DNA of 64,000 nucleotides from Aeromicrobium sp. Leaf245 (GTDB lineage Bacteria; Actinomycetota; Actinomycetes; Propionibacteriales; Nocardioidaceae): contig NZ_OW824151.1 in the NCBI RefSeq assembly GCF_942548115.1, positions 930,001-994,000 on the forward strand, given 5' to 3'. Below are positions 1-64,000 of this stretch, piece by piece. The notes under the pieces are model-generated. The model was not told the origin of the DNA. It did no database searches and worked only from the letters and a program-made list of their open reading frames with translations. The translations under genes and the position numbers were made by a program. Positions within the stretch are counted from its first letter, which is position 1; every line of letters starts with the position of its first letter.

Positions 1-603
1 CACCGCCGAGCCCTGGTGCACGCCGATCCGCACCGCCACCCCGCTCAGGCGTGACCCGGGCCGCGCACGGGTGATCCGACGCTGCACCTCGGCCGCGGCG
101 GCCACCGCCTGCGCGGCGTCGGTGAACGCCACCATGAATCCGTCGCCCTGGGTCTTGATGACGTAGCCGCCGTTGCGGCTGACGGCCCGGTTGACGACCG
201 CGTCGTGCCGCGAGAGCAGCTGCACCCAGCCGCGGTCGCCCAGGGCGTGGTTGAGGGCCGTCGAGCCCTCGATGTCGGAGAACAGGATCGCCACGGTCCC
301 GTCGCGCGACGCCATGCGGGCGAGGTCGGGACGCTCCACGTCGGCCCAGCGGGCGAGGTCGTCGATCGAGCTGCGCAGCGTTCCGCTGAAGCCCTTGTCC
401 TTCAGGCTGATCGCGGTGCCGACGACGGTGCGGACGGCGTCGGACGGCGTAGGCACCAGCCGGATGCGCGGCCGTTCGGTCCGGATCGCCCGCTTGAGCT
501 GCGCGATGCGTCGGCGTGCGCCGAGCAGCAGGCCCCAGGCCACGACGAGCGACACGGCCAGCGCGGCGCAGGTGACGGAGAGGACGATCTCGAGGACGGA
601 CAT
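1..603 (-). CDS. Class III adenylate/guanylate cyclase, 3' end outside window
   Basis: Predicted membrane-anchored nucleotide cyclase making cAMP or cGMP. Translating the minus strand from the ATG at 603 gives an open frame to the window edge (201 residues visible). It opens with a hydrophobic helix (about residues 4-28), followed by a basic linker, then a class III catalytic domain. The first metal-binding aspartate lies in ILFSDIEGST (about 106-115) and the second in KTQGDGFMVAF. A TAGATT box lies 7 nt before the ATG, so the message is probably leaderless. The end of the domain, including most substrate-specifying residues, is missing, so cAMP versus cGMP cannot be decided. The divergent neighbour is guaA, with two strong hairpins between them. 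Confidence 0.85.
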   Translation of the reverse strand, partial: MSVLEIVLSVTCAALAVSLVVAWGLLLGARRRIAQLKRAIRTERPRIRLVPTPSDAVRTVVGTAISLKDKGFSGTLRSSIDDLARWADVERPDLARMASRDGTVAILFSDIEGSTALNHALGDRGWVQLLSRHDAVVNRAVSRNGGYVIKTQGDGFMVAFTDAAQAVAAAAEVQRRITRARPGSRLSGVAVRIGVHQGSAV

Positions 604-610
604 CGCAGCC

Positions 611-616
611 AATCTA
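611..616 (-). promoter_or_regulatory. -10 box of the cyclase gene (leaderless)
   Basis: Reads TAGATT on the minus strand and ends 7 nt before the ATG at 603, matching the actinobacterial SigA -10 consensus TANNNT. No convincing -35 is visible. Confidence 0.5.
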
Positions 617-646
617 CGGCGCTGGGGCGGGGGAGTGCCGGACAGC

Positions 647-743
647 ACAGGACCCGGCCTGGAGGGAGCTCACGGGCCGGGTCCTGTATGTGCCACGAGG
701 AGCGGGCACGGTGGATCTCACGGGAGGGAGTGTAGTGAGATCC
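647..743. other. Two hairpins between cyclase and guaA
   Basis: A perfect 13-bp inverted repeat (647-659 with 675-687, arm ACAGGACCCGGCC) is followed by a perfect 9-bp one (713-721 with 735-743, arm GGATCTCAC). Both loops contain GGAGGG. They lie upstream of both divergent genes, where terminators are not expected, and upstream of the guaA -10, so they are not in a guaA leader. They could be a small RNA, operator sites or the boundary of an unannotated transcript. No coding frame fits. Confidence 0.6.
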
Positions 744-804
744 GTCCTGATCAACGACGCTCCCCAGAGGGGGTTACGAGGGTCTGGAGAAATATTTCGA
801 CCGA

Positions 805-810
805 TACGAT
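805..810 (+). promoter_or_regulatory. -10 box of guaA (leaderless)
   Basis: TACGAT, ending 6 nt before the GTG at 817. The spacing predicts transcription starting at or next to the start codon. Confidence 0.6.
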
Positions 811-816
811 GACGGG

Positions 817-2378
<1,562 letters not shown>

Positions 2379-2442
2379 CGGGCGGGCTGACCTGCGAGCA
2401 CCCGGCTAGGGGACGGTCGTCCCGTGCGAGAGGCTTGGGGGC

Positions 2443-3042
2443 ATGTCACTCGAGTCCGTCCGCGGTTCGTACGGAGCGAGAGCGGACGAGTACGTCGAGG
2501 CGGTCGGCCGGATCGAGCACGTGGCCGCCGCCGACCTGGCACTCATCGAGAGATGGGCCCGTCGTATCGAGGGGCCTGCGCTCGACGTCGGCTGCGGACC
2601 CGGGCAGTGGACGCACCATCTCGCCGGACTCGGCACGGATGTCGAGGGCGTCGATCCGGTGCCTGAGCTCGTCGAGAGGGCGCAGGCCACCTACCCCGCC
2701 CAGCGCTACCGGGTCGGGCGAGCCGAAGCCCTGGGCGTCGACGACGGCTCACTTGGCGGTGTGCTCGCGTGGTACTCACTGATCCACACCGCCCCCGAGC
2801 AGATCGGCGCAGCCCTGACCGAGCTCGCCCGTTGCACCCGGCCCGGCGGCGGTCTCGCGCTGGGGTTCTTCACCGGCCCGACGCTGGAACCGTTCGAGCA
2901 CGCGATCACCACGGCCCACTACTGGCCCGTCGACTTCTTGTCGTCCGAGGTCGAGGCGGCCGGCTTCGCCGTCACGCACACCGAGTCGCGAACCGATCGC
3001 CCCGCCCGGTCGCACGGAGCGATCCTCGCGACCCGCGCGTGA
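2443..3042 (+). CDS. Class I SAM-dependent methyltransferase
   Basis: A small (199 aa) methyltransferase of unknown substrate. The SAM-binding glycine-rich motif LDVGCGPGQW is at about 47-56, the acidic residue ending strand 2 is in VEGVDPVPE, and the later LAWYSLIHT and PGGGLALGFF stretches follow the class I Rossmann order (Methyltransf_11/25-like). A G-rich stretch just before the ATG can serve as a ribosome site. It follows guaA by 66 nt but no functional link is apparent. Confidence 0.85.
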   Translation: MSLESVRGSYGARADEYVEAVGRIEHVAAADLALIERWARRIEGPALDVGCGPGQWTHHLAGLGTDVEGVDPVPELVERAQATYPAQRYRVGRAEALGVDDGSLGGVLAWYSLIHTAPEQIGAALTELARCTRPGGGLALGFFTGPTLEPFEHAITTAHYWPVDFLSSEVEAAGFAVTHTESRTDRPARSHGAILATRA

Positions 3043-3065
3043 CGTGACCGGGAAGCTCGGGCTGC

Positions 3066-3461
3066 TCAGGCCGGTCCGGCGCCGCGCTGACGGTCGAAGG
3101 CCGCGCGGATCGGGGCGGTGTCGTACACGATGTGCAGCCGATCGATCCGACCGTCCGCGTCGAGCTCGGCCACGTCGACCACGGTGAAGGGTGCGGGCTC
3201 GCCGCTGGCCAGGGTCCAGTCGAAGTCGAACCACAGGCTCACGACGGTGCGGCCGTCGACCTCGCCGGTCATCGTCGTCCGCAGCGTCAGCCGCGACTGG
3301 CCGGTGTCGGCGAGCAGGAGCGGGTAGAACTCCGTCGCCGGGAGGGTTCCGTACAGGGGCGAGACCACCGTCGCGCCGGGGGCGAACAGCGCCAGGACGC
3401 CGGCGAGGTCGCCGGCCTCGAGCGCCTCGAGGTAGCGGTGGGAGAGCTGCGCCGGTTCCAT
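3066..3461 (-). CDS. SnoaL/NTF2-like domain protein
   Basis: A 131-residue single-domain protein of the NTF2-like cone fold. It has the helical start LSHRYLEALEAGDLAGVLALFAPGATVVSP and the ending typical of the superfamily, DGRIDRLHIVYD. Members are polyketide cyclases, isomerases or proteins of unknown role, and nothing here specifies a substrate. The start is the ATG giving MEPAQL, since upstream in-frame residues are low-complexity. It converges with the methyltransferase gene, with only 23 nt between the stops. Confidence 0.75.
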   Translation of the reverse strand: MEPAQLSHRYLEALEAGDLAGVLALFAPGATVVSPLYGTLPATEFYPLLLADTGQSRLTLRTTMTGEVDGRTVVSLWFDFDWTLASGEPAPFTVVDVAELDADGRIDRLHIVYDTAPIRAAFDRQRGAGPA

Positions 3462-3576
3462 GCCCTGATCCCACCACGGACGCGTCCGACCCCACGCCAT
3501 CGGACGTGTTGCTAGTGTCGAGGGCTGTGCTGGTCGTCGATCCCGGACCGGCTGTCGATCTCGGGAGGTGCCGCGC

Positions 3577-4209
3577 GTGAACCCCAAGCTGAGGCTGGTC
3601 CTCGTCGGCCTGGTCCTCGTGGTGCTCGCCGGCCTCGGCGGCTGGGCCCTCATCGGCGGTGGAGGCGACGACGCCGAGCCGCTCGCCTCACCCAGCTCGG
3701 AGCCGGAGGCCACGCAGAGCCCCTCGGCCTCGCCGTCGCCGACCGGGACCCCGAGCCCCACCGAGTCGGCCACCACGAGCTGCGAGGACGCCGACACCCA
3801 GTTCAACGTCGAGGGCGTCGAGCAGGACAGCCTGCTGCCCGACTGCGGGACCCGCGTGGTCAACGTGCGCCAGCAGGAGGCGTCGGGACTCGACCTCGGC
3901 TGCGGCGGTACCTACCCGGTGATCCTCTACAAGACCACCACCACCGACGGCTCCAAGGCGTCCGTGTGCGGGCGGAACTCCTCGGGCGAGCGGTTCCGTG
4001 TGGTCGTGAAGCCCGCGGGCGACGACGTGATCGACATGGCCGGCGACTACGACCCGGGCAACGACGCGTTCGTCGGCGAGAAGGGCTCCACGCTCTACGA
4101 GATCGTCGGCCGCAACGGCTCGATCGTCGTGTCCACCGAGAACGGCAGCCGCACGCTGGAGTCCGACGGCGACTGGAGCTCGCTCGACAACGAGCCCGAC
4201 GGGGACTGA
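3577..4209 (+). CDS. Membrane-anchored extracytoplasmic protein, unknown function
   Basis: The 210-residue product has one N-terminal membrane segment (about residues 6-27) followed by a Ser/Pro/Thr-rich linker (about 35-70) and a soluble domain with four cysteines in the visible pattern CxxxDT...DCG...CGG...CGR, so it probably sits outside the membrane. A GGGAGG site 8 nt ahead of the GTG at 3577 decides the start over the in-frame GTG at 3568. The C-terminus is acidic (SLDNEPDGD). I do not recognise the family. The GNAT gene begins 5 nt downstream, suggesting co-transcription. Confidence 0.7.
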   Translation: MNPKLRLVLVGLVLVVLAGLGGWALIGGGGDDAEPLASPSSEPEATQSPSASPSPTGTPSPTESATTSCEDADTQFNVEGVEQDSLLPDCGTRVVNVRQQEASGLDLGCGGTYPVILYKTTTTDGSKASVCGRNSSGERFRVVVKPAGDDVIDMAGDYDPGNDAFVGEKGSTLYEIVGRNGSIVVSTENGSRTLESDGDWSSLDNEPDGD

Positions 4210-4214
4210 CCACG

Positions 4215-4673
4215 GTGCTCCTGCCGGTGCGTGCCGCTGACGTGCCGGACCTCGCTCGCTTCCTCCGCGACGCCGACCTGACGGTCGCCGGGCTCGACGC
4301 CCCAGGCCTGCGCTGCTGGATCGAGCGCGACGTCGACGGCGCCGTGGTCGGGAGCACCGGCTACGAGGCAGGCGACGACGGGGCGCACGTGCTGGTCCGC
4401 AGCGTCGCCGTGGCCCCCGAGCGTCGTGCCGGCGGCCACGGGACCCGACTGGCGCGATTCGCTCTCGACCGGGCCGCCGAGTCCGGCGCCACCACGGCCT
4501 GGCTGTTCAGCCGCCGGTCCGGTCCGTTCTGGCAGGGCCTCGGCTTCGTGCCGGCCGACCTCGCGGACCTGGCCGGGGCACTCGCCACCACGCAGCAGGT
4601 GCAGCTGTTCGCCCGCACCGGCCAGCTCGACGTCGAGCGTGCGTGGTCGCGGCCCCTCGTGCCGGCGTCCTGA
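4215..4673 (+). CDS. GNAT family N-acetyltransferase
   Basis: A 152-residue GNAT acetyltransferase. The acetyl-CoA-binding motif A is visible as VRSVAVAPERRAGGHGTRL (about residues 60-78), with the later FWQGLGF typical of motif B, and the short size resembles ArsN2-like members. The substrate is unknown. The start is the GTG 5 nt after the preceding stop, giving VLLPVRAADVPDLARFLRDAD, a usual GNAT beginning. Probably translated from the same message as the upstream membrane protein. Confidence 0.8.
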   Translation: MLLPVRAADVPDLARFLRDADLTVAGLDAPGLRCWIERDVDGAVVGSTGYEAGDDGAHVLVRSVAVAPERRAGGHGTRLARFALDRAAESGATTAWLFSRRSGPFWQGLGFVPADLADLAGALATTQQVQLFARTGQLDVERAWSRPLVPAS

Positions 4674-4683
4674 CGGCCGCGTC

Positions 4684-5961
4684 TCAGCCCTGGTAGACGT
4701 CGGGGATGCCGTCGGCGTCGTCGTCACGGGTCTCCCGCTCGTGGATGAGCCGGTACGTGCGGTTGCGCAGGCGCAGCACCACCACGGCGAGCAGGGCCGA
4801 CGTGAGCGAGCCGAGCAGCACGCCGACCTTCACGTGCTCGTCGGACTCGCTGCCGACACCGAACGCCAGCTCGCCCACGAGCAGCGCGACGGTGAACCCG
4901 ATGCCCGCGAGCAGCCCGACGCCGACGAGGTCGATCCACTCCAGGTCGTCGTCCAGCTCGGCCTTCGTGAACCGGGCCATGAGCCAGGTGAAGAGGAGGA
5001 CGCCGAGCGGCTTGCCGATCACGAGCCCGGCGATGATGCCCAGGGTCACCGGGTCCCGCAGCGCCTCGACGAACCCGGAGGCGCCCTCGATCGCCACGCC
5101 TGCGGAGAAGAACGCGAAGACCGGGACGGCCACGGTCGAGGACAGCGGCCGCACGATCTCCTCGAGGTGCTCGGCGAGGCCCGGGCCGTCCTGGCCGTCG
5201 CGACGCAGGACCGGGACGGTGAAGCCGAGCAGCACGCCGGCGACGGTGGCGTGCACCCCGGAGGCGTGGACGAGGGCCCAGGCGGTGACCGCGAGCGGGA
5301 TCAGCAGCCAGGGCGAGCGGATGCGCTGCTGCACGAGGGCGCCGAACGCCGCGATGGGCAGCAGGGCGAGCAGCAGCCAGATCGCGTCGAGGTCGGAGGT
5401 GTAGAAGATCGCGATGATCGTGATGGCCAGGAGGTCGTCGACGATCGCCAGCGTGAGCAGGAACAGGCGCAGGCCGGTGGGCAGGAACGAGCCGACGACG
5501 GCGAGCACGGCGATGGCGAAGGCGATGTCGGTGGCGGCCGGGATGGCCCAGCCGACCGGCCGGCCGGCGTCGTTGATGCTGTTGATCGCCACGTAGATCA
5601 GCGCAGGCATGGCCATGCCGCCGATGGCGGCGACGATCGGGACCGCGGCGCGCGAGGGGTCGCGCAGGTCGCCGGCGACGAACTCGCGCTTGAGCTCGAG
5701 GCCGACGACGAAGAAGAAGATCGCCAGCAGGCCGTCGGCGGCCCACGCGCCGATGGAGAGGTCGAGGTGCAGCGACGCGGGACCGATCACCGTGTCGCGG
5801 ACCTGGGCGTAGGTGTCGGTGGTGTTGGCCGCGATGAGCGCCAGGATCGCCGCGATCATCAGCAGCGCACCGCCGAAGGTCTCGGCGCGCACGAGCTCGC
5901 CGATGCGTTGGGTCTCGAGCCAGGAACCGCGGGTGAGCAGGCGACGGCGGGGGGTGGTCAT
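4684..5961 (-). CDS. nhaA: Na+/H+ antiporter NhaA
   Basis: Electrogenic exchange of internal Na+ for external H+ in the cytoplasmic membrane, giving salt and alkaline tolerance. The 425 residues hold about 12 hydrophobic helices. The paired aspartates needed for transport appear in [10 protein letters not shown], preceded by PAATDIAFA, both hallmark NhaA motifs. The C-terminal tail is charged ([12 protein letters not shown]). No obvious Shine-Dalgarno at usual spacing. Its role overlaps the mrp operon at 55.8-61.9 kb. Confidence 0.95.
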
Positions 5962-6134
5962 GGGGTCACGATCTCCAATGGGGTCGATGAACTGACGCCG
6001 ACCAGACTTCCCGGCACACCGCGACCAACTCTACCGGCGGCCGCCCCCACGACGCGATTCGACGGGATCGTGACGTCCTCCTCGCTCCCGATCGTCATCG
6101 ACCCGTCGGATCGCGGGGTCGGGGCGCGGGAGAC

Positions 6135-6140
6135 TAGCCT
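6135..6140 (+). promoter_or_regulatory. -10 box of the gamma-glutamyltransferase gene (leaderless)
   Basis: TAGCCT, ending 6 nt before the ATG at 6147. Confidence 0.55.
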
Positions 6141-6146
6141 GCGTCC

Positions 6147-7676
6147 ATGCCTGACGTCGCGATCGCCGCACCCAACGAGGCGGCGGCCGACGCGGGGGAG
6201 CAGGTGGCCCTGGCCGGTGGGAACGCGGTCGACGCCGCCCTCGCCGCCGCGCTCGTGACCATGGTCAACGAGGTCGGCATCGTCTCGCTCAGCTCGGGCG
6301 GGTTCGTCACGGTCCAGCCGGCCGACGGGTCCGCGCCGGTCACCGTCGACGGGTGGATGGACATGCCGGGCCGCGGCTCACGGTCCGGCCCCTCGACGCC
6401 GGCACGGCCCGACACCGACACCGATCCCGACACCGGGACCTGGGACGTCCGCACGGACTACGGCGGCGGCGTGACGGTCACGATCGGGCCGGGCTCGGTG
6501 GCCGCGCACGGCGCCGTGGCGGCCTTCGAGGAGACGCACGCGCGCTGGGGGTCGGTGCCGTGGCGCGAGATCGTGGCGCCGGCCGTCGACGTCGCGCGCG
6601 GCGGGTTCCGGCTGGGGTCGGCGTCGCGGTACTACCTGGAGTACGTGCACGACGACATCTTCGGGTGGGACGAGCAGAGCCGGGCCTGCGTGCACGACGC
6701 CACCGGTGCCGTCACGACCGACCTGGTGGTGGTGCCCGACCTGGCCGCGACGCTCGAGGTCATCGCGGCCGACGGTGCATCGGCACTCCACACGGGCGAC
6801 CTGGCTCGACGGATCTGTGACGACGTGCAGGCCCGCGGTGGCCTGCTGGGCCGCGAGGACCTCGCGGCGTACCGCCCGGTCGTGCGTCCGGCGCTGCGGG
6901 TGGAGCTGGGGGACTGGGCGCTCGGCACCAACCCCACGCCGGCGGTGGGTGGCGTGTGCGTCGCGGCGATGCTGCGCCTGCTCGACGGCACACCGCACGC
7001 CGTGGTCGACGGCCGCTGGTCCGAGGCCGACGTCGCCCGCCTCGTCGAGGTGCAGCGCGCCGTGCTGGGCCACCGGCTCGACGTGCTCGACCACAGCCAC
7101 GACCTGGTGGCCGACGCGCTGGCCTACCTGGCGTCGGTGGACGACGAGGTGCGGTCGGCGGGCTCGACCGCGCACGTCTCGGCGACGGACGGCGACGGCG
7201 GAGCCTGCTCGGTCACGGTCTCGTCGGGCTACGGCTCGGGGATGATCGCGCGGGGCACCGGCATCTGGCTCAACAACTGCCTGGGGGAGCAGGAGCTCAA
7301 CCCCCGCGGCCTGCACGGGCTGGAGCCGGGCACGCGCCTGCTGTCGAACATGGCGCCCACGGTCGCGCACCACCGCGACGGTGCGGCGCTGGCGATCGGC
7401 TCGCCCGGCGCGGACCGGATCTCCACGGCCGTCGCCCAGGTGGTCGCGGGCTTCACGAACGGCGGCATGGGGTTGCAGCAGGCGGTGAACCATCCGCGGG
7501 TCCACGTGCACCGCGCCGGACGACCGGACGAGGTCGTCAAGGTCGAGACCGACCTGACGATGTACTACGGCGGGGTGGGTGCGACCCTGCTGCGCCGTGA
7601 CGCGGCCGGCGAGCTGCACCTGGAGGCAGCCGCCGATCCCCGCCGGGACGGGGCCGTCCGGCTCGTGCGGTCCTGA
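6147..7676 (+). CDS. Gamma-glutamyltransferase family protein
   Basis: An Ntn-hydrolase of the gamma-glutamyltranspeptidase family (509 aa), expected to act on glutathione-like gamma-glutamyl compounds after autocleavage. The predicted nucleophile is Thr341 in the STAHVSATDGDG segment, matching TTHYSVVD of the classical enzyme, and the later LLSNMAPT corresponds to the LSSMSPT oxyanion motif. No signal peptide is visible, so it looks cytosolic, unlike the secreted E. coli enzyme. The residue after the nucleophile is Ala rather than Thr, and an Asp/Pro/Thr-rich insert (about 80-100) is unusual. Actinobacteria of this type use mycothiol, so the true substrate is open. Confidence 0.85.
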   Translation: MPDVAIAAPNEAAADAGEQVALAGGNAVDAALAAALVTMVNEVGIVSLSSGGFVTVQPADGSAPVTVDGWMDMPGRGSRSGPSTPARPDTDTDPDTGTWDVRTDYGGGVTVTIGPGSVAAHGAVAAFEETHARWGSVPWREIVAPAVDVARGGFRLGSASRYYLEYVHDDIFGWDEQSRACVHDATGAVTTDLVVVPDLAATLEVIAADGASALHTGDLARRICDDVQARGGLLGREDLAAYRPVVRPALRVELGDWALGTNPTPAVGGVCVAAMLRLLDGTPHAVVDGRWSEADVARLVEVQRAVLGHRLDVLDHSHDLVADALAYLASVDDEVRSAGSTAHVSATDGDGGACSVTVSSGYGSGMIARGTGIWLNNCLGEQELNPRGLHGLEPGTRLLSNMAPTVAHHRDGAALAIGSPGADRISTAVAQVVAGFTNGGMGLQQAVNHPRVHVHRAGRPDEVVKVETDLTMYYGGVGATLLRRDAAGELHLEAAADPRRDGAVRLVRS

Positions 7677-7739
7677 CGGACCCTCGCGACCCTCGAGGAC
7701 GGGTCGGACAACCACGTGACACCGCCACTGTCACGGTCC

Positions 7740-7745
7740 TACGCT
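7740..7745 (+). promoter_or_regulatory. -10 box of the decapeptide-repeat gene (leaderless)
   Basis: TACGCT, ending 6 nt before the ATG at 7752. Confidence 0.55.
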
Positions 7746-7751
7746 GCGAGC

Positions 7752-8597
7752 ATGAACCTCGTCGGTCTAGCCACCCTGCCCCTGCGCGTGACCATCTCGG
7801 CCACGCGCACGACGTTGGCGCTGGGTCAGCTGGCCGCACCCGACGGCCCGATCCTGCGCGAGGGCGGCTACGGGACCCGCATCGCGGTGCTGATCGGCGA
7901 GGACGGCCTGCTGGAGCAGCTCGCGAAGCTGCTGGCCGACGAGCGCGGGATCATCGCGCTCGGCAACCTCGTCGCCGACATCACGTCCGAGGACCGGCCC
8001 GTCGGCAAGGCGCTGCAGCGGGACGGGCTCGTGGACCGGATGGCGTCCGAGGAGGGCCCGTTCGTGCGGCTGCTCGAGGCCGACGGCCCGCTCGACCGCG
8101 CCCTGGCCGAGGACGGACCGCTCTACCGCTTCCTCGCGCCCGGAGGCTCGCTCGACCGCCTGCTGGCACCGGACGGGCCGCTCGAGCGGCTGACGGCGCC
8201 GGGCGGGCCTATCGAGCGGATGCTGGTGCCCGGCGGGCCGCTGGACCGCATCCTCGAGCAGGACGGCACGCTCGAGAACGTGCTGAAGCCCGGCGGCCTG
8301 CTCGAGAAGCTGCTCGAGGAGGAGGGCATCCTCGAGAACCTGCTGATGCCGGGCGGGACGCTCGACCAGCTGGTCTCCCTGGGGGCGACGTTCGACGCGA
8401 TCGTGCCGCGGCTCGAGGCGCTGGGCAACGCCATCCCCAACCTCAACCAGGCGGTCGCGGTGCTGAGCGGAGCCGTGGAGCCTCTCGGGACGCTCGCGCA
8501 GCGACTTCCCGGTGGACGTCGACGCGGCGTGCTCGCCTCCGCATCGCCGTCGTCACCGACGACGGCGACCTCCGACGACCTCTACGGCAGCGAGTGA
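7752..8597 (+). CDS. Decapeptide-repeat protein, unknown function
   Basis: 281 residues dominated by a strict 10-residue repeat. Thirteen consecutive units run from residue 81 to 210 (nt 7992-8381) with consensus [DG]GxLxRxLxP, for example DGPLYRFLAP and GGPLDRILEQ. Degenerate units at 31-40 and 51-60 keep the same register. The hydrophobic positions recur every ten residues, so a regular solenoid or amphipathic surface is likely. The C-terminus is Ser/Thr/Pro-rich. No signal peptide or enzyme motif is visible. I do not recognise a named family. The META-domain gene overlaps its stop codon by 4 nt (GTGA), so the two products are probably made together. Confidence 0.8.
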   Translation: MNLVGLATLPLRVTISATRTTLALGQLAAPDGPILREGGYGTRIAVLIGEDGLLEQLAKLLADERGIIALGNLVADITSEDRPVGKALQRDGLVDRMASEEGPFVRLLEADGPLDRALAEDGPLYRFLAPGGSLDRLLAPDGPLERLTAPGGPIERMLVPGGPLDRILEQDGTLENVLKPGGLLEKLLEEEGILENLLMPGGTLDQLVSLGATFDAIVPRLEALGNAIPNLNQAVAVLSGAVEPLGTLAQRLPGGRRRGVLASASPSSPTTATSDDLYGSE

Positions 8598-8908
8598 GCA
8601 CGCCGGCACGGACCGACGTCGTCGGGCGGTGGCTGCCCGAGGGCGGCCCGCCGCGCGCGTTCCTCGAGCTGCGCGACAACGGCGACCTCGCCGGGCACGA
8701 CGGCTGCAACCGCTTCGGCGGCCAGCAGTGGTCGCTCGACGGCAAGAAGGTCGTCACGAGCGGCGCACGCGTCTCGACGCTGATGGCCTGCCCCGACGTC
8801 GACACCTGGCTCGGCCAGGCGACCACCTTCGTGTGGGACGACGGCCACCTGCGCGCCGTCGGACCCGACGGCACCGACCTCGGCGTCCTGCTCACCGACC
8901 CGGACTGA
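8594..8908 (+). CDS. META/HslJ-like domain protein
   Basis: A 104-residue protein with the compact META fold: the opening VVGRWLPEG, the hallmark GHDGCNRFGGQ (about 36-46), the conserved STLMACPD and a closing strand pair. In E. coli the domain occurs in HslJ, linked to stress and novobiocin resistance. Here there is no signal peptide, so it may be cytosolic. The GTG start overlaps the stop of the repeat protein by 4 nt, indicating translational coupling. Confidence 0.8.
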   Translation: MSTPARTDVVGRWLPEGGPPRAFLELRDNGDLAGHDGCNRFGGQQWSLDGKKVVTSGARVSTLMACPDVDTWLGQATTFVWDDGHLRAVGPDGTDLGVLLTDPD

Positions 8909-8920
8909 GCCGGTCGGACG

Positions 8921-9661
8921 TCACTGGGTGAACGTGGCCGCTCCCTTGCGGAGACGCTCGACGGTGTCCCGGGCGAGGCGCTGCGCGAGCTGCTCCGCGG
9001 CGTCGGCGTCGCGGCCCGGTGCGGACATGCTGACGAACACGCCGACCACCACGCGGCCCTCGCCCACCAGCAGGCTCACGACGCGCTGGGCCGGGTCGCC
9101 GGTCTCGGCCGAGTCGAGCCGGTAGGAGCTCAGGTAGCCGTCGAGCCCCTGCACGGTGACGTCGTCGAGCGACCCCTCGCCCGAGCTCGCCGGGACCTCA
9201 CGGCCGCCGCCGACGGGCTCGGCGGGGATGTCGAACGTGCCGTCGTAGGGCTCCTGGTCCTTGCGCAGACCGGCCATGAAGGTGCGGGCCGCCTCGGCGT
9301 CGTCGAGCAGGTTGAGGTTGACGACCGCGACGTCGTTGGGAGCACTCGTGGTGCCGTTGCGCTCGATGTCCACGGGGTTGCCGACGGAGTCGAGGCGCAC
9401 GGAGAACGCCCAGAACGGATGACCGACGTCGGACCCGGCGCACTTCTCCTCGTCCTTCGGGCACTGGAAGTCGACGTCCGAGGCGCCCGGCACCTGGTCC
9501 AGGGTGGGCAGGGCGCCCTCGATCGCGGCCTCCTCGGTGGGCAGCGGTGCCGGGCTGGACGCGGACGCCGTCGGCTCCGGGTCGGATCCCCCCTGGCCGC
9601 ATCCGGCGAGGACGGCGAGGACGGCGAGAGCCGTCGTGACGTGTCGAACCGAGCGGCGCAT
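8921..9661 (-). CDS. Putative lipoprotein, unknown function
   Basis: A 246-residue exported lipoprotein. The signal sequence MRRSVRHVTTALAVLAVLAGC ends in a clear lipobox (LAGC), with a Ser/Pro/Thr-rich linker behind it. The mature domain has one further cysteine pair (FQCPKDEEKC) and a mixed alpha/beta pattern. The start at 9661 is favoured over upstream codons by a GGGGGAA element and by the lipobox geometry. No family recognised. It diverges from the FAD oxidoreductase gene. Confidence 0.75.
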   Translation of the reverse strand: MRRSVRHVTTALAVLAVLAGCGQGGSDPEPTASASSPAPLPTEEAAIEGALPTLDQVPGASDVDFQCPKDEEKCAGSDVGHPFWAFSVRLDSVGNPVDIERNGTTSAPNDVAVVNLNLLDDAEAARTFMAGLRKDQEPYDGTFDIPAEPVGGGREVPASSGEGSLDDVTVQGLDGYLSSYRLDSAETGDPAQRVVSLLVGEGRVVVGVFVSMSAPGRDADAAEQLAQRLARDTVERLRKGAATFTQ

Positions 9662-9747
9662 GAGTCGTTCCCCCTGGGTGGCGTAGGGGCATCGTGGCAC
9701 GCCGCGACCCAGGTTGCCGTGGAGACCAGCCGTGGCAGGCTCGAAGC

Positions 9748-10947
9748 ATGGACATCGTCATCATCGGGGGCGGCCTTGCCGCGGCCAAGGCGGCCGCCGC
9801 CCTGCGCGAGAACGGGCACGACGGAGCACTCACGATCGTGGCCGACGAGGACCGGCTGCCCTACGAACGGCCGCCCCTGTCGAAGGACGTCCTGCTCGGC
9901 GAGGCGCCGCTCGACGACGCCACGGTGCAGCCCCAGGAGTGGTACGACGAGCACGACGTCCGCCTGGTCACCGGGGTGGCGGCCGAGCGCATCGACGTCG
10001 AGGCGCACCGCGTGCACCTCGCCGACGGCCAGGTGGTCCCGTACGACAAGGCGGTCCTCGCCACGGGCGCGAGGCCCGCCGTCCCGGACTCCATCGCCGG
10101 TGGGGCCGACGCGTACTTCCTGCGCAACGCGGCCGACGTCGAGAGGCTGACGGCCGCGTTCGCGGACGCGTCGTCGGTGATCGTGGTCGGCGGCGGCTGG
10201 ATCGGTCTCGAGGTCGCCGCCGCCGCGCGGCACCACGACCTGAGCACCACCGTCGTGCTCCGCGGCGACGTGCCGCTCGCGTCGGTCATGGGGGAACGCC
10301 TGGGCCGCTACTTCGCGGACGTTCACACGTCGCACGGGGTCACCCTGCGCACGGGCGAGCGGGTCGACGCCGTGACCGCGCGCACCGTCCGCCTCGGCGG
10401 TGGCGAGGTGCTCGAGGCCGACGTGGTCGTGCTGGGTGTGGGCGCCACGCCCAACGTCGAGCTGGCGGAGGCGGCCGGGCTGCTCGTCGACGACGGCGTG
10501 GTGACCGACGAGCACTTCGCGACCAGCCACCCCGACGTGCATGCCATCGGCGACGTCGCCTCGACGCTCCACACGGGTCGCGGCGAGGCCGTCCGGGTCG
10601 AGCACTGGGACGACGCGGTGCGCCAGGGCGAGGCCGTGGCGTCGGTGCTCCTCGGCCACGACGCGGCGTACGACTGGGAGCCGTACTTCTTCACCGACCA
10701 GTACGACCTGGGCATGGAGTACGTCGGCCACGGGTCGGGCGACGACGACGTGGTGGTCCGCGGCGAGCTGGACGACGGCGCCGGGGACGGCGAGTTCATC
10801 GTCTTCTGGCAGCGCGACGGCGTCGTGACCGCGGCCATGAACGTCAACATCTGGGACGTCCAGGACGACCTGCGCGCCCTCGTCGGCCAGGAGGTGTCGG
10901 CCGAGCGCCTCGCCGACCCGAACGTCGAGCTGGCCGACCTCGCCTGA
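9748..10947 (+). CDS. FAD/NAD(P)-dependent ferredoxin-reductase-like oxidoreductase
   Basis: A 399-residue flavoprotein of the pyridine nucleotide-disulphide oxidoreductase class, close to ferredoxin and rubredoxin reductases of oxygenase systems. It has the FAD Rossmann motif GGGLAAAKAA at the N-terminus, ERPPLSKD after it, a second nucleotide-binding motif VVGGGWIGLEVA (about 148-160) for NAD(P)H, the FAD-binding ATxxxxxxGD-like HAIGDVAST, and the C-terminal reductase domain. It could feed electrons to the P450 at 35 kb, but nothing in the context proves this. A CAGGCT box 6 nt before the ATG is a weak match to a leaderless promoter. Confidence 0.9.
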   Translation: MDIVIIGGGLAAAKAAAALRENGHDGALTIVADEDRLPYERPPLSKDVLLGEAPLDDATVQPQEWYDEHDVRLVTGVAAERIDVEAHRVHLADGQVVPYDKAVLATGARPAVPDSIAGGADAYFLRNAADVERLTAAFADASSVIVVGGGWIGLEVAAAARHHDLSTTVVLRGDVPLASVMGERLGRYFADVHTSHGVTLRTGERVDAVTARTVRLGGGEVLEADVVVLGVGATPNVELAEAAGLLVDDGVVTDEHFATSHPDVHAIGDVASTLHTGRGEAVRVEHWDDAVRQGEAVASVLLGHDAAYDWEPYFFTDQYDLGMEYVGHGSGDDDVVVRGELDDGAGDGEFIVFWQRDGVVTAAMNVNIWDVQDDLRALVGQEVSAERLADPNVELADLA

Positions 10948-10975
10948 CCCGTGCTCGCCCGGTCCGTCCTACCGT

Positions 10976-11011
10976 GCTCGTGATTCCCATCAGCTGATGG
11001 GAATCACGAGC
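10976..11011. terminator. Perfect 36-bp palindrome, probable terminator
   Basis: The left arm GCTCGTGATTCCCATCAG (10976-10993) is exactly repeated in reverse complement at 10994-11011. It starts 28 nt after the stop of the FAD oxidoreductase. No T-run follows, as is common for actinobacterial terminators. It is paired with a 24-nt relative at 11064-11087. Confidence 0.65.
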
Positions 11012-11031
11012 TCACCATGGTTCTCTGCCAC

Positions 11032-11060
11032 TCACCATGGAGGGTTCGCCAGGGTGAGTG
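11032..11060. repeat. Inner inverted repeat CACTCACC/GGTGAGTG
   Basis: Between the two palindromes, CTCACCATGG occurs twice (11011-11020 and 11031-11040), and the second copy (preceded by CA) can pair with GGGTGAGTG at 11052-11060. This makes a third hairpin in the 112-nt convergent intergenic region. Confidence 0.5.
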
Positions 11061-11063
11061 GGG

Positions 11064-11087
11064 GATTCCCATCACCTGATGGGAATC
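11064..11087. terminator. 24-bp near-perfect palindrome, probable terminator of the minus-strand gene
   Basis: GATTCCCATCA and TGATGGGAATC are 11-bp arms around a CC centre, the same core as the 36-bp palindrome. It begins 5 nt beyond the stop codon of the aspartoacylase-family gene (11093), so each of the two convergent genes has one copy of the palindrome at its 3' end. Confidence 0.6.
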
Positions 11088-11092
11088 ACTGA

Positions 11093-12046
11093 TCAGACCT
11101 CGGCGACGTGCACGACGGCGTCGCCGCTGTTGACCACGGGGGCCTCGGTGCGGCCGATGACGACGCCGGACCGCTCGGCGTGGACGAGGCGCACCCGCTT
11201 GCCGAAGGAGTCGAACAGGCCACCGATGCGCTGGCCCTCGGTCACGTGCTCGCCGAGGGCGACCTCCAGGTGCAGCATGCCGGTGCCGCGGGCCCGCACC
11301 CAGCTGCTCCGGTACGACGCCTGGCTGGGGGCGGGCGGATCCTCGTCCACCGGCTCGGTCATGCCGAGCGCGGCGAGCACCCGACGCACGCCGCGTACGC
11401 CGGCGTCGATCGCCCAGGCGTCCATGCGCCACGCCTCGCCCGCCTCGTAGAGGAGCACGGTCGCACCGGCCTCGCGCGCGGCCGCCCGCAGCGACCCGTC
11501 ACGGATCTTGGCGTGCAGCATCACCGGTGCGGCGAACGCCTCGGCCAGCTCACGGGTGCGGTCGTCCTCCAGGTCGGCGCGGATCTGCGGCAGGTTGGTC
11601 CGCCGGTCCGACCCCGTGTGCAGGTCGATGCCGACGTCGCACTTGGCCACCACCTCGGTCATCATCAGGTGCGCGATGCGGGAGGCGAGCGACCCGCGGG
11701 CCGAGCCCGGGAACGAGCGGTTCAGGTCGCGGCGGTCGGGCAGGTAGCGGTCACCGGTCATGAAGCCGAGCACGTTGACGATGGGGATCGCGATGAGCGT
11801 GCCCCGCATCGACTTGGGGTCGATGTCGGCGAGCACCTGGCGGATCACCTCGACGCCGACCGCCTCGTCGCCGTGGATCGCGGCGTCGACCCACACCGTG
11901 GGACCGTCCTCGCGGCCGTGCACCACCCGCACCGGCAGGTCGACGTCGGCGCCGGTCACGAGCCGGGTGATGGGCAGCGACACCGCCTTGGCCTGCCCCG
12001 GGCGCACCCGGATCGGCCCGATCTCGAAGGACGGACGCGCCATCAT
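11093..12046 (-). CDS. Succinylglutamate desuccinylase/aspartoacylase family protein
   Basis: A zinc carboxypeptidase-fold hydrolase (317 aa) expected to cleave an N-acyl amino acid or a peptide amide bond. Zinc-binding residues are seen in AAIHGDEAVG (His-x-x-Glu) and DLHTGSD, with NVLGFMTGDRYLPDRRDLNRSFPG between them as in the AstE/ASPA family. A C-terminal barrel-like domain (GEHVTEGQRIGGLFD) resembles a lipoyl/biotinyl-like tail. The ATG at 12046 overlaps the stop of the protease gene by 4 nt (ATGA). The trio with the protease and the RimK-like ligase recurs in other bacteria, which suggests a pathway that adds and removes glutamate-like residues. Confidence 0.88.
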   Translation of the reverse strand: MMARPSFEIGPIRVRPGQAKAVSLPITRLVTGADVDLPVRVVHGREDGPTVWVDAAIHGDEAVGVEVIRQVLADIDPKSMRGTLIAIPIVNVLGFMTGDRYLPDRRDLNRSFPGSARGSLASRIAHLMMTEVVAKCDVGIDLHTGSDRRTNLPQIRADLEDDRTRELAEAFAAPVMLHAKIRDGSLRAAAREAGATVLLYEAGEAWRMDAWAIDAGVRGVRRVLAALGMTEPVDEDPPAPSQASYRSSWVRARGTGMLHLEVALGEHVTEGQRIGGLFDSFGKRVRLVHAERSGVVIGRTEAPVVNSGDAVVHVAEV

Positions 12047-12552
12047 CGACCCCGGTTCCGGCGACGGACCCGCACGGGCGGTCGGCCACCGAGGTAGGAC
12101 TCGCTGGAGTCGACGAGGTACCCCTGCGCCAGGGCCTCCCGGCCGACCAGCATGCGGAAGCCCATCTCGTCGCGCCGCGACAGCGTCACCTCGGACGGCA
12201 CCACCCGGCCGGCGAGCGTGAGGTCGAGGACCACCACGTAGCGCTCCTCCACGTGACCCGACGACGAGCGGACCTCGCGCAGGTCGAGCACGTCGAGCTC
12301 CACCTGCACGGGATCTTCGTCGGTGCCCTGCCAGGGGTGGATGCTGAACCGCACCCGGCCGTGGTCGTCGGGCTCGATGTCGAAGGCGTGCAGCGACGAC
12401 GTCCGGGCGCCGGTGTCGATCTTGGCCTTGATCCACGGGACGCCGAGGTCGGGGAGACGGACCCACTCCCGCCAGCCGACCAGGGTCTGGTCGAGCAGAC
12501 CGCCGTCCGGCCCTGCGGCTGGGGCGGGGGTGTAGGAAGGTGGGTGCGTCAA
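12043..12552 (-). CDS. Retropepsin-like ATP-dependent zinc protease family protein (RimB-like)
   Basis: A 169-residue member of the family named putative ATP-dependent zinc protease (Zn_protease, PF05618), with an aspartic-protease fold. The catalytic-type motif IDTGARTSSLHA is at about 45-56, and a second half with RRDEMGFRMLVGREAL fits the family. The best start is TTG at 12552, with AAGGA 7 nt ahead. An in-frame ATG at 12582 exists but would overlap the ATG of rimK on the other strand. In Pseudomonas a homologue (RimB) removes glutamates added by RimK. Translationally coupled to the aspartoacylase-family gene. Confidence 0.85.
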   Translation of the reverse strand: MTHPPSYTPAPAAGPDGGLLDQTLVGWREWVRLPDLGVPWIKAKIDTGARTSSLHAFDIEPDDHGRVRFSIHPWQGTDEDPVQVELDVLDLREVRSSSGHVEERYVVVLDLTLAGRVVPSEVTLSRRDEMGFRMLVGREALAQGYLVDSSESYLGGRPPVRVRRRNRGR

Positions 12553-12580
12553 TCGTCCGTCCTTCCAGCTCGGGGAGTCC

Positions 12581-13789
12581 ATGAAACTCGCGATCCTGTC
12601 ACGTGCGCCTCGCTCGTACAGTACGCAGCGCCTGCGCACCGCGGCGCTCGACCGGGGCCACACGGTCAAGGTCCTCAACACGCTGCGCTTCGCGATCGAT
12701 CTCTCCGGGCCCGAGCCCGACCTGCAGTACCGCGGCAAGCCGCTGTCGCACTACGACGCGGCGCTGCCCCGGATCGGCAACTCCATCACGTACTACGGCA
12801 CGGCCGTGGTGCGCCAGCTCGAGCAGATGGACGTCTTCACGCCCAACACGTCGTGGGGGATCCAGAACTCGCGCGACAAGCTGCGCGCCAGCCAGATCCT
12901 GTCGCGCCACGACATCGGCATGCCGGCCACGACCTTCGTGCGCGACCGGGCCGACGTGATCGCGGCCATCGAGCGGGTCGGTGGGGCGCCGGTCGTCATC
13001 AAGCTGCTGGAGGGCACCCAGGGCATCGGCGTGATCCTGGCGCCCGAGATCAAGGTCGCCGAGGCGATCATCGAGACGCTCCAGAGCACGCGGCAGAACG
13101 TGCTCATCCAGCGCTTCGTCGCCGAGAGCAAGGGCCGCGACATCCGCGCCCTCGTGGTCGGCGACCGGGTCGTCGCGGCGATGCGCCGCGTGGCCAAGGG
13201 CGACGAGTTCCGCTCCAACGTGCACCGGGGTGGCTCGGTGGAGGCGGTCTCGCTCGACCCGGAGTACGAGCGGGTCGCCGTGCGCGCCGCCCAGATCATG
13301 GGCCTGCGGGTGGCGGGCGTCGACATGCTCGAGGGCGACGACGGCCCCCTGGTCATGGAGGTCAACTCCTCGCCGGGCCTCGAGGGCATCGAGTCGGCCA
13401 CGAACCTCGACGTCGCGGGCGCGATCATCGACCACATCGACAACCAGGTCGCGTTCCCCGAGATCGACGTGCGCCAGCGGCTCACCGTCTCCACGGGGTA
13501 CGGCGTGGCCGAGCTGCTCGTGCAGGCGGCCTCCGACATGGTGGGCAAGCCGCTCGGCGAGAGCGGCCTGCGCGACCGCGACATCTCGGTGCTCACCCTG
13601 CAGCGGGGCACCCAGGTGATCCCGAACCCGCGGCGTTCGCACGTCCTGGAGGCGGGTGACCGGCTGCTGTGCTTCGGCAAGCTCGAGGAGATGCGCTCGA
13701 TGATCCCCAGCCGACGCCGGCGCACCCGCAAGGTCAAGCGTCTGCCCAAGGACCCGATCCACGAGCCCTGGCCGACCGTCGAGCCCTGA
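12581..13789 (+). CDS. rimK: RimK-like ATP-grasp ligase with C-terminal RCK_C (TrkA-C) domain
   Basis: Predicted alpha-L-glutamate ligase that adds amino acids to a protein or small-molecule acceptor with ATP. Residues 1-290 match RimK: MKLAILSRAPRSYSTQRL, PRIGNSITYYG, the ATP-grasp loop VVIKLLEGTQGIGVIL (about 140-155) and metal ligands in MEVNSSPGLEGIE. Residues from about 305 (VSTGYGVAELLVQ) to 375 form an added domain matching RCK_C, including RGTQVIPNP and EAGDRLLCFG, and a basic tail follows. Standard RimK is near 300 aa, so this 402-aa form is a fusion. RCK_C domains sense ligands in K+ channels, so regulation by a small molecule is a reasonable guess. Divergent from its probable antagonist protease. 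Confidence 0.9.
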   Translation: MKLAILSRAPRSYSTQRLRTAALDRGHTVKVLNTLRFAIDLSGPEPDLQYRGKPLSHYDAALPRIGNSITYYGTAVVRQLEQMDVFTPNTSWGIQNSRDKLRASQILSRHDIGMPATTFVRDRADVIAAIERVGGAPVVIKLLEGTQGIGVILAPEIKVAEAIIETLQSTRQNVLIQRFVAESKGRDIRALVVGDRVVAAMRRVAKGDEFRSNVHRGGSVEAVSLDPEYERVAVRAAQIMGLRVAGVDMLEGDDGPLVMEVNSSPGLEGIESATNLDVAGAIIDHIDNQVAFPEIDVRQRLTVSTGYGVAELLVQAASDMVGKPLGESGLRDRDISVLTLQRGTQVIPNPRRSHVLEAGDRLLCFGKLEEMRSMIPSRRRRTRKVKRLPKDPIHEPWPTVEP

Positions 13790-13815
13790 GCCCTGAGCCC
13801 TGAGCCCTGAGTGCT
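13781..13815 (+). repeat. 7-bp tandem repeat across the rimK stop codon
   Basis: GAGCCCT is repeated four times in a row (13781-13808), followed by a degenerate fifth unit. The first unit supplies the final Glu-Pro codons and the TGA of rimK. A change in copy number would leave the protein end unchanged because the stop lies in unit one. Confidence 0.7.
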
Positions 13816-13873
13816 GGGCCGTGGGGTGCGGGGCGGGGAACATCGGCCGCCCGCGCCGCGTTGGCCACCTGAC

Positions 13874-14968
13874 GTGAGCGCTCTCCTCGAACCCGTCACC
13901 CTGCGCGGCGTCACCGCCCGCAACCGCATCTGGCTCGCACCGATGTGCCAGTACTCGTGCTTCGCCCGCGACGGCGTGCCGACCGACTGGCACCTCGTGC
14001 ACCTGGGCGCCCGCGCGACCGGCGGCTTCGGCCTGCTGGTCACCGAGGCGACCGCCGTGGTGCCCGAGGGTCGGATCAGCCCGGAGGACACGGGGCTGTG
14101 GAACGACGAGCAGCAGGAGGCCTGGGCGCGCATCGTCGACGTGGTGCACGCGGAGGGCACGCCGATCGGGGTGCAGCTCGCGCACGCCGGCCGCAAGGCC
14201 TCCACGTTCGCCCCCTTCGCGCACCCGCGCGCCGCGACCACGGGCGAGGGCAGCGTCGGGCTCGACGAGGGCGGCTGGGAGACGGTCGCCCCGTCCGCGC
14301 TCGCCTTCCCCGGATACGCCACCCCGCGGGCCCTCGACCTCGAGGAGGTGCGGGCGATCCCGGGTCACTTCGCCGACGCGGCCCGTCGGGCCGATGCCGC
14401 CGGCTTCGACCTGGTGGAGGTCCACGCCGCCCACGGGTACCTGCTGCACCAGTTCCTGTCGCCGCTGTCGAACCAGCGCGACGACGAGTACGGCGGCTCG
14501 TTCGAGGGCCGCACGCGCCTGGTGGTCGAGGTCGTCGACGCCGTGCGCGCCGTGTGGCCCGACGAGAAGGCGCTGGCCGTCCGGTTCTCGGCCACCGACT
14601 GGCTCGACGACGGCTGGACGGTCGACGAGACGGCTCGGCTGTCGCGGCTGCTGGCCGACCACGGCGTCGACGTCGTGGACGTCTCGAGCGGCGGTCTGCT
14701 CCCGGCCGAGATCCCCGTGGGTCCCGGCTACCAGGTGCCGCTGGCCCGCGAGGTGCGCGAGGGCTCCGGGCTGCCCACGGGCGCCGTCGGTCTCATCACC
14801 GACCCGCAGCAGGCCGACGACGTGCTCACCCGTGGCGACGCCGACCTCGTCCTGCTGGCCCGCGCGGCGCTGCGCGAGCCCGCCTGGCCGCAGCGCGCCG
14901 CCCACGAGCTCGGCGACGCGCCCGACGGCCTCTACCCGCTGCAGTACGAGCGCGGCACCTGGCGCTGA
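13874..14968 (+). CDS. NADH:flavin oxidoreductase, Old Yellow Enzyme family (YqjM/NamA-like)
   Basis: An FMN-dependent ene-reductase (364 aa, TIM barrel) reducing activated double bonds with NAD(P)H. Seen are LAPMCQYSC with the Cys typical of the thermophilic-like YqjM group, the substrate-binding pair in VEVHAAHGYLLHQFLSPLSNQR, and the closing phosphate-binding region AVGLITDPQQAD. The start is the GTG giving VSALLEPVTLRGVTARNRIW. Physiological substrate unknown. Probably transcribed alone after rimK. Confidence 0.92.
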   Translation: MSALLEPVTLRGVTARNRIWLAPMCQYSCFARDGVPTDWHLVHLGARATGGFGLLVTEATAVVPEGRISPEDTGLWNDEQQEAWARIVDVVHAEGTPIGVQLAHAGRKASTFAPFAHPRAATTGEGSVGLDEGGWETVAPSALAFPGYATPRALDLEEVRAIPGHFADAARRADAAGFDLVEVHAAHGYLLHQFLSPLSNQRDDEYGGSFEGRTRLVVEVVDAVRAVWPDEKALAVRFSATDWLDDGWTVDETARLSRLLADHGVDVVDVSSGGLLPAEIPVGPGYQVPLAREVREGSGLPTGAVGLITDPQQADDVLTRGDADLVLLARAALREPAWPQRAAHELGDAPDGLYPLQYERGTWR

Positions 14969-15029
14969 CGCCCGTTCCTCGTCCGGTCCTCGGGCGACAG
15001 CGCACCGCCGGACGGGTCAGGATGGGGGC

Positions 15030-15326
15030 GTGGACGACGCGACCTGGACCTTCGAACGCGCACTGTGGCGCGACGGCGCCTGGCACTTCGTCACCGTCCC
15101 CGAGGACGTCTCCGACGAGGTCGAGGAGCGCTTCGGCGCCACGGCCGCCGGGTTCGGGTCGGTCCGGGTCGAGGTGACGATCGGCGGCTCCACGTGGCGC
15201 ACGTCGGTGTTCCCGTCGAAGCAGCACCGCGCCTACGTGCTGCCGGTCAAGAAGTCCGTGCGCACGGCGGAGGACGTGCACGAGGGCGACGTCGCGTCGC
15301 TGATCCTGCGCGTCGTCACGGGCTAG
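15030..15326 (+). CDS. DUF1905 domain protein
   Basis: A 98-residue protein covering one DUF1905 domain, a small beta-barrel of unknown function. Family-like features are WHFVTVPEDVSDEV, the GFGSVRVEVTIGGSTWRTSVFP core and the closing YVLPVKKSVRTAE. A GTG start fits the domain edge, although the Shine-Dalgarno is weak. Its stop codon TAG is the first part of the -10 box for the next gene. Confidence 0.85.
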   Translation: MDDATWTFERALWRDGAWHFVTVPEDVSDEVEERFGATAAGFGSVRVEVTIGGSTWRTSVFPSKQHRAYVLPVKKSVRTAEDVHEGDVASLILRVVTG

Positions 15327-15329
15327 GTT
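15324..15329 (+). promoter_or_regulatory. -10 box embedded in the DUF1905 stop codon
   Basis: TAGGTT, ending 6 nt before the ATG at 15336. Its first three bases are the TAG stop of the preceding gene, so the membrane-protein gene can be transcribed separately as a leaderless message. Confidence 0.5.
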
Positions 15330-15335
15330 CCCACC

Positions 15336-15701
15336 ATGGAGAACGAGCGCGGCGCGGCGCGGAGCCTGGCCTGGGGCGGGTCGCTGGGCGGTCTGTGCGC
15401 CTCGCTGCTGGTCGTGGTCCTCTCCGGCGGTCTGGTGGCCTACGTCTCGCCGCGGTTCGAAGGCGATCCCGCCGCGGTCGTGACCGCCCTCCAGGCCGAC
15501 GGGCTCACGACGTTCGCCCTCTGGCTCCTGCTGCTGAGCGGGGCCGTGCTGGTCGGGTGCTCCGCGGGGTCGTGGTGGCTGCGTCCGCAGGGCGTCGGCG
15601 GAGGGCGCGCGGGTGCTTCGGTCCTCGGTGCGCTCGTCGGCTTCGCGGCCGTCGCGCTCTTCCCCTTCGCCCTGGCGCTCTACCTGGCGGGCGTTCGCTG
15701 A
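15336..15701 (+). CDS. Small membrane protein, unknown function
   Basis: 121 residues with three predicted membrane helices, at about 13-36, 55-77 and 92-118, and short polar ends. No recognised motif. Its position directly ahead of purL (57 nt) may be accidental, since purL has its own promoter box. Confidence 0.7.
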   Translation: MENERGAARSLAWGGSLGGLCASLLVVVLSGGLVAYVSPRFEGDPAAVVTALQADGLTTFALWLLLLSGAVLVGCSAGSWWLRPQGVGGGRAGASVLGALVGFAAVALFPFALALYLAGVR

Positions 15702-15745
15702 GCCGGTCGCACGGACATGCCCGACGACCGGGGCCGCCCCGCCGA

Positions 15746-15751
15746 TAGGAT
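15746..15751 (+). promoter_or_regulatory. -10 box of purL (leaderless)
   Basis: TAGGAT, ending 7 nt before the GTG at 15759. The same AGGA could be mistaken for a ribosome site, but the spacing fits a -10 box. Confidence 0.5.
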
Positions 15752-15758
15752 TCAGTCC

Positions 15759-18050
<2,292 letters not shown>

Positions 18051-18055
18051 GCCGC

Positions 18056-18424
18056 GTGGCGCGCCCGTCCACCCTGCTCACGCCGGAGGTCGTCGACGGC
18101 CTGCTGGCCCGGCTCGACGACGGTGACGACGCTCGCGAGGTGGTCAAGCCCCTGGTCAAGCACTACCTGGGTGCACTGGCCCAGCGGGCGCCCGGTCGCA
18201 GCGTGGAGGTGCGGGTCCCGCCCTTCGCGGCCGTCCAGTGCATCGAGGGCTCCACGCACACCCGCGGCACGCCGCCGGCCGTCGTGGAGATGGACGCGGC
18301 CACCTGGATCGCCCTGGCCCGCGGGTCACTGGCCTGGAGCGAGGCGTCGGCCGACCGGACGCGGGTGCGGGCCTCGGGGCAGCGCTCGGACCTCTCGCCC
18401 CACCTGCCGCTCGACGACGCGTAG
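18056..18424 (+). CDS. Sterol carrier family (SCP2-like) protein
   Basis: A 122-residue SCP2-fold protein without a transferase partner domain. It has the family-like PPFAAVQCIEGSTHTRGTPPAVVEMDAATWIALARG stretch (read in two parts, about 55-75 and 76-92) and a C-terminal SGQRSDLSPHLPL. Genes of this type recur beside purL/purF in actinobacteria, but their role in purine synthesis or lipid binding is not established. The GTG start is 5 nt from the purL stop, so the two share a message. Confidence 0.8.
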   Translation: MARPSTLLTPEVVDGLLARLDDGDDAREVVKPLVKHYLGALAQRAPGRSVEVRVPPFAAVQCIEGSTHTRGTPPAVVEMDAATWIALARGSLAWSEASADRTRVRASGQRSDLSPHLPLDDA

Positions 18425-18485
18425 CCGCCCCGTCGGAGGGGCAGGGTCGGACGGGCCGGCGCGGACCGGGACCGAGCCGCAGCCG

Positions 18486-19832
18486 TCAGAGGTTGCCGCG
18501 GCGCAGGAGCGACCACTGCGACGAGGTCACCGTCTGCAGTGCGGCCTGCTTGTTGTCGCGGCGCAGCTGCTGGGCGGCCCTGACCGTGGCGGTGTCGAGC
18601 ACGCCCTTCACCGACGGCGCGTAGCCGGCGGCGCGCAGCGAGCGCTGCAGCCGCCAGACCGCCGAGCCCGTCGAGCCGTACTTCAGGACCTTCGGCGTCG
18701 AGCCCTCCGCGAGGAGTGCGGTCCACACCGGACGACTGACGACGCCGTTGCGGCTCCAGCCCTTGCTCGCGCGGTACGCGTTGATGCCCGAGACGGTGCC
18801 GGACCCGACCTCGCCCGTCACGGACTTCTTGAGGCCGCGCTCCTGGAGCAGGCACTGCAGGGCCTCGACGGCCTTGCCCTTCGAGCCCGCACGCAGCGTC
18901 GGGTAGGACGCGAGTGTGAGGTCGACACCGCAGGACCGCGGTTCCGTGGTGGCCACGGACCCCGTGCCCACGCGCATCAGGTTGCGGTCGATGGTGAGGC
19001 GGTGCCCGCCGTACGTCTCGTTCACGTTGTTGTGGAACTGGTGGATGCGGGCGTTCTTCCAGCCGGTGTCGGACAGGTACGGACCGCCGTCCACGTTCGC
19101 CACCTTGTTCGTCCACGCGAACCACACCTGGTCGAACTGCGTGAAGCCCGAGAACTTCTTGGCGCCGGAGCGGACGTCGTCGACGAGCTTGATGGCGGCC
19201 GAGCCGCTGGAGTAGATCCCGGAGCGGAACTTCGACGCCTTCAGGGTCTCGGTCCAGGCGTCGGAGAACGCGAGGACGGCGTTGTCGCACGTCGTGGTGC
19301 GGGCGTACCACTCGATGTCGAGGTAGGCCACCGAGCCTGCGCCGAAGCCGTACTTCTTGAGGGCGGCGATGGCCTCGCGCGCGTCGGCGGCACCCTGCTT
19401 GCGGGCCGTCGTCTGCGACGTCGACATCCTCTTCTTCTGCACGCGGCTCTGCGGGTTGTTCTTGAAGCAGGGCGACTGGTAGCCCACGTGGATCGGCATG
19501 AAGCCCCACCCGGCGTCGGCGTTGTGCTGGACCCACGACTTCGAGAGGTTCGGCTGGTAGCGGTCCCCGCAGTAGCGGGAGTTGCCGGACACGTAGATGC
19601 CGACGGCCGAGTAGGGCGAGTCGCGCATCCACGCGTCCATGACCTTGGTGCTCGGCGCGACGCACGCGTCGAAGGCGTAGGCGGTCCGGTCACCGGGCGC
19701 CGCCGGGGTGGCCGCCGAGGCGGGCCCGGGCAGAGCGAGCGTGACGAGGACGGACGCGAGGAGCGCGCAGGCGAGGGTCAAGGCCTGCCGCCCTGCGCCG
19801 AGGTGAGACGGGGGGGAAGTCACCGTAGGCAT
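18486..19832 (-). CDS. Secreted DUF1906 glycoside-hydrolase-like protein with peptidoglycan-binding repeats
   Basis: A 448-residue exported protein. A signal peptide ends near GPASAAT. Residues of about 45-270 form the DUF1906 (Rv2525c-like) domain, a TIM-barrel hydrolase fold: FDACVAPSTKVMDAWM, IGIYVSGNSRYCG-type start, YLDIEWYAR and QFHNN. Two peptidoglycan-binding-1-like repeats follow (LRAGSKGKAVEALQCLLQERG and LKYGSTGSAVWRLQRSLRAAG). Likely role is cell-wall binding or remodelling, and activity is unproven for most family members. The start MPTVTSPP is preferred over an upstream GTG because TAGCCT lies 7 nt ahead. Confidence 0.85.
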   Translation of the reverse strand: MPTVTSPPSHLGAGRQALTLACALLASVLVTLALPGPASAATPAAPGDRTAYAFDACVAPSTKVMDAWMRDSPYSAVGIYVSGNSRYCGDRYQPNLSKSWVQHNADAGWGFMPIHVGYQSPCFKNNPQSRVQKKRMSTSQTTARKQGAADAREAIAALKKYGFGAGSVAYLDIEWYARTTTCDNAVLAFSDAWTETLKASKFRSGIYSSGSAAIKLVDDVRSGAKKFSGFTQFDQVWFAWTNKVANVDGGPYLSDTGWKNARIHQFHNNVNETYGGHRLTIDRNLMRVGTGSVATTEPRSCGVDLTLASYPTLRAGSKGKAVEALQCLLQERGLKKSVTGEVGSGTVSGINAYRASKGWSRNGVVSRPVWTALLAEGSTPKVLKYGSTGSAVWRLQRSLRAAGYAPSVKGVLDTATVRAAQQLRRDNKQAALQTVTSSQWSLLRRGNL

Positions 19833-19839
19833 GGTCCGA

Positions 19840-19845
19840 AGGCTA
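19840..19845 (-). promoter_or_regulatory. -10 box of the DUF1906 gene (leaderless)
   Basis: Reads TAGCCT on the minus strand and ends 7 nt before the ATG at 19832. Confidence 0.5.
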
Positions 19846-19976
19846 CGGAACGTGTGGCGTCCTGTCAGGTGCACGAGGGATTCTCGCCGCGGCGTCCGAG
19901 CGGCAGGTTCGTGGCGTAAAACATTCGTAACCAGAGTTCATCCGACCGCGAGGGAGACGAAAGCCGCTCGGGCATG

Positions 19977-20033
19977 TATCCTGGAGGCACAACGGTCCCG
20001 GCCCACACCCCTGGAGGGTCGGGACCGTTTTAA
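19977..20033 (+). ncRNA. Candidate short hairpin RNA with its own -10 box and terminator
   Basis: A TATCCT box (19977-19982) is followed by a hairpin with 10-bp arms AACGGTCCCG (19991-20000) and CGGGACCGTT (20020-20029), ending in TTTT on the plus strand only. The flanking genes both lie on the minus strand (starting at 19832 and stopping at 20065), so no known plus-strand message needs a terminator here. A 40-45 nt transcript that is mostly hairpin with GGAGGG in the loop is the simplest reading. It could also be a barrier to antisense transcription. Confidence 0.4.
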
Positions 20034-20064
20034 TGTCCTCTCCCGTGTGGTGACCGGGATCGAG

Positions 20065-21642
20065 TCAGACCTGGCGGCCGTCGCTCGGCCAGTAGCCCTT
20101 GCGCAGGTCCCGCTTGAGGATCTTGCCCGAGGGGTTGCGGGGCAGGGCCTCGACGACGTCGACCGTGCGGGGGGCCTTGTAGTGGGCCAGCCGTTCACGG
20201 GCGAAGTCGATGAGCTCCTGCGGGTCCACAGTGTGCTCGGGCCGGAACGCCACGACGGCCTTGACCGTCTCGCCCCACCGGTCGTCCGGGACGCCGATGA
20301 CCGCGGTCTCCAGCACGGCCGGGTGCTCGGCGAGCACGCGCTCGACCTCGGGGGAGTACACGTTCTCCCCGCCCGTGATGATCATGTCCTTCACACGGTC
20401 CTCGATGAACACGAACCCGCCGTCGTCGACCCGACCGATGTCACCCGAGCGCAGCCAGGGGCCGCCTCCGTCGTCGGCCGCGACGAGGAGCTCGGCGGTG
20501 GCCTCGGGGCGGCCGAGGTAGCCCACGGTGTTCTGCTCGGTCCGCCACCACAGCTCACCCGATCCGCCCGGCTCGACGTCCTGGAGGGTGGTGACGTCGA
20601 CGACGCGCAGCTCGACCCCGGGGATGGGTCGACCGGCCGAGACGAGGCGCTCCGGGTGCTCGGCGTCGCGGTGTGCCGCGTCGTCGAGGATGGTGACGAC
20701 GCCGCCCATCTCCGTCATGCCGTAGACCTGCATGAACGCGGTGTCGGGCCAGTGCTCGATGGCACCGCGCAGCACCGGCAGGGGCATGGGGGCCGCGCCG
20801 TAGGAGAACGCCTTCAGCCGGCTGAACAACGCCATGGCCTGGGCCCCGGCCTGCAGCAGGGCCGCCACGACGGCGGGGACGAGGAACGCGTGGGTGGCGC
20901 CGGCCATCATCGCGCCGGCCAGCAGCTGAGGATCGACCTCGCGGATGATGTAGCCGTGAGTGCCGGTCGCGGGACCGAACAGGGCGTACGACGAACCGCC
21001 CACGTGGAACATCGGCATCGCGACCAGCATGGTGTCGTCGGGTCCGTACTCGATGTCGCCCATGGCGCTGAGCGTGTGCACGACCATGTTGTGCTGGGTG
21101 AGCATGACGCCCTTGGGCCGGCCCGTGGTGCCCGAGCTGTACATGACCAGGCACACGTCGTCGGGGTCGACGCCGGGCTGGCGCTCGACGGGGGTCGCCG
21201 CTGCGAGCCACGCCTCGAGCTCGTCTTCGTCGCCCCCGACCACGACGATGCGCTCGACGCCGACCAGGCGGTCGCGGATCAGGTCGATCGACGGGGCCAG
21301 CTCGTGGCCGACGAAGAGGATGCGGGCCCCGGCGTCGTTGATGACGTAGTCGAGCTCGTCGCCGGCCAGCCGCCAGTTGACGATCGCGTTGGCCGAGCCG
21401 AGCAGGCAGCACGCCTGGGTCGCCGTGAGGATGGCCGGGTTGTTCTTGTCGAGGAAGGCGATCCGGTCGCCGCGCACGATGCCCTCCGCCTGCAGCGCCC
21501 CGGCGAAGCGTCGGACGTCGTCCCAGGCCTCGCCCCAGGTCCACGTGCGCTCGAGGTAGGTCCAGCAGCGGCCGTCCGGGTCGTGCTCGGCGCGGTACGC
21601 GTGGAAGTCGGTCAGGTACGTGGCGTCGGGCAGGTCGGGCAC
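20065..21642 (-). CDS. AMP-dependent acyl-CoA synthetase (FadD-like)
   Basis: Activates a carboxylic acid, probably a fatty acid, to its acyl-CoA through an acyl-adenylate (ANL superfamily, 525 aa). The P-loop is MYSSGTTGRPKGV (about 177-189), the adenine-site motif is VYGMTEMGG, and the hinge and A8-A10 motifs are SGDIGRVDDGGF, DMIITGGENVYSPEVE and the catalytic Lys in PRNPSGKILKRDL. The start is the GTG preceded by GAGGAG, with TAGGCT further up as a -10 box. The chain length used is not readable from sequence. Confidence 0.92.
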   Translation of the reverse strand: MPDLPDATYLTDFHAYRAEHDPDGRCWTYLERTWTWGEAWDDVRRFAGALQAEGIVRGDRIAFLDKNNPAILTATQACCLLGSANAIVNWRLAGDELDYVINDAGARILFVGHELAPSIDLIRDRLVGVERIVVVGGDEDELEAWLAAATPVERQPGVDPDDVCLVMYSSGTTGRPKGVMLTQHNMVVHTLSAMGDIEYGPDDTMLVAMPMFHVGGSSYALFGPATGTHGYIIREVDPQLLAGAMMAGATHAFLVPAVVAALLQAGAQAMALFSRLKAFSYGAAPMPLPVLRGAIEHWPDTAFMQVYGMTEMGGVVTILDDAAHRDAEHPERLVSAGRPIPGVELRVVDVTTLQDVEPGGSGELWWRTEQNTVGYLGRPEATAELLVAADDGGGPWLRSGDIGRVDDGGFVFIEDRVKDMIITGGENVYSPEVERVLAEHPAVLETAVIGVPDDRWGETVKAVVAFRPEHTVDPQELIDFARERLAHYKAPRTVDVVEALPRNPSGKILKRDLRKGYWPSDGRQV

Positions 21643-21750
21643 GGCGTCTCCTCTGTGGCGTGGGTCACGCCAGCCTAGGGGCTCCCGACCCCACGGTGAA
21701 GCAGCTTCCCGGTACCGGATTCGGCCCGTCGTGAGTACCGGTACAGCCGT

Positions 21751-22203
21751 TCAGGAGCCTTCGACCACCGTGGCGATCCGCTCGAGCGTGCGCTCGATGT
21801 TGCGCTTCGTGGAGCGCGGCATGTTGCCGCGCCGCAGGGCGACGCGCTGGCGGTCGCGGCTGATGTCCCACGTCTCGCGGACGATCGTGCTGCTGCCCTG
21901 GTCGACGAGCTCGTAGCGCCAGACCCGGCCGCCGATGAGGCCGAACAGGCCGGTGGTGCGCCACGCGATGCGTCGGTTCGGCTCGAACTCGACGACCTCG
22001 TTCTTCGTCGAGTACGGCAGACCCATCTTCATCGACATGCCGAACACCGAGCCCATGTGCAGCGGCTCGCTCTCGCTGCTCGTGCCCTGCACCGTTCCGG
22101 AGCCGTCGATCTCACGGTGCCGTGCGGCGTCGGACAGCAGGGCGAAGATGCGCTCGGCGGGGGCGGCGACGAGGCGCTCGGCCGTGACCTGGTCGGTGGA
22201 CAT
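21751..22203 (-). CDS. SRPBCC (START-like) family protein
   Basis: A 150-residue helix-grip protein of the polyketide_cyc2 type: the N-terminal AAPAERIFALLSDAARHREIDGSGT and the core WRYELVDQGSSTIVRETWDIS are standard for the family. These proteins bind hydrophobic ligands in a cavity; the ligand here is unknown. It lies between the acyl-CoA ligase and the ZIP transporter on the same strand, with gaps of about 110 and 55 nt. Confidence 0.8.
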   Translation of the reverse strand: MSTDQVTAERLVAAPAERIFALLSDAARHREIDGSGTVQGTSSESEPLHMGSVFGMSMKMGLPYSTKNEVVEFEPNRRIAWRTTGLFGLIGGRVWRYELVDQGSSTIVRETWDISRDRQRVALRRGNMPRSTKRNIERTLERIATVVEGS

Positions 22204-22258
22204 GGGCTCATCGTGGCGGAGGTGGGGCGTGCCCGCACGCCAAGCAGGGGTGCGCGGG

Positions 22259-22942
22259 TCAGCCGAGCACGAACGCGAGCCAGAAGCCGAGTGCGGTGGC
22301 GATCCCGACCCACCATCCGCCCTCGCGGTAGGCCTCGGGGAGGAGCGTGTCGGAGAGCACGGCCAGCGTCGCGCCGCCGGCCACGGCCTGGGCCACCGCG
22401 ACGGCGGCCGGGGAGACCGCGCCGCCTGCGGCGTGCGCACCGACGGTGACGAGGGTCAGCAGCACGCCGACGGCCGCCCACAGCGCCAGTCCGCGGCGAG
22501 GGCCGAGTCGCTCGTCGTCGCGCAGGGCCGCAGCACTCGCGATGGCCTCAGGCGTGTTGCCGACGGCGATCGCGACCAGCAGGGCCAGACCGCCCTCGCC
22601 CAGGGAGACCCCGAGCGCGGTGTTCTCCGGCACGCCGTCGAGGAACGCCCCGAGCAGCAGGCCCATGCCGACGGCCGAGGTGCCCGCGCGGCGGTCCAGG
22701 AGGTGGCTGAGGACCACGTAGAGCCCGGCGCCGCCGAGGAGGGCGATCCCGGCCCGGACGGCGTCGAGGGCCTCGAAGGCCGGCCCGAACAGCTCCTGGG
22801 AGGCTGCGGCGATCATGGTGCCGGCCCCGAACGCCATGAGGGCGGCGAGGGCTGCCCGGGGGATCCGCCACCGCAGGCCCGCCGCGGCGCCGACGACCAG
22901 GGGCACGGCCGTGGCGGTGCCGTACAGAGCAGCGGTGAGCAC
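22259..22942 (-). CDS. ZIP family metal transporter
   Basis: A 227-residue membrane protein with about seven helices, expected to take up Zn2+ or another divalent metal. The transport-site motif is LLGAFLDGVPENTALG in one helix, and GNTPEAIASAAAL in the next is the second metal-binding segment of ZIP proteins (His residues of the classical HNxPEG are replaced by Leu-Asp/Gly-Asn). The loss of those histidines leaves metal preference uncertain. TAGCGT lies 6 nt before its GTG. Confidence 0.8.
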   Translation of the reverse strand: MLTAALYGTATAVPLVVGAAAGLRWRIPRAALAALMAFGAGTMIAAASQELFGPAFEALDAVRAGIALLGGAGLYVVLSHLLDRRAGTSAVGMGLLLGAFLDGVPENTALGVSLGEGGLALLVAIAVGNTPEAIASAAALRDDERLGPRRGLALWAAVGVLLTLVTVGAHAAGGAVSPAAVAVAQAVAGGATLAVLSDTLLPEAYREGGWWVGIATALGFWLAFVLG

Positions 22943-22948
22943 CCGTCC

Positions 22949-22954
22949 ACGCTA
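22949..22954 (-). promoter_or_regulatory. -10 box of the ZIP transporter gene (leaderless)
   Basis: Reads TAGCGT on the minus strand and ends 6 nt before the GTG at 22942. Confidence 0.5.
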
Positions 22955-23176
22955 GGACCGGTGGCGCGGTCGTGCCCGTCGGTGGCCCGGTCCTGACGTT
23001 CTGCGGGTGCGCTGGTGTGGGAGGTCCGAACCCGCTGCTGCGCTGGCTCGGCTCGTGCCGGGGGTGGCCTCCGAAGGGCCCCGACCGAGCGGCTGGAGGC
23101 GTCCTCGGGTCGGGTCCTCGGGCTGCGGCTCGCCCGGGGGTAGGGCTCGTACCTCATCGCGACGCCTTGAGGTTCG

Positions 23177-23220
23177 CCATCTACCTCCGACGGCCTGGTT
23201 CGGTGCACCACCTACCTCCC
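23177..23220. repeat. Repeat family site A: two CTACCTC units
   Basis: CCATCTACCTC (23177-23187) and GCACCACCTACCTCCC (23205-23220) lie in the same orientation, about 28 nt apart. They match the inverted units of the larger palindromic sites at 26358-26470 and 46386-46466, but lack the opposite-strand partners. Confidence 0.45.
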
Positions 23221-23252
23221 ACCACCGACCACGTCACGCCCAGGACGGTTCC

Positions 23253-23277
23253 GGGGCCTCGCGCAGGCCCCTACACT
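23253..23277 (+). promoter_or_regulatory. purF promoter with overlapping palindrome
   Basis: The -10 box TACACT (23272-23277) ends 6 nt before the GTG of purF. Directly upstream, GGGGCCT (23253-23259) and AGGCCCC (23265-23271) form a perfect 7-bp inverted repeat with a CGCGC centre, placed in the -35/-10 spacer where a repressor would block polymerase. Confidence 0.5.
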
Positions 23278-23283
23278 GGTGCG

Positions 23284-24777
23284 GTGGCACGCGGAGACGG
23301 TCGGCTGACGCACGACATCGATCCCCAGGACGTCGGACCCCAGGACGCCTGTGGCGTGTTCGGGGTGTGGGCCCCTGGTGAGGAGGTCGCCAAGCTCAGC
23401 TACTTCGGCCTCTACGCCCTGCAGCACCGCGGCCAGGAGTCCGCCGGCATCGCGGTGAGCAACGGCAAGCAGATCCTCGTCTACAAGGACATGGGCCTGG
23501 TCTCCCAGGTGTTCGACGAGCCGACGCTGGAGTCGCTGAAGGGCTCCGTCGCCATCGGGCACTCCCGGTACAGCACCACGGGCGCCAGCGTCTGGCAGAA
23601 CGCCCAGCCGACGTTCCGGCCCACGGCGCAGGGTTCGGTCGCCCTCGCCCACAACGGCAACCTCACCAACACCGCCGAGCTCGTGACGATGCTCGAGGAG
23701 CGGACCGCCCAGCAGGCTCCGGACCGCCGCGGCAAGGGCGAGACCGCCACCACCGACACGTCGGTCATGGCCAGCCTGCTCGCCTCCTACCGCGACCGCT
23801 CGGTCGAGGAGGCGGCCATCGAGGTCCTGCCGAAGCTGCGTGGCGCGTTCTCGCTGGTGTTCATGGACGAGACCACGCTGTACGCCGCACGCGACCCGCA
23901 GGGGATCCGACCGCTCGTGCTGGGTCGCCTCGAGCGCGGCTGGGTGGTCGCCAGCGAGACGGCGGCCCTCGACATCGTCGGTGCGTCCTTCATCCGCGAG
24001 ATCGAGCCCGGCGAGTTCATCGCGATCGACGAGAACGGGCTGCGCACCGAGCGGTTCTCGCCCGCAGCGCCCAAGGGCTGCATCTTCGAGTACGTCTACC
24101 TCGCGCGTCCGGACACGACGATCTCGGACCAGCGGGTCTTCTCCGTCCGCGCCGAGATCGGACGCCGCCTCGCCCGTGAGCACCCCGTCGACGCCGACCT
24201 GGTCATCCCCGTGCCGGAGTCGGGCACCCCTGCGGCCATCGGCTTCGCCGAGGAGAGCGGCATCCCCTTCGGCCACGGGCTGGTCAAGAACTCCTACGTG
24301 GGCCGCACGTTCATCCAGCCGTCGCAGACCATCCGCCAGCTCGGCATCCGGCTCAAGCTGAACCCGCTGCGCGACGTCATCGCCGGCAAGCGCCTCGTGG
24401 TGGTCGACGACTCGATCGTGCGCGGCAACACGCAGCGCGCCCTCGTGCGGATGCTGCGCGAGTCCGGCGCCGCCGAGGTGCACGTGCGCATCTCGAGCCC
24501 GCCGGTCAAGTGGCCGTGCTTCTACGGCATCGACTTCGCCTCGCGCGCCGAGCTCATCGCCAACGGCATCAGCGTCGACGAGATCTGCCGCTCCATCGAC
24601 GCCGACTCGCTCGCCTACGTCGAGCTCGACCAGCTGGTCGAGGCGACGAACGTCCCCAAGGACAAGCTGTGCCGGGCCTGCTTCGACGGGATCTACCCCG
24701 TGCCGCTGCCCGAGGACGACCTGATCGGCAAGCACCTGCTCGAGTCCGACGTCACGCCGTTGAAGGTGATCCAGTGA
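23284..24777 (+). CDS. purF: Amidophosphoribosyltransferase
   Basis: Catalyses the committed step of purine synthesis, PRPP plus glutamine to phosphoribosylamine. The 497 residues include a short propeptide ahead of the nucleophile Cys23 (QDACGVFGVWAP), an Ntn amidotransferase domain with RYSTTG and HNGNLTN, and a phosphoribosyltransferase domain with the PRPP loop VVVDDSIVRGNT. Cysteines in the C-terminal half (KGCIFEYVY, WPCFYGIDF, LCRACFDGIYP) match the iron-sulphur ligands of the Bacillus-type enzyme. The GTG start is leaderless. purM overlaps its stop. Confidence 0.97.
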   Translation: MARGDGRLTHDIDPQDVGPQDACGVFGVWAPGEEVAKLSYFGLYALQHRGQESAGIAVSNGKQILVYKDMGLVSQVFDEPTLESLKGSVAIGHSRYSTTGASVWQNAQPTFRPTAQGSVALAHNGNLTNTAELVTMLEERTAQQAPDRRGKGETATTDTSVMASLLASYRDRSVEEAAIEVLPKLRGAFSLVFMDETTLYAARDPQGIRPLVLGRLERGWVVASETAALDIVGASFIREIEPGEFIAIDENGLRTERFSPAAPKGCIFEYVYLARPDTTISDQRVFSVRAEIGRRLAREHPVDADLVIPVPESGTPAAIGFAEESGIPFGHGLVKNSYVGRTFIQPSQTIRQLGIRLKLNPLRDVIAGKRLVVVDDSIVRGNTQRALVRMLRESGAAEVHVRISSPPVKWPCFYGIDFASRAELIANGISVDEICRSIDADSLAYVELDQLVEATNVPKDKLCRACFDGIYPVPLPEDDLIGKHLLESDVTPLKVIQ

Positions 24778-25862
24778 CCAGTGCCGCCGATCCCACGACC
24801 ACGGAGCCGAGCGCGTACGCCGCGTCCGGAGTCTCGATCGAGGCGGGCGACCGCGCCGTCGAGCTGATGAAGGAGTGGGTCGACAAGGCTCGGCGCCCCG
24901 AGGTGGTCGGTGGCATCGGCGGCTTCGCGGGCCTGTTCGACGCGTCGGCCCTGAAGGACTACCGCCGGCCGCTGCTCGCGACGTCGGCCGACGGCGTGGG
25001 CACGAAGGTGCAGATCGCCCAGCGCATGGACGTGCACGACACCATTGGCTTCGACCTGGTCGGGATGCTCGTCGACGACCTCGTGGTCTGCGGTGCCGAG
25101 CCGCTGTTCATGACCGACTACATCGCGTGCGGCAAGGTCGTGCCCGAGCGCATCGCCGACATCGTGAAGGGCATCGCCCAGGCGTGCGCGGAGTCCGGCA
25201 CCGCGCTGCTCGGTGGCGAGACCGCCGAGCACCCCGGACTGCTGCACCCCGACGAGTACGACGTGGCCGGCTCCACCACCGGTGTGGTCGAGGCCGACGC
25301 GCTGATCGGCGCCGAGCTCGTCCGCCCGGGCGACGTCGTCGTCGCCATGGCGTCCTCCGGCCTGCACTCCAACGGGTACTCGCTCGCGCGCCACGTGTTC
25401 TTCGGGACGGCGCAGTGGTCCCTCGACCGCGACGTGCCCGAGCTGGGTGCCACGCTCGGCGAGGCCCTGCTGACGCCCACGCGCCTGTACACGCTGCCGT
25501 GCCTCGACCTCGTGCGGCGCACGCAGACGCACGCCATGTCGCACGTGACCGGCGGTGGGCTCGCGGCCAACCTCGAGCGAGTGGTCCCCGAGGCCGTCTC
25601 GGTGCGCGTCGACCGGGGCACCTGGGCGCGGCCGGCGATCTTCGACCTGGTGGCCGACCTGGGTGGCGTCTCGCAGGGCGACCTCGAGGAGGCGCTCAAC
25701 ATCGGCGTCGGGATGGTCGCCCTGGTCGCGCCCGACGACGCCGACGCGGCCGTGCGCCTGCTGGGCGAGCACGGCGTGGTGGCCTGGATCGCCGGCGACG
25801 TCGCCGAGGCAGGCGTGCACGGACCGGGCGGCAGCGTCACGCTGGCCGGGACACACGCCTGA
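24774..25862 (+). CDS. purM: Phosphoribosylformylglycinamidine cyclo-ligase (AIR synthetase)
   Basis: Closes FGAM to AIR with ATP, step five of purine synthesis. 362 residues with the family N-terminal YAASGVSIEAGDRAVELMK, the ATP-binding ATSADGVGTKVQIA, the core GFDLVGMLVDDLVVCGAEPLF and the GLHSNGYSLAR and THVTGGGL-like (SHVTGGGLAANLERV) motifs. The GTG start overlaps the purF stop by 4 nt, so both products are made from one message. Confidence 0.97.
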   Translation: MTSAADPTTTEPSAYAASGVSIEAGDRAVELMKEWVDKARRPEVVGGIGGFAGLFDASALKDYRRPLLATSADGVGTKVQIAQRMDVHDTIGFDLVGMLVDDLVVCGAEPLFMTDYIACGKVVPERIADIVKGIAQACAESGTALLGGETAEHPGLLHPDEYDVAGSTTGVVEADALIGAELVRPGDVVVAMASSGLHSNGYSLARHVFFGTAQWSLDRDVPELGATLGEALLTPTRLYTLPCLDLVRRTQTHAMSHVTGGGLAANLERVVPEAVSVRVDRGTWARPAIFDLVADLGGVSQGDLEEALNIGVGMVALVAPDDADAAVRLLGEHGVVAWIAGDVAEAGVHGPGGSVTLAGTHA

Positions 25863-25955
25863 CTCTTCGACCCGGTGCCAGCGACGTTGGCAGGGTTTGG
25901 GTAGGGTGGGCCCCACGACATACTGACGATTTCTTTCTGCGAGGGGGTCGGACCC

Positions 25956-26132
25956 ATGGGGCGCGGCCGTGCAAAGGCAAAGCAGACCAAGGTCGCACGC
26001 GACCTGAAGTACCGGACCTTTGATCCGGACTTCGACGATCTGCAACAGGAACTCCACCACGACTCCGGTGACCCGATCCCGGACCAGTACGCCGATCTCG
26101 CCCAGAAGTACGGGGACGAAGCCGCCAGCTGA
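25956..26132 (+). CDS. DUF3073 small protein
   Basis: A 58-residue basic-then-acidic protein beginning MGRGRAKAKQTKVARDLKY and ending in an acidic stretch before EAAS. This matches DUF3073, a small family found in actinobacteria near purM. Function unknown. The ATG has a GAGGGGG stretch about 9 nt upstream. It lies 93 nt after purM and may be an independent gene. Confidence 0.9.
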   Translation: MGRGRAKAKQTKVARDLKYRTFDPDFDDLQQELHHDSGDPIPDQYADLAQKYGDEAAS

Positions 26133-26513
26133 CGCGGTTCGGCCGTGGTTGCGTGGCCGTCGTCGTGAGGTGGCCGTGGGCTGGCGTCTGCCCGCGAGGG
26201 TGGGTCCGGCGGTGCACTCCGTCGTCGGCGTGCTCTGCGGGTGTGCCTGCTCGGCTGGGGTCGTGTCCTGCGGCTGCGACGACGCGGCTCCGCGTCGACC
26301 TGCGCTCCGAGAGGAGCCTCGGCCGTCGGACGGGTGCGTGCTCGGTCGGGGCCGTCGGAGGTAGGTGGCGCGCGTCATCGGTCCGTCAGAGGTGGGTGGC
26401 GCGCGGATACAGGGCGCCTATCCGCGGCTCACCTACCTCTGACCTGCCCGTTCCGCGCGCCACCTACCTCTCACCCGCTGTGCCCTGGGTGGGGGAGCCG
26501 GCGCCCCGCGGGG
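26133..26513. other. 381-nt intergenic region between convergent genes
   Basis: No convincing coding frame. The first 220 nt show nothing recognisable beyond GC-rich sequence. The rest holds the four-unit palindromic repeat cluster at 26358-26470, which lies between the 3' ends of the DUF3073 gene and the MMPL gene. Confidence 0.7.
26358..26470. repeat. Repeat family site B: nested palindrome of four GAGGTAGGTGG units
   Basis: Unit 1 (26358-26374, GAGGTAGGTGGCGCGCG) is the exact reverse complement of unit 4 (26454-26470). Inside these, unit 2 (26389-26409, starting GAGGTGGGTGGCGCGCGG) faces unit 3 (26419-26439, ending GGCTCACCTACCTC) around a 9-nt loop. The whole can fold as a two-stage hairpin. 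Unit 3 is 20/23 identical by eye to a unit at 46417-46439. Confidence 0.75.
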
Positions 26514-28574
26514 TCAGGCGGAGCGCGACAGCCGGCTCGGCCACCAGAACCGGCGGCCGCACCAGGCGACCAGGGCCGGCGTGACCAGGCCGCGCACCAC
26601 CACGGTGTCGAGCAGCACGCCGAAGCCGACCAGCACGCCCAGCTGGGCCAGCAGCACCAGTGGCAGGACGCCGAGGACGGCGAACACGGCAGCCAGCAGG
26701 ATGCCGGCACTCGTGATCACGCCACCGGTGACGGCCAGGGCCGTGACGATCGACCCGGTCGCGTCCCCCGTCCGACGCATCTCCTCCCGTGCGCGCGCGG
26801 TGAGGAAGATGTTGTAGTCCACGCCGAGCGCCACCAGGAAGACGAAGGCCAGCAGCGGGGTGCCCACGTCCATCGCCGACCAGCCGAGCACGTGGTCGAA
26901 CACGAGCCACCCCACGCCGAGGGCCGACAGGTAGGACAGCACCGTCGTCGACGCCAGCAGCAGGGCCGCGACCACGGAGCGCAGCAGCAGGAGCAGCATG
27001 CCGAGCACGACGGCCAGGACGACCGGGATGATGACGCCGCGGTCCCGGGCTGCGGTGTCGGCCTCGTCGAGGGCCTCGGCGTCCTGGCCACCGACCAGGG
27101 CGTCGGGGTCGACGTCCTGCACGGCGGTGCGCAGCAGCCCGACCGTCCGCAGGGCCGCTTCACTGGACGGCTCGTCGCTCAGCACCACGCTGACCTCGGC
27201 GATCCCGTCGCCCTCGCGGCCCACCTCGGCCGAGCGGACGTCGGGCACGTCGCCCGCGGCACGGGCCACCTGCTCGGCCCGCTGGGGCGTGGTGACGATG
27301 CTCGTCGGCGCCGACGAGCCGGCCGGGAAGGCCGACGACAGCGTCTTCTGCGCGGTGATCGACTCCGGGGTGTCGAGGAACTGCTCGTCCTGGCCGAGGC
27401 CGGTGCGCAGCCCGAGCGTGCCGAGGGCCATCAGGACCAGGATCACGAGGCCGCTGACGGTCACGACGACGGGACGACGGGTCACGGTCGTGCCGACCCG
27501 ACGCCAGAGCCCACGCTCGGACGGGTCGGGGTCGCCGACGCGGGGCACGAACGGCCAGAACAGCCAGCGTCCGGGCAGCGTCATGGCGGCGGGGAGGACG
27601 ACCAGGGCGAAGAAGACGGCCACGACGATGCCCGCAGCACCGGACAGGCCGATGCGGCTGACGAACGGCGCGTCGGCCAGGAGCAGCGCCAGCAGGCCGA
27701 TCACGACCGTGCCGGAGCTCGACAGGATGGCCGGTGCGGCTGCGCCGACGGCCTGACGCATGGCCTCGCGGCGATCCTCGTGGCGGCGCAGCTCCTCGCG
27801 GTAGCGCGCGATGAGCAGGAGTGCGTAGTTGGTGCCGGCGCCGAACACGAGCACCGACGTGATGCCGGTGGTCGAGCCGTCGATCGGGATGTCGGTCAGG
27901 CCCGAGATGGCCTCGACGACCTTCGCGGCCACGCGGTCGCCGAGCCCGATGACGATCAACGGGACGAGCCAGAGCCACGGGCTGCGGTACGTGACGATGA
28001 GCAGCAGGGCCACCACGATCGCGGTCGCGGCGAGCAGGCGGAAGTCGGCGCCCTCGAAGACGGCGCCGAGGTCGGCCTGGACGGCCGGGGCGCCCGTCAC
28101 CTCCGCGGTCAGGCCGTCGGGCAGGGCCTCGCGGACGTCGGCCCGCAGGTCCTCGATCCGCTCGGAGTTCTCGTCGGTGCCGACGCCTCCGGGCAGGGGG
28201 ACGGTGAGCAGGGCGACCGTGCCGTCCTGCGACGGGACGGGTCCGGCGACCTCGCTGTCGAAGGACGATCCCAGGTCCTGCGAGAGCCGACCCAGGGCAG
28301 CCAGCTGCGTGCGGTCGATGCGCTCGCCGCCGTTGGAGACCACGACGATCGCGGGAGCGTCCTGGCCTCCGGGCAGGTCTGCCAGCCGGTCGCGCGCGAT
28401 CGCGGACTCGGCGTTGTCGGGCAGGTTCACGGAGGCGTCGGTGCTCTCCGTGGGCCCGGGGGCCAGAATGAGAACGGCTGCCGAGAGCACGAGCCCGAGC
28501 AGCAGCACGACGACGGACCGCCTCGGGCCGACGAGCCGGGCGAGGGGGAAGGTTCGATGATCGAAAGTTTCCAC
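26514..28574 (-). CDS. MMPL family transporter
   Basis: An RND-superfamily membrane exporter (686 aa) with two repeats of one helix, a periplasmic loop and five helices. The MMPL signature is seen in VLVFGAGTNYALLLIARYREELR and again as FVFLVALGVDYNIFLTARAREEMR in the second half, where the Asp-Tyr pair carries protons. Family members export lipids or drugs. The GTG at 28574 is preceded at 6 nt by TATCCT. A MarR regulator diverges from it with overlapping promoters and a palindrome, which suggests regulated, inducible export. Confidence 0.9.
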   Translation of the reverse strand: METFDHRTFPLARLVGPRRSVVVLLLGLVLSAAVLILAPGPTESTDASVNLPDNAESAIARDRLADLPGGQDAPAIVVVSNGGERIDRTQLAALGRLSQDLGSSFDSEVAGPVPSQDGTVALLTVPLPGGVGTDENSERIEDLRADVREALPDGLTAEVTGAPAVQADLGAVFEGADFRLLAATAIVVALLLIVTYRSPWLWLVPLIVIGLGDRVAAKVVEAISGLTDIPIDGSTTGITSVLVFGAGTNYALLLIARYREELRRHEDRREAMRQAVGAAAPAILSSSGTVVIGLLALLLADAPFVSRIGLSGAAGIVVAVFFALVVLPAAMTLPGRWLFWPFVPRVGDPDPSERGLWRRVGTTVTRRPVVVTVSGLVILVLMALGTLGLRTGLGQDEQFLDTPESITAQKTLSSAFPAGSSAPTSIVTTPQRAEQVARAAGDVPDVRSAEVGREGDGIAEVSVVLSDEPSSEAALRTVGLLRTAVQDVDPDALVGGQDAEALDEADTAARDRGVIIPVVLAVVLGMLLLLLRSVVAALLLASTTVLSYLSALGVGWLVFDHVLGWSAMDVGTPLLAFVFLVALGVDYNIFLTARAREEMRRTGDATGSIVTALAVTGGVITSAGILLAAVFAVLGVLPLVLLAQLGVLVGFGVLLDTVVVRGLVTPALVAWCGRRFWWPSRLSRSA

Positions 28575-28590
28575 GTTGGAAGGATAGGAT
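28568..28590. promoter_or_regulatory. Overlapping divergent leaderless promoters with a palindrome
   Basis: TATCCT on the minus strand (28581-28586) serves the MMPL gene and TAGGAT on the plus strand (28585-28590) serves marR, sharing two bases. The 13-bp palindrome TTCCACGTTGGAA spans 28569-28581 and touches the MMPL -10 and start codon. It is a good candidate for the MarR operator controlling both genes. Confidence 0.6.
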
Positions 28591-28597
28591 GGGCGGC

Positions 28598-29083
28598 ATG
28601 AGTGCGCAACACGGACCCCCCGAGGGTGACCGGGCCGACGTCGTGCGCCAGCTCCGCGACCTGTCCGAGCGATCCACGCGCTACGCCGAGCGCGCCGGCG
28701 CCGCCCACGGCCTGCACCGGTCGGACCTCACGGCGCTGTCGGTGCTGGCTCGCGCGCACGAGGACGGGCGGGCGCCGCTGACACCCGGCGTGCTCGCCCG
28801 CGCCCTCGCGCTGAGCCCGTCGGCCACCACGACGCTGCTCGACCGGTTGGAGCGGTCCGGCCACGTGGAGCGCTCCCACGACGAGGTCGACCGCCGTCGG
28901 GTCAGCCTGGCGATGACCAGGTCCGCAGGCGAGGCCGCCAGCGCGATGTTCGGACCCATGGCCGCGTCGATGGACGCGGCCATGGACCAGTTCGACGACG
29001 ACGAGCTCGCCGTCGTGCGCCGGTTCCTGGCCGCGATGATCGACGTCATCGACGCCCAGGAACCGCGCGCGCAGGACCCCTGA
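28598..29083 (+). CDS. MarR family transcriptional regulator
   Basis: A 161-residue winged-helix regulator. The recognition region reads TPGVLARALALSPSATTTLLDRLERSGHVERSHDEVDRR with the DxRR wing motif at its end. It is predicted to be a dimer that releases DNA on ligand binding and to repress itself and the divergent MMPL exporter. The start at 28598 is preferred over the in-frame ATG at 28589 because the latter falls inside the -10 box. Confidence 0.88.
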   Translation: MSAQHGPPEGDRADVVRQLRDLSERSTRYAERAGAAHGLHRSDLTALSVLARAHEDGRAPLTPGVLARALALSPSATTTLLDRLERSGHVERSHDEVDRRRVSLAMTRSAGEAASAMFGPMAASMDAAMDQFDDDELAVVRRFLAAMIDVIDAQEPRAQDP

Positions 29084-29099
29084 CCGACGGGGAGGAGGG

Positions 29100-30176
29100 T
29101 CAGCGCGGCAGGTGGATCTGGCCGAGTCGGCCCACGTCACGCATGCGCTGCTCCGCCTGGCGGTCCGCGGCCTCGGCCGTCGTGATGCTCTCGGAGGCGG
29201 CCCGCTCGAGCACGGCGAGGGTCGTGTCGAAGATGCCCGTGGCACGGGCCTTCGCGCGCTCGAAGCTGAACCCCTGCGGGTCGAGCTCGTCGGCCACCTG
29301 GATGACGCCGCCGGCGTTCACGCAGTAGTCGGGGGCGTAGACGACGCCCTTCTCGGTGAGCAGCTTGGCGGTGCCGTCGTGCGCGAGCTGGTTGTTCGCG
29401 CCGCCGCAGACCACGCGGGCCGACAGGACGTCGATCACGTCGTCGGACAGGGCCCGCCCGAGCGCGCACGGCGCGTAGACGTCGAGCGGCTCGGCCACCA
29501 GGGCCTCGGTGGAGGCGACGACGCGCACCTGCGGGAAGCGCGCGGTGAGCGCCTCGATCGCGGCGGTGTCCACGTCGGTGACGACGACGGAGGCGTCCTC
29601 GGCCACGAGGTGCTCCACGAGGTGCTTGCCGACCTTGCCGACGCCGGCCACGCCCACGGTACGGCCGGCGAGGGACGGGCTGCCCCACGCGTGCTGGGCG
29701 CTGGCGCGCATGCCCTGGTAGACGCCGAAGGCGGTGAGCACGGAGGAGTCGCCGGCGCCGCCGTGCTCGACGGTGCGGCCGGTCACGTAGGAGGTCTCGC
29801 GGGCGATGACGTCCATGTCGGGGCTGAAGGTGCCCACGTCGCACGCGGTGTAGTAGCGACCGTTGAGCGACTCGACCATGCGACCGTAGGCGCGCAGCAG
29901 GGCCTCGGTCTTCTGGGTGCGCGGGTCGCCGATGATGACGGCCTTGCCGCCGCCGAGGTCGAGCCCGGCGAGCGCGTTCTTGTAGGCCATGCCCTGGCTG
30001 AGCGCGAGCACGTCGGCGAGGGCGTCGGCCTCGCTCGCGTAGGGGTGGAAGCGGGTGCCGCCGAGGCCGGGGCCGAGGGCGGTCGAGTGCAGGCCGATGA
30101 TGGCCCGCAGGCCGCTGGCCTCGTCGTGGCAGAAGACGACCTGCTCGTGCGGATGGGCGAAGACGGACGTGGTCAC
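29100..30176 (-). CDS. vdh: Valine/leucine dehydrogenase
   Basis: NAD-dependent oxidative deamination of branched-chain amino acids, supplying branched keto acids for catabolism or fatty acid primers. 358 residues, Glu/Leu/Phe/Val dehydrogenase family. The substrate-side [11 protein letters not shown] and catalytic lysines in [18 protein letters not shown] are clear, and the Rossmann motif [16 protein letters not shown] binds NAD. The sequence closely follows Streptomyces Vdh as I recall it. The GTG start has AGGAG at 6 nt spacing. Substrate preference between valine, leucine and phenylalanine is not readable. Confidence 0.9.
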
Positions 30177-30295
30177 GGAGTGCTCCTGGTGTGCTGGGCC
30201 CCGGTGTGGGTGGACGGGGCGCTGGTGGTGGCCCTCGGGGTGGTGAGGACCTCCTCGGATGCTACTCCCGTCCGGACGCTCGACGCACGGATCGA

Positions 30296-31120
30296 TCAGT
30301 CGCGCGTGCGGCGCGCGAGACGCTTGTCCATCCGGCGGATGCTCGGGGTGATCACCTTGGTGAGCGCCCCGGGCAGCACCGACATGCCGGCCTCGGTGAC
30401 GGCGCCGCCGAGGCTGGTGACCCGCGTCGGCCGCTCGGTGGCGGCCTTGACCAGCCAGCGAGCCGCCTTGTCGGGCGTCATCATCGGCATGGCGGCGTAG
30501 ATGCTCGTGGCCCCGGACATCTCCGTTCGCACCATCGGGAAGTACACGACGGTGGTGGTCACGCCCTCGTGGCCGTGCTCGGCGAGCAGGGACCGCGCGA
30601 ACGACTCGAGGGCGGCCTTGCTGCCGAGGTAGGCCGAGAAGAGCGGGATCGGCAGCTGGGACGACATGGTCGAGGAGAACACGACGTGGCCGCGTGACCC
30701 GTCGATGCGGTCCTGCTCGAGGAAGCGGGGCAGCAGGGCCAGCGTGAGCCGCACCGCGCCGAGGTAGTTGATCGCCACGGTGCGCTCGTAGTCGTGCAGG
30801 CGGTCCGTGGAGTCGCGGATCGAGCGTCGGATGGACCGGGCGGCGTTGTTGACGAGCACGTCGATGCGTGGGTGCTCGGCCAGCAGCTGGTCGACGACCC
30901 GGGCGGTGTCGGCGTCGTCGGTGAGGTCGACGGGGTAGGTGCAAGCCGTGCCGCCGGCCTCTCGCACGCGAGCCGCGACGGTGTCGAGCTCGTCGGCGCG
31001 ACGGGCGAGCAGGCACACGGTCCAGCCGCGCTCGGCCAGCTGCACCGCCGCCTCGGCGCCGATGCCGCTCGAGGAGCCGGTGACGACCGCGACCTTGGAC
31101 CGTCGGACTCGCGGACTCAT
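30296..31120 (-). CDS. SDR family oxidoreductase
   Basis: A 274-residue short-chain dehydrogenase: cofactor motif [18 protein letters not shown], catalytic Ser in VFSSTMSSQ and the YxxxK pair in [19 protein letters not shown]. The longer C-terminus with basic residues ([13 protein letters not shown]) is typical of lipid-linked SDRs. It overlaps the upstream TetR gene by 4 nt (ATGA), so the regulator and enzyme are made together. Substrate unknown. Confidence 0.88.
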
Positions 31121-31746
31121 CGCGTGGCCACGGCGGACGCGTCGACGAACAGGGCACCGATGAGCCGGCCCACGCGGTCGACCATGTCGGCGGCCGTCTG
31201 CTCGGGGTGGTCGACCCACCAGTCCATGAGGGAGTCGACGATGCCGAGCCAGGTGGCGGTCATGGCCGACACGTCGAGCTCGTCGGTGACGCCTCCCAGG
31301 GCGAGCAGCTCGCTCACGCCCTCGTGGGCCAGCTTGTCGAGACGCTCGGTGTGTGCGCTGACCACGCCCACGACCTCGCTCGCGGTGGGCGCGGTGCGGT
31401 CGTGCAGGAGCCGCCAGACGTGACGGCGGTCCTCCAGCACGGCGAACATCCCCGCGAGCGTGCGGACGCCGCGCTCGATGCCCACGACGTCCTCCCGCGC
31501 GATGCGCTCGATCTCGTCGCCCAGGAGGGTCCCGGCGCGGTCGAGGCACGCGGCGTAGAGGCCCTCCTTGGAGCCGAAGTAGTTGTAGACGAGCGGCTTG
31601 GAGATCCCGGCGGCGCGCGCGACGTCGGCGATGTTGGTGGCCGCGAAGCCGTCGGTCCCGAAGGCCACGGAGGCGACGTCGAGGATCTGCTCCTCGCGCT
31701 CGGCACGGGGGACCCCCTTGGTGCCGGCGTTGGGTCGGACGGCCAT
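31117..31746 (-). CDS. TetR family transcriptional regulator
   Basis: A 209-residue regulator with the N-terminal helix-turn-helix [43 protein letters not shown] (read around residues 15-55, in pieces) and a ligand-binding C-terminal half. A leaderless start is supported by TAGAGT 6 nt upstream. It lies divergent from the sterol desaturase gene and is coupled to an SDR gene, so both are candidate targets. Confidence 0.88.
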
Positions 31747-31752
31747 GTCCGA

Positions 31753-31758
31753 ACTCTA
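31753..31758 (-). promoter_or_regulatory. -10 box of the tetR-SDR operon (leaderless)
   Basis: Reads TAGAGT on the minus strand and ends 6 nt before the ATG at 31746. Confidence 0.5.
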
Positions 31759-31846
31759 GCGGACGAGTATGAACACGTGGTAACTTACCCAAAAGTCATA
31801 TGCCCGGACGGTGACGCCCGGGGTCGACGTCGACGTCGGAGGACGC

Positions 31847-32737
31847 ATGGACGACCTGCTGGACCCGCTGAAGAACCCGGTGACCTACGCCGCGCCGTTC
31901 TTCGTGCTGACCATCCTCATCGAGTTCGCGGCCCTCAAGTGGCTCGACCACGACGACAACACGACCGGCTACGCCCTCAAGGACGCCCGCACGTCGATCT
32001 CCATGGGCGTCCTCTCCCTGGTCTTCCTGACGGCGTTCAAGGTCGTGACGTTCTTCGGCTTCGTGGCCGTCTACGCCTACGTCGCGCCGTTCCAGCTGCC
32101 CACGGACACGTGGTGGTACTGGGTCCTGGTGATCCTGGGCGTGGACCTCGGCTACTACTGGCACCACCGGTTCAGCCACCGGGTCCGCATCGCGTGGGCC
32201 GGGCACCAGGCGCACCACTCCAGCGAGTTCATGAACTTCGGCACCGCGCTGCGGCAGAAGTGGAACCCCTGGTTCGAGTTCTTCTTCTGGCTGCCGCTGC
32301 CGCTGCTCGGCTTCGCGCCGTGGACGCTCTACGTGGCGTTCGGCTTCAACCTGATCTACCAGTTCTACGTGCACACCGAGCTGGTCACGAAGCTGCCGAG
32401 GCCCGTCGAGTACGTGTTCAACACGCCGTCCCACCACCGGGTGCACCACGGCAGCGACCCCGAGTACCTCGACAAGAACTACGGCGGCATCCTCATCGTG
32501 TGGGACCGGCTGTTCGGCTCGTTCACCGAGGAGCGACAGCGCCCCACCTACGGCCTGACCAAGAAGGTCGAGACGTACAACCTGCTGAAGCTGCAGTACG
32601 GCGACTACGTCGAGATCGTGCGCGACGTGCGCTCGGCCCACCGGTTCCGCGACAAGCTCGGCTACCTGTTCGGCCCGCCCGGCTGGACGCCCGCCGACCA
32701 CTCGGCACCGGAGCAGACGGTCCTGCCCCGGCGCTGA
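31847..32737 (+). CDS. Sterol desaturase/fatty acid hydroxylase family membrane protein
   Basis: A di-iron membrane oxygenase of 296 residues with several hydrophobic helices. The histidine clusters that bind iron are present: WHHRFSHR, GHQAHHSSE and HHRVHHGSD, in the order and spacing of the family. Expected to hydroxylate or desaturate a lipid. GGAGGA precedes the ATG at 31847, which is preferred over an upstream ATG. The divergent TetR and its SDR are likely functional partners. Confidence 0.88.
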   Translation: MDDLLDPLKNPVTYAAPFFVLTILIEFAALKWLDHDDNTTGYALKDARTSISMGVLSLVFLTAFKVVTFFGFVAVYAYVAPFQLPTDTWWYWVLVILGVDLGYYWHHRFSHRVRIAWAGHQAHHSSEFMNFGTALRQKWNPWFEFFFWLPLPLLGFAPWTLYVAFGFNLIYQFYVHTELVTKLPRPVEYVFNTPSHHRVHHGSDPEYLDKNYGGILIVWDRLFGSFTEERQRPTYGLTKKVETYNLLKLQYGDYVEIVRDVRSAHRFRDKLGYLFGPPGWTPADHSAPEQTVLPRR

Positions 32738-32747
32738 CGCGGGGACG

Positions 32748-33521
32748 TCAGAGACCGCGCGACAGGCCGCCGTCGACCGGGAGCATGACGCCGGTCAGGT
32801 AGCCCGACGCGGGGGAGAGCAGGAAGGCCGCGGCGCGACCGAACTCCTCGGGTCGGCCGTAGCGGCGCAGCGGGATGGCGGCGGCGGCGCGCTCGCGGGA
32901 GCCCGCCGCGTCGCCGGACAGCGCGTCCAGCTCCTGCACGCGCTCGGTGTCCACGCGTCCGGGCAGCAACGCGTTCACACGCACGTCGCGAGGGCCCAGC
33001 TCGTCGGACAGGTCCTTCGCCGCCATGGCCAGCCCTGGGCGGAGGCCGTTGGAGATGCCCAGCCCCGTGACGGGCATCTTGGCCGACGTCGACAGGACGA
33101 GCGCGATGGAGCCGCCCCGTCCCGGCTCGATCGCCTCGGCGACGGCGGTGGCGATGCGCAGGCCGCCGAGGAAGACGCTCTCGAAGGCGCCGCGCCACTC
33201 CGCGTCGGTGCGTCCCAGCACGGTGCCCGGAGGCGGGCCGCCCACGCTCACCAGGGCTCCGTGCACAGCGCCGAAGTGCTCCTGCGCGACGGCGACCAGT
33301 GAGGTGGCGGTGTCCTCGTGGGCGTTGTCGGCGGCGATGCCGACCGCTCCGCCGGGACCGGCCGAGCCCAGCTCCCGCACGGCGGCGTCGACCGACTCCT
33401 GCGAGCGGGAGGAGAGCACGACGTTCGCGCCCTCGGCCACGAGCACCTCCGCCGTCGCGCGACCCAGTCCGCGGGTCCCACCGGTGACGACGTACGTCCT
33501 GCCTGCCAGTCCGAGGTCCAT
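32748..33521 (-). CDS. SDR family protein lacking the catalytic tyrosine
   Basis: A 257-residue short-chain dehydrogenase fold with a good cofactor motif TGGTRGLGRATAEVL and the FabG-like end GYLTGVMLPVDGG. The segment where YxxxK should be reads GLGISNGLRPGLAMAAKDL, so the active-site Tyr is replaced. NNAG is also altered (SVGGPPPG). It fits the FabG-like subgroup with an imperfect tetrad (LSNxxR pattern). The protein may bind NAD(P) without normal SDR chemistry. TAGGCT lies 6 nt before the ATG. Confidence 0.8.
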   Translation of the reverse strand: MDLGLAGRTYVVTGGTRGLGRATAEVLVAEGANVVLSSRSQESVDAAVRELGSAGPGGAVGIAADNAHEDTATSLVAVAQEHFGAVHGALVSVGGPPPGTVLGRTDAEWRGAFESVFLGGLRIATAVAEAIEPGRGGSIALVLSTSAKMPVTGLGISNGLRPGLAMAAKDLSDELGPRDVRVNALLPGRVDTERVQELDALSGDAAGSRERAAAAIPLRRYGRPEEFGRAAAFLLSPASGYLTGVMLPVDGGLSRGL

Positions 33522-33527
33522 GTCGTC

Positions 33528-33533
33528 AGCCTA
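33528..33533 (-). promoter_or_regulatory. -10 box of the tyrosine-less SDR gene (leaderless)
   Basis: Reads TAGGCT on the minus strand and ends 6 nt before the ATG at 33521. Confidence 0.5.
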
Positions 33534-33569
33534 CGGCGGGCTCCGGTGACCGGCGTCGGGCGCGCCACC

Positions 33570-33575
33570 TAGCCT
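33570..33575 (+). promoter_or_regulatory. -10 box of the SGNH hydrolase gene (leaderless)
   Basis: TAGCCT, ending 6 nt before the ATG at 33582. It lies 37 nt from the divergent -10 box at 33528-33533. Confidence 0.5.
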
Positions 33576-33581
33576 GTCCGG

Positions 33582-34373
33582 ATGAGCTTCCAGAGGTACG
33601 TGGCCCTCGGCGACTCCTTCACCGAGGGCGTCGGCGACCCCGACCCGACCCGCCCCAACGGCGTGCGCGGGTGGGCCGACCGGGTGGCCGAGGTGCTCGG
33701 CCGCGGTGCGGTCGGCGGGGGAGGCGACGGCTTCGGCTACGTGAACCTCGCGATCCGCGGTCGCAAGCTGGCCGCGGTGCTCGACGAGCAGCTGGAGCCC
33801 GCCGTGGCGGCCCGGCCCGACCTCGTCTCGCTGTACGCGGGCGGCAACGACATCATGCGCCCCAAGGTCGACATCGACGCGCTCGTGTCCCGGTACGACG
33901 ACGCTGTCGGGACGTTGGCGGGCACGGGGGCGACGGTCGTGCTGTTCACCGCGTTCGACCCTGCGGGCTTCCCCATCTTCTCCGCCGGGCGCGGGCGCTT
34001 CGCGATCTACAACGAGCTGGTGCGCGAGGTGGCCGACCGGCACGGCACGCGACTCGTCGACTTCTGGCGCATGCGTGAGTACCGCGACCCGAGGATGTGG
34101 GCCGTCGACCGGCTGCACATGTCGTCGGCCGGCCACCAGCGGATGGCCATCGCTGTGCTCGACGAGCTGGGCGTGCCGCACGACCTCGAGCCGCTGCCCC
34201 TCGTGGACCCGCCGGCACGGACGCCCCGGGAAGCCCGGGCCGACCACCTCGACTGGGCACGCACGCACGCCGCCCCGTGGGTGAAGCGCCGCCTCACGGG
34301 CACCTCGTCGGGCGACACCCTGTCGGCGCGCTACCCCGACCCCTCGCGCCTCGGAGCACCGTCGTCCGAGTGA
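33582..34373 (+). CDS. SGNH/GDSL hydrolase
   Basis: A 263-residue esterase or lipase of the SGNH fold. The nucleophile Ser is in VALGDSFTEGVGD (block I), Gly in NLAIRGRK (block II), Asn in YAGGNDIMRP (block III) and the Asp/His pair in DRLHMSSAGHQRMA (block V). No signal peptide is visible, so it is probably intracellular. Substrate unknown; lipid or sugar esters are typical. Confidence 0.9.
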   Translation: MSFQRYVALGDSFTEGVGDPDPTRPNGVRGWADRVAEVLGRGAVGGGGDGFGYVNLAIRGRKLAAVLDEQLEPAVAARPDLVSLYAGGNDIMRPKVDIDALVSRYDDAVGTLAGTGATVVLFTAFDPAGFPIFSAGRGRFAIYNELVREVADRHGTRLVDFWRMREYRDPRMWAVDRLHMSSAGHQRMAIAVLDELGVPHDLEPLPLVDPPARTPREARADHLDWARTHAAPWVKRRLTGTSSGDTLSARYPDPSRLGAPSSE

Positions 34374-34410
34374 CGGCGGATCGGCCGATGACGCTCCGAG
34401 ACGCGGGGAC

Positions 34411-35244
34411 TCAGGAGTGGGCGGCGCGCTGCTCGTAGGCGTCGCGGATCTCCTCGTCGGCGTCGGCCAGGACGCCGTCGGTGCCGAGGGCCCGACCGAG
34501 CGTGTCCTTCGCTCGTCGTGGGAGCAGGTTGGCCCCGTAGTAGATCGCCTTGGCGTGCCGCGGCACCCAGGTCTCGAAGCGCGGCTTCCGCGCCACCGCC
34601 ACCACGGCGTCGGCCACCTCCTCGGGGCGGCACGGACGCATGCCGCGCGTCGCCTGGATGCCTGAGCCCAGCTCGGTGGCGACCACGGTGGGCAGGATCG
34701 CCGAGACGTCGACGCCCCGGGGTGCGAGCTCGGTGCGCATCGCCTCGGTGAAGCCGACGACGGCGTACTTGCTCGCGCTGTAGGTGGCGCCGTGCGGCAG
34801 GGCGATGCGGCCGACGCCGGACGCCACGTTGACCACGTGACCGCGACCTCGCGCGATCATCGCCGGCACGACGAGCTTGGTGCCGGTGATGACGCCGCGC
34901 AGGTTCACGTCGAGGATCCGGTCGGTGGCGTCGTCGGTCTCGTCCACGAGCGGGGAGATCGGCATGATGCCCGCGTTGTTGACGAGCACGTCCACCGGCC
35001 CGACCTCGGCCTCGGCGAACGCGACGAACGCGGCGAAGGACGCGCGGTCGCTCACGTCGAGGCGGTGGCCGACGGCGCCGCGACCGACGGAGCGCGCCGC
35101 CTTGTCGACCAGGTCGTCGTCGAGGTCGCCCAGGACCACGCGGGCCCCGGCCGCGGCGAACCGCTCGGCGGTGGCCAGACCGATGCCGCGCGCGGCGCCG
35201 GTGACGAGGACGGTGCTGCCGGTCAGCTGGTGCGTGCGTGCCAT
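34411..35244 (-). CDS. SDR family oxidoreductase, P450 partner
   Basis: A 277-residue classical SDR with TGAARGIGLATAE, NNAGIMP, catalytic Ser in NVASGVGR and YSASKYAV. The C-terminal extension (VPRHAKAIYYGANLLPRRAKD) resembles mycobacterial-type lipid SDRs. Its ATG lies inside the end of the P450 gene (22-nt overlap), indicating one message and probably one pathway: the P450 would hydroxylate and this enzyme oxidise the resulting alcohol. Confidence 0.88.
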   Translation of the reverse strand: MARTHQLTGSTVLVTGAARGIGLATAERFAAAGARVVLGDLDDDLVDKAARSVGRGAVGHRLDVSDRASFAAFVAFAEAEVGPVDVLVNNAGIMPISPLVDETDDATDRILDVNLRGVITGTKLVVPAMIARGRGHVVNVASGVGRIALPHGATYSASKYAVVGFTEAMRTELAPRGVDVSAILPTVVATELGSGIQATRGMRPCRPEEVADAVVAVARKPRFETWVPRHAKAIYYGANLLPRRAKDTLGRALGTDGVLADADEEIRDAYEQRAAHS

Positions 35245-36575
35245 GTCGCTCCTTGGGGGAGGGGTGAGAGGTGGACGGGCTGTCCGTCCTTCGGGAACGG
35301 GAGGGAGAGGTAGCTCAGCGGAGCCCGGTAGTCGGGGTCGACGCTCCAGCGGTGGTGCCGCAGCAGGTGCACGAGGATCGAGCTCACCTCGGCGCCGGCG
35401 AAGAACAGGCCGAGGCACTTGTGCACCCCGCCGCCGAACGGGTCCCACGCGTGCCGGTGGGCCTTGTCCTCGCGGCGGTGCTCGGCGAAGCGCTCGGGGT
35501 CGAAGCGCTCCGGGTCCGGCCACAGCTCGGGCAGGTGGTGCGACAGGTGCATCATCACGACGACGAGCCGGTCGGCCGGGATGCGTCGGCCGAGCACCTC
35601 GGTCTCCTTCACGGTGCGCCGGGCGACCACGGGGACGGGCGGGACCAGCCGCAGCGCCTCCTTCATCACCAGCGGGATGTCGACGAGCGTGTCGAGGTCG
35701 TCGAGGGTCGGGTGCTCCGGGAGGGCCATCGCCTCGGCCCGGCAGCGCTCCTGCCACTCGGGGTGCTGGCCGAGCAGCTGGACCATGGTCGAGCTGGTGA
35801 TGGTGGACGTGTCGTGCGCGGCCATGAGCAGGAAGATCATGTGGTTGACGACGTCGTCGTCGCTGAACGTGCTGCCGTCCTCGTCGCGCAGGCGGCACAG
35901 CACCGAGAACAGGTCGGTGCCGTCACCGTCGCGGCGGCCGGGCAGGTGGCGGGCGAAGAAGTCCTCGAGGAGTCGCCGTCCGCGCAGCGCCCGGCCCCAG
36001 CGGGTGAACGGCACGTCCAGACGCACGAGGGCGGTCGCGGCCTGGACGCAGTCGATGAAGGCGGCGTTGACGCGGTCGAGCTCGCCGGGGTCGGTGGGCT
36101 CCACGCCGCCCATGAAGACCTCGGTCGCGACGTCGAGGGTGAGCGACTTGAGCGCCGGGTACACCTGGACGTCGGGTCCGTGCTCCCAGGCGGCGATCGT
36201 CCGGCGGACCGGCTCCTGCAGGGCGGCGGTGTAGCCGGCGAGGTGGTCGCGCGTGAAGGCGGCCTGCATGATCCGGCGGTGGCGGTGGTGCTCCTCGAAG
36301 TCGAGCAGCATGAGCCCGCGGTCGAAGAACGGCCCCACCAGTCGCCCCCATCCTGGTCCGCTGGCGAAGGCCTTGTCGGCGTTGCGGAACGCTGCCTCGC
36401 AGGCGTCGGGGCCGAGCAGCACGGTCCACCGGTCGCCGATGAAGTCCATCTCGCTGACGGGGCCGTAGCGGTCGTGCTGGTCGCGCATCATCGCGAGCGG
36501 GTCGCGTACGTAGCGCAGCGTCTGCCCGACCCACGGGAGCCCGCGTCGGTACGGGGCGTCCACCGGTTGTGTCAT
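35223..36575 (-). CDS. Cytochrome P450
   Basis: A soluble haem monooxygenase of 450 residues. The I-helix oxygen motif is MAAHDTSTI, the K-helix ExxR is KEALRLVPP, and the haem loop FGGGVHKCLG carries the axial Cys387. The start MTQPVD is fixed by GGAGG 4 nt upstream. The substrate is not readable, though lipid-related neighbours suggest a fatty acid or sterol-like molecule. Coupled to an SDR and divergent from a TetR regulator. Confidence 0.93.
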   Translation of the reverse strand: MTQPVDAPYRRGLPWVGQTLRYVRDPLAMMRDQHDRYGPVSEMDFIGDRWTVLLGPDACEAAFRNADKAFASGPGWGRLVGPFFDRGLMLLDFEEHHRHRRIMQAAFTRDHLAGYTAALQEPVRRTIAAWEHGPDVQVYPALKSLTLDVATEVFMGGVEPTDPGELDRVNAAFIDCVQAATALVRLDVPFTRWGRALRGRRLLEDFFARHLPGRRDGDGTDLFSVLCRLRDEDGSTFSDDDVVNHMIFLLMAAHDTSTITSSTMVQLLGQHPEWQERCRAEAMALPEHPTLDDLDTLVDIPLVMKEALRLVPPVPVVARRTVKETEVLGRRIPADRLVVVMMHLSHHLPELWPDPERFDPERFAEHRREDKAHRHAWDPFGGGVHKCLGLFFAGAEVSSILVHLLRHHRWSVDPDYRAPLSYLSLPFPKDGQPVHLSPLPQGATWHARTS

Positions 36576-36644
36576 GGGACCTCCAGGAGTGACCTGCATC
36601 ACGGGTCATCCTGATTCAGGAAGGGCGTCCTGTCAATATCCACG

Positions 36645-36650
36645 TATGAT
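36645..36650 (+). promoter_or_regulatory. -10 box of the second tetR gene (leaderless)
   Basis: TATGAT, ending 6 nt before the ATG at 36657. Confidence 0.6.
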
Positions 36651-36656
36651 GTCGAC

Positions 36657-37274
36657 ATGGCGGTGAAGGCAGGGGTCTACGGCGGACGGACGCACGAGGA
36701 GCGACGGCGGGAGCGGCGTGAACGGCTGCTCGAGGCTGCCCTCGAGGTGTGGGGCACCGAGGCGGCCGGACCGGTGACGATGACCCGGGTGTGCACGACC
36801 GCCGGACTCTCCGAGCGCTACTTCTACGAGCAGTTCACGAACCTCGAGGCGGCGCTCACGGCGGTGCTCGAGGCGGTCGCCGCCGAGATCGCGTCCGCGT
36901 CGGTCTCGGCGCTCGAGCAGGCCGAGGGCGACGCCGAGCAGCGGGTGCGCGCCGGTCTCGCGGCCTTCGTGCGCATCCTGACCGACGACCCCCGCAAGGG
37001 ACGCGTGGCGATGATCGAGTCGGTCGCGCTGCCGGCGCTGCGGGCACGCCGCGCCGAGCTGCTGCGCGACTTCGTGGCGCTCACCGCCCAGGAGTCGCGG
37101 TCGCTGCACGGGCCGAGCGCCTGGGACGAGCCCGAGGGTCGGCTGGCCGCCACGATGTTCATCGGCGGGATCGCCCAGCTGGTGACCGACTGGCTCGAGG
37201 GTGCCGTCGAGGCGGAGCCCGACGACATCGTCGACGCGGCGGTCCACCTCTTCGAGGCCACCGCGCACCGCTGA
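36657..37274 (+). CDS. TetR family transcriptional regulator
   Basis: A 205-residue TetR-type repressor. The helix-turn-helix region runs from RRERLLEAALEVWG to TTAGLSERYFYEQFTN. It lies divergent from the P450-SDR operon, 81 nt away between start codons, and is the likely regulator of that operon. Its own start codon directly follows TATGAT, so it is leaderless and could be autoregulated from the shared intergenic region. Confidence 0.88.
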   Translation: MAVKAGVYGGRTHEERRRERRERLLEAALEVWGTEAAGPVTMTRVCTTAGLSERYFYEQFTNLEAALTAVLEAVAAEIASASVSALEQAEGDAEQRVRAGLAAFVRILTDDPRKGRVAMIESVALPALRARRAELLRDFVALTAQESRSLHGPSAWDEPEGRLAATMFIGGIAQLVTDWLEGAVEAEPDDIVDAAVHLFEATAHR

Positions 37275-37590
37275 GGGTGCGCTCGTGCCTCCGGACGGGA
37301 GGACGCGGCGCGGGAGATCCGTCGCGCCAGGCCGGTAGCGCGCCAATCCGACGGTCGTCCTCGAGGCGAACCTCTTCGGCGGAGTCGGGCGACCTCGACA
37401 TCGTGTGACAGTCAGGCAATAACGGCGTCGATAACATGGCAGAAGCCGAATAATGACAACAAGGTCGAGAAGTACCTACGTTCGTCTCGAAACGGTGTGG
37501 CCATCTACTGAATCCTTGACGGCGGCCACCTGAACGCCGAAACTGCGGGCACCGCTTGCTTGAGCGGAACCAATCTCGGGGGGTCGAGGC
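37275..37590. other. 316-nt intergenic region at the left edge of the low-GC island
   Basis: No coding frame is supported. The first half has chromosome-like G+C, while from about 37410 the sequence becomes visibly AT-richer (GCAATAACGGCG, GATAACATGG, GAATAATGACAAC), marking the probable left boundary of an acquired segment. No direct repeat of the tRNA-Phe end was found here. Confidence 0.6.
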
Positions 37591-38841
37591 ATGCGTACAA
37601 GCTTGTTGGGCGCACAAAAAATCGGAGTCAGCGCAGTCGTGGGCGCGGTGGCAGTTGTGGGACTGACTTGGCAGAGCGCAACCGCCTCTGCTGACGACGA
37701 GGTCGTCGTCTCGGTCGGGGTCGCTGATGCGCAAGGCGACCCGGCAGCACATGTCCCCGTCACCCTCTACGCGTGGCCATCGGCAAAGGACCTTGCCGAT
37801 GTGAGGGTGGGACAGCAAGTTGATCGCGTGGAGATCGCGCGACGCGCGACCTCACGGACGGGGCAGGTCGACATTCTTGCGAGCGACATCGCCGACATCA
37901 CGAACCTCATGCATGGCGAGAAGTACCTCGACATTGACGTCGTCGGCGACCTCGGGTCAGAAGGCATCGTGACTCGGACGGTGACGCTCGCGGACTCCCG
38001 TGTGGCTGACGGTGTGCCTGAATCTGCGGCCGTGGTCGACAGCAGGACGGGCGACGTTTTGCGCGGCTCCGAAGTCGCTCTAAATGCGCCTTCGACGACG
38101 GCTACAGCCGGCAAGCGGTCGTACTCGGCGACTGGCCAGACCGTGGGTGAGTCCGACGAAGAGTCGAAGTCTCAAGCGGAAGCGCTGACGGACGTGCCTT
38201 CGCCGACGAGCACCAAGGCCAGTCAGGACGAGGTCTGCCCGTCCACCGGCACCACCTTGATCGAGAATCTCGGAAACCGTTGGGTCAACGTCGGCAACGC
38301 CCTCATCAGGGTGAGCGGGAAAGAATCAGAGTTCGTCTACAGCACTCTGGCGTCGACGTCGCTCGGGACCGCTATCGAGGTCGACGGCATCTTCACCGCT
38401 TCTGATGCAGTAACTCGCGAACACACCCTGAAGGTCGAGTTCCCGAAGATTACTACTCCGCAGTACCTGAATTTCGACACTCAGTTCTCGTACGGCAAGT
38501 ACTGCACGTTCTACCCCACGAGGGGCGTCAGCGAAGTGACGGTGCGCCCCATCAAGCACGAGGGCGGTACGCGAACCCGAACGGGTCGCAGCACGCTCGC
38601 AACACCCAACTGCACTCCCTACGCCGCGGGCTCGTCAGGCACGAAGAACTCTACCGAGGCGATCAGGTGGAACAACGGCGTCAAGATCGAGGCAGCCATC
38701 GGCATCGACCTCTCCTCGCAGACGGGGTTCACGACCGCGGCTGAGCAGAAATGGAGTTTCACGACGGCTGGAAACTTGTGCGGCAGCGCCGACTTCCCCG
38801 GTGGTGACGCCCGAGTCATCGCCATGCAAGGGCTCACGTGA
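37591..38841 (+). CDS. Secreted protein of unknown function in low-GC island
   Basis: A 416-residue exported protein. A signal peptide ends near SATASADD. Residues of about 38-125 have the look of a beta-sandwich adhesion/regulatory domain (VSVGVADAQGDPAAHVPVTLYAW), a Ser/Thr-rich linker covers about 165-215, and the C-terminal 190 residues hold several cysteines (VCPST, GKYCTF, PNCTPY, NLCGSAD) suited to disulphides. Codon use is less GC-rich than in neighbouring genes. GGGGGG lies 7 nt before the ATG. The lipoprotein gene overlaps its stop by 4 nt. No family recognised; an adhesin, receptor or exported effector are all possible. Confidence 0.75.
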   Translation: MRTSLLGAQKIGVSAVVGAVAVVGLTWQSATASADDEVVVSVGVADAQGDPAAHVPVTLYAWPSAKDLADVRVGQQVDRVEIARRATSRTGQVDILASDIADITNLMHGEKYLDIDVVGDLGSEGIVTRTVTLADSRVADGVPESAAVVDSRTGDVLRGSEVALNAPSTTATAGKRSYSATGQTVGESDEESKSQAEALTDVPSPTSTKASQDEVCPSTGTTLIENLGNRWVNVGNALIRVSGKESEFVYSTLASTSLGTAIEVDGIFTASDAVTREHTLKVEFPKITTPQYLNFDTQFSYGKYCTFYPTRGVSEVTVRPIKHEGGTRTRTGRSTLATPNCTPYAAGSSGTKNSTEAIRWNNGVKIEAAIGIDLSSQTGFTTAAEQKWSFTTAGNLCGSADFPGGDARVIAMQGLT

Positions 38842-39398
38842 GAGGTTCACCTGTACGGGTTTCGTCCCAGTCTCGACGGGTCGCGGCGGTCCTAGCCGTT
38901 GCCTTGTTGGTCGCGGCCACGGCGAGCTGTTCGAGCAATGGAGTCCGGACCGGCGAGGCGCTCGATGTCGGATCGGCGTGGACTCTTTGCCAGGCGAATG
39001 GCAGCGAGCCGAAGACGTTCGGGCAGGCACTACTCAAGAACACTACTCAGTCAGACGTCACGCTCGAGTCCGCAGAACTGATCGATGCCCAGGGACTGGA
39101 GATCGTTGGCGCAGCGATCGTGCCTAGCGACAAGAAAGCGAATGGGCTGGTCTGGTCTCAGTGGCCACCCGCCTATCCCGGGGCCGAAGAGACTTTAAAG
39201 GAGGAAGGTCAGTCTGTTCCCGGCGCGGTTATCAAGCCGGCCCAGACATGGTTTCTCTGGGTCGGCGTCCGCGCGCGGACCGGTGCAGGCTCGTCTGGGG
39301 CCGTGCGCGTCAACTATCTGCACGACGGGCAAGAACTTCAGCAAGAGGTTCGCTATAGCCTTCAGATCGTCGCCGGAAAGACTTGCCCCGAGGCGTGA
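38838..39398 (+). CDS. Lipoprotein coupled to the secreted island protein
   Basis: 186 residues with a lipoprotein signal ending in the lipobox TASC (about residues 28-31). The mature part is a beta-rich domain with two cysteines (TLCQANG and KTCPEA) and no recognised motif. The GTG start overlaps the upstream stop (GTGA), so its production depends on the secreted partner. The pair could be a surface complex or an exported protein with its membrane-bound protector; this is a guess from layout. Confidence 0.72.
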   Translation: MRGSPVRVSSQSRRVAAVLAVALLVAATASCSSNGVRTGEALDVGSAWTLCQANGSEPKTFGQALLKNTTQSDVTLESAELIDAQGLEIVGAAIVPSDKKANGLVWSQWPPAYPGAEETLKEEGQSVPGAVIKPAQTWFLWVGVRARTGAGSSGAVRVNYLHDGQELQQEVRYSLQIVAGKTCPEA

Positions 39399-39514
39399 CC
39401 TCCTCTGTTCGATCCAATGTCGTGAGTGGGCCTCCTGCTGCGCTTGCGCAAATGTATGACTGCGCTGCCAAGAATTCAGCCAGGCATAGGCGCGGCTGAT
39501 CGGCTTTCCATCGG

Positions 39515-39796
39515 CTAGCGCGCCCCGCTGCGACGAATTACGGACTCATCGGAGGCTGCCTCCACGTAGGCGCGGCCCTTTGAGGCAAAGCGCTCCGCAT
39601 AGTTCAGAGCCTCGCGGGTCGCCCTGATGTCGACATCCCACTGGTGCCGGGTCACGGCCCGCTGCTCTGGTGCTAGCTCGTCGTACGGGATGTCGGCGGT
39701 GTCACCCATGGCGTTAGTCCTATCGAGGTGGTAAGCGCCGCCCGAGCCGCCAGACACTTCGAAGATACGCGTCCTCAAGTTAGATCGCTGCGTCAC
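39515..39796 (-). CDS. Small protein downstream of an XRE regulator, unknown function
   Basis: 93 residues from the GTG at 39796, or 64 from the ATG at 39709, which has AGGA about 8 nt upstream and may be the real start. The product is helical and charged (PYDELAPEQRAVTRHQWDVDIRATREALNYAERFA). It follows the XRE gene by 3 nt and is surely co-transcribed. A toxin-antitoxin or phage-type regulator pair is one option, but no toxin fold can be recognised. Confidence 0.55.
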   Translation of the reverse strand: MTQRSNLRTRIFEVSGGSGGAYHLDRTNAMGDTADIPYDELAPEQRAVTRHQWDVDIRATREALNYAERFASKGRAYVEAASDESVIRRSGAR

Positions 39797-39799
39797 ACG

Positions 39800-40036
39800 T
39801 CACCACACACGGACGCTGACGTCGAGGGCCTGGGCAAGCATCGGGAGATGACTCGCGCCGAGGTCCTGTTGGCCGCGTTCAAGTCTCGACAGCGTGGAGT
39901 GGTGGACCCCAACGGCCTCGGCGACAGACGCCAGGCTCAGTCCAAGTTCAGTGCGACACGCAGCAACGCGGAGGCCCAGTTCCGTGAGCGTGGCTCGACG
40001 GCCTTCGGACCTGCCCGCGGGCTCAGTAGCGGGCAT
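39800..40036 (-). CDS. XRE family helix-turn-helix regulator
   Basis: A 78-residue Cro/C1-type regulator: ELGLSLASVAEAVGVHHSTLSRLERGQQDL covers the helix-turn-helix, with a truncated C-terminus (SVRVW) that leaves little beyond the DNA-binding domain. AGGAG lies 7 nt before the ATG. A perfect inverted repeat GGTTTGA/TCAAACC sits about 23 nt upstream and is a plausible operator for autoregulation. Confidence 0.82.
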   Translation of the reverse strand: MPATEPAGRSEGRRATLTELGLRVAACRTELGLSLASVAEAVGVHHSTLSRLERGQQDLGASHLPMLAQALDVSVRVW

Positions 40037-40058
40037 CCACTCACTCCTTGATCGGGCA

Positions 40059-40076
40059 GGTTTGAGAAATCAAACC
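40059..40076. promoter_or_regulatory. Candidate XRE operator
   Basis: GGTTTGA (40059-40065), GAAA, TCAAACC (40070-40076): a perfect 7-bp inverted repeat ahead of the XRE gene start at 40036, the usual place for an autorepressor site. Confidence 0.5.
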
Positions 40077-40140
40077 CTCCCGCGACTTCCGCGGGCCATC
40101 TTCGATCTGAGTCTGGGATTCGAGGGGAAACAATTACCCC

Positions 40141-40166
40141 GGAAAGCAGTCCCGATCACCGGGACC
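40141..40166 (-). terminator. Probable terminator of tRNA-Phe
   Basis: On the minus strand GGTCCCG pairs with CGGGACT around a 5-nt loop and is followed by GCTTTCC. It begins 4 nt past the tRNA 3' end. Confidence 0.5.
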
Positions 40167-40170
40167 GCTC

Positions 40171-40246
40171 TGGTGGTCAGGAGCGGGGTCGAACCGCTGA
40201 CCTTCCGCTTTTCAGGCGGACGCTCTACCAACTGAGCTACCTGACC
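40171..40246 (-). tRNA. tRNA-Phe (GAA), CCA encoded
   Basis: Minus-strand cloverleaf of 76 nt. The acceptor stem GGTCAGG pairs with CCTGACC, the D-loop region is AGCTCAGTTGGTAGAGC, the anticodon loop CTGAAAA gives GAA, and the T-arm contains GGTTCGACCCC. The terminal ACCA is in the genome. A -10 box TAAGGT (40271-40276, minus) lies upstream, and a perfect 8-bp hairpin touches the tRNA 5' end. The low-GC island abuts its 3' end, a common integration site. Confidence 0.95.
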
Positions 40247-40266
40247 GTCGCCCGTGAGCGGGCGAC
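40247..40266 (-). other. Hairpin joined to the 5' end of tRNA-Phe
   Basis: GTCGCCCG (40247-40254) and CGGGCGAC (40259-40266) form a perfect 8-bp stem with a TGAG loop, directly adjacent to the first tRNA nucleotide and just after the expected transcription start. It may be a 5' leader element removed by RNase P. Confidence 0.5.
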
Positions 40267-40337
40267 CGCCACCTTATCGCACCGGATCGGCGGACCTGAA
40301 ACCGGTTTGGGTGGGTGCGGCAAAGGGGGGCCGGACG

Positions 40338-40964
40338 TCAGACGACGCGCACCGCGTCGTCGAACTCGATGCGCGGGAGGCGCTCCTGCCAGGCGTCCGG
40401 GCCGGGGTGGCCGAGGTTCACCACGAGCTGCGACCGCCAGCTCGTGCCGCCCAGGAAGTCACGGTCGACGCCGCTGCGGTCGAAGCCCGCCATGGGTCCG
40501 GCGGCCAGACCGGTCGCGCGCACCCCCATGAGGAAGTAGGCGATCTGCAGGGCCGCGTTGAACTCGGCCTGCTGGAAGCGCATGGCCTCGTCGGCGTCGT
40601 ACATGTCGCGGGCACCGGGGAAGGGCGGGAAGAACTCCGGCAGGTGGTCGTGGAAGTCCGTGTCGGCCGCCAGGATCGCGACGAGCGGGGCCGTGGAGGT
40701 CTTGGCCTTGTTGCTGCCGCTCATGTGCTCGACGAGACGGGCGCGGGCGTCGGGGCTCTGCACGAGGACGATCCGCAGGGGCTGGTTGTTCATGGCCGTG
40801 GGGCCGAACTTGGTCACCGCGTGGACGGCGCGGATCTCCTCGACCGTCACGGGCTCGTCGGTGAAGGTGTTCGCCGTGCGCGCCTCGCGGAACAGCGTGT
40901 CGAGGGCCGTGTCGTCGAGGACGTACTCGCTCGTGGTCGTGGAAGTCATGGAACGTTCAACCAT
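40338..40964 (-). CDS. Nitroreductase family protein (RutE-like malonic semialdehyde reductase)
   Basis: An FMN-dependent nitroreductase-fold enzyme, 208 residues from the ATG at 40964, which has GGAG 5 nt upstream (ATGs at 40949 and 40982 are alternatives). TDEPVTVEEIRAVHAVTKFGPTAMNNQPLRI and GLAAGPMAGFDRSGVDRDFL closely match the RutE/HadB group that reduces malonic semialdehyde to 3-hydroxypropionate. No rut pyrimidine genes are nearby, so the physiological role is inferred from family only. Confidence 0.88.
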   Translation of the reverse strand: MVERSMTSTTTSEYVLDDTALDTLFREARTANTFTDEPVTVEEIRAVHAVTKFGPTAMNNQPLRIVLVQSPDARARLVEHMSGSNKAKTSTAPLVAILAADTDFHDHLPEFFPPFPGARDMYDADEAMRFQQAEFNAALQIAYFLMGVRATGLAAGPMAGFDRSGVDRDFLGGTSWRSQLVVNLGHPGPDAWQERLPRIEFDDAVRVV

Positions 40965-41020
40965 CTTGGCTCCGCCGAGCATTCCGACTGTGACGCACTG
41001 GACACCGGCGCCGGAGCACG

Positions 41021-41050
41021 AAGAAGGCCCGCACCTGATGGCGCGGGCCC
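41021..41050 (-). terminator. Terminator of tRNA-Asp
   Basis: On the minus strand GGCCCGC (41043-41049) pairs with GCGGGCC (41026-41032) around a 10-nt loop and is followed by TTCTTCG. Confidence 0.7.
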
Positions 41051-41066
41051 TCTTCTCGTTCCTCTG

Positions 41067-41140
41067 CGACCCCGACCGGACTCGAACCGGCGACCTCCGC
41101 CGTGACAGGGCGGCGCGCTAACCAACTGCGCCACGGGGCC
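41067..41140 (-). tRNA. tRNA-Asp (GTC)
   Basis: Minus-strand cloverleaf of 74 nt without an encoded CCA. The acceptor GGCCCCG pairs with CGGGGTC (one G-U), the anticodon loop CTGTCAC gives GTC, and the T-arm is GGTTCGAGTCC. A TAGAGT box (41168-41173, minus) is at promoter distance. The anticodon wobble G is the target of queuosine, and the glutamyl-queuosine enzyme gluQ is 5 kb away. Confidence 0.95.
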
Positions 41141-41294
41141 TTGCAGTGCGGCGTAACCGCGACGGTCACTCTATCCCATGGGGTCGGGCGACCACAAAAC
41201 GGGGGCTCGCCTATCACCGCACGTCGGCGCCCAGCGGTGCGTCCGCATGCCGGGACCCCGCCCGCGAACGGTCGCGGCGCGGTTCGATCGACCC

Positions 41295-41828
41295 ATGAAG
41301 CCTCGCCGTCACCGCCGCGCACTGCCCCTCGCCCAGCTGGTCGAGCGCGCGACCTGTGTGGCCGACGAGGTCCGCGCCGAGCTGCACTCCGTGCACGCCG
41401 ACCCCGACGAGCGCTGGCACGTGCGCCTGCACCACGACGACGACGTCGACGTCTGGCTCATCTCCTGGACCCGGGAGCAGGGCACCCAGCTGCACGGGCA
41501 CGGCGGGTCGAGCGGCGCCTTCACCGTCGTGTCCGGCGAGCTCGAGGAGACCGTGTGGGACCCCGCCGTCCGCGAGGCCGACGGCGCCACTCGCACGCGA
41601 GGGGACGTCGTCGCCTTCGGCCCCGGGTACGTGCACGACGTGCGCAACGTCCTCCCCGGCACGGCGGTCAGTGTCCACGTCTACTCCCCGCCCCTGGAGC
41701 GGATGGACTTCTTCGACGTCGAGCCCGACGGAGACGGATCGGCTCGACTCGTCCGGCTCGCCCACGTCTGGACCGACGACCCGGAGGTCGAGGCGCCCGC
41801 ACGGGACGCTCGGCAGGCTGCCTCGTGA
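41295..41828 (+). CDS. Cysteine dioxygenase family protein
   Basis: A cupin-type thiol dioxygenase of 177 residues that would oxidise cysteine or a related thiol to a sulfinic acid with Fe(II) and O2. Iron-binding histidines are seen in QLHGHGGSSGAFTVVSGELEE (HxH) and YVHDVRN. The start MKPRRHRRA is followed by a typical LAQLVERA helix. The rhodanese gene overlaps its stop by 4 nt, and an ABC importer follows in the same chain, so its substrate may be brought in by that importer. Confidence 0.88.
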   Translation: MKPRRHRRALPLAQLVERATCVADEVRAELHSVHADPDERWHVRLHHDDDVDVWLISWTREQGTQLHGHGGSSGAFTVVSGELEETVWDPAVREADGATRTRGDVVAFGPGYVHDVRNVLPGTAVSVHVYSPPLERMDFFDVEPDGDGSARLVRLAHVWTDDPEVEAPARDARQAAS

Positions 41829-42283
41829 GCGCGCTCGCGGCCGAGCCGCCCCGCAGGGCGGCACGCTTCGCCTCGGTCGACGCGCTGCTGGCCGACGCCC
41901 GCAGCCGGCTGGTCCGGGTCAGTCCTCACCAGGCGGCGCACCGCACGAGGGCCGGCGCCCGGCTCGTCGACATCCGCCCGCAGTGGCAGCGTGAGTCCGA
42001 CGGCATCGTGCCCGGCGCCCTCCACGTGGAGCGCAACCACCTCGAGTGGCGTCTGCACCCGGAGTCCGGCGCCAGCCTGGCGGAGGCCACGTGGGACGCC
42101 GAGTGGATCGTGCTCTGCACCGAGGGCTACACGTCCTCGCTCGCCGCTGCAGCGCTGCGATCCCTGGGTCTGGACGCCACCGACGTGGTCGGTGGGATCC
42201 ACGCGTGGCGCGCCGCCGGGCTGCCCGTCGACACGTTTCCGATTGCCGATGTCGGTGCGGCCGTGAAGACTGTCGTCCCATGA
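41825..42283 (+). CDS. Rhodanese-like domain protein
   Basis: A 152-residue single rhodanese domain. The active-site loop CTEGYTSSLAA carries the sulfur-accepting Cys, and ARLVDIRPQWQRESDGIVPGALHVERN and VVGGIHAWRAAGLP are family hallmarks. Likely moves sulfane sulfur or sulfite. Overlaps of 4 nt on both sides (GTGA with the dioxygenase, ATGA with the ABC ATPase) place it in the middle of one operon. Confidence 0.9.
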   Translation: MSALAAEPPRRAARFASVDALLADARSRLVRVSPHQAAHRTRAGARLVDIRPQWQRESDGIVPGALHVERNHLEWRLHPESGASLAEATWDAEWIVLCTEGYTSSLAAAALRSLGLDATDVVGGIHAWRAAGLPVDTFPIADVGAAVKTVVP

Positions 42284-43092
42284 TCGAGTACCGGTCCGTC
42301 GGCAAGACCTTCCCCGACGGGACCCAGGCCGTCGCCTCCTTCGACCTCACCATCCCGTCGCGCACGACGACCGTGTTCGTCGGCTCGTCGGGGTGTGGCA
42401 AGACCACGCTGCTGCGCATGGTCAACCGCATGGTCGACCCGAGTGCCGGGCAGGTGCTCATCGACGACGTCGACGTCGCGACCTCCGAGCCCGTGCAGCT
42501 GCGCCGCAGCATCGGCTACGTCATGCAGCACGCCGGCCTCCTGCCGCACCGCAAGGTCGTCGACAACGTGGCCACCGTGCTCCGGCTCAACGGCACCGAC
42601 AAGAAGGCGGCGCGCGAGCGGTCGCTCGAGGTGCTGCGCACGGTCGGGCTCGACGAGTCCCAGGCGCGCAAGTACCCCGGGCAGCTGTCCGGGGGGCAGC
42701 AGCAGCGCGTCGGGGTGGCGCGCGGGCTCGCGGCCGACCCCAACATCCTGCTCATGGACGAGCCGTTCGGCGCCGTCGACCCCATCGTCCGGCTCGAGCT
42801 GCAGGGCGAGCTGCGCCGACTGCAGCGCGACCTGGACAAGACCATCGTCTTCGTCACCCACGACATCGACGAGGCCTTTGCCCTGGGCGACCAGGTCGTG
42901 ATCCTCAAGAAGGGCGGCGAGATCGCGCAGGTCGGCGCACCGGCCGACATCCTCGCCGCGCCGGCCGACGACTTCGTCGCCAGCTTCGTCGGCCTCGACA
43001 AGGGGGGCCGGTCCCTGCGCGTGGAGGATCGTGACGGCCGCCGTGTCGTCGTCGACGCCACGGGGCGCCCCGCCGGCGTGCTGGAGGACTGA
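42280..43092 (+). CDS. ABC transporter ATP-binding protein, OpuCA/ProV type
   Basis: A 270-residue ATPase of the quaternary amine importer class. The Walker A is GSSGCGKTT, the Q-loop region is YVMQHAGLLPHRKV, the signature is LSGGQQQRVGVARGLA and the Walker B is ILLMDEPFGAVDP, with the switch His in FVTHDIDEA. It lacks the C-terminal CBS pair used by many OpuCA proteins for ionic-strength gating. Overlaps the rhodanese gene by 4 nt. Confidence 0.93.
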   Translation: MIEYRSVGKTFPDGTQAVASFDLTIPSRTTTVFVGSSGCGKTTLLRMVNRMVDPSAGQVLIDDVDVATSEPVQLRRSIGYVMQHAGLLPHRKVVDNVATVLRLNGTDKKAARERSLEVLRTVGLDESQARKYPGQLSGGQQQRVGVARGLAADPNILLMDEPFGAVDPIVRLELQGELRRLQRDLDKTIVFVTHDIDEAFALGDQVVILKKGGEIAQVGAPADILAAPADDFVASFVGLDKGGRSLRVEDRDGRRVVVDATGRPAGVLED

Positions 43093-43095
43093 GCC

Positions 43096-43743
43096 GTGGA
43101 GTGGGCGTGGCAGAACCGCGACATGGTGCTCGAGCTCTTCTGGGCCCACACCTGGCTCAGCCTGGTGCCGATCGTCATCGGCTTCGTCCTGGCCGTGCCC
43201 ATCGGCTGGTACGCCAGCCGGCACCCGAGGCTGCGCGGCACGCTGCTCGGGGCGGGCAGCGTGCTCTACACGATCCCGTCGCTGGCCCTGTTCGTCACGC
43301 TGCCGGGCATCATCGGCACCGGCTTCCTCGACCCGCTCAACGTGGTCGTCGCGCTCAGCCTCTACGCCGTGGCCATCATGGTCCGCACGGCCGCCGACGC
43401 CTTCGAGTCGGTGTCCCCGGCGGTGCTCGACTCCGCCACCGCCACCGGGTACTCGTCGCGACAGCGGGGCTTCGGGGTGGAGCTGCCGCTCGCCGGTCCG
43501 GTGCTGCTGGCCGGGCTGCGGGTCGTGAGCGTCTCCACGATCAGCCTGGTGAGCGTCGGCGCGCTCATCGGTGTCTCCAACCTCGGGTCGCTGTTCACCA
43601 ACGGCTACCGGCGTGACTTCCTGACCGAGATCATGGTCGGCCTGGTCGGCATCGTGGTGCTGGCCCTGGTCATCGACGCCCTCCTGGTGCTGGCCGGACG
43701 CACGCTCATGCCGTGGGCGCAGACGAGCGGAGCGAAGCGATGA
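43096..43743 (+). CDS. ABC transporter permease, OpuCB type
   Basis: A 215-residue permease with about five to six helices. The coupling-helix region is SVSPAVLDSATATGYSSRQRGFGVELPLAGP, typical of the ProW/OpuCB family. The GTG start is 3 nt after the ATPase stop. Its own stop overlaps the next permease start. Confidence 0.92.
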   Translation: MEWAWQNRDMVLELFWAHTWLSLVPIVIGFVLAVPIGWYASRHPRLRGTLLGAGSVLYTIPSLALFVTLPGIIGTGFLDPLNVVVALSLYAVAIMVRTAADAFESVSPAVLDSATATGYSSRQRGFGVELPLAGPVLLAGLRVVSVSTISLVSVGALIGVSNLGSLFTNGYRRDFLTEIMVGLVGIVVLALVIDALLVLAGRTLMPWAQTSGAKR

Positions 43744-44495
43744 GCGTGGTCTCCGACGCCGCAGCCTGGCTCACCGACGGCGCGAACTGGTCCGGCGAGC
43801 GCGGCATCCCGAACCGGGTGGTCGAGCACCTCGGGTACACGAGCCTCACGATCGCGGTGGCCGCGGCGATCGCGGTCCCGCTGGGTCTCTACATCGGCCA
43901 CACGGGCCGCTTCCGCGGGCTCGCGATCAGCGTCACCGGCGCCCTGCGCGCTCTGCCGACGCTCGGCGTGCTGACCGTCTTCACCCTGCTGCTCGGCATC
44001 GGCCTCGGCGCACCGATCCTGGCCCTCGTGGTCCTCGCCGTGCCGCCGTTGCTGGCCGGCGCCTACTCCGGCGTCGAGTCCGTCGATCCCCAGACGGTCG
44101 ACGCCGCACGCGCCCAAGGCATGACGGAGTGGCAGATCCTCACCAAGGTCGAGGTCCCTCTGGGCCTGCCACTCGTCGTCGGCGGCTTCCGGGCCGCCAC
44201 GCTGCAGGTGGTGGCCACGGCGACGGTCGCCGCCTACGTCTCGCTCGGCGGGCTCGGCCGCTTCATCTTCGACGGCCAGGCCGTCCGCGACTACCCCCAG
44301 ATGGTGGGCGGGTCCGTGGTGGTCGTCGTCCTGGCGCTCCTGCTCGACGGCCTGTTCGCCGTCGCGCAGGGTGCTGCCGCCCGCAGCGCCCGCCCGACGC
44401 GGGGCGCCGGCTCCTCGCGCGACGACACCATCGAGACAGCCACCACCCAGACCTCCACCACCCAGACCTCCACCACCCAGACTTCCACCACCTGA
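43740..44495 (+). CDS. ABC transporter permease, OpuCB/OpuCD type, with a repetitive tail
   Basis: A second permease of 251 residues. The coupling segment VDPQTVDAARAQGMTEWQILTKVEVPLGLPLVVGGFR is standard. The C-terminus ends in three copies of TTQTS encoded by a 15-bp tandem repeat (44445-44494), which is unusual for a permease and probably lies in the cytoplasm or periplasm as a disordered tail. The ATG overlaps the previous stop (ATGA). Confidence 0.92.
   Translation: MSVVSDAAAWLTDGANWSGERGIPNRVVEHLGYTSLTIAVAAAIAVPLGLYIGHTGRFRGLAISVTGALRALPTLGVLTVFTLLLGIGLGAPILALVVLAVPPLLAGAYSGVESVDPQTVDAARAQGMTEWQILTKVEVPLGLPLVVGGFRAATLQVVATATVAAYVSLGGLGRFIFDGQAVRDYPQMVGGSVVVVVLALLLDGLFAVAQGAAARSARPTRGAGSSRDDTIETATTQTSTTQTSTTQTSTT
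44445..44494 (+). repeat. 15-bp tandem repeat coding for TTQTS
   Basis: About three units of ACCACCCAGACCTCC, with one C-to-T change in the last copy, code for the end of the permease. The unit is in frame, so copy-number change would lengthen or shorten the tail without a frameshift. Confidence 0.7.
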
Positions 44496-44519
44496 GCACG
44501 ACCACCCCCAAGGAGAGAC

Positions 44520-45425
44520 ATGTCCGTGCACAAGATCGGGATCGGCGCCGCCCTCGCGGCCGCCGCCCTCACCCTCACCGCCTGCGGCGGTGACCCCACG
44601 GAGGCCGGCGCGTCCGACTCCGACACGATCGTCGTCGGCTCGGCCGACTTCACCGAGGCCGAGATCGTCGCCGAGATCTACGCCCAGGCCCTCGAGGCCA
44701 AGGACGTCAAGGTCGAGAAGAAGCTGCGCATCGGTGCGCGCGAGGCCTACATCCCCGCGCTCGAGGGCGGCGAGATCGACCTCATCCCCGAGTACACCGG
44801 CAACCTGCTGCTCTACTTCGACAAGAACGCCACGGCCACCGAGCCCGGTGCGGTCGAGGACGCGCTCGACGACGCGCTGCCGGGCGAGCTCGAGACGCTC
44901 GAGCCCGCCCCGGCCGAGGACAAGGACTCCTACAACGTCACCCGGGAGCTCTCCGAGTCCGAGGGCATCACCTCGATCGGCGACCTCGCCAAGCTCGGCA
45001 CGGTCAAGGTCGGCGCGAACCCCGAGTTCGAGACCCGGCCCTACGGCGTCCCCGGCCTGAAGAAGGTCTACGGCGCCAAGGACGTGGAGTTCACGCCCAT
45101 CAGCGACGCCGGTGGACCGGCCACGATCAAGGCGCTCAAGGACGGTGACGTCGACGTCGCGAACATCTACTCGACGACGCCCTCGATCAAGGCCAACGAC
45201 CTCGTGACCCTCGAGGACCCGGAGAACCTGATCGCGGCGCAGAACATCATCCCGCTGATCAACGACGCGAAGTCCAGCGACGTGGTCGAGGACGCTCTCG
45301 ACGCGGTCTCGGCCGAGCTGACGACGGAGGACCTCATCGAGCTCAACGGCCGTGTCGACGGCGACGAGAAGGCCTCGGCCGCCACCGTCGCCAAGGAGTG
45401 GCTGGAGGAGAAGGGCCTCATCTGA
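44520..45425 (+). CDS. ABC transporter substrate-binding lipoprotein, OpuCC/OsmF type
   Basis: A 301-residue lipoprotein: the signal ends in the lipobox LTAC, and the mature protein is an OpuAC-type two-lobe binding domain (VVGSADFTEAEIVAEIYAQALEAK, EGGEIDLIPEYTGNLL, VDVANIYSTTPSI). The ligand is expected to be a quaternary amine such as a betaine, or an amine-like thiol such as ergothioneine. AAGGAG lies 4-5 nt before the ATG. It closes an operon that starts with a thiol dioxygenase. Confidence 0.92.
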   Translation: MSVHKIGIGAALAAAALTLTACGGDPTEAGASDSDTIVVGSADFTEAEIVAEIYAQALEAKDVKVEKKLRIGAREAYIPALEGGEIDLIPEYTGNLLLYFDKNATATEPGAVEDALDDALPGELETLEPAPAEDKDSYNVTRELSESEGITSIGDLAKLGTVKVGANPEFETRPYGVPGLKKVYGAKDVEFTPISDAGGPATIKALKDGDVDVANIYSTTPSIKANDLVTLEDPENLIAAQNIIPLINDAKSSDVVEDALDAVSAELTTEDLIELNGRVDGDEKASAATVAKEWLEEKGLI

Positions 45426-45441
45426 TCGATCGGACCCGCGT

Positions 45442-45475
45442 CACGGCCCGGCACCCGCGTGGGTGCCGGGCCGTG
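45442..45475 (+). terminator. Strong terminator of the dioxygenase-ABC operon
   Basis: A perfect 15-bp stem, arm CACGGCCCGGCACCC (45442-45456) with its complement at 45461-45475, and a GCGT loop, 17 nt after the last stop. No T-run follows. Confidence 0.8.
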
Positions 45476-45537
45476 GTGCGTCCGGCCCCGGTTCGGTGCG
45501 CCCGGGATGCGCCAGGGAGTGTGGCACCCTGTGACCC

Positions 45538-46350
45538 GTGCCACACGCTCATGTCAACGGGATCTCGTTCCACTACACCGACTCCGGCGAGCCGTCGCCC
45601 GGTGCGCCGACGCTGGTGATGGGCCACGGCCTGCTGTTCAGCGGGTGGATGTTCCACCCGCAGGTGGCGGCGCTGAAGGATCGGTATCGCTGCATCACGG
45701 TGGACTGGCGCGGCCAGGGGGACACCCCGGCCGCAGCGGACCGCGCTGCCGACATGGACTCGCTCACGGGGGACCTGGTGGCGCTGCTGGACCACCTGGG
45801 CCTCGACGCGGTGCACTACGCCGGTCTGTCGATGGGCGGGTTCGTGGGCATGAGGCTCGCGGCCCAACACGCGGAACGGGTGCTCTCGCTCGTGCTGCTC
45901 GACACCAGCGCCGGCCCCGAGGACCCCGAGAAGGTCGCGCAGTACCGCACGCTGGCGCGGGTCTACCGCTGGCTCGGCATGGGGCCGGTGCGCTCGAAGG
46001 TCGAGCCGATCATGTTCGGCCCGGACCTGCTCGGCTCGTCGCGGCGCGACGAGGTCGTCGGCCCGTGGATGGCGAAGCTGGCCACGGTCGACCGCCGAGG
46101 CATGCGCGCGGCGATCCTCGGGGTGACCGATCGCGACCCGATCGCTCCGGAGCTGGACCGGATCGAGGCACCGACCCTGGTGATCGTGGGGGAGGACGAC
46201 GTGGCCACGCCGGTGGCCAAGGCCGAGGCGATCGTGGCCGGCATCGCCGGTGCTCGCCTCGAGGTCGTGCCGAAGGCGGGGCACTCGAGCACCATCGAGC
46301 AGCCCGAGGCCGTGACCCGTCTGGTGGAGGACTTCCTCGCCCGTTTCTGA
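45538..46350 (+). CDS. Alpha/beta hydrolase
   Basis: A 270-residue alpha/beta hydrolase. The nucleophile elbow is GLSMGGF, the oxyanion region is VMGHGLLFSG, the acidic residue is in IVGEDDVATP, and the catalytic His is in KAGHSSTIEQP. It resembles 3-oxoadipate enol-lactonase or ester hydrolases, and the substrate is unknown. The GTG start is preceded at 7 nt by CACCCT, a poor -10 match. Confidence 0.88.
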   Translation: MPHAHVNGISFHYTDSGEPSPGAPTLVMGHGLLFSGWMFHPQVAALKDRYRCITVDWRGQGDTPAAADRAADMDSLTGDLVALLDHLGLDAVHYAGLSMGGFVGMRLAAQHAERVLSLVLLDTSAGPEDPEKVAQYRTLARVYRWLGMGPVRSKVEPIMFGPDLLGSSRRDEVVGPWMAKLATVDRRGMRAAILGVTDRDPIAPELDRIEAPTLVIVGEDDVATPVAKAEAIVAGIAGARLEVVPKAGHSSTIEQPEAVTRLVEDFLARF

Positions 46351-46385
46351 ACGACTGCTCGTGTGGCTGCGGTGCCTCCGGGGCC

Positions 46386-46466
46386 GAGGTAGGTGGTGCG
46401 CGGACACGGCGCCGCCATCCGCGGCTCTCCCACCTCTGGGTGGTCCGGCAGTGCGGGCCACCTACC
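46386..46466. repeat. Repeat family site C: three GAGGTAGGTGG-type units
   Basis: Unit 1 (46386-46404, GAGGTAGGTGGTGCGCGGA) faces unit 2 (46417-46436, ending CTCTCCCACCTC) around a 12-nt loop, and a third inverted unit GCCACCTACC lies at 46457-46466. It sits between convergent genes (alpha/beta hydrolase and gluQ), as does site B. Confidence 0.65.
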
Positions 46467-46492
46467 GCCCGGGGGAAGGGAAAGGGGCGGCC

Positions 46493-47353
46493 TCAGCCGA
46501 CCACGGTCCAGGGCTGCCGCGGGAGTGATGCGGGGTCGAAGGATGCGAGCAGGTCGGACGGGGTGTCACCGCTCAGGCCGAGCGACGCCGTGATCATGGC
46601 CCAGGCCTGGTCGCGGCCGAGCTCGCGGAGCGTGACCGCCCCGTCGCGCTTGGCCAGGCGGACGCCCTGGGTGTTCACGGCGAGCGGCACGTGCGCGTAC
46701 GTCGGCTGGGCGTGGCCGAGCAGCGTGGCGAGGTTGGCCTGTCGCGGCGCCGACGTCAGCAGGTCGTCGCCGCGCACCACCTGGTCCACGTCCTGCGCCG
46801 CGTCGTCGACCACGACGGCCAGGTTGTAGGCCGGCACGCCGTCGTTGCGACGCAGGACGAAGTCGTCCACGGCTCCCTCGACGTCGCCGTGGAGCTCGTC
46901 GTGCACGGTCCACGTGGGCGTCGCGGACCGCAGCCTCAGGGCCGCCGGCCGCTCGGCGGCGCGCGCGGTGCGTTCGTCGGCGGTCAGGTCGCGGCAGGTC
47001 CCCGGGTAGGCACCGGGCGGCAGGTGGGGTGCGCTCGCCGCCTCCTGCACCTCACGACGGGTGCAGAAGCACGGATAGGTCAGGCCCGCCGACTCGAGGG
47101 TGGCGATGGCGGCGTCGACGACGTCGCGACGTTCGCTCTGGCGCACGGCGGGTCCGTCCCAGTCGATGCCGAGGGCGCGCAGGTCGGCCAGCTGCTGCTC
47201 CTCGGAGCCGGCGCGGACGCGGTCGAGGTCCTCGACGCGCATCAGGAAGCTGCGTCCCGTCGAGCGGGCGAACAGCCAGGCGAGGAGCGCGGTGCGGAGG
47301 TTACCGACGTGCAGGTCGCCGGACGGCGAGGGAGCGAAGCGTCCGGCGGGCAT
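46493..47353 (-). CDS. gluQ: Glutamyl-Q tRNA(Asp) synthetase
   Basis: Attaches glutamate to queuosine at the wobble position of tRNA-Asp. 286 residues, a GluRS catalytic core without the anticodon-binding domain. RFAPSPSGDLHVGNLRTAL carries the HIGH-like motif (HVGN), CFCTRREV and YPGTCRD carry the zinc cysteines, and the KMSKS counterpart is RLAKRDG. Its 5' end overlaps the small membrane-protein gene by 53 nt. The presence of gluQ suggests the organism has queuosine. Confidence 0.93.
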   Translation of the reverse strand: MPAGRFAPSPSGDLHVGNLRTALLAWLFARSTGRSFLMRVEDLDRVRAGSEEQQLADLRALGIDWDGPAVRQSERRDVVDAAIATLESAGLTYPCFCTRREVQEAASAPHLPPGAYPGTCRDLTADERTARAAERPAALRLRSATPTWTVHDELHGDVEGAVDDFVLRRNDGVPAYNLAVVVDDAAQDVDQVVRGDDLLTSAPRQANLATLLGHAQPTYAHVPLAVNTQGVRLAKRDGAVTLRELGRDQAWAMITASLGLSGDTPSDLLASFDPASLPRQPWTVVG

Positions 47354-47486
47354 CGTCCGAGTATGTCGGACGGGTCTCGAGGTGGCGCACGATCATGGTC
47401 ACGAGCTGGTGGGCCCCGAGCAGGAAGACGGCGCCGATGGCGAGAGTGAGGACGAGACTGACGAAGGTGAGGAGGACGGCGACCAT
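47301..47486 (-). CDS. Small membrane protein overlapping gluQ
   Basis: 61 residues with one or two hydrophobic helices (VAVLLTFVSLVLTLAIGAVFLLGAH, read as about 2-26) and a basic tail. It is supported by a perfect TACGAT box 6 nt before its ATG, which would also drive gluQ. The last 53 nt lie inside gluQ in another frame. Function unknown; it could mainly serve as a leader ORF for gluQ. Confidence 0.55.
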   Translation of the reverse strand: MVAVLLTFVSLVLTLAIGAVFLLGAHQLVTMIVRHLETRPTYSDDARRTLRSLAVRRPARR

Positions 47487-47492
47487 GGGGTC

Positions 47493-47498
47493 ATCGTA
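47493..47498 (-). promoter_or_regulatory. -10 box of the small-ORF/gluQ transcript (leaderless)
   Basis: Reads TACGAT on the minus strand and ends 6 nt before the ATG at 47486. Confidence 0.6.
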
Positions 47499-47610
47499 GG
47501 TCGAGAACTACACGCGTCCAACTCGAGTTTTCGCAGGTCAGGGCATATTCCTGGAAAAGAGCCCAGAAGTGACCAAGATCACATTGAGACGGCTCGGGCG
47601 AGGGGAGATC

Positions 47611-47686
47611 TGGTACCCCCTACGGGATTCGAACCCGCGCTACCGCCTTGAAAGGGCGGCGTCCTGGGCCGCTAGACGAAGGGGGC
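47611..47686 (-). tRNA. tRNA-Glu (TTC), CCA encoded
   Basis: Minus-strand cloverleaf of 76 nt. The acceptor GCCCCCT pairs with AGGGGGT (one G-U), the anticodon loop CTTTCAA gives TTC, the T-arm is GGTTCGAATCC and ACCA is encoded. A TATGCT box lies at 47698-47703 on the minus strand. Confidence 0.95.
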
Positions 47687-47788
47687 GCGGCCGCCCCAGC
47701 ATACGGGGCCACGGAGGCCGACGGGACGCGCCCGTCACCCCGCGTGCTCCGCCCCGACGGCCGTGGAGCGCTCGGGCAGGATGGACCC

Positions 47789-48139
47789 GTGGTGGAGATG
47801 AGCGAGGACCGGTTCGCCGAGCTGGTCGAGGCCGCGTTCGCGCAAGTGCCCCCCGAGCTGACGGCGATGCTCGACAACGTGGTGCTGTTCGTCGAGGACG
47901 ACGCCCCGCCCGAGGACCCCGACCTGCTGGGGCTCTACGACGGCGTGGCGCTCACCGAGCGCGACACCGCCTACGGGGGAGTCCTGCCCGACCGCATCAC
48001 GATCTACCGCAACCCCACCCTCGCGATCTGCGACACCGAGGACGACGTGGTGCACGAGGTCGGCATCACCGTGGTGCACGAGATCGCGCACCACTTCGGC
48101 ATCGACGACGCACGGCTGCACGAGCTCGGCTATGCCTAG
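47789..48139 (+). CDS. Zincin-like metallopeptidase (DUF1025) family protein
   Basis: A 116-residue minimal metalloprotease of the zincin_1 family. The zinc motif HEIAHHFGI (HExxH) is near the C-terminus, preceded by VVHEVGITV, as in the family. The beginning RFAELVEAAFAQVPPELTAMLDNVVLFVED is also family-typical. The GTG at 47789 is chosen; an ATG 9 nt later is possible. The pirin gene overlaps its stop by 8 nt. Substrates of this family are unknown. Confidence 0.88.
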   Translation: MVEMSEDRFAELVEAAFAQVPPELTAMLDNVVLFVEDDAPPEDPDLLGLYDGVALTERDTAYGGVLPDRITIYRNPTLAICDTEDDVVHEVGITVVHEIAHHFGIDDARLHELGYA

Positions 48140-48791
48140 TCGGGTCCGCCGCGCGGGCGAGCGCTACGTCACCGAGGGCGAGGGCGTGCGCACGCTCCAC
48201 TCGTTCTCCTACGGCGCGCACTACGACCCCGACAACGTGGCGTTCGGTCCTCTCGTGGCGATCAACGAGGAGCTCGTCGCGCCGGGTCGCGGGTACGACG
48301 CCCACCGCCACGCCGACGTCGAGATCGTCACCTGGGTGCTCGAGGGGGCACTCGCGCACCGCGACACCACCGGCCACGCGGGCACGATCGCGCCGGGCGT
48401 GGCGCAGCGGTTGAGCGCCGGTGAGGGGGCCGAGCACGCCGAGCTGAACGCCTCCCCGACCGAGCCGCTGCGGTTCGTGCAGATGATGCTGCGCTCCCGT
48501 CACGACGCCGCGCCGCAGTACGCCTCCGCGAAGGTGCCGGAGAAGCCCGGGCTCCATCCGACCGTGCCCGTCCATGCCGACGCCGAGCTCCTGGTGGCGC
48601 GTCCTCGGGGCGACAGGCCGCTGGAGGTCACCGGTGCCGCGAAGGTCCTCGTCCACGTCACGCGCGGCGAGGTGGTGGCCGACGGCGTCCGCCTCGGGCC
48701 GGGCGACGAGCTCCGCGCGACCGACGTCGAACGCGTCCTCGTCGCCGGTGACGGCGAGGCACTGGTCTGGCGACTGCCCGACGCGCGCTGA
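48132..48791 (+). CDS. Pirin family protein
   Basis: A 219-residue bicupin. The N-terminal metal site is in YDAHRHADVEIVTWVLEGALAHRD and the family features GHAGTIAPGVAQRLSAGEGAEHAE follow. Some pirins are quercetinases and others bind regulators; the role here is unknown. The ATG lies 8 nt inside the end of the zincin gene, so both are translated from one message. Confidence 0.9.
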   Translation: MPSRVRRAGERYVTEGEGVRTLHSFSYGAHYDPDNVAFGPLVAINEELVAPGRGYDAHRHADVEIVTWVLEGALAHRDTTGHAGTIAPGVAQRLSAGEGAEHAELNASPTEPLRFVQMMLRSRHDAAPQYASAKVPEKPGLHPTVPVHADAELLVARPRGDRPLEVTGAAKVLVHVTRGEVVADGVRLGPGDELRATDVERVLVAGDGEALVWRLPDAR

Positions 48792-48868
48792 GGAGCCGGA
48801 CGAGGCGTCACCCCTGGGTCGTTGACGTCTGCAACCATCCCGGGTGGAGGTCCGCCCTCCCGCCGCCC

Positions 48869-48874
48869 TAGTCT
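48869..48874 (+). promoter_or_regulatory. -10 box of the tmsA-like operon (leaderless)
   Basis: TAGTCT, ending 6 nt before the GTG at 48881. Confidence 0.55.
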
Positions 48875-48880
48875 GGGCGG

Positions 48881-50230
48881 GTGAAGGGTTGGAGCGAGCA
48901 CCAGCGGGCGGTCGACAGGCTGCTCGGCTCCTACGCGGCGATCCCGGCCGGCGCTCCGGTCCGCCTCGCCAAGCGCACGTCCAACCTGTTCCGCCCACGT
49001 GCCGACCCAGGGGTCCCCGGCCTCGACGTCGACGGCCTCGACGGGGTCGTCGCCCTCGACGTCGGCGAGCGCACCGCCGACGTCCAGGGCATGTGCACCT
49101 ACGAGGACCTGGTCGACGCCACCCTCCCGCACGGTCTGATCCCCTACGTGGTCCCGCAGCTGCGCACCATCACGCTCGGCGGCGCCGTCACGGGGCTCGG
49201 CATCGAGTCGACGTCGTTCCGCAACGGCCTCCCGCACGAGTCGGTCCTGGAGATGGACGTGCTCACCGGCGCGGGGGAGATCGTCACCTGCAAGCCCGGC
49301 GACGCGCTGTTCGACGCCTTCCCCAACTCCTACGGCAGCCTCGGCTACGCCACGCGACTGCGCATCCGTCTCGAGGCCGTGCCGCCCTACGTCGCGCTGC
49401 GCCACGTCCGCCTCGACGACGCCGCCGACGCCGCGACGATGCTGGGCGAGGTCGCCGAGTCCGGCACCTGGCACGGCGAACCGGTCCACGGGCTCGACGC
49501 CACCGCCTTCGCGCCCGACGAGGTGTACGTGACGCTGGCCCGGTTCACCGACGAGCCCGGTCCGACGTCGGACTACACCGGCCAGGACGTGTTCTACCGC
49601 TCGCTCCAGCGCCGCGAGACCGACCGCCTCACGATGCACGACTACCTGTGGCGCTGGGACACCGACTGGTTCTGGTGCTCGGCCGCCTTCGGTGCCCAGA
49701 ACCCGTGGGTGCGTCGCGTCTGGCCCCGACGCTGGCGACGCTCCGACGTCTACCACCGGATCATCGCGCTCGACGCGAAGGTCGGCGTCAGCCGGCTGCT
49801 CGACCGCGTGAAGAAGGTTCCCGGCCGCGAGAAGGTCATCCAGGACGTGGAGGTCCCGGTGGCCGCGGTCCCGGAGTTCCTCTCCTGGTTCGACGCCGAG
49901 GTCGGCATGCGGCCGGTGTGGCTGTGCCCGCTGCGCACCACCCGTTCCTGGCCCGGCTACCCGCTGCGTCCGGGCGAGACCTACGTGAACCTGGGCTTCT
50001 GGGGCACCGTCGTCGTGCCGGTCGGCTCTCCCGACGGCCTGGTGAACCGGCGCATCGAGGAGCACGTGCACACCCTCGGCGGCCACAAGTCGCTGTACTC
50101 CGAGGCCTTCTACGACGAGGCCACCTTCGCCGACCTGTACGGCACCGCGGCGCTCGACGCCGTGCGCGCCGAGCACGACCCCGAGGGGCGACTCAGCTCC
50201 TTGTACGAGAAAGCCGTGAGGAACTCATGA
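48881..50230 (+). CDS. tmsA: FAD-binding oxidoreductase, probable reductase of 10-methyl fatty acid synthesis
   Basis: A PCMH-type FAD enzyme (449 aa) related to the DHCR24/DWARF1 group. The FAD segment VVPQLRTITLGGAVTGLGIESTSFRNGLPHES is at about 87-118, with YGSLGYATRLRIRLEAVPP closing the domain. Followed by a cyclopropane-synthase-like methyltransferase with a 4-nt overlap, this is the known TmsA-TmsB (BfaA-BfaB) pair: the methyltransferase makes a 10-methylene intermediate from oleoyl phospholipid and the FAD enzyme reduces it to 10-methylstearate (tuberculostearic acid). Such lipids occur in Aeromicrobium and relatives. The symbol rests on layout and family, not on a search. Confidence 0.8.
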   Translation: MKGWSEHQRAVDRLLGSYAAIPAGAPVRLAKRTSNLFRPRADPGVPGLDVDGLDGVVALDVGERTADVQGMCTYEDLVDATLPHGLIPYVVPQLRTITLGGAVTGLGIESTSFRNGLPHESVLEMDVLTGAGEIVTCKPGDALFDAFPNSYGSLGYATRLRIRLEAVPPYVALRHVRLDDAADAATMLGEVAESGTWHGEPVHGLDATAFAPDEVYVTLARFTDEPGPTSDYTGQDVFYRSLQRRETDRLTMHDYLWRWDTDWFWCSAAFGAQNPWVRRVWPRRWRRSDVYHRIIALDAKVGVSRLLDRVKKVPGREKVIQDVEVPVAAVPEFLSWFDAEVGMRPVWLCPLRTTRSWPGYPLRPGETYVNLGFWGTVVVPVGSPDGLVNRRIEEHVHTLGGHKSLYSEAFYDEATFADLYGTAALDAVRAEHDPEGRLSSLYEKAVRNS

Positions 50231-51525
50231 GCATCATCACGCGGGACACCGACACCCTCACCATCGCCGGCGCCGTCGAGCGCCTCATGCGCGATGGCAT
50301 GCCCTTCCGCTTCGAGGCCTACGACGGCAGCAGCGCCGGGCCCGAGGACGCCGACATCACCGTCCGCCTGCGCACCGAGCGCGGACTGGCCTACCTGATG
50401 ACCGCCCCCGGGGACCTCGGCTTCGGCCGCGCCTTCGTGGCCGGCGACCTCGAGATCGAGGGCGTGTCGCTGGCCAACCCCTACGACCTGATGACCCTGG
50501 TGCAGAGCCGCCTGCGGCTCAAGGTGCCCGGCCCGGCCGAGCTGCTGCAGATCGTCCGCAGCCTCGGTCTGTCGAACCTCAAGCCGCCGCCGCCTCCCCC
50601 GGAGGAGCACCTGCCGCGCTGGCGCCGTGTGGTGGAGGGGATGCGGCACAGCAAGGCGCGCGACGCCGAGGCGATCCACCACCACTACGACGTGTCCAAC
50701 CGGTTCTACGAGCTGGTGCTCGGCCCGTCGATGACCTACACCTGCGCCGTCTTCCCCACCGAGGACGCCACGCTGGAGCAGGCTCAGTACGAGAAGTACG
50801 ACCTGGTGTGCCGCAAGCTCGGGCTCGGTCCGGGCGACCGGCTCCTCGACGTCGGCTGCGGCTGGGGCGGCATGGTGCGCCACGCCGCCGAGCACTACGG
50901 CGTGCAGGCCCTCGGCGTCACGCTCAGCGAGCAGCAGGCGCAGTGGGCGCAGCAGGCGATCAAGGACCAGGGTCTGGACCACCTGGCCGAGGTGCGGTTC
51001 AGCGACTACCGCGACGTGGGCGAGAGCGACTTCGACGCCGTCTCGTCCATCGGCCTGATGGAGCACATCGGCGTGCGCAACTACCCCGACTACTTCGCCT
51101 TCCTCCAGGGGAAGCTGCGGGTCGGGGGTCGCATGCTCAACCACTGCATCACCCGGCGCGACGGGTCGCTGTCGCCGAAGGCGGGCGCGTTCATCGACCG
51201 CTACGTCTTCCCCGACGGCGAGCTGGCCCCGGTCGGCACGATCGTGTCGGCCATGCACGACCACGGGCTCGAGGTGCGCCACGTCGAGGACATCCGCGAG
51301 CACTACGCCCTCACCTTGCAGGGCTGGTCGCAGAACCTCGAGGAGCACTGGGACGAGGCTCTCGGCGAGGTCAGCCTCGGCATCGCCAAGGTGTGGGGGC
51401 TCTACATGGCCGGCTCGCGCCTCGCCTTCGAGCGCAACGAGATCGGCCTGCACCAGGTGCTGGGCGTGAAGGTCGGGCCCGACGGCGACGCCCACATGCC
51501 GCTGCGGCCCACCTGGGGCAGCTGA
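50227..51525 (+). CDS. tmsB: Cyclopropane-fatty-acyl-phospholipid synthase family methyltransferase, probable 10-methylene-forming enzyme
   Basis: 432 residues. An N-terminal domain of about 130 residues (ITVRLRTERGLAYLMTAPGDLGFGRAFVAGDLEIEG) is followed by a Pro-rich linker (KPPPPPPEE) and the CFA synthase core: HYDVSNRFYELVLGPSMTYTCAVF, SAM motif LLDVGCGWGGM, VTLSEQQAQWA and VSSIGLMEHIG. Transfers a methyl group from SAM to C10 of an oleoyl chain in the membrane. The ATG overlaps the upstream stop (ATGA), so the reductase and methyltransferase are co-made. Confidence 0.85.
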   Translation: MSIITRDTDTLTIAGAVERLMRDGMPFRFEAYDGSSAGPEDADITVRLRTERGLAYLMTAPGDLGFGRAFVAGDLEIEGVSLANPYDLMTLVQSRLRLKVPGPAELLQIVRSLGLSNLKPPPPPPEEHLPRWRRVVEGMRHSKARDAEAIHHHYDVSNRFYELVLGPSMTYTCAVFPTEDATLEQAQYEKYDLVCRKLGLGPGDRLLDVGCGWGGMVRHAAEHYGVQALGVTLSEQQAQWAQQAIKDQGLDHLAEVRFSDYRDVGESDFDAVSSIGLMEHIGVRNYPDYFAFLQGKLRVGGRMLNHCITRRDGSLSPKAGAFIDRYVFPDGELAPVGTIVSAMHDHGLEVRHVEDIREHYALTLQGWSQNLEEHWDEALGEVSLGIAKVWGLYMAGSRLAFERNEIGLHQVLGVKVGPDGDAHMPLRPTWGS

Positions 51526-51546
51526 CCCCCGGACCGGGCGACGGCC

Positions 51547-54500
51547 CTACGAGCCCGCAGGGCCGAAGAAGCCGTCGACGACCCGCGCGGCGGCGTGACC
51601 GTCGTCGAGCGGTGCGAAGCGCTCCATGAACGCCGCGCGCTGGGGGGCGTACGTCTCGCGCAGGGCGTCGAGGTCGGCGAGCGCGTCGGCGACCTCCTCG
51701 CTGGTGCGCACGAGCGGGCCCGGCGCGACGTCCTCGAAGTCGAGGTAGAAGCCGCGCAGCGACCCGCGGTAGTGGTCGAGGTCGTAGGTGAAGAAGACCA
51801 TCGGCCGGTCGAGGGCGGCGTAGTCGAACATGATCGAGGAGTAGTCGGTCATGAGCACGTCGGCCACGAGCAGCAGGTCCTGGGCGTCGGGGAACAGCGT
51901 GACGTCGCGGACGAAGTCCATCTGCTCGGCCCGCACCTCGGGCCGGCCCTTGACGATGGAGTGGAAGCGCAGCAGCACCATGTACTCGTCGCCGAGCCTG
52001 CGCTGCAGCAGGTCGAGGTCGAGCCGCAGGTCGGCCAGGAAGCTGTTGCCGCGCTTCACGTCGTCGCGGAAGGTCGGCGCGTAGAGCACGACCTTGCGGT
52101 CCTCGGGGATGCGCAGACGCTGCCGCACGAGCCGGGCCCGGGCTGCGGCGTCGGCCGAGTGGAAGAGGTCGTTGCGGGGGTACCCGGACTCGAGCACCTC
52201 GCCGGTGTAGCGGAACGCCGAGCGGAAGCACTCGGTGGCGTAGGGGCTGGGCGAGACGAGTGCGTCCCAGTAGCCGGTCATCCGGGTGACCTTCTCGAGG
52301 TACTCGGGGTCGCGCTCGCCGATGCCGTCGATGTCGTGCTGCATGCGCTTCAGCGGCGTCCCGTGCCACGTCTGCAGGTAGCGGGTGCGTGAGGACGGCC
52401 GCAGGTAGTGCGGGAAGTTCTGGTTGTTGACCCAGTAGCGGGCCCGGCCCAGACGCCAGAAGTACCGGGGCCAGAGCCGACGCACCTTCTCGACGTCGTC
52501 ACCCGGGATACGGGTGGAGGTGTCGTTGACCCAGGTCAGGTGCAACGGCGTGCCACGGCGCAGGAGCTCCTCGTGGATGGCACGTGGGCTGTCGCCGTAC
52601 TGCTTGCCCAGGCCGCTCTCGAGCACCACGACGTCCTGCCGAGGGAGCAGCCGTGCGATGCGGAACAGCATCCGCATGGCCGGTCCGTAGGCCTTGCTGC
52701 GCCGGAACGTCTCGAACAGGCGCATCGACCAGACGCTCGCGCGCACGCGGCGGACGGCCACCAGGGGCGACGACCGCCGCATCGCGAGGTCGTGGATGCG
52801 GCGCGAGGACTCCAGGTCGCGGTGGTCCAGGAAGCGACGCGCCCGCGCCCGTGACTCCTCGTCGGCGACGAAGCCCCCGGCAGCCGACTCGGTCACGAGG
52901 CGCACGGCGGTCTCGACGTCGAAGGCGATGCGGCCGGGCAGCTGGGCATCGAGGTCGAGGTGGGAGCCGCCGCCGGCCAGGTAGAGACGTCGGTCGAACT
53001 GCAGGTAGAACACCGGACGCTCGAGCATGCTGAAGTCGAACCCGACGCTCGAGTAGTCGGTGAGGAGCGCCGCGCTGGACTTCATGAGGTCCTGGACGTT
53101 CGTCGCGCCCGACGGCAGCACCGTGACCCAGGGTCGGTCGAACAGGGCCGAGTGGGCGCGCATGTTGGGGTGCAGGATGAACCGGACCTCGACGCCGTCG
53201 TCGGCCATGGCGCGCACGCGGGGGTGGTCGAGCACGGCCGACCAGGCCTGCGCGTACTCGCTGTCCGGCACGTCGTTGGGGTTCAGCAGCCAGTCGCGCC
53301 AGGTCGGGATGACCAGGAGTGCGCGGTCGGGCTCGACGCTGCCGTCGAGCAGCCGGTCGAACCGCGCCAGACCGGTCACGTGCACCTGAGCGGCCTCGTA
53401 GCCGAAGTCGTTGCGCAGGATCTCGGCCTCGAAGGTCGAGCTGACGATGACGTCGTCGGTGCGGAAGCCGGGAGCCCGGCGCCCGTACAGGTGCGCCATG
53501 TTCTTGGTGCCCATCACGCCGTGCTGCAGGAAGACGCGACGACCGCGCACCCAGCGCCGGTACCCGGGGGAGCGGGAGGCGAGGAGGTAGTCGGCGTGGT
53601 GGGTGGAGAGGATCCGCGACGCGACCAGGTTGAGACGCAGGTGCTGACGCGAGCCGCGCATGACCACCTGGCCGAGGTCCTGCAGCTCCGCGAGGTTGGA
53701 CAGGCCGGGGTCGGCCACGTAGTACACGCGGCGCCTCGGCCGGTTGAGCCGCACCCAGCGGAAGAAGTGGTAGCCGTTGTCCTGGGCCTTGAACGGCTGC
53801 TCGCCGACGAGCCAGACGCGCAGGAACGGCCGCAGCAGGCTGAGCAGCGGCGCGACGACGGCGAGGCGCCGGCGGTACCGCAGGAGCTCGCGCGTCGTCG
53901 TCTCGATGTTGAACGCGACGCGGTGCGCCTTCGACGTGCGGTAGGGGATGAACGTCGTGGCGTGCTCGGGTCCGCGGGCGAACATCTCGCGCAGGCCGCG
54001 ACGGCCCACCAGCGACGGCATGACGATGCCGCGACGCAGCGGTGTAGCGCCGTCGGCGAACTCCATCTCGTAGACGAGGTCGAGCACGGTTCCGTCGAGG
54101 CGTCCGTCGGGTGCGATCTGCTGGAACGGCACCTCGAAGTCGACGCCGTAGTGCCGGTTGCCGGCCCTACGCCGCGTGGACTCCTCGTCGTACGTGGCGG
54201 TGATCGGCAGCTCGTGCTCCTCGCCGGTGTCACGCACCACGGCCAGCAGGCGGATTCGGCCGAGGAGGTTGTTGCCCGTGGTGAACCGCGCGGACACGTG
54301 CAGGTTGCCGCGACGTGTGGTCATGCGGTCGGTGGCGGTGCGCACGTCCTGCCGCCGCGGTGGGCCCACGTGGACCGCGGCGTTCCCGGCTCGCGACATC
54401 GTGAAGGTCAGGCCGCGGTGGGGCACGACCTCGGTCCCGTCGCCGGGGACGACCACGTGCTGGCCGAAGGCCGCGTCGCGGTCGGTGTGGGCGAACCCGC

Positions 54501-54780
54501 CGAGCCGGACCTCGTCCGCGGACTCGCCGACGAGGAGCCAGAGGTCGAGGAAGCGCTCGAAGTCACCGCTCCAGGCCCAGAGGTCGTCGAGGTCCAACGT
54601 CGCGGTGCCGTCGGTCACGGGGACGCGTCGTTCACGCAGGGTGTCGCGCTGGCGCACCACGAGGGTGTGGGCGGGCCGTGCGAGCGAGATCTCGAGAGTC
54701 AGCAGGGCGCCGTCGCGGCGGACGACGAGACGCGAGTCGGGTCCGAGCGGCGGGGCGTCGGTGGTCTCACGAGGTGGCAC
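51547..54780 (-). CDS. Two-domain CDP-glycerol glycerophosphotransferase (teichoic acid polymerase type)
   Basis: A 1077-residue protein for cell-wall glycopolymer assembly at the membrane's inner face. About 300 N-terminal residues form a beta-rich region. Two Glyphos_transf domains follow. The first has VFLQHGVMGTKNM (about 417) and LLTDYSSVGFDFSMLERPVFY (about 575); the second has YLQTWHGTPLKRM (about 807) and LMTDYSSIMFDYAALDRPMVF (about 978). Each carries the HG and DYSS motifs of the family, so both may be active, for example primase plus polymerase or two alternating units. A GGGAGG lies 6 nt before the GTG. No tag/tar genes are adjacent. Confidence 0.9.
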   Translation of the reverse strand: MPPRETTDAPPLGPDSRLVVRRDGALLTLEISLARPAHTLVVRQRDTLRERRVPVTDGTATLDLDDLWAWSGDFERFLDLWLLVGESADEVRLGGFAHTDRDAAFGQHVVVPGDGTEVVPHRGLTFTMSRAGNAAVHVGPPRRQDVRTATDRMTTRRGNLHVSARFTTGNNLLGRIRLLAVVRDTGEEHELPITATYDEESTRRRAGNRHYGVDFEVPFQQIAPDGRLDGTVLDLVYEMEFADGATPLRRGIVMPSLVGRRGLREMFARGPEHATTFIPYRTSKAHRVAFNIETTTRELLRYRRRLAVVAPLLSLLRPFLRVWLVGEQPFKAQDNGYHFFRWVRLNRPRRRVYYVADPGLSNLAELQDLGQVVMRGSRQHLRLNLVASRILSTHHADYLLASRSPGYRRWVRGRRVFLQHGVMGTKNMAHLYGRRAPGFRTDDVIVSSTFEAEILRNDFGYEAAQVHVTGLARFDRLLDGSVEPDRALLVIPTWRDWLLNPNDVPDSEYAQAWSAVLDHPRVRAMADDGVEVRFILHPNMRAHSALFDRPWVTVLPSGATNVQDLMKSSAALLTDYSSVGFDFSMLERPVFYLQFDRRLYLAGGGSHLDLDAQLPGRIAFDVETAVRLVTESAAGGFVADEESRARARRFLDHRDLESSRRIHDLAMRRSSPLVAVRRVRASVWSMRLFETFRRSKAYGPAMRMLFRIARLLPRQDVVVLESGLGKQYGDSPRAIHEELLRRGTPLHLTWVNDTSTRIPGDDVEKVRRLWPRYFWRLGRARYWVNNQNFPHYLRPSSRTRYLQTWHGTPLKRMQHDIDGIGERDPEYLEKVTRMTGYWDALVSPSPYATECFRSAFRYTGEVLESGYPRNDLFHSADAAARARLVRQRLRIPEDRKVVLYAPTFRDDVKRGNSFLADLRLDLDLLQRRLGDEYMVLLRFHSIVKGRPEVRAEQMDFVRDVTLFPDAQDLLLVADVLMTDYSSIMFDYAALDRPMVFFTYDLDHYRGSLRGFYLDFEDVAPGPLVRTSEEVADALADLDALRETYAPQRAAFMERFAPLDDGHAAARVVDGFFGPAGS

Positions 54781-54896
54781 GACTGACCTCCCTGGGCGCT
54801 CGGGACGGGGGCGGGGCGGTCGGAGCGTCTCCGCACGGAGGGGCGAGGAGCCGGTCCGGTGCCGTCACGCTGGGCGACTGCGTCACGATAACGACC

Positions 54897-55685
54897 TCAG
54901 CCGAGGTCGACGACCACGGGGGCGTGGTCGCTGGCGCCCTTGCCCTTGCGCTCCTCGCGGTCGATGAAGGCACCCTCGACGCGCGCGGCCAGCGCGGGGG
55001 AGCCGAGCACGAAGTCGATGCGCATGCCGCGCTTCTTCGGGAACGCGAGCTGCTGGTAGTCCCAGTACGTGTAGGTGCCGGGGCCGGGGGCGTGCGGGCG
55101 GACGACGTCGCTGAAGCCGGTGTCGACGAAGCTCGCGAACGCGGCACGCTCGGGTGCCGACACGTGGGTCTTGCCGTCGAAGGCCGCCATGTCCCAGACG
55201 TCGTCGTCCTGGGGGGCGATGTTCCAGTCGCCGGTGAGCGCGATCTGCGCGTCGGGGTCGGCGGCCAGCCAGCCTGCGGCGTCGGCGCGAAGGCGGTCGA
55301 GCCACTCGAGCTTGTAGGTGAAGTGCTCGTGCTCGAGGTCGCGGCCGTTGGGGACGTAGAGGCTCCACATCCGCACACCGCCGCACGTGGCGCCCACGGC
55401 GCGCGGCTCGACCACCGCGGGGTCGCCGAACGTCGGCTGGTCGGCGAAGGAGGTGGCCACGTCCTCGAGGCCCACCCGCGACAGCAGCGCCACGCCGTTC
55501 CACTGGTTGAGGCCCACGTGCACGTACTCGTAGCCCATCGAGCTGAGCTCGAGCGCGGGGAACTGGTCCTCGCGGCACTTGGTCTCCTGGATGGCCAGCA
55601 CGTCGACGTCGTGCCGTTCCAGGAAGGCCGTCACGCGGTCGACGCGGCTGCGGATCGAGTTGACGTTCCAGGTGGCGATTCGCAC
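54897..55685 (-). CDS. xth: Exodeoxyribonuclease III / AP endonuclease
   Basis: A 262-residue DNA repair nuclease that cuts at abasic sites. IATWNVNSIRSR, the metal Glu in AIQETKCRED, GDWNIAP (Asn and Asp ligands), DFVLGSPAL and the catalytic SDHAPVVVDL close all five family motifs. The start is the GTG giving VRIATWN, preceded at 7 nt by TAGGTT on the minus strand. Symbol as used for the exonuclease III family (xthA). Confidence 0.93.
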   Translation of the reverse strand: MRIATWNVNSIRSRVDRVTAFLERHDVDVLAIQETKCREDQFPALELSSMGYEYVHVGLNQWNGVALLSRVGLEDVATSFADQPTFGDPAVVEPRAVGATCGGVRMWSLYVPNGRDLEHEHFTYKLEWLDRLRADAAGWLAADPDAQIALTGDWNIAPQDDDVWDMAAFDGKTHVSAPERAAFASFVDTGFSDVVRPHAPGPGTYTYWDYQQLAFPKKRGMRIDFVLGSPALAARVEGAFIDREERKGKGASDHAPVVVDLG

Positions 55686-55692
55686 GTCCCCG

Positions 55693-55698
55693 AACCTA
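55693..55698 (-). promoter_or_regulatory. -10 box of the exonuclease III gene (leaderless)
   Basis: Reads TAGGTT on the minus strand and ends 7 nt before the GTG at 55685. Confidence 0.5.
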
Positions 55699-55721
55699 CC
55701 AACGTCGCTCCAGTCCCTCCG

Positions 55722-55777
55722 TTTCGGACACCTCCGGGGCATCTCGACCGGACGTGGTGCCCCGGAGGTGTCCGAAA
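55722..55777 (-). terminator. 20-bp perfect inverted repeat after the mrp operon
   Basis: TTTCGGACACCTCCGGGGCA (55722-55741) is exactly complementary to 55758-55777, with a 16-nt loop, and pairing continues imperfectly for about 10 more bases on both sides. It starts within 10 nt of the mrpG stop, between the operon end and the xth promoter, so termination is the likely job. No T-run is visible. Confidence 0.65.
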
Positions 55778-55785
55778 TGGAAGGA

Positions 55786-56115
55786 CTAGTCGAGGTCGTT
55801 GCGCTCGAGGCGGGAGGTGTCGGCGACGCCCGTGCGGAAGGCGGCGCGCGCCACCATGTGCGCCGAGACGGGTGCGGTCAACAGCTGGAAGAGGGCGACG
55901 AGCCCGATGATGGCGAGGGCGCCGGGGTCGCGGATGCGCAGGGCCAGGCCGGCCAGCACCAGGAGCAGGCCGAGGGTCTGCGGCTTGGTGGCTGCGTGCA
56001 TGCGGGTGAGCACGTCGGGGAAGCGCACCAGGCCGATGGCGGCGATGAGCGCGAGCGCGCTGCCGACGAGCAGCAGGGCTCCGGACACGATGTCGACGAT
56101 CAGGGACGTGGTCAT
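55786..56115 (-). CDS. mrpG: Na+/H+ antiporter subunit G
   Basis: A 109-residue membrane protein with three helices: SGALLLVGSALALIAAIGLVRFPDVLTRMHAATKPQTLG is the family signature (RFPDVxxRMHAxTK). Last gene of the mrp operon, overlapping mrpF by 4 nt. Part of the Mrp complex that exports Na+ in exchange for H+. Confidence 0.93.
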   Translation of the reverse strand: MTTSLIVDIVSGALLLVGSALALIAAIGLVRFPDVLTRMHAATKPQTLGLLLVLAGLALRIRDPGALAIIGLVALFQLLTAPVSAHMVARAAFRTGVADTSRLERNDLD

Positions 56116-56390
56116 GGGTCCTCCGGGGGTGCGTCGATGTCGCGTGCGGCGAACCGCGCGATGCTGACCGAGCCGAGGAAGCCCACGAGCGCCAGGGCCA
56201 GCAGCACGGGGGCGGTGTCGACGTGACCGCTGATGGCGGCCTCGACCCCCACGGCGGACAGGCAGGCGGCGACGAAGACGTCTGCGGCGACGGTGCGGTC
56301 GAGCATCGTCGGGCCGCGCACGATCCGGACGAGGCACAGCACGCCGGTGACGACCAGCATGGTGGCGCAGGCGACGGCGACGGGGATCAC
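56112..56390 (-). CDS. mrpF: Na+/H+ antiporter subunit F
   Basis: 92 residues with three helices and the family segment VRIVRGPTMLDRTVAADVF. Starts with GTG and overlaps mrpE by 4 nt. Helper subunit of the Mrp complex. Confidence 0.93.
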   Translation of the reverse strand: MIPVAVACATMLVVTGVLCLVRIVRGPTMLDRTVAADVFVAACLSAVGVEAAISGHVDTAPVLLALALVGFLGSVSIARFAARDIDAPPEDP

Positions 56391-56917
56391 GAGGCGGCCT
56401 CCTGCACGGTGCGGCGGTAGGCGTCGCGCTCGTCACGGGGGGCCCACGCCTCGACGACGCGACGCTCCTGCTCGTGGACCGCGGCGATGGCCCGCTCGAT
56501 GCGCTCGGGGGAGCGGGCGTCGAGCACGTGGATGTAGAGCGCCGGCGCCTCCGGGTCGAGCTCGACGAGCAACGAGCCCGGGACCAGGGAGACCAGCTCG
56601 GCCGTGGCGGTGAGCAGCAGCTCCGAGCGGGTCACCAGCGGCACGCGCACGACCGCGCTCGGCGGCGGTGCGGACGGACGGACGGCGAGCCAGGCCACCT
56701 GCACCGACGCGCGCAGCATGTCGGCGGCGAACCGGAGGACCAGGGTGGTCGTCGGCCACGGTCGCAGCGTCCAGCGCCAGGGTGCCCGCGGGAAGGGGAA
56801 GAGCAGCAGCACCAGGACCGACGTGATGAGGCCGCCGAGCACGAGCGTGGGCGTGACGGAGCCCCAGAGCAGGAGCCAGACGACGGTGAGGCCGAGGACG
56901 ACCCGCCAGCGGGGCAT
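56387..56917 (-). CDS. mrpE: Na+/H+ antiporter subunit E
   Basis: A 176-residue subunit with two N-terminal helices and a cytosolic half (LTATAELVSLVPGSLLVELDPEAPALYIHVLDA, typical of MrpE). The ATG shares one base with the mrpD stop (TGATG). Thought to help assemble the complex. Confidence 0.92.
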   Translation of the reverse strand: MPRWRVVLGLTVVWLLLWGSVTPTLVLGGLITSVLVLLLFPFPRAPWRWTLRPWPTTTLVLRFAADMLRASVQVAWLAVRPSAPPPSAVVRVPLVTRSELLLTATAELVSLVPGSLLVELDPEAPALYIHVLDARSPERIERAIAAVHEQERRVVEAWAPRDERDAYRRTVQEAAS

Positions 56918-58524
56918 CAGCCGCCACCTCCCAGGACCGCCGTGATGTAGGGGGTGCGCTGCAGCAGCTCGACGGCAGCGGCGTCGGTGACGCCGAACAA
57001 CGGCCCGGCGAGCACGGTGAGCGCCACGGAGGCGACGACGAGCGCGAGCGTCGGCAGTCCCATGCCGAGGGGGAGCCGCTGCTCCTCGGCCAGGCGCTGC
57101 CAGGCCGACGTCGCCTGGAAGCGGGTGTTCACGTCGCCGCCCCCGTGCATCGCACCGTGCGACCACACGTCGGAGCCGTCGTCGACCACGGACTGGGCCA
57201 GGTCGTCGTCGACCGGCTGCCAGAAGGCGCGGTTCCAGACCTTGGCGATGGCGTAGAGCGTGAGGAGGCTGACCGCGACGCTGGCCACCACGGCCGTGAC
57301 CGCGAGCCAGTCGCCCGCCTCGATGCCGGCGCGTCCGAGCGCGACCTTGCCGAGGAAGCCCGAGAAGGGTGGGATGCCGGCCAGGTTCATCGCCGGCACG
57401 AAGAAGGCGACGGCCAGGATCGGCGCCGACCGTGCCAGCCCGCCGAGCCGGTCGAGGTTGGTGGTGCCGGTGCGGTACTCGATCAGTCCGGCCAGCAGGA
57501 AGAGCGCCGTCTGCACGGTGATGTGGTGCGCGATGTAGTAGACCGCGCCCGACAGCGCCAGCTCCGTGCCGAGCGCGACGCCGAGCAGCATGTAGCCGAT
57601 GTGGCTGACGAGCGTGAACGACAGGATGCGCTTGATGTCGGTCTGCGCGACCGCGCCCAGGATGCCCACCACCATCGTGAGGATCGCTGCCGTCAGCAGC
57701 AGGGGTCTCATCGAGTCGTCGGGGAACAGCAGGGTCTGGGTGCGCACGATCGCGTACACGCCGACCTTGGTGAGCAGTCCGGCGAACACGGCGGTGACCG
57801 GGGCGGGCGCGGTGGGGTAGGAGTCCGGCAGCCAGGCCGACAGCGGGAACACCGCGGCCTTGATGCAGAACACCGTGAGCAGCAGCAGCTGCAGCATGTG
57901 GGCGACCGCCGGGTCCAGCTCACCGAGCCGCTGCGAGAGCTGCGCGAAGTTCACCGTGCCGGTCGCGGCGTACACGCACGCGATGGCGATGAGGAAGACG
58001 ACCGACGACAGCAGGCTGACGACGATGTACACCGTGCCCGCCCGGATGCGCGCCTCCGTGCCGCCCAGCGTGATGAGCACGTAGCTGGCGGCCAGCAGCA
58101 CCTCGAAGCCGACGAACAGGTTGAACAGGTCGGCCGAGAGGAACGCGTTGGAGACGCCCGCGCTCAGCACCAGGTAGGTGGGGTGGAACACCGAGAGCGG
58201 GGTGTCGCGCCCGTACTCGACGATGCCCTGGCCGAAGGAGTACAGCAGCACGGCGAGGGTGACGACCGACGAGACCAGCAGCATGAGCGCCGAGAGCCGG
58301 TCCGCGACCAGCGTGATCCCGATCTCCGGTCCCCAGCCGGCCAGCGTGAGCGCCTGGGGTCCCTGCGTGTCGGCGCGCACCAGCAGGGTGGCGGCGGTGG
58401 CGACGACGGACGCGAGCACCGCGACGCTGACGATCCGCTGGGCGCGGGCGGAGCGGCCGAGCACGAGGCAGAGGCCGGCGCCGAGCAGGGGGAGCAGCAC
58501 GGGCAGGACGACGAGCTGGGTCAC
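56917..58524 (-). CDS. mrpD: Na+/H+ antiporter subunit D
   Basis: A 535-residue proton-pumping subunit of the complex I ND2/ND4/ND5 family with about 14 helices. KAAVFPLSAWLPDSYPTAPAPVTAVFAGLLTKVGVYAIVR contains the conserved Lys and Pro-rich helix, and TDIKRILSFTLVSHIGYMLLG and PAMNLAGIPPFSGFLGK follow. It has a longer loop after helix 13 (VDDDLAQSVVDDGSD). GTG start, overlapping mrpC by 4 nt. Confidence 0.95.
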   Translation of the reverse strand: MTQLVVLPVLLPLLGAGLCLVLGRSARAQRIVSVAVLASVVATAATLLVRADTQGPQALTLAGWGPEIGITLVADRLSALMLLVSSVVTLAVLLYSFGQGIVEYGRDTPLSVFHPTYLVLSAGVSNAFLSADLFNLFVGFEVLLAASYVLITLGGTEARIRAGTVYIVVSLLSSVVFLIAIACVYAATGTVNFAQLSQRLGELDPAVAHMLQLLLLTVFCIKAAVFPLSAWLPDSYPTAPAPVTAVFAGLLTKVGVYAIVRTQTLLFPDDSMRPLLLTAAILTMVVGILGAVAQTDIKRILSFTLVSHIGYMLLGVALGTELALSGAVYYIAHHITVQTALFLLAGLIEYRTGTTNLDRLGGLARSAPILAVAFFVPAMNLAGIPPFSGFLGKVALGRAGIEAGDWLAVTAVVASVAVSLLTLYAIAKVWNRAFWQPVDDDLAQSVVDDGSDVWSHGAMHGGGDVNTRFQATSAWQRLAEEQRLPLGMGLPTLALVVASVALTVLAGPLFGVTDAAAVELLQRTPYITAVLGGGG

Positions 58525-58940
58525 GAGTCGGCCCCTTCCTCGTCGGGGACGCTGGTCTCGGGCTCGTCGAACGTCCCGGACGTCTCGTCGGCCTCGGCCC
58601 GACGGCGCACGAGGTCGTCCTCCACGTCGTCCTTCACGTCGTCGCTGCCGGACAGCTGCCAGGAGCGGTAGGCGAGGGCCAGGCCGAACGCGCTGACGCC
58701 GAGGGTGATGACGATGGCGGTCAGGGCCATGGCCTGGGGGAGGGGGTCGGTGATGTCCTCGCGGCCGACGATCGGCGGCGCCCCGCTCGGTCCGGAGGCC
58801 ACGAGGAACAGCAGGTTCACGCCGTTGCCGACCATGACGAACCCGACGAGGATCCGGCTCAGGCTGCGCTCGAGCATGAGCGTCGTGCCGCAGCCGACCA
58901 GGACGGCGATCGCGATCACGAGGGCGAGATCGACACTCAT
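58521..58940 (-). CDS. mrpC: Na+/H+ antiporter subunit C
   Basis: A 139-residue NuoK-like subunit with three helices (LALVIAIAVLVGCGTTLMLERSLSRILVGFVMVGNGVNLLFL and DPLPQAMALTAIVITLGVSAFGLAL) and an extra acidic tail of about 35 residues. Its ATG overlaps the stop of a 27-codon ORF placed after mrpA. Confidence 0.94.
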   Translation of the reverse strand: MSVDLALVIAIAVLVGCGTTLMLERSLSRILVGFVMVGNGVNLLFLVASGPSGAPPIVGREDITDPLPQAMALTAIVITLGVSAFGLALAYRSWQLSGSDDVKDDVEDDLVRRRAEADETSGTFDEPETSVPDEEGADS

Positions 58941-59020
58941 GTCGTCACCCCCGTGGGAAGGGCATGGTACGGGCGCGCCGACATGAGGAGCCCTCGGTTC
59001 GCTCGCTGGCGCTCGCTCAT
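58937..59020 (-). CDS. 27-codon mini-ORF bridging mrpA and mrpC
   Basis: Encodes MSERQRANRG... to GVTT (27 residues). Its ATG overlaps the mrpA stop (ATGA at 59020-59017) and its TGA overlaps the mrpC ATG (ATGA at 58940-58937). Double 4-nt overlap makes it a likely translational bridge over the 76-nt gap, carrying ribosomes from mrpA to mrpC, whether or not the basic peptide itself has a use. No homology claim is made. Confidence 0.45.
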   Translation of the reverse strand: MSERQRANRGLLMSARPYHALPTGVTT

Positions 59021-61929
59021 GCCTTCGCCCCCTTCGCGTCGTCGCTCGTGCACTCCTCGGACAGCCCGGAGTCGGTGTGGCCCTGCTCGCCGTGCCGGTC
59101 GATGCCACCGCCGAGGCTGCGCAGCACGTCGAGCGCGAGGCCGATGACGACGAGGTAGACGCCGACGTCGAAGGCCACCGAGGTGACCACGTGGACGTCG
59201 CCGAGGAGCGGGACGGGGATGTCGAAGACACCGCTCTGGAAGGTGTTGGCACCCACGAGCAGTGGCACGAGCCCGGACAGGGCGGCGATGGCCAGGCCCG
59301 AGCCGAGCACGACGCCGGCGTCGACGGGCGCGGCGGCGTCGAGCTCGCGGCGACCGCCGGCGAGGTAGCGCACGGCGAGCGCCAGCCCTGCGACGAGCCC
59401 GCCTGCGAACCCGCCGCCGGGCGTGTAGTGGCCAGTGAACATGAGGTACACCGAGAAGATCATCAGCACGGGGAACACCGCGCGCGCCACGACCTCGAAG
59501 ACGACGGAGCGGCGCTCGATGTCGAGGGAGGCCGCGCCGGGCAGCCAGTCCTCGCGCTCGTCCGTGGCGCTGGGGCGCGCCCGACGGGTCTCGCGGTGGG
59601 ACTGGGCCCGGTCGGTGATGAGGAAGATGAGGCTCGCGATGCCGGTGGCGGCCACGACGAGCACGGCCAGCTCGCCGAAGGTGTCCCACACGCGGATGTC
59701 GACGAGCGTGATGTTGACGATGTTCTCGCCGCCGCCGAAGTCGTAGGCCGGACCCTCGAACGCCCGCCCGACCGGCGATGCGGTGCGGGCGTTCGCCGCG
59801 ACCACGGCGTACGCGGCCACGGCCAGGCCGGCCGTGGCGCCGATCGCGATGCGCACCCGGCGGGCCGCGGTGAACGGCCGGTCGGAGAAGAACGGCGTGA
59901 AGCGGCGCAGCACCAGCACGAAGGTGACCAGCGCGAAGGTCTCCACGAGGACCTGGGTGAGCGCGAGGTCGGGGGCGCCGTGCAGCACGAACAGCAGGGC
60001 CGTGCCGTAGCCGGTGACGCCGAGCATCAGCACGGCACGGAGGCGTCGGCGGGAGCGGACGGTGAGCAGCGCGGCGCCACAGACGAGGGCCGCCGTGGCG
60101 ATGCGTAGCGCGTCGTCGGGCTCGAAGGCACCGCCGTCGCCGACGGAGATCGACGGTGAGCCCCACGCCCTGATGGCGGCGCTGCCGGGGAGGAGCACGA
60201 GCACCACGAGCACGACACCCAGGTAGACCGGGAGAGAGCCGCGCTGCGTGAAGCCCGTGACCTCGACGCTCGCGCGGTCGACGCCGCGCACGACCGCGTG
60301 GTAGCTGCGCTCGGCGTCGGGCAGGTGCAGCCGACGCACGAGCGTCTCCTGCAGGTGCGCGACGGGTCGGCGGAGCAGCCAGAGGGCGATGCCGCCGACG
60401 ACGGCGGCGACCGACAGCCACAGCGCCGGGGTGAACCCGTGCCAGAGGGTCAGGACGGGCTCGTGGGCGCCGGCGCCGAACGCCTCGGCGTAGGACTCGA
60501 TCCGCGGCGTCAGGAGGGGACCGGCCACGCCGCCGGCGACCGTGAGGACGGACAAGATCACGGGAGATGCCTGGAACCAGGGTCCCGGTGCCGCGACGTC
60601 GGTGGGGGTGACGTCCTTGGTGCCGAACGTGCCCCACACGAAGCGTGCCGTGTACGCCACCGTGAGGACCGACCCGACCACCAGTCCCACGAGCGAGACC
60701 GTGCCCCAGACGCCGATGCCCGCGTCCTCGCCGAGGTCGACGAACGCCGCGAGCGCGGCCTCCTTCGCCGTGAATCCGAGCAGCGGGGGCAGCCCGGCCA
60801 TCGACGCCGCGGCCACGAGCGTGACGACGAACAGGACGGGCATGGAACGGGCGAGTCCGCTGAGCTCCCGCAGGTCGCGCGTGCCGGTGCTGCGGTCGAC
60901 GATGCCGACCACGAGGAAGAGGGTGGACTTGAACAGCGCGTGCCCGAGCACGAGCGAGAGACCGGCGAACGCGGCCGACCGGGTGCCGGCCCCGGCCACC
61001 GCGACCAGGAAGCCGAGCTGGCTCACGGTGCCGTAGGCGAGCAGCAGCTTGACGTCGTGCTGGCGCAGGGCGCGCAGCCCGCCGATGATCATCGTCATGA
61101 TGCCGAGGGTGAGCAGCACGGGCCGCCAGCCGGGGGTGTCGGCGAACGCGGGGGCCAGGAGCAGCACCAGGAACACGCCGGCCTTCACCATGGCCGCCGC
61201 GTGGAGGTAGGCGCTCACCGGCGTGGGCGCCGCCATGGCTCCCGGGAGCCAGAAGTGGAACGGGACGAGTGCCGACTTGCTGAGCGCGCCGACGAGCAGC
61301 AGCGCCACCGCGGCCGTGACGGCCGGGCCCGACGGCGGGTCGGCGACGATCTCGCTGAGCCGAGCCGTCCCGGTCTGGGCGTGCAGCACGAACAGGCCCA
61401 CGAGCATGGCAAGCCCGCCGAACGTGGTCACGAGCAGCGCGTTCATGGCCGCCCGGCGGTTGGCCCGGCGCTCGGGGTTGTGCCCGATCAGCAGGTACGA
61501 CAGCACTGTCGTGAGCTCCCAGAACACGAACAGCACGTACATGTTGTCGGACAGGACCAGTCCGAGCATCGACCCGGCGAAGGCGGTGAGCACGCCGGAG
61601 AACCGCCAGATCTCGGGATCGCCCTGGCGGAAGTACCAGCCGCAGTAGAGCAGCACCAGTGCACCGACGCCCGTGACCACCAGTGACATCAGTGCCGTGA
61701 GGGGGTCGATCAGCAGGTCGACGTCGACACCGAGCGAGGGGATCCAGCTCCAGCGCTCGACGATCGGGTCGCTCGTGCCCGAGCTCACGTCGAGCGCCCG
61801 TGGCAGCAGGTACGCGAAGGACGCGGCCGGAACGAGGGCCAGCACGACGAAGGCGCGACGGTCGAGGAACCTGACCAGGAGAGGGGCTCCCGCTGCGGCG
61901 ACGAGGTGCAGCGCGAGGAGCCCGATCAT
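59017..61929 (-). CDS. mrpA: Na+/H+ antiporter subunit A/B fusion
   Basis: 970 residues. The N-terminal part is the NuoL/ND5-like proton channel (MYVLFVFWELTTVLSYLLIGH, KSALVPFHFWLPGAMAAPTPVSAYLHAAAMVKAG, HALFKSTLFLVVG), followed by the ND6-like segment (ATGYGTALLFVLHGAPDLALTQ-type) and, from about 800, an MrpB domain (VYLMFTGHYTPGGGFAGGLVAG). No separate mrpB gene exists, so A and B are fused, as in other actinobacteria. First gene of the operon; TAGGGT lies 9 nt before the ATG, giving a leader of only 2-3 nt. Confidence 0.95.
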   Translation of the reverse strand: MIGLLALHLVAAAGAPLLVRFLDRRAFVVLALVPAASFAYLLPRALDVSSGTSDPIVERWSWIPSLGVDVDLLIDPLTALMSLVVTGVGALVLLYCGWYFRQGDPEIWRFSGVLTAFAGSMLGLVLSDNMYVLFVFWELTTVLSYLLIGHNPERRANRRAAMNALLVTTFGGLAMLVGLFVLHAQTGTARLSEIVADPPSGPAVTAAVALLLVGALSKSALVPFHFWLPGAMAAPTPVSAYLHAAAMVKAGVFLVLLLAPAFADTPGWRPVLLTLGIMTMIIGGLRALRQHDVKLLLAYGTVSQLGFLVAVAGAGTRSAAFAGLSLVLGHALFKSTLFLVVGIVDRSTGTRDLRELSGLARSMPVLFVVTLVAAASMAGLPPLLGFTAKEAALAAFVDLGEDAGIGVWGTVSLVGLVVGSVLTVAYTARFVWGTFGTKDVTPTDVAAPGPWFQASPVILSVLTVAGGVAGPLLTPRIESYAEAFGAGAHEPVLTLWHGFTPALWLSVAAVVGGIALWLLRRPVAHLQETLVRRLHLPDAERSYHAVVRGVDRASVEVTGFTQRGSLPVYLGVVLVVLVLLPGSAAIRAWGSPSISVGDGGAFEPDDALRIATAALVCGAALLTVRSRRRLRAVLMLGVTGYGTALLFVLHGAPDLALTQVLVETFALVTFVLVLRRFTPFFSDRPFTAARRVRIAIGATAGLAVAAYAVVAANARTASPVGRAFEGPAYDFGGGENIVNITLVDIRVWDTFGELAVLVVAATGIASLIFLITDRAQSHRETRRARPSATDEREDWLPGAASLDIERRSVVFEVVARAVFPVLMIFSVYLMFTGHYTPGGGFAGGLVAGLALAVRYLAGGRRELDAAAPVDAGVVLGSGLAIAALSGLVPLLVGANTFQSGVFDIPVPLLGDVHVVTSVAFDVGVYLVVIGLALDVLRSLGGGIDRHGEQGHTDSGLSEECTSDDAKGAKA

Positions 61930-61938
61930 TCTGACCCC

Positions 61939-61944
61939 ACCCTA
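61939..61944 (-). promoter_or_regulatory. -10 box of the mrp operon
   Basis: Reads TAGGGT on the minus strand, 9 nt before the ATG at 61929. The divergent DUF2342 promoter is 29 nt away. Confidence 0.5.
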
Positions 61945-61972
61945 TCGGGAGGTCCCGCATGGCGGCACGCCG

Positions 61973-61978
61973 TACCGT
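61973..61978 (+). promoter_or_regulatory. -10 box of the DUF2342-tilS operon (leaderless)
   Basis: TACCGT, ending 6 nt before the ATG at 61985. Confidence 0.55.
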
Positions 61979-61984
61979 GGCCCC

Positions 61985-63037
61985 ATGATCGACTGGGGCG
62001 TCGCGCAGGGCACGGCGACGAAGCTGTCACGTCCGGGGCCCGACCTGTCGCCGGCGGAGGCCGACGACGTCGTCGGCGAGCTGCGGGAGGCGGCGGCCCG
62101 GTCCACCGGCCCGGTCCGCGAGTTCTCCGACCTCCACGCACCCGACACCGTCCAGGCGCAGGCGCCGGTGCTCGTGGTCGACCGGCCTCGATGGATCGAG
62201 GCGAACCTCGGCACCTTCGAGGTGCTGATGGACCCGGTCGTGGCCCGCATCGAGGCGGGGCGGCCGCGCAGCGGTCTGGCCCACGCCGTCGGCAGCCGGG
62301 TGAGCGGTGCCGAGATCGGCGGACTGGTGGCACTGCTGTCGGGCAAGGTGCTGGGCCAGTTCGACCCGTTCTGGACCGGGCCGCGCGGCGAGGGCGGCCG
62401 GCTGCTGCTCGTCGCGCCGAACATCGTCCACGTGGAGCGCTCGCTCGACGTCGACCCGCACGACTTCCGGCTGTGGGTGTGCCTGCACGAGGAGACCCAC
62501 CGGGTGCAGTTCACGGCCGTGCCGTGGATGCGCGACCACCTCCGCGGCTTGATCGACGAGCTGACCGCCGCCACGGACCTCGACTCCGAGGCCGTGCAGC
62601 GCTTCCTCACCGAGGGCGTGGGCGAGCTGGTCAAGGTCCTGCGGGGCACCTCCGACGCCTCTCTCGCCGAGCTGTTCCAGAACGAGCGGCAGAAGGCCGT
62701 CGTCGACCGGATCACCGGCGTCATGTCGCTGCTCGAGGGCCACGCCGACGTCGTCATGGACGGCGTGGGGCCCGACGTGATCCCGTCGGTCGCCACGATC
62801 CGCAAGCGGTTCGACCAGCGACGTCAGGGCGGCGGCGGGCTCGACCGGGTGCTGCGGCGTCTGCTGGGCCTGGAGTCCAAGATGCGTCAGTACCGCGACG
62901 GGGCCGTGTTCGTCCGCGAGGTCAACGAGAAGGTCGGGCTGTCGGGCTTCAACGCGGTGTGGGAACGGCCGGAGAACCTGCCCGACCGTGCCGAGATCCT
63001 CGACCCCGCCGCCTGGGTGGCGCGGGTGCACGGCTGA
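61985..63037 (+). CDS. Zinc-dependent metalloprotease (DUF2342, F420-associated family)
   Basis: A 350-residue member of the family often labelled coenzyme F420 biosynthesis-associated or zincin-like protease type 2. The zinc motif is CLHEETHRVQFTAVPWMRDHL (HExxH), and the N-terminus MIDWGVAQGTATKLSRPGPDLSP is family-typical, with KVLGQFDPFW and the conserved region near the end (GLSGFNAVWERPENLP). Its function is not established. It lies 22 nt ahead of tilS, an arrangement seen in many actinobacteria. Confidence 0.9.
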   Translation: MIDWGVAQGTATKLSRPGPDLSPAEADDVVGELREAAARSTGPVREFSDLHAPDTVQAQAPVLVVDRPRWIEANLGTFEVLMDPVVARIEAGRPRSGLAHAVGSRVSGAEIGGLVALLSGKVLGQFDPFWTGPRGEGGRLLLVAPNIVHVERSLDVDPHDFRLWVCLHEETHRVQFTAVPWMRDHLRGLIDELTAATDLDSEAVQRFLTEGVGELVKVLRGTSDASLAELFQNERQKAVVDRITGVMSLLEGHADVVMDGVGPDVIPSVATIRKRFDQRRQGGGGLDRVLRRLLGLESKMRQYRDGAVFVREVNEKVGLSGFNAVWERPENLPDRAEILDPAAWVARVHG

Positions 63038-63059
63038 GCGACGGGCCGGGAGCCGCGGC

Positions 63060-64000
63060 GTGAGGCTGCTCGACGCGGAAGCGCGTGGTCGGGCGGGCGT
63101 GCGCGACGCCCTCGCCGACGTCGCACCGGACGCACCGGTGGTGCTCGGCGTCTCCGGCGGGGCCGACTCGCTCGCGCTGGCGGTCTGCGCCGCGTTCGTG
63201 GCCGACCGTGACGACCGAAGCGCGCGCGTCGTGGTGGTCGACCACGGTCTCCAGGACGGGTCGGACGCGGTGGCGGCCCGCGCGGTCGAGCAGGTGCGCT
63301 CGCTCGGCCTGCCCGGCGGCGCGGTCCGTGTGCAGGTGGGGACCGTCGGCGGGCCCGAGGCCGCAGCGCGTGCGGCACGCCGGGCGGCCCTGCTCGAGGC
63401 CGCGGGTGGCGAAGGCGTGGTGCTGCTGGCGCACACCCTGGACGACCAGGCCGAGACCGTGCTGCTCGGACTGGGCCGGGGCTCGGGGCCGCGCTCGCTC
63501 GCCGGCATGGCAGCGCGCGACGGGCGCTGGCGTCGGCCGTTCCTCGGTCTGCGCCGGTCCGACACCGAGGCGGTGTGCCGCGCCCACGACCTGGTCTGGT
63601 GGACCGATCCGCACAACGCCGACCCCGCCTACCGTCGTGCCAGGCTCCGGCACGAGGTGCTTCCCCTGCTCGACGACGTGCTGGGCTCGGGGGTGCCGGA
63701 GGCGCTCGCCCGCACCGCCGACCAGCTGCGTCACGACACGACGCTGCTCGACGAGCTGGCGGGCCAGGTCGAGGACGCCGCCGACGTCGCGACGCTCGTG
63801 GCTCTCCCGCCTGCGCTGCGGTCCCGGGTGCTCCGCCGACTCGCGCTCGAGGCCGGCGCCGTCCCCGGGGAGCTCGGTTCGGTCCACCTCGCCGCGCTCG
63901 ACCGTCTCGTCACCGACTGGCACGGCCAGGACCGGGTCGAGCTGCCCGGTCACGTCGCGCTGACGCGGACGGCAGGCCGGCTCCACCGGATCGGCGGCGG
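63060..64000 (+). CDS. tilS: tRNA(Ile)-lysidine synthase, 3' end outside window
   Basis: Adds lysine to the wobble C of tRNA-Ile(CAU), which lets it read AUA. The frame from the GTG at 63060 is open to the window edge (313 residues). The PP-loop is LGVSGGADSLALA (about 28-40), HTLDDQAETVLLGLGRGSG is the second motif, and RARLRHEVLPLLDD is the family signature helix. The C-terminal tRNA-binding part is cut by the window. Confidence 0.93.
   Translation, partial: MRLLDAEARGRAGVRDALADVAPDAPVVLGVSGGADSLALAVCAAFVADRDDRSARVVVVDHGLQDGSDAVAARAVEQVRSLGLPGGAVRVQVGTVGGPEAAARAARRAALLEAAGGEGVVLLAHTLDDQAETVLLGLGRGSGPRSLAGMAARDGRWRRPFLGLRRSDTEAVCRAHDLVWWTDPHNADPAYRRARLRHEVLPLLDDVLGSGVPEALARTADQLRHDTTLLDELAGQVEDAADVATLVALPPALRSRVLRRLALEAGAVPGELGSVHLAALDRLVTDWHGQDRVELPGHVALTRTAGRLHRIGG

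What the first reader, a model, noticed from the sequence alone, without database searches (positions are those of the whole stretch)
26358..26470. Nested palindromic intergenic repeat built from GAGGTAGGTGG units
Four units in head-to-head order form a two-stage inverted repeat: the outer arms are 17 nt and perfect (26358-26374 with 26454-26470), and the inner arms about 21 nt. A related block recurs at 46386-46466, and simpler copies at 23177-23220. Both full sites lie between convergent genes. This looks like an undescribed REP-like or terminator-derived repeat family in this genome, possibly mobilised by a transposase elsewhere or acting on mRNA ends.
Basis: seen in the sequence. Interest (0 to 1): 0.62.

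Follow-up and report, generated by a model that had tools for sequence, protein, structure and literature searches.

The report
REPIN-like palindromic repeat without transposase
The marked spot is one of about 48 copies, in this Aeromicrobium genome, of a palindromic DNA repeat that sits between genes, mostly just after they end; it spans a whole bacterial family, looks like the known REP/REPIN repeats, but lacks the enzyme that is thought to spread those.

Summary
At 26358-26470 four units (GAGGTAGGTGGCGCGCG) form a nested palindrome with fixed spacing: same-strand units 31 bp apart, the two head-to-head inner units 40 bp apart. The genome holds 48 such cores, all intergenic. 23 of 42 loci are convergent, odds ratio 7 over other gene pairs, and only 4 are divergent. 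Other Aeromicrobium species carry the same head-to-head core with different stem sequences. Across six species 16 of 21 base pairs show compensatory changes. A covariance model finds the family in 81 of 397 genomes of the order, nearly all in one family, and in only one genome outside that family in a class-wide sample. In about 13-20 sites the core lies inside a larger mirrored island made of other repeats, and four islands of 560-820 bp are 76-85% identical copies. Best reading: a REPIN/BIME-like non-autonomous repeat tolerated, and perhaps used, at gene 3' ends. It is not a proven REPIN: no Y1 (RAYT) transposase was found in the own genome or its relatives. It is no classical terminator: there is no T-tract, and no G-U excess on the transcribed strand. 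Mobility and function are inferred.

The parts
26358..26374 (+). outer left unit GAGGTAGGTGGCGCGCG
26375..26388 (.). 14-nt linker, mostly not complementary to its counterpart 26440-26453
26389..26405 (+). inner left unit (31 bp from the outer unit)
26385..26443 (.). 59-nt core doublet (21-bp palindrome, 9-nt loop) matched by covariance models R1 and R2 on both strands
   Evidence: genome 956385-956443
26423..26439 (-). inner right unit, head-to-head, 40 bp from the inner left unit
26454..26470 (-). outer right unit, perfect reverse complement of 26358-26374
26267..26325 (.). possible degraded outer frame (R1-like 26267-26282 with 3 mismatches; R2-like CTCCGAGAGGAGCCTCGGCCG 26305-26325), left side only
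   Evidence: R2 likeness read by eye
46382..46440 (.). second site, core doublet
   Evidence: genome 976382-976440
46452..46468 (-). second site, outer right unit (degraded)
23133..23191 (.). third site, degraded core doublet between divergent genes
   Evidence: genome 953133-953191
23202..23218 (-). third site, outer right unit, 31 bp from the inner one (23177-23187)
23067..23129 (+). frame module R2-R3 next to the third site (84% to query)
   Evidence: genome 953067-953129
25956..26132 (+). DUF3073 gene whose 3' end faces the site
26514..28508 (-). MMPL-family transporter gene whose 3' end faces the site
45538..46350 (+). alpha/beta hydrolase gene left of the second site
46493..47353 (-). 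Glu/Gln-type tRNA synthetase catalytic-domain gene right of the second site

Best explanation
This is one copy of a dispersed, non-autonomous palindromic repeat of the REP/REPIN/BIME kind, belonging to a family spread through the Nocardioidaceae. The invariant element is a head-to-head doublet of about 17-21-nt half-units whose starts are 40 nt apart. In Aeromicrobium extra half-units are added in tandem at mostly 31 nt. Shown: intergenic dispersal, fixed geometry, paired-arm covariation, differing stem sequences between lineages, near-identical composite copies, patchy species distribution, and excess at convergent 3' ends. Inferred: the element spreads by copying (single-strand hairpin or recombination based, mobiliser unknown), its arms are kept complementary at the DNA level, and it survives at gene 3' ends because insertion is harmless there. 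A secondary role as barrier to read-through or RNA decay between convergent genes is possible but not shown.
For: 49 exact units vs 1 control; 48 distinct cores with R1. Spacings +- 71 (34x), +- 102 (20x), ++/-- 31 (19x each), +- 40 (18x). All 48 cores intergenic: 27 convergent, 17 tandem, 4 divergent; by locus 23/42 convergent, odds ratio 7.0, p = 3e-8. Same avoidance of divergent sites in other species: 26 convergent, 31 tandem, 3 divergent of 62. The 40-nt doublet is found in every species group, outer spacing varies (29, 31, 32, 41, 73). Covariation 16/21 pairs, score 0.446 vs 0.171 shuffled and <=0.104 slid. Within-species identity exceeds between-species in G014 and G009 (0.77-0.79 vs about 0.6). 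Four islands share 457-768 bp at 76-85% in both orientations. At the finding's own locus the two nearest relatives (85% and 81% at the MMPL protein) lack the element. Order scan 81/397, class scan 13/297 with a single genome outside the family.
Against: No Y1/RAYT gene in own and 30 relatives or in 26 mostly copy-rich genomes. No insertion boundary or target duplication was resolved. Some sites are occupied at the same gene neighbourhood in other species, which a purely neutral mobile element does not require. Unit-internal hairpins, a REP hallmark, are clear in the same-family genomes but not in subtype A of this genome. In own genome mean within-species identity (0.664) does not exceed that to G005 (0.670), as two subtypes are mixed.
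Confidence: 0.62

Rival explanations
1. Bidirectional transcription terminator / mRNA 3'-end stabiliser family: the hairpin is transcribed from either side of convergent genes and stops or protects transcripts.
For: 3'-end location, closer to the upstream gene end in 34 of 48 tandem sites; strong fold; at the finding's locus most relatives that keep the DUF3073-MMPL pair have their own, unrelated hairpin in place of the element; other strong hairpins somewhat rarer at flanking gene ends once the element is masked, 26% vs 40% (a weak difference, not formally tested).
Against: No T-tract. No excess of G-U over A-C mismatches on the sense strand in tandem sites (39 vs 37), none overall (33 vs 27). 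Arrays often have unequal numbers of units on the two sides. At one site a tRNA already has a canonical hairpin terminator before the array.
Confidence: 0.3
2. Array of DNA-protein binding sites: half-units spaced by three helical turns (31 bp) and arranged head-to-head bind an oligomeric protein (chromosome organisation, supercoiling barrier, roadblock).
For: Rigid 31-bp spacing with poorly conserved linkers; unequal arms; no strand bias; other repeats of the same islands have 30- and 32-nt periods.
Against: Outer spacing differs in other lineages (29, 41, 73); stems change sequence between species while staying complementary, unusual for one conserved binding protein, although GGTRGG mostly stays.
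Confidence: 0.2
3. True REPINs whose RAYT has been lost or is too divergent for Pfam Y1_Tnp.
For: Doublet anatomy and extragenic clusters match REPINs (PMC3116915); GTAG inside the unit.
Against: No Y1_Tnp in any genome searched, including genomes with many copies; the GTAG lies inside the palindrome, not beside it.
Confidence: 0.2
4. Chance GC-rich palindromes.
For: High GC makes weak palindromes common.
Against: (shuffles, reversed control, slid pairs, near absence outside the family).
Confidence: 0.01

Closest known systems
REPINs of Pseudomonas fluorescens (REP doublets forming hairpins, PMC3116915)
   Same: Short extragenic units, mostly inverted doublets around a central loop, clusters, species-specific families, hairpin-forming.
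   Different: No RAYT/Y1 transposase found; half-units added in tandem at 31 bp; a GTAG lies inside the stem rather than at its foot; occurs in actinomycetes.
E. coli BIMEs (mosaics of REP units and other motifs at gene 3' ends; from general knowledge)
   Same: Mosaic intergenic islands with inverted units, at 3' ends, rare between divergent genes.
   Different: Different units; larger mirrored frame (R1-R2-R3); gyrase/IHF binding unknown here.
Intrinsic (hairpin) terminators
   Same: Strong stem at gene ends, often between convergent genes.
   Different: No T-tract; repeated, multi-unit, unequal arms; no strand-specific wobble tolerance.

Membership tests
REPIN/RAYT | Short unit over-represented in extragenic DNA | tested here: met
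REPIN/RAYT | Units mostly as inverted doublets that can form a hairpin | tested here: met
REPIN/RAYT | Single unit is itself an imperfect palindrome with a GTAG-type tag at its foot | tested here: inconclusive
   Unit hairpin visible in same-family genomes (CGGTGG-GTGAT-CCACCG, L195) and subtype B, not in subtype A; GTAG lies inside the palindrome
REPIN/RAYT | Associated RAYT (Y1 transposase) in the genome | tested here: not met
   (PF01797; positive controls rang)
REPIN/RAYT | Excision or transposition of doublets | not testable with these tools
   no strain-level reads; only copy similarity, and absence in relatives
Intrinsic terminator | Stem-loop followed by T-run | tested here: not met
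Intrinsic terminator | Located at transcript 3' ends | tested here: met
   (position relative to predicted genes only)
Known Rfam family | Match above gathering score | tested here: not met
   (only sub-threshold microRNA models)
MITE (DDE-type) | Terminal inverted repeats with target duplication and cognate transposase | not tested
   copy boundaries not resolved; one search shows homology running nearly from gene to gene

The most novel reading that the evidence does not exclude
A family of REPIN-like palindromic replicators in Nocardioidaceae that spreads without a RAYT, by an unknown mobiliser or a host replication/recombination pathway, and builds nested mosaic islands in which unrelated half-units share a period of about 30-32 nt.
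Probability: 0.35. Interest if true: 0.75.

Novelty: new variant of a known kind. Interest (0 to 1): 0.5.

Why it matters
REPINs are the classic case of short sequences that persist in bacterial genomes with a dedicated transposase. A widespread, structurally constrained, lineage-specific counterpart without that enzyme would ask what else can spread and homogenise palindromes, and whether 3'-end placement is only tolerance or a function. The rigid 31/40-bp geometry gives clear predictions for protein binding and for cruciform or hairpin intermediates.

Tried and rejected
Rfam scan of ten loci: only sub-threshold microRNA models. Exact-pattern scan of genome contigs: none, near records may be left out. 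The search for related loci was run with an out-of-frame ORF (24875-26020) by mistake; it still gave Aeromicrobium records and the DUF3073-MMPL locus, but used the last genome-contig scan. Y1 transposase: none. Plasmids and phages: no match. Literature searches for REPIN-like repeats in Actinobacteria, Aeromicrobium or Nocardioides: nothing relevant found in the open-access library. RNA-strand test by G-U versus A-C mismatches: no bias. Terminator-replacement test: direction as expected but weak. Looking for an autonomous element between facing frame modules: found only an integrase-core (rve) gene inside one island of G005, read as a later insertion. A second Fisher value printed (convergent vs divergent IGRs >=100 bp) used a hand-entered background count and is not relied on.

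Full report
OBSERVATION. The sequence at 26358-26470 is as described: two 17-nt perfect outer arms and two 21-nt inner arms with mismatches. The unit GAGGTAGGTGG is far above chance in the window (48 vs 17.1 +/- 4.0 at <=2 mismatches) and in the genome (49 exact vs 1 reversed control). The folded strand has z = -7.7. The second site (46386-46468) is a degraded three-unit version (z = -2.0). The third (23133-23218) is a degraded doublet between divergent genes, not convergent ones.

ANATOMY. In 320 kb around the exact sites the distances between units are rigid: same strand 31, head-to-head 40, 71 (40+31) and 102 (40+62). The unit consensus is about GTCA-GAGGTAGGTG-(G/A)-CGC(G/A)C-(C/G)-GAA-(T/C)-CGG. 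Two subtypes differ in the inner stem (A: CGCGCGGATA, B: CGCACCTCAT). Arms are often unequal, for example 3 plus / 2 minus units at 604 kb and 2/3 followed by 1/3 at 554 kb. The 14-nt linkers are mostly not paired. A covariance model of the 59-nt core finds 48 distinct cores, nearly all on both strands because the element is palindromic.

CONTEXT. With a codon-usage gene caller trained on the window, all 48 cores are intergenic: 27 convergent, 17 tandem, 4 divergent. By locus, 23 of 42 are convergent (odds ratio 7.0, p = 3e-8). In relatives 26 of 62 are convergent, 31 tandem, 3 divergent, 1 inside a predicted gene, 1 undetermined. In tandem sites the element is nearer the upstream 3' end in 34 of 48. 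30 of 42 own loci lie in the first half of the contig.

RELATIVES. The genus is Aeromicrobium: genome G052 contains a 67,775-base contig, the same length as that of Aeromicrobium sp. CnD17-E, with the same intergenic sequence. Copy number is patchy: 24 of 49 genomes with model R1, with many copies in own, G005, G052, G014, G009, G049 and G057. The broader model R2 adds further genomes of the genus. The 40-nt doublet is seen in every species group, while outer units sit at 31 in most Aeromicrobium, 29 or 31-32 in G005/G052, and doublets repeat at about 73 or 41 in another genus of the same family, probably Nocardioides (inferred). Across six species 16 of 21 pairs have compensatory changes; the covariation score is 0.446 against 0.171 shuffled and at most 0.104 for slid pairs. 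G-U and A-C mismatches are equally common, so nothing points to selection on one RNA strand. R2 hits 81 of 397 genomes of the order and 13 of 297 of a class-wide sample, 12 of them in the own family; the scan scored few candidates per genome, so counts are lower bounds.

HISTORY. At the finding's own locus (DUF3073 facing an MMPL gene) the nearest relatives G005 and G052 have a plain hairpin and no element; other species have yet other hairpins. Other sites are occupied in more than one species (own 242043 and G052 L135; own 1533979 and G005/G052; own 1611499 and near it in G002). There the copies of own and G005/G052 are no more alike (0.60-0.64) than paralogues (0.60-0.70), whereas G005-G052 orthologues are 0.90-1.00 alike. 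This fits turnover, gene conversion or re-insertion at favoured places; I cannot separate them.

LARGER ISLANDS. In about 13-20 sites the core is framed by mirrored motifs: R3, R2 (CCTCCGAAAGGGCCTCGACCG) and R1 (CCTGCGGCTGCGCTGC, in 31-32-nt tandem). The frame is a dispersed family of its own in own genome and G005. It also encloses other palindromic cores, such as AGGATTCTGCCTTCG units at 30-31-30. Intergenic direct repeats peak at a shift of 31 (931 vs mean 35). Four islands of 560-820 bp are 76-85% identical over hundreds of bases in both orientations, which shows copying of whole islands.

MECHANISM. Most likely a non-autonomous mobile palindrome (62% for the statement as a whole). Shown: dispersal, geometry, covariation, copying, 3'-end preference. 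Inferred: spread as a hairpin/doublet, unknown mobiliser, tolerance at 3' ends, possible barrier role. A RAYT is absent from every genome searched for it, so membership in REPIN/RAYT is not claimed; it looks and may work like one.

NOVELTY. No Rfam family and no matching paper found in the open-access library. I rate it a new variant of a known kind.

Noticed in passing
L221, L224, L225, L226; genome 640608 and 2850683: A second palindromic core family (AGGATTCTGCCTTCG units, geometry 30-31-30 head-to-head) lies in the same kind of framed island or beside the GGTAGG array; further related cores (GGATTCTCCCTTCTCGTGGACC and others) share the islands.
   Followed up: partly
genome-wide; window 23067-23129: Frame module R1-R2-R3 (CTCCGAAAGGGCCTCGACCG etc., R1 in 31-32-nt tandem arrays) is a separate dispersed repeat, at least 30 hits each in own genome and G005.
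   Followed up: partly
L219:1603-3401 (G005): A gene with an integrase-core domain (rve), by its neighbouring reading frame IS30-like, sits inside a palindromic island and interrupts it.
   Followed up: partly
own genome: 30 of 42 element loci lie in the first half of the single contig (p = 0.008); the position of the origin was not established.
   Followed up: partly
own 1533470-1533800, L118, L132: A tRNA gene has a canonical GC-hairpin terminator upstream of the array; in own and G052 the terminator stretch appears duplicated.
   Followed up: no
L184-L195: In other genomes of the family each unit is itself a small hairpin (e.g. CGGTGG-GTGAT-CCACCG), which subtype A of this genome does not show.
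   Followed up: partly
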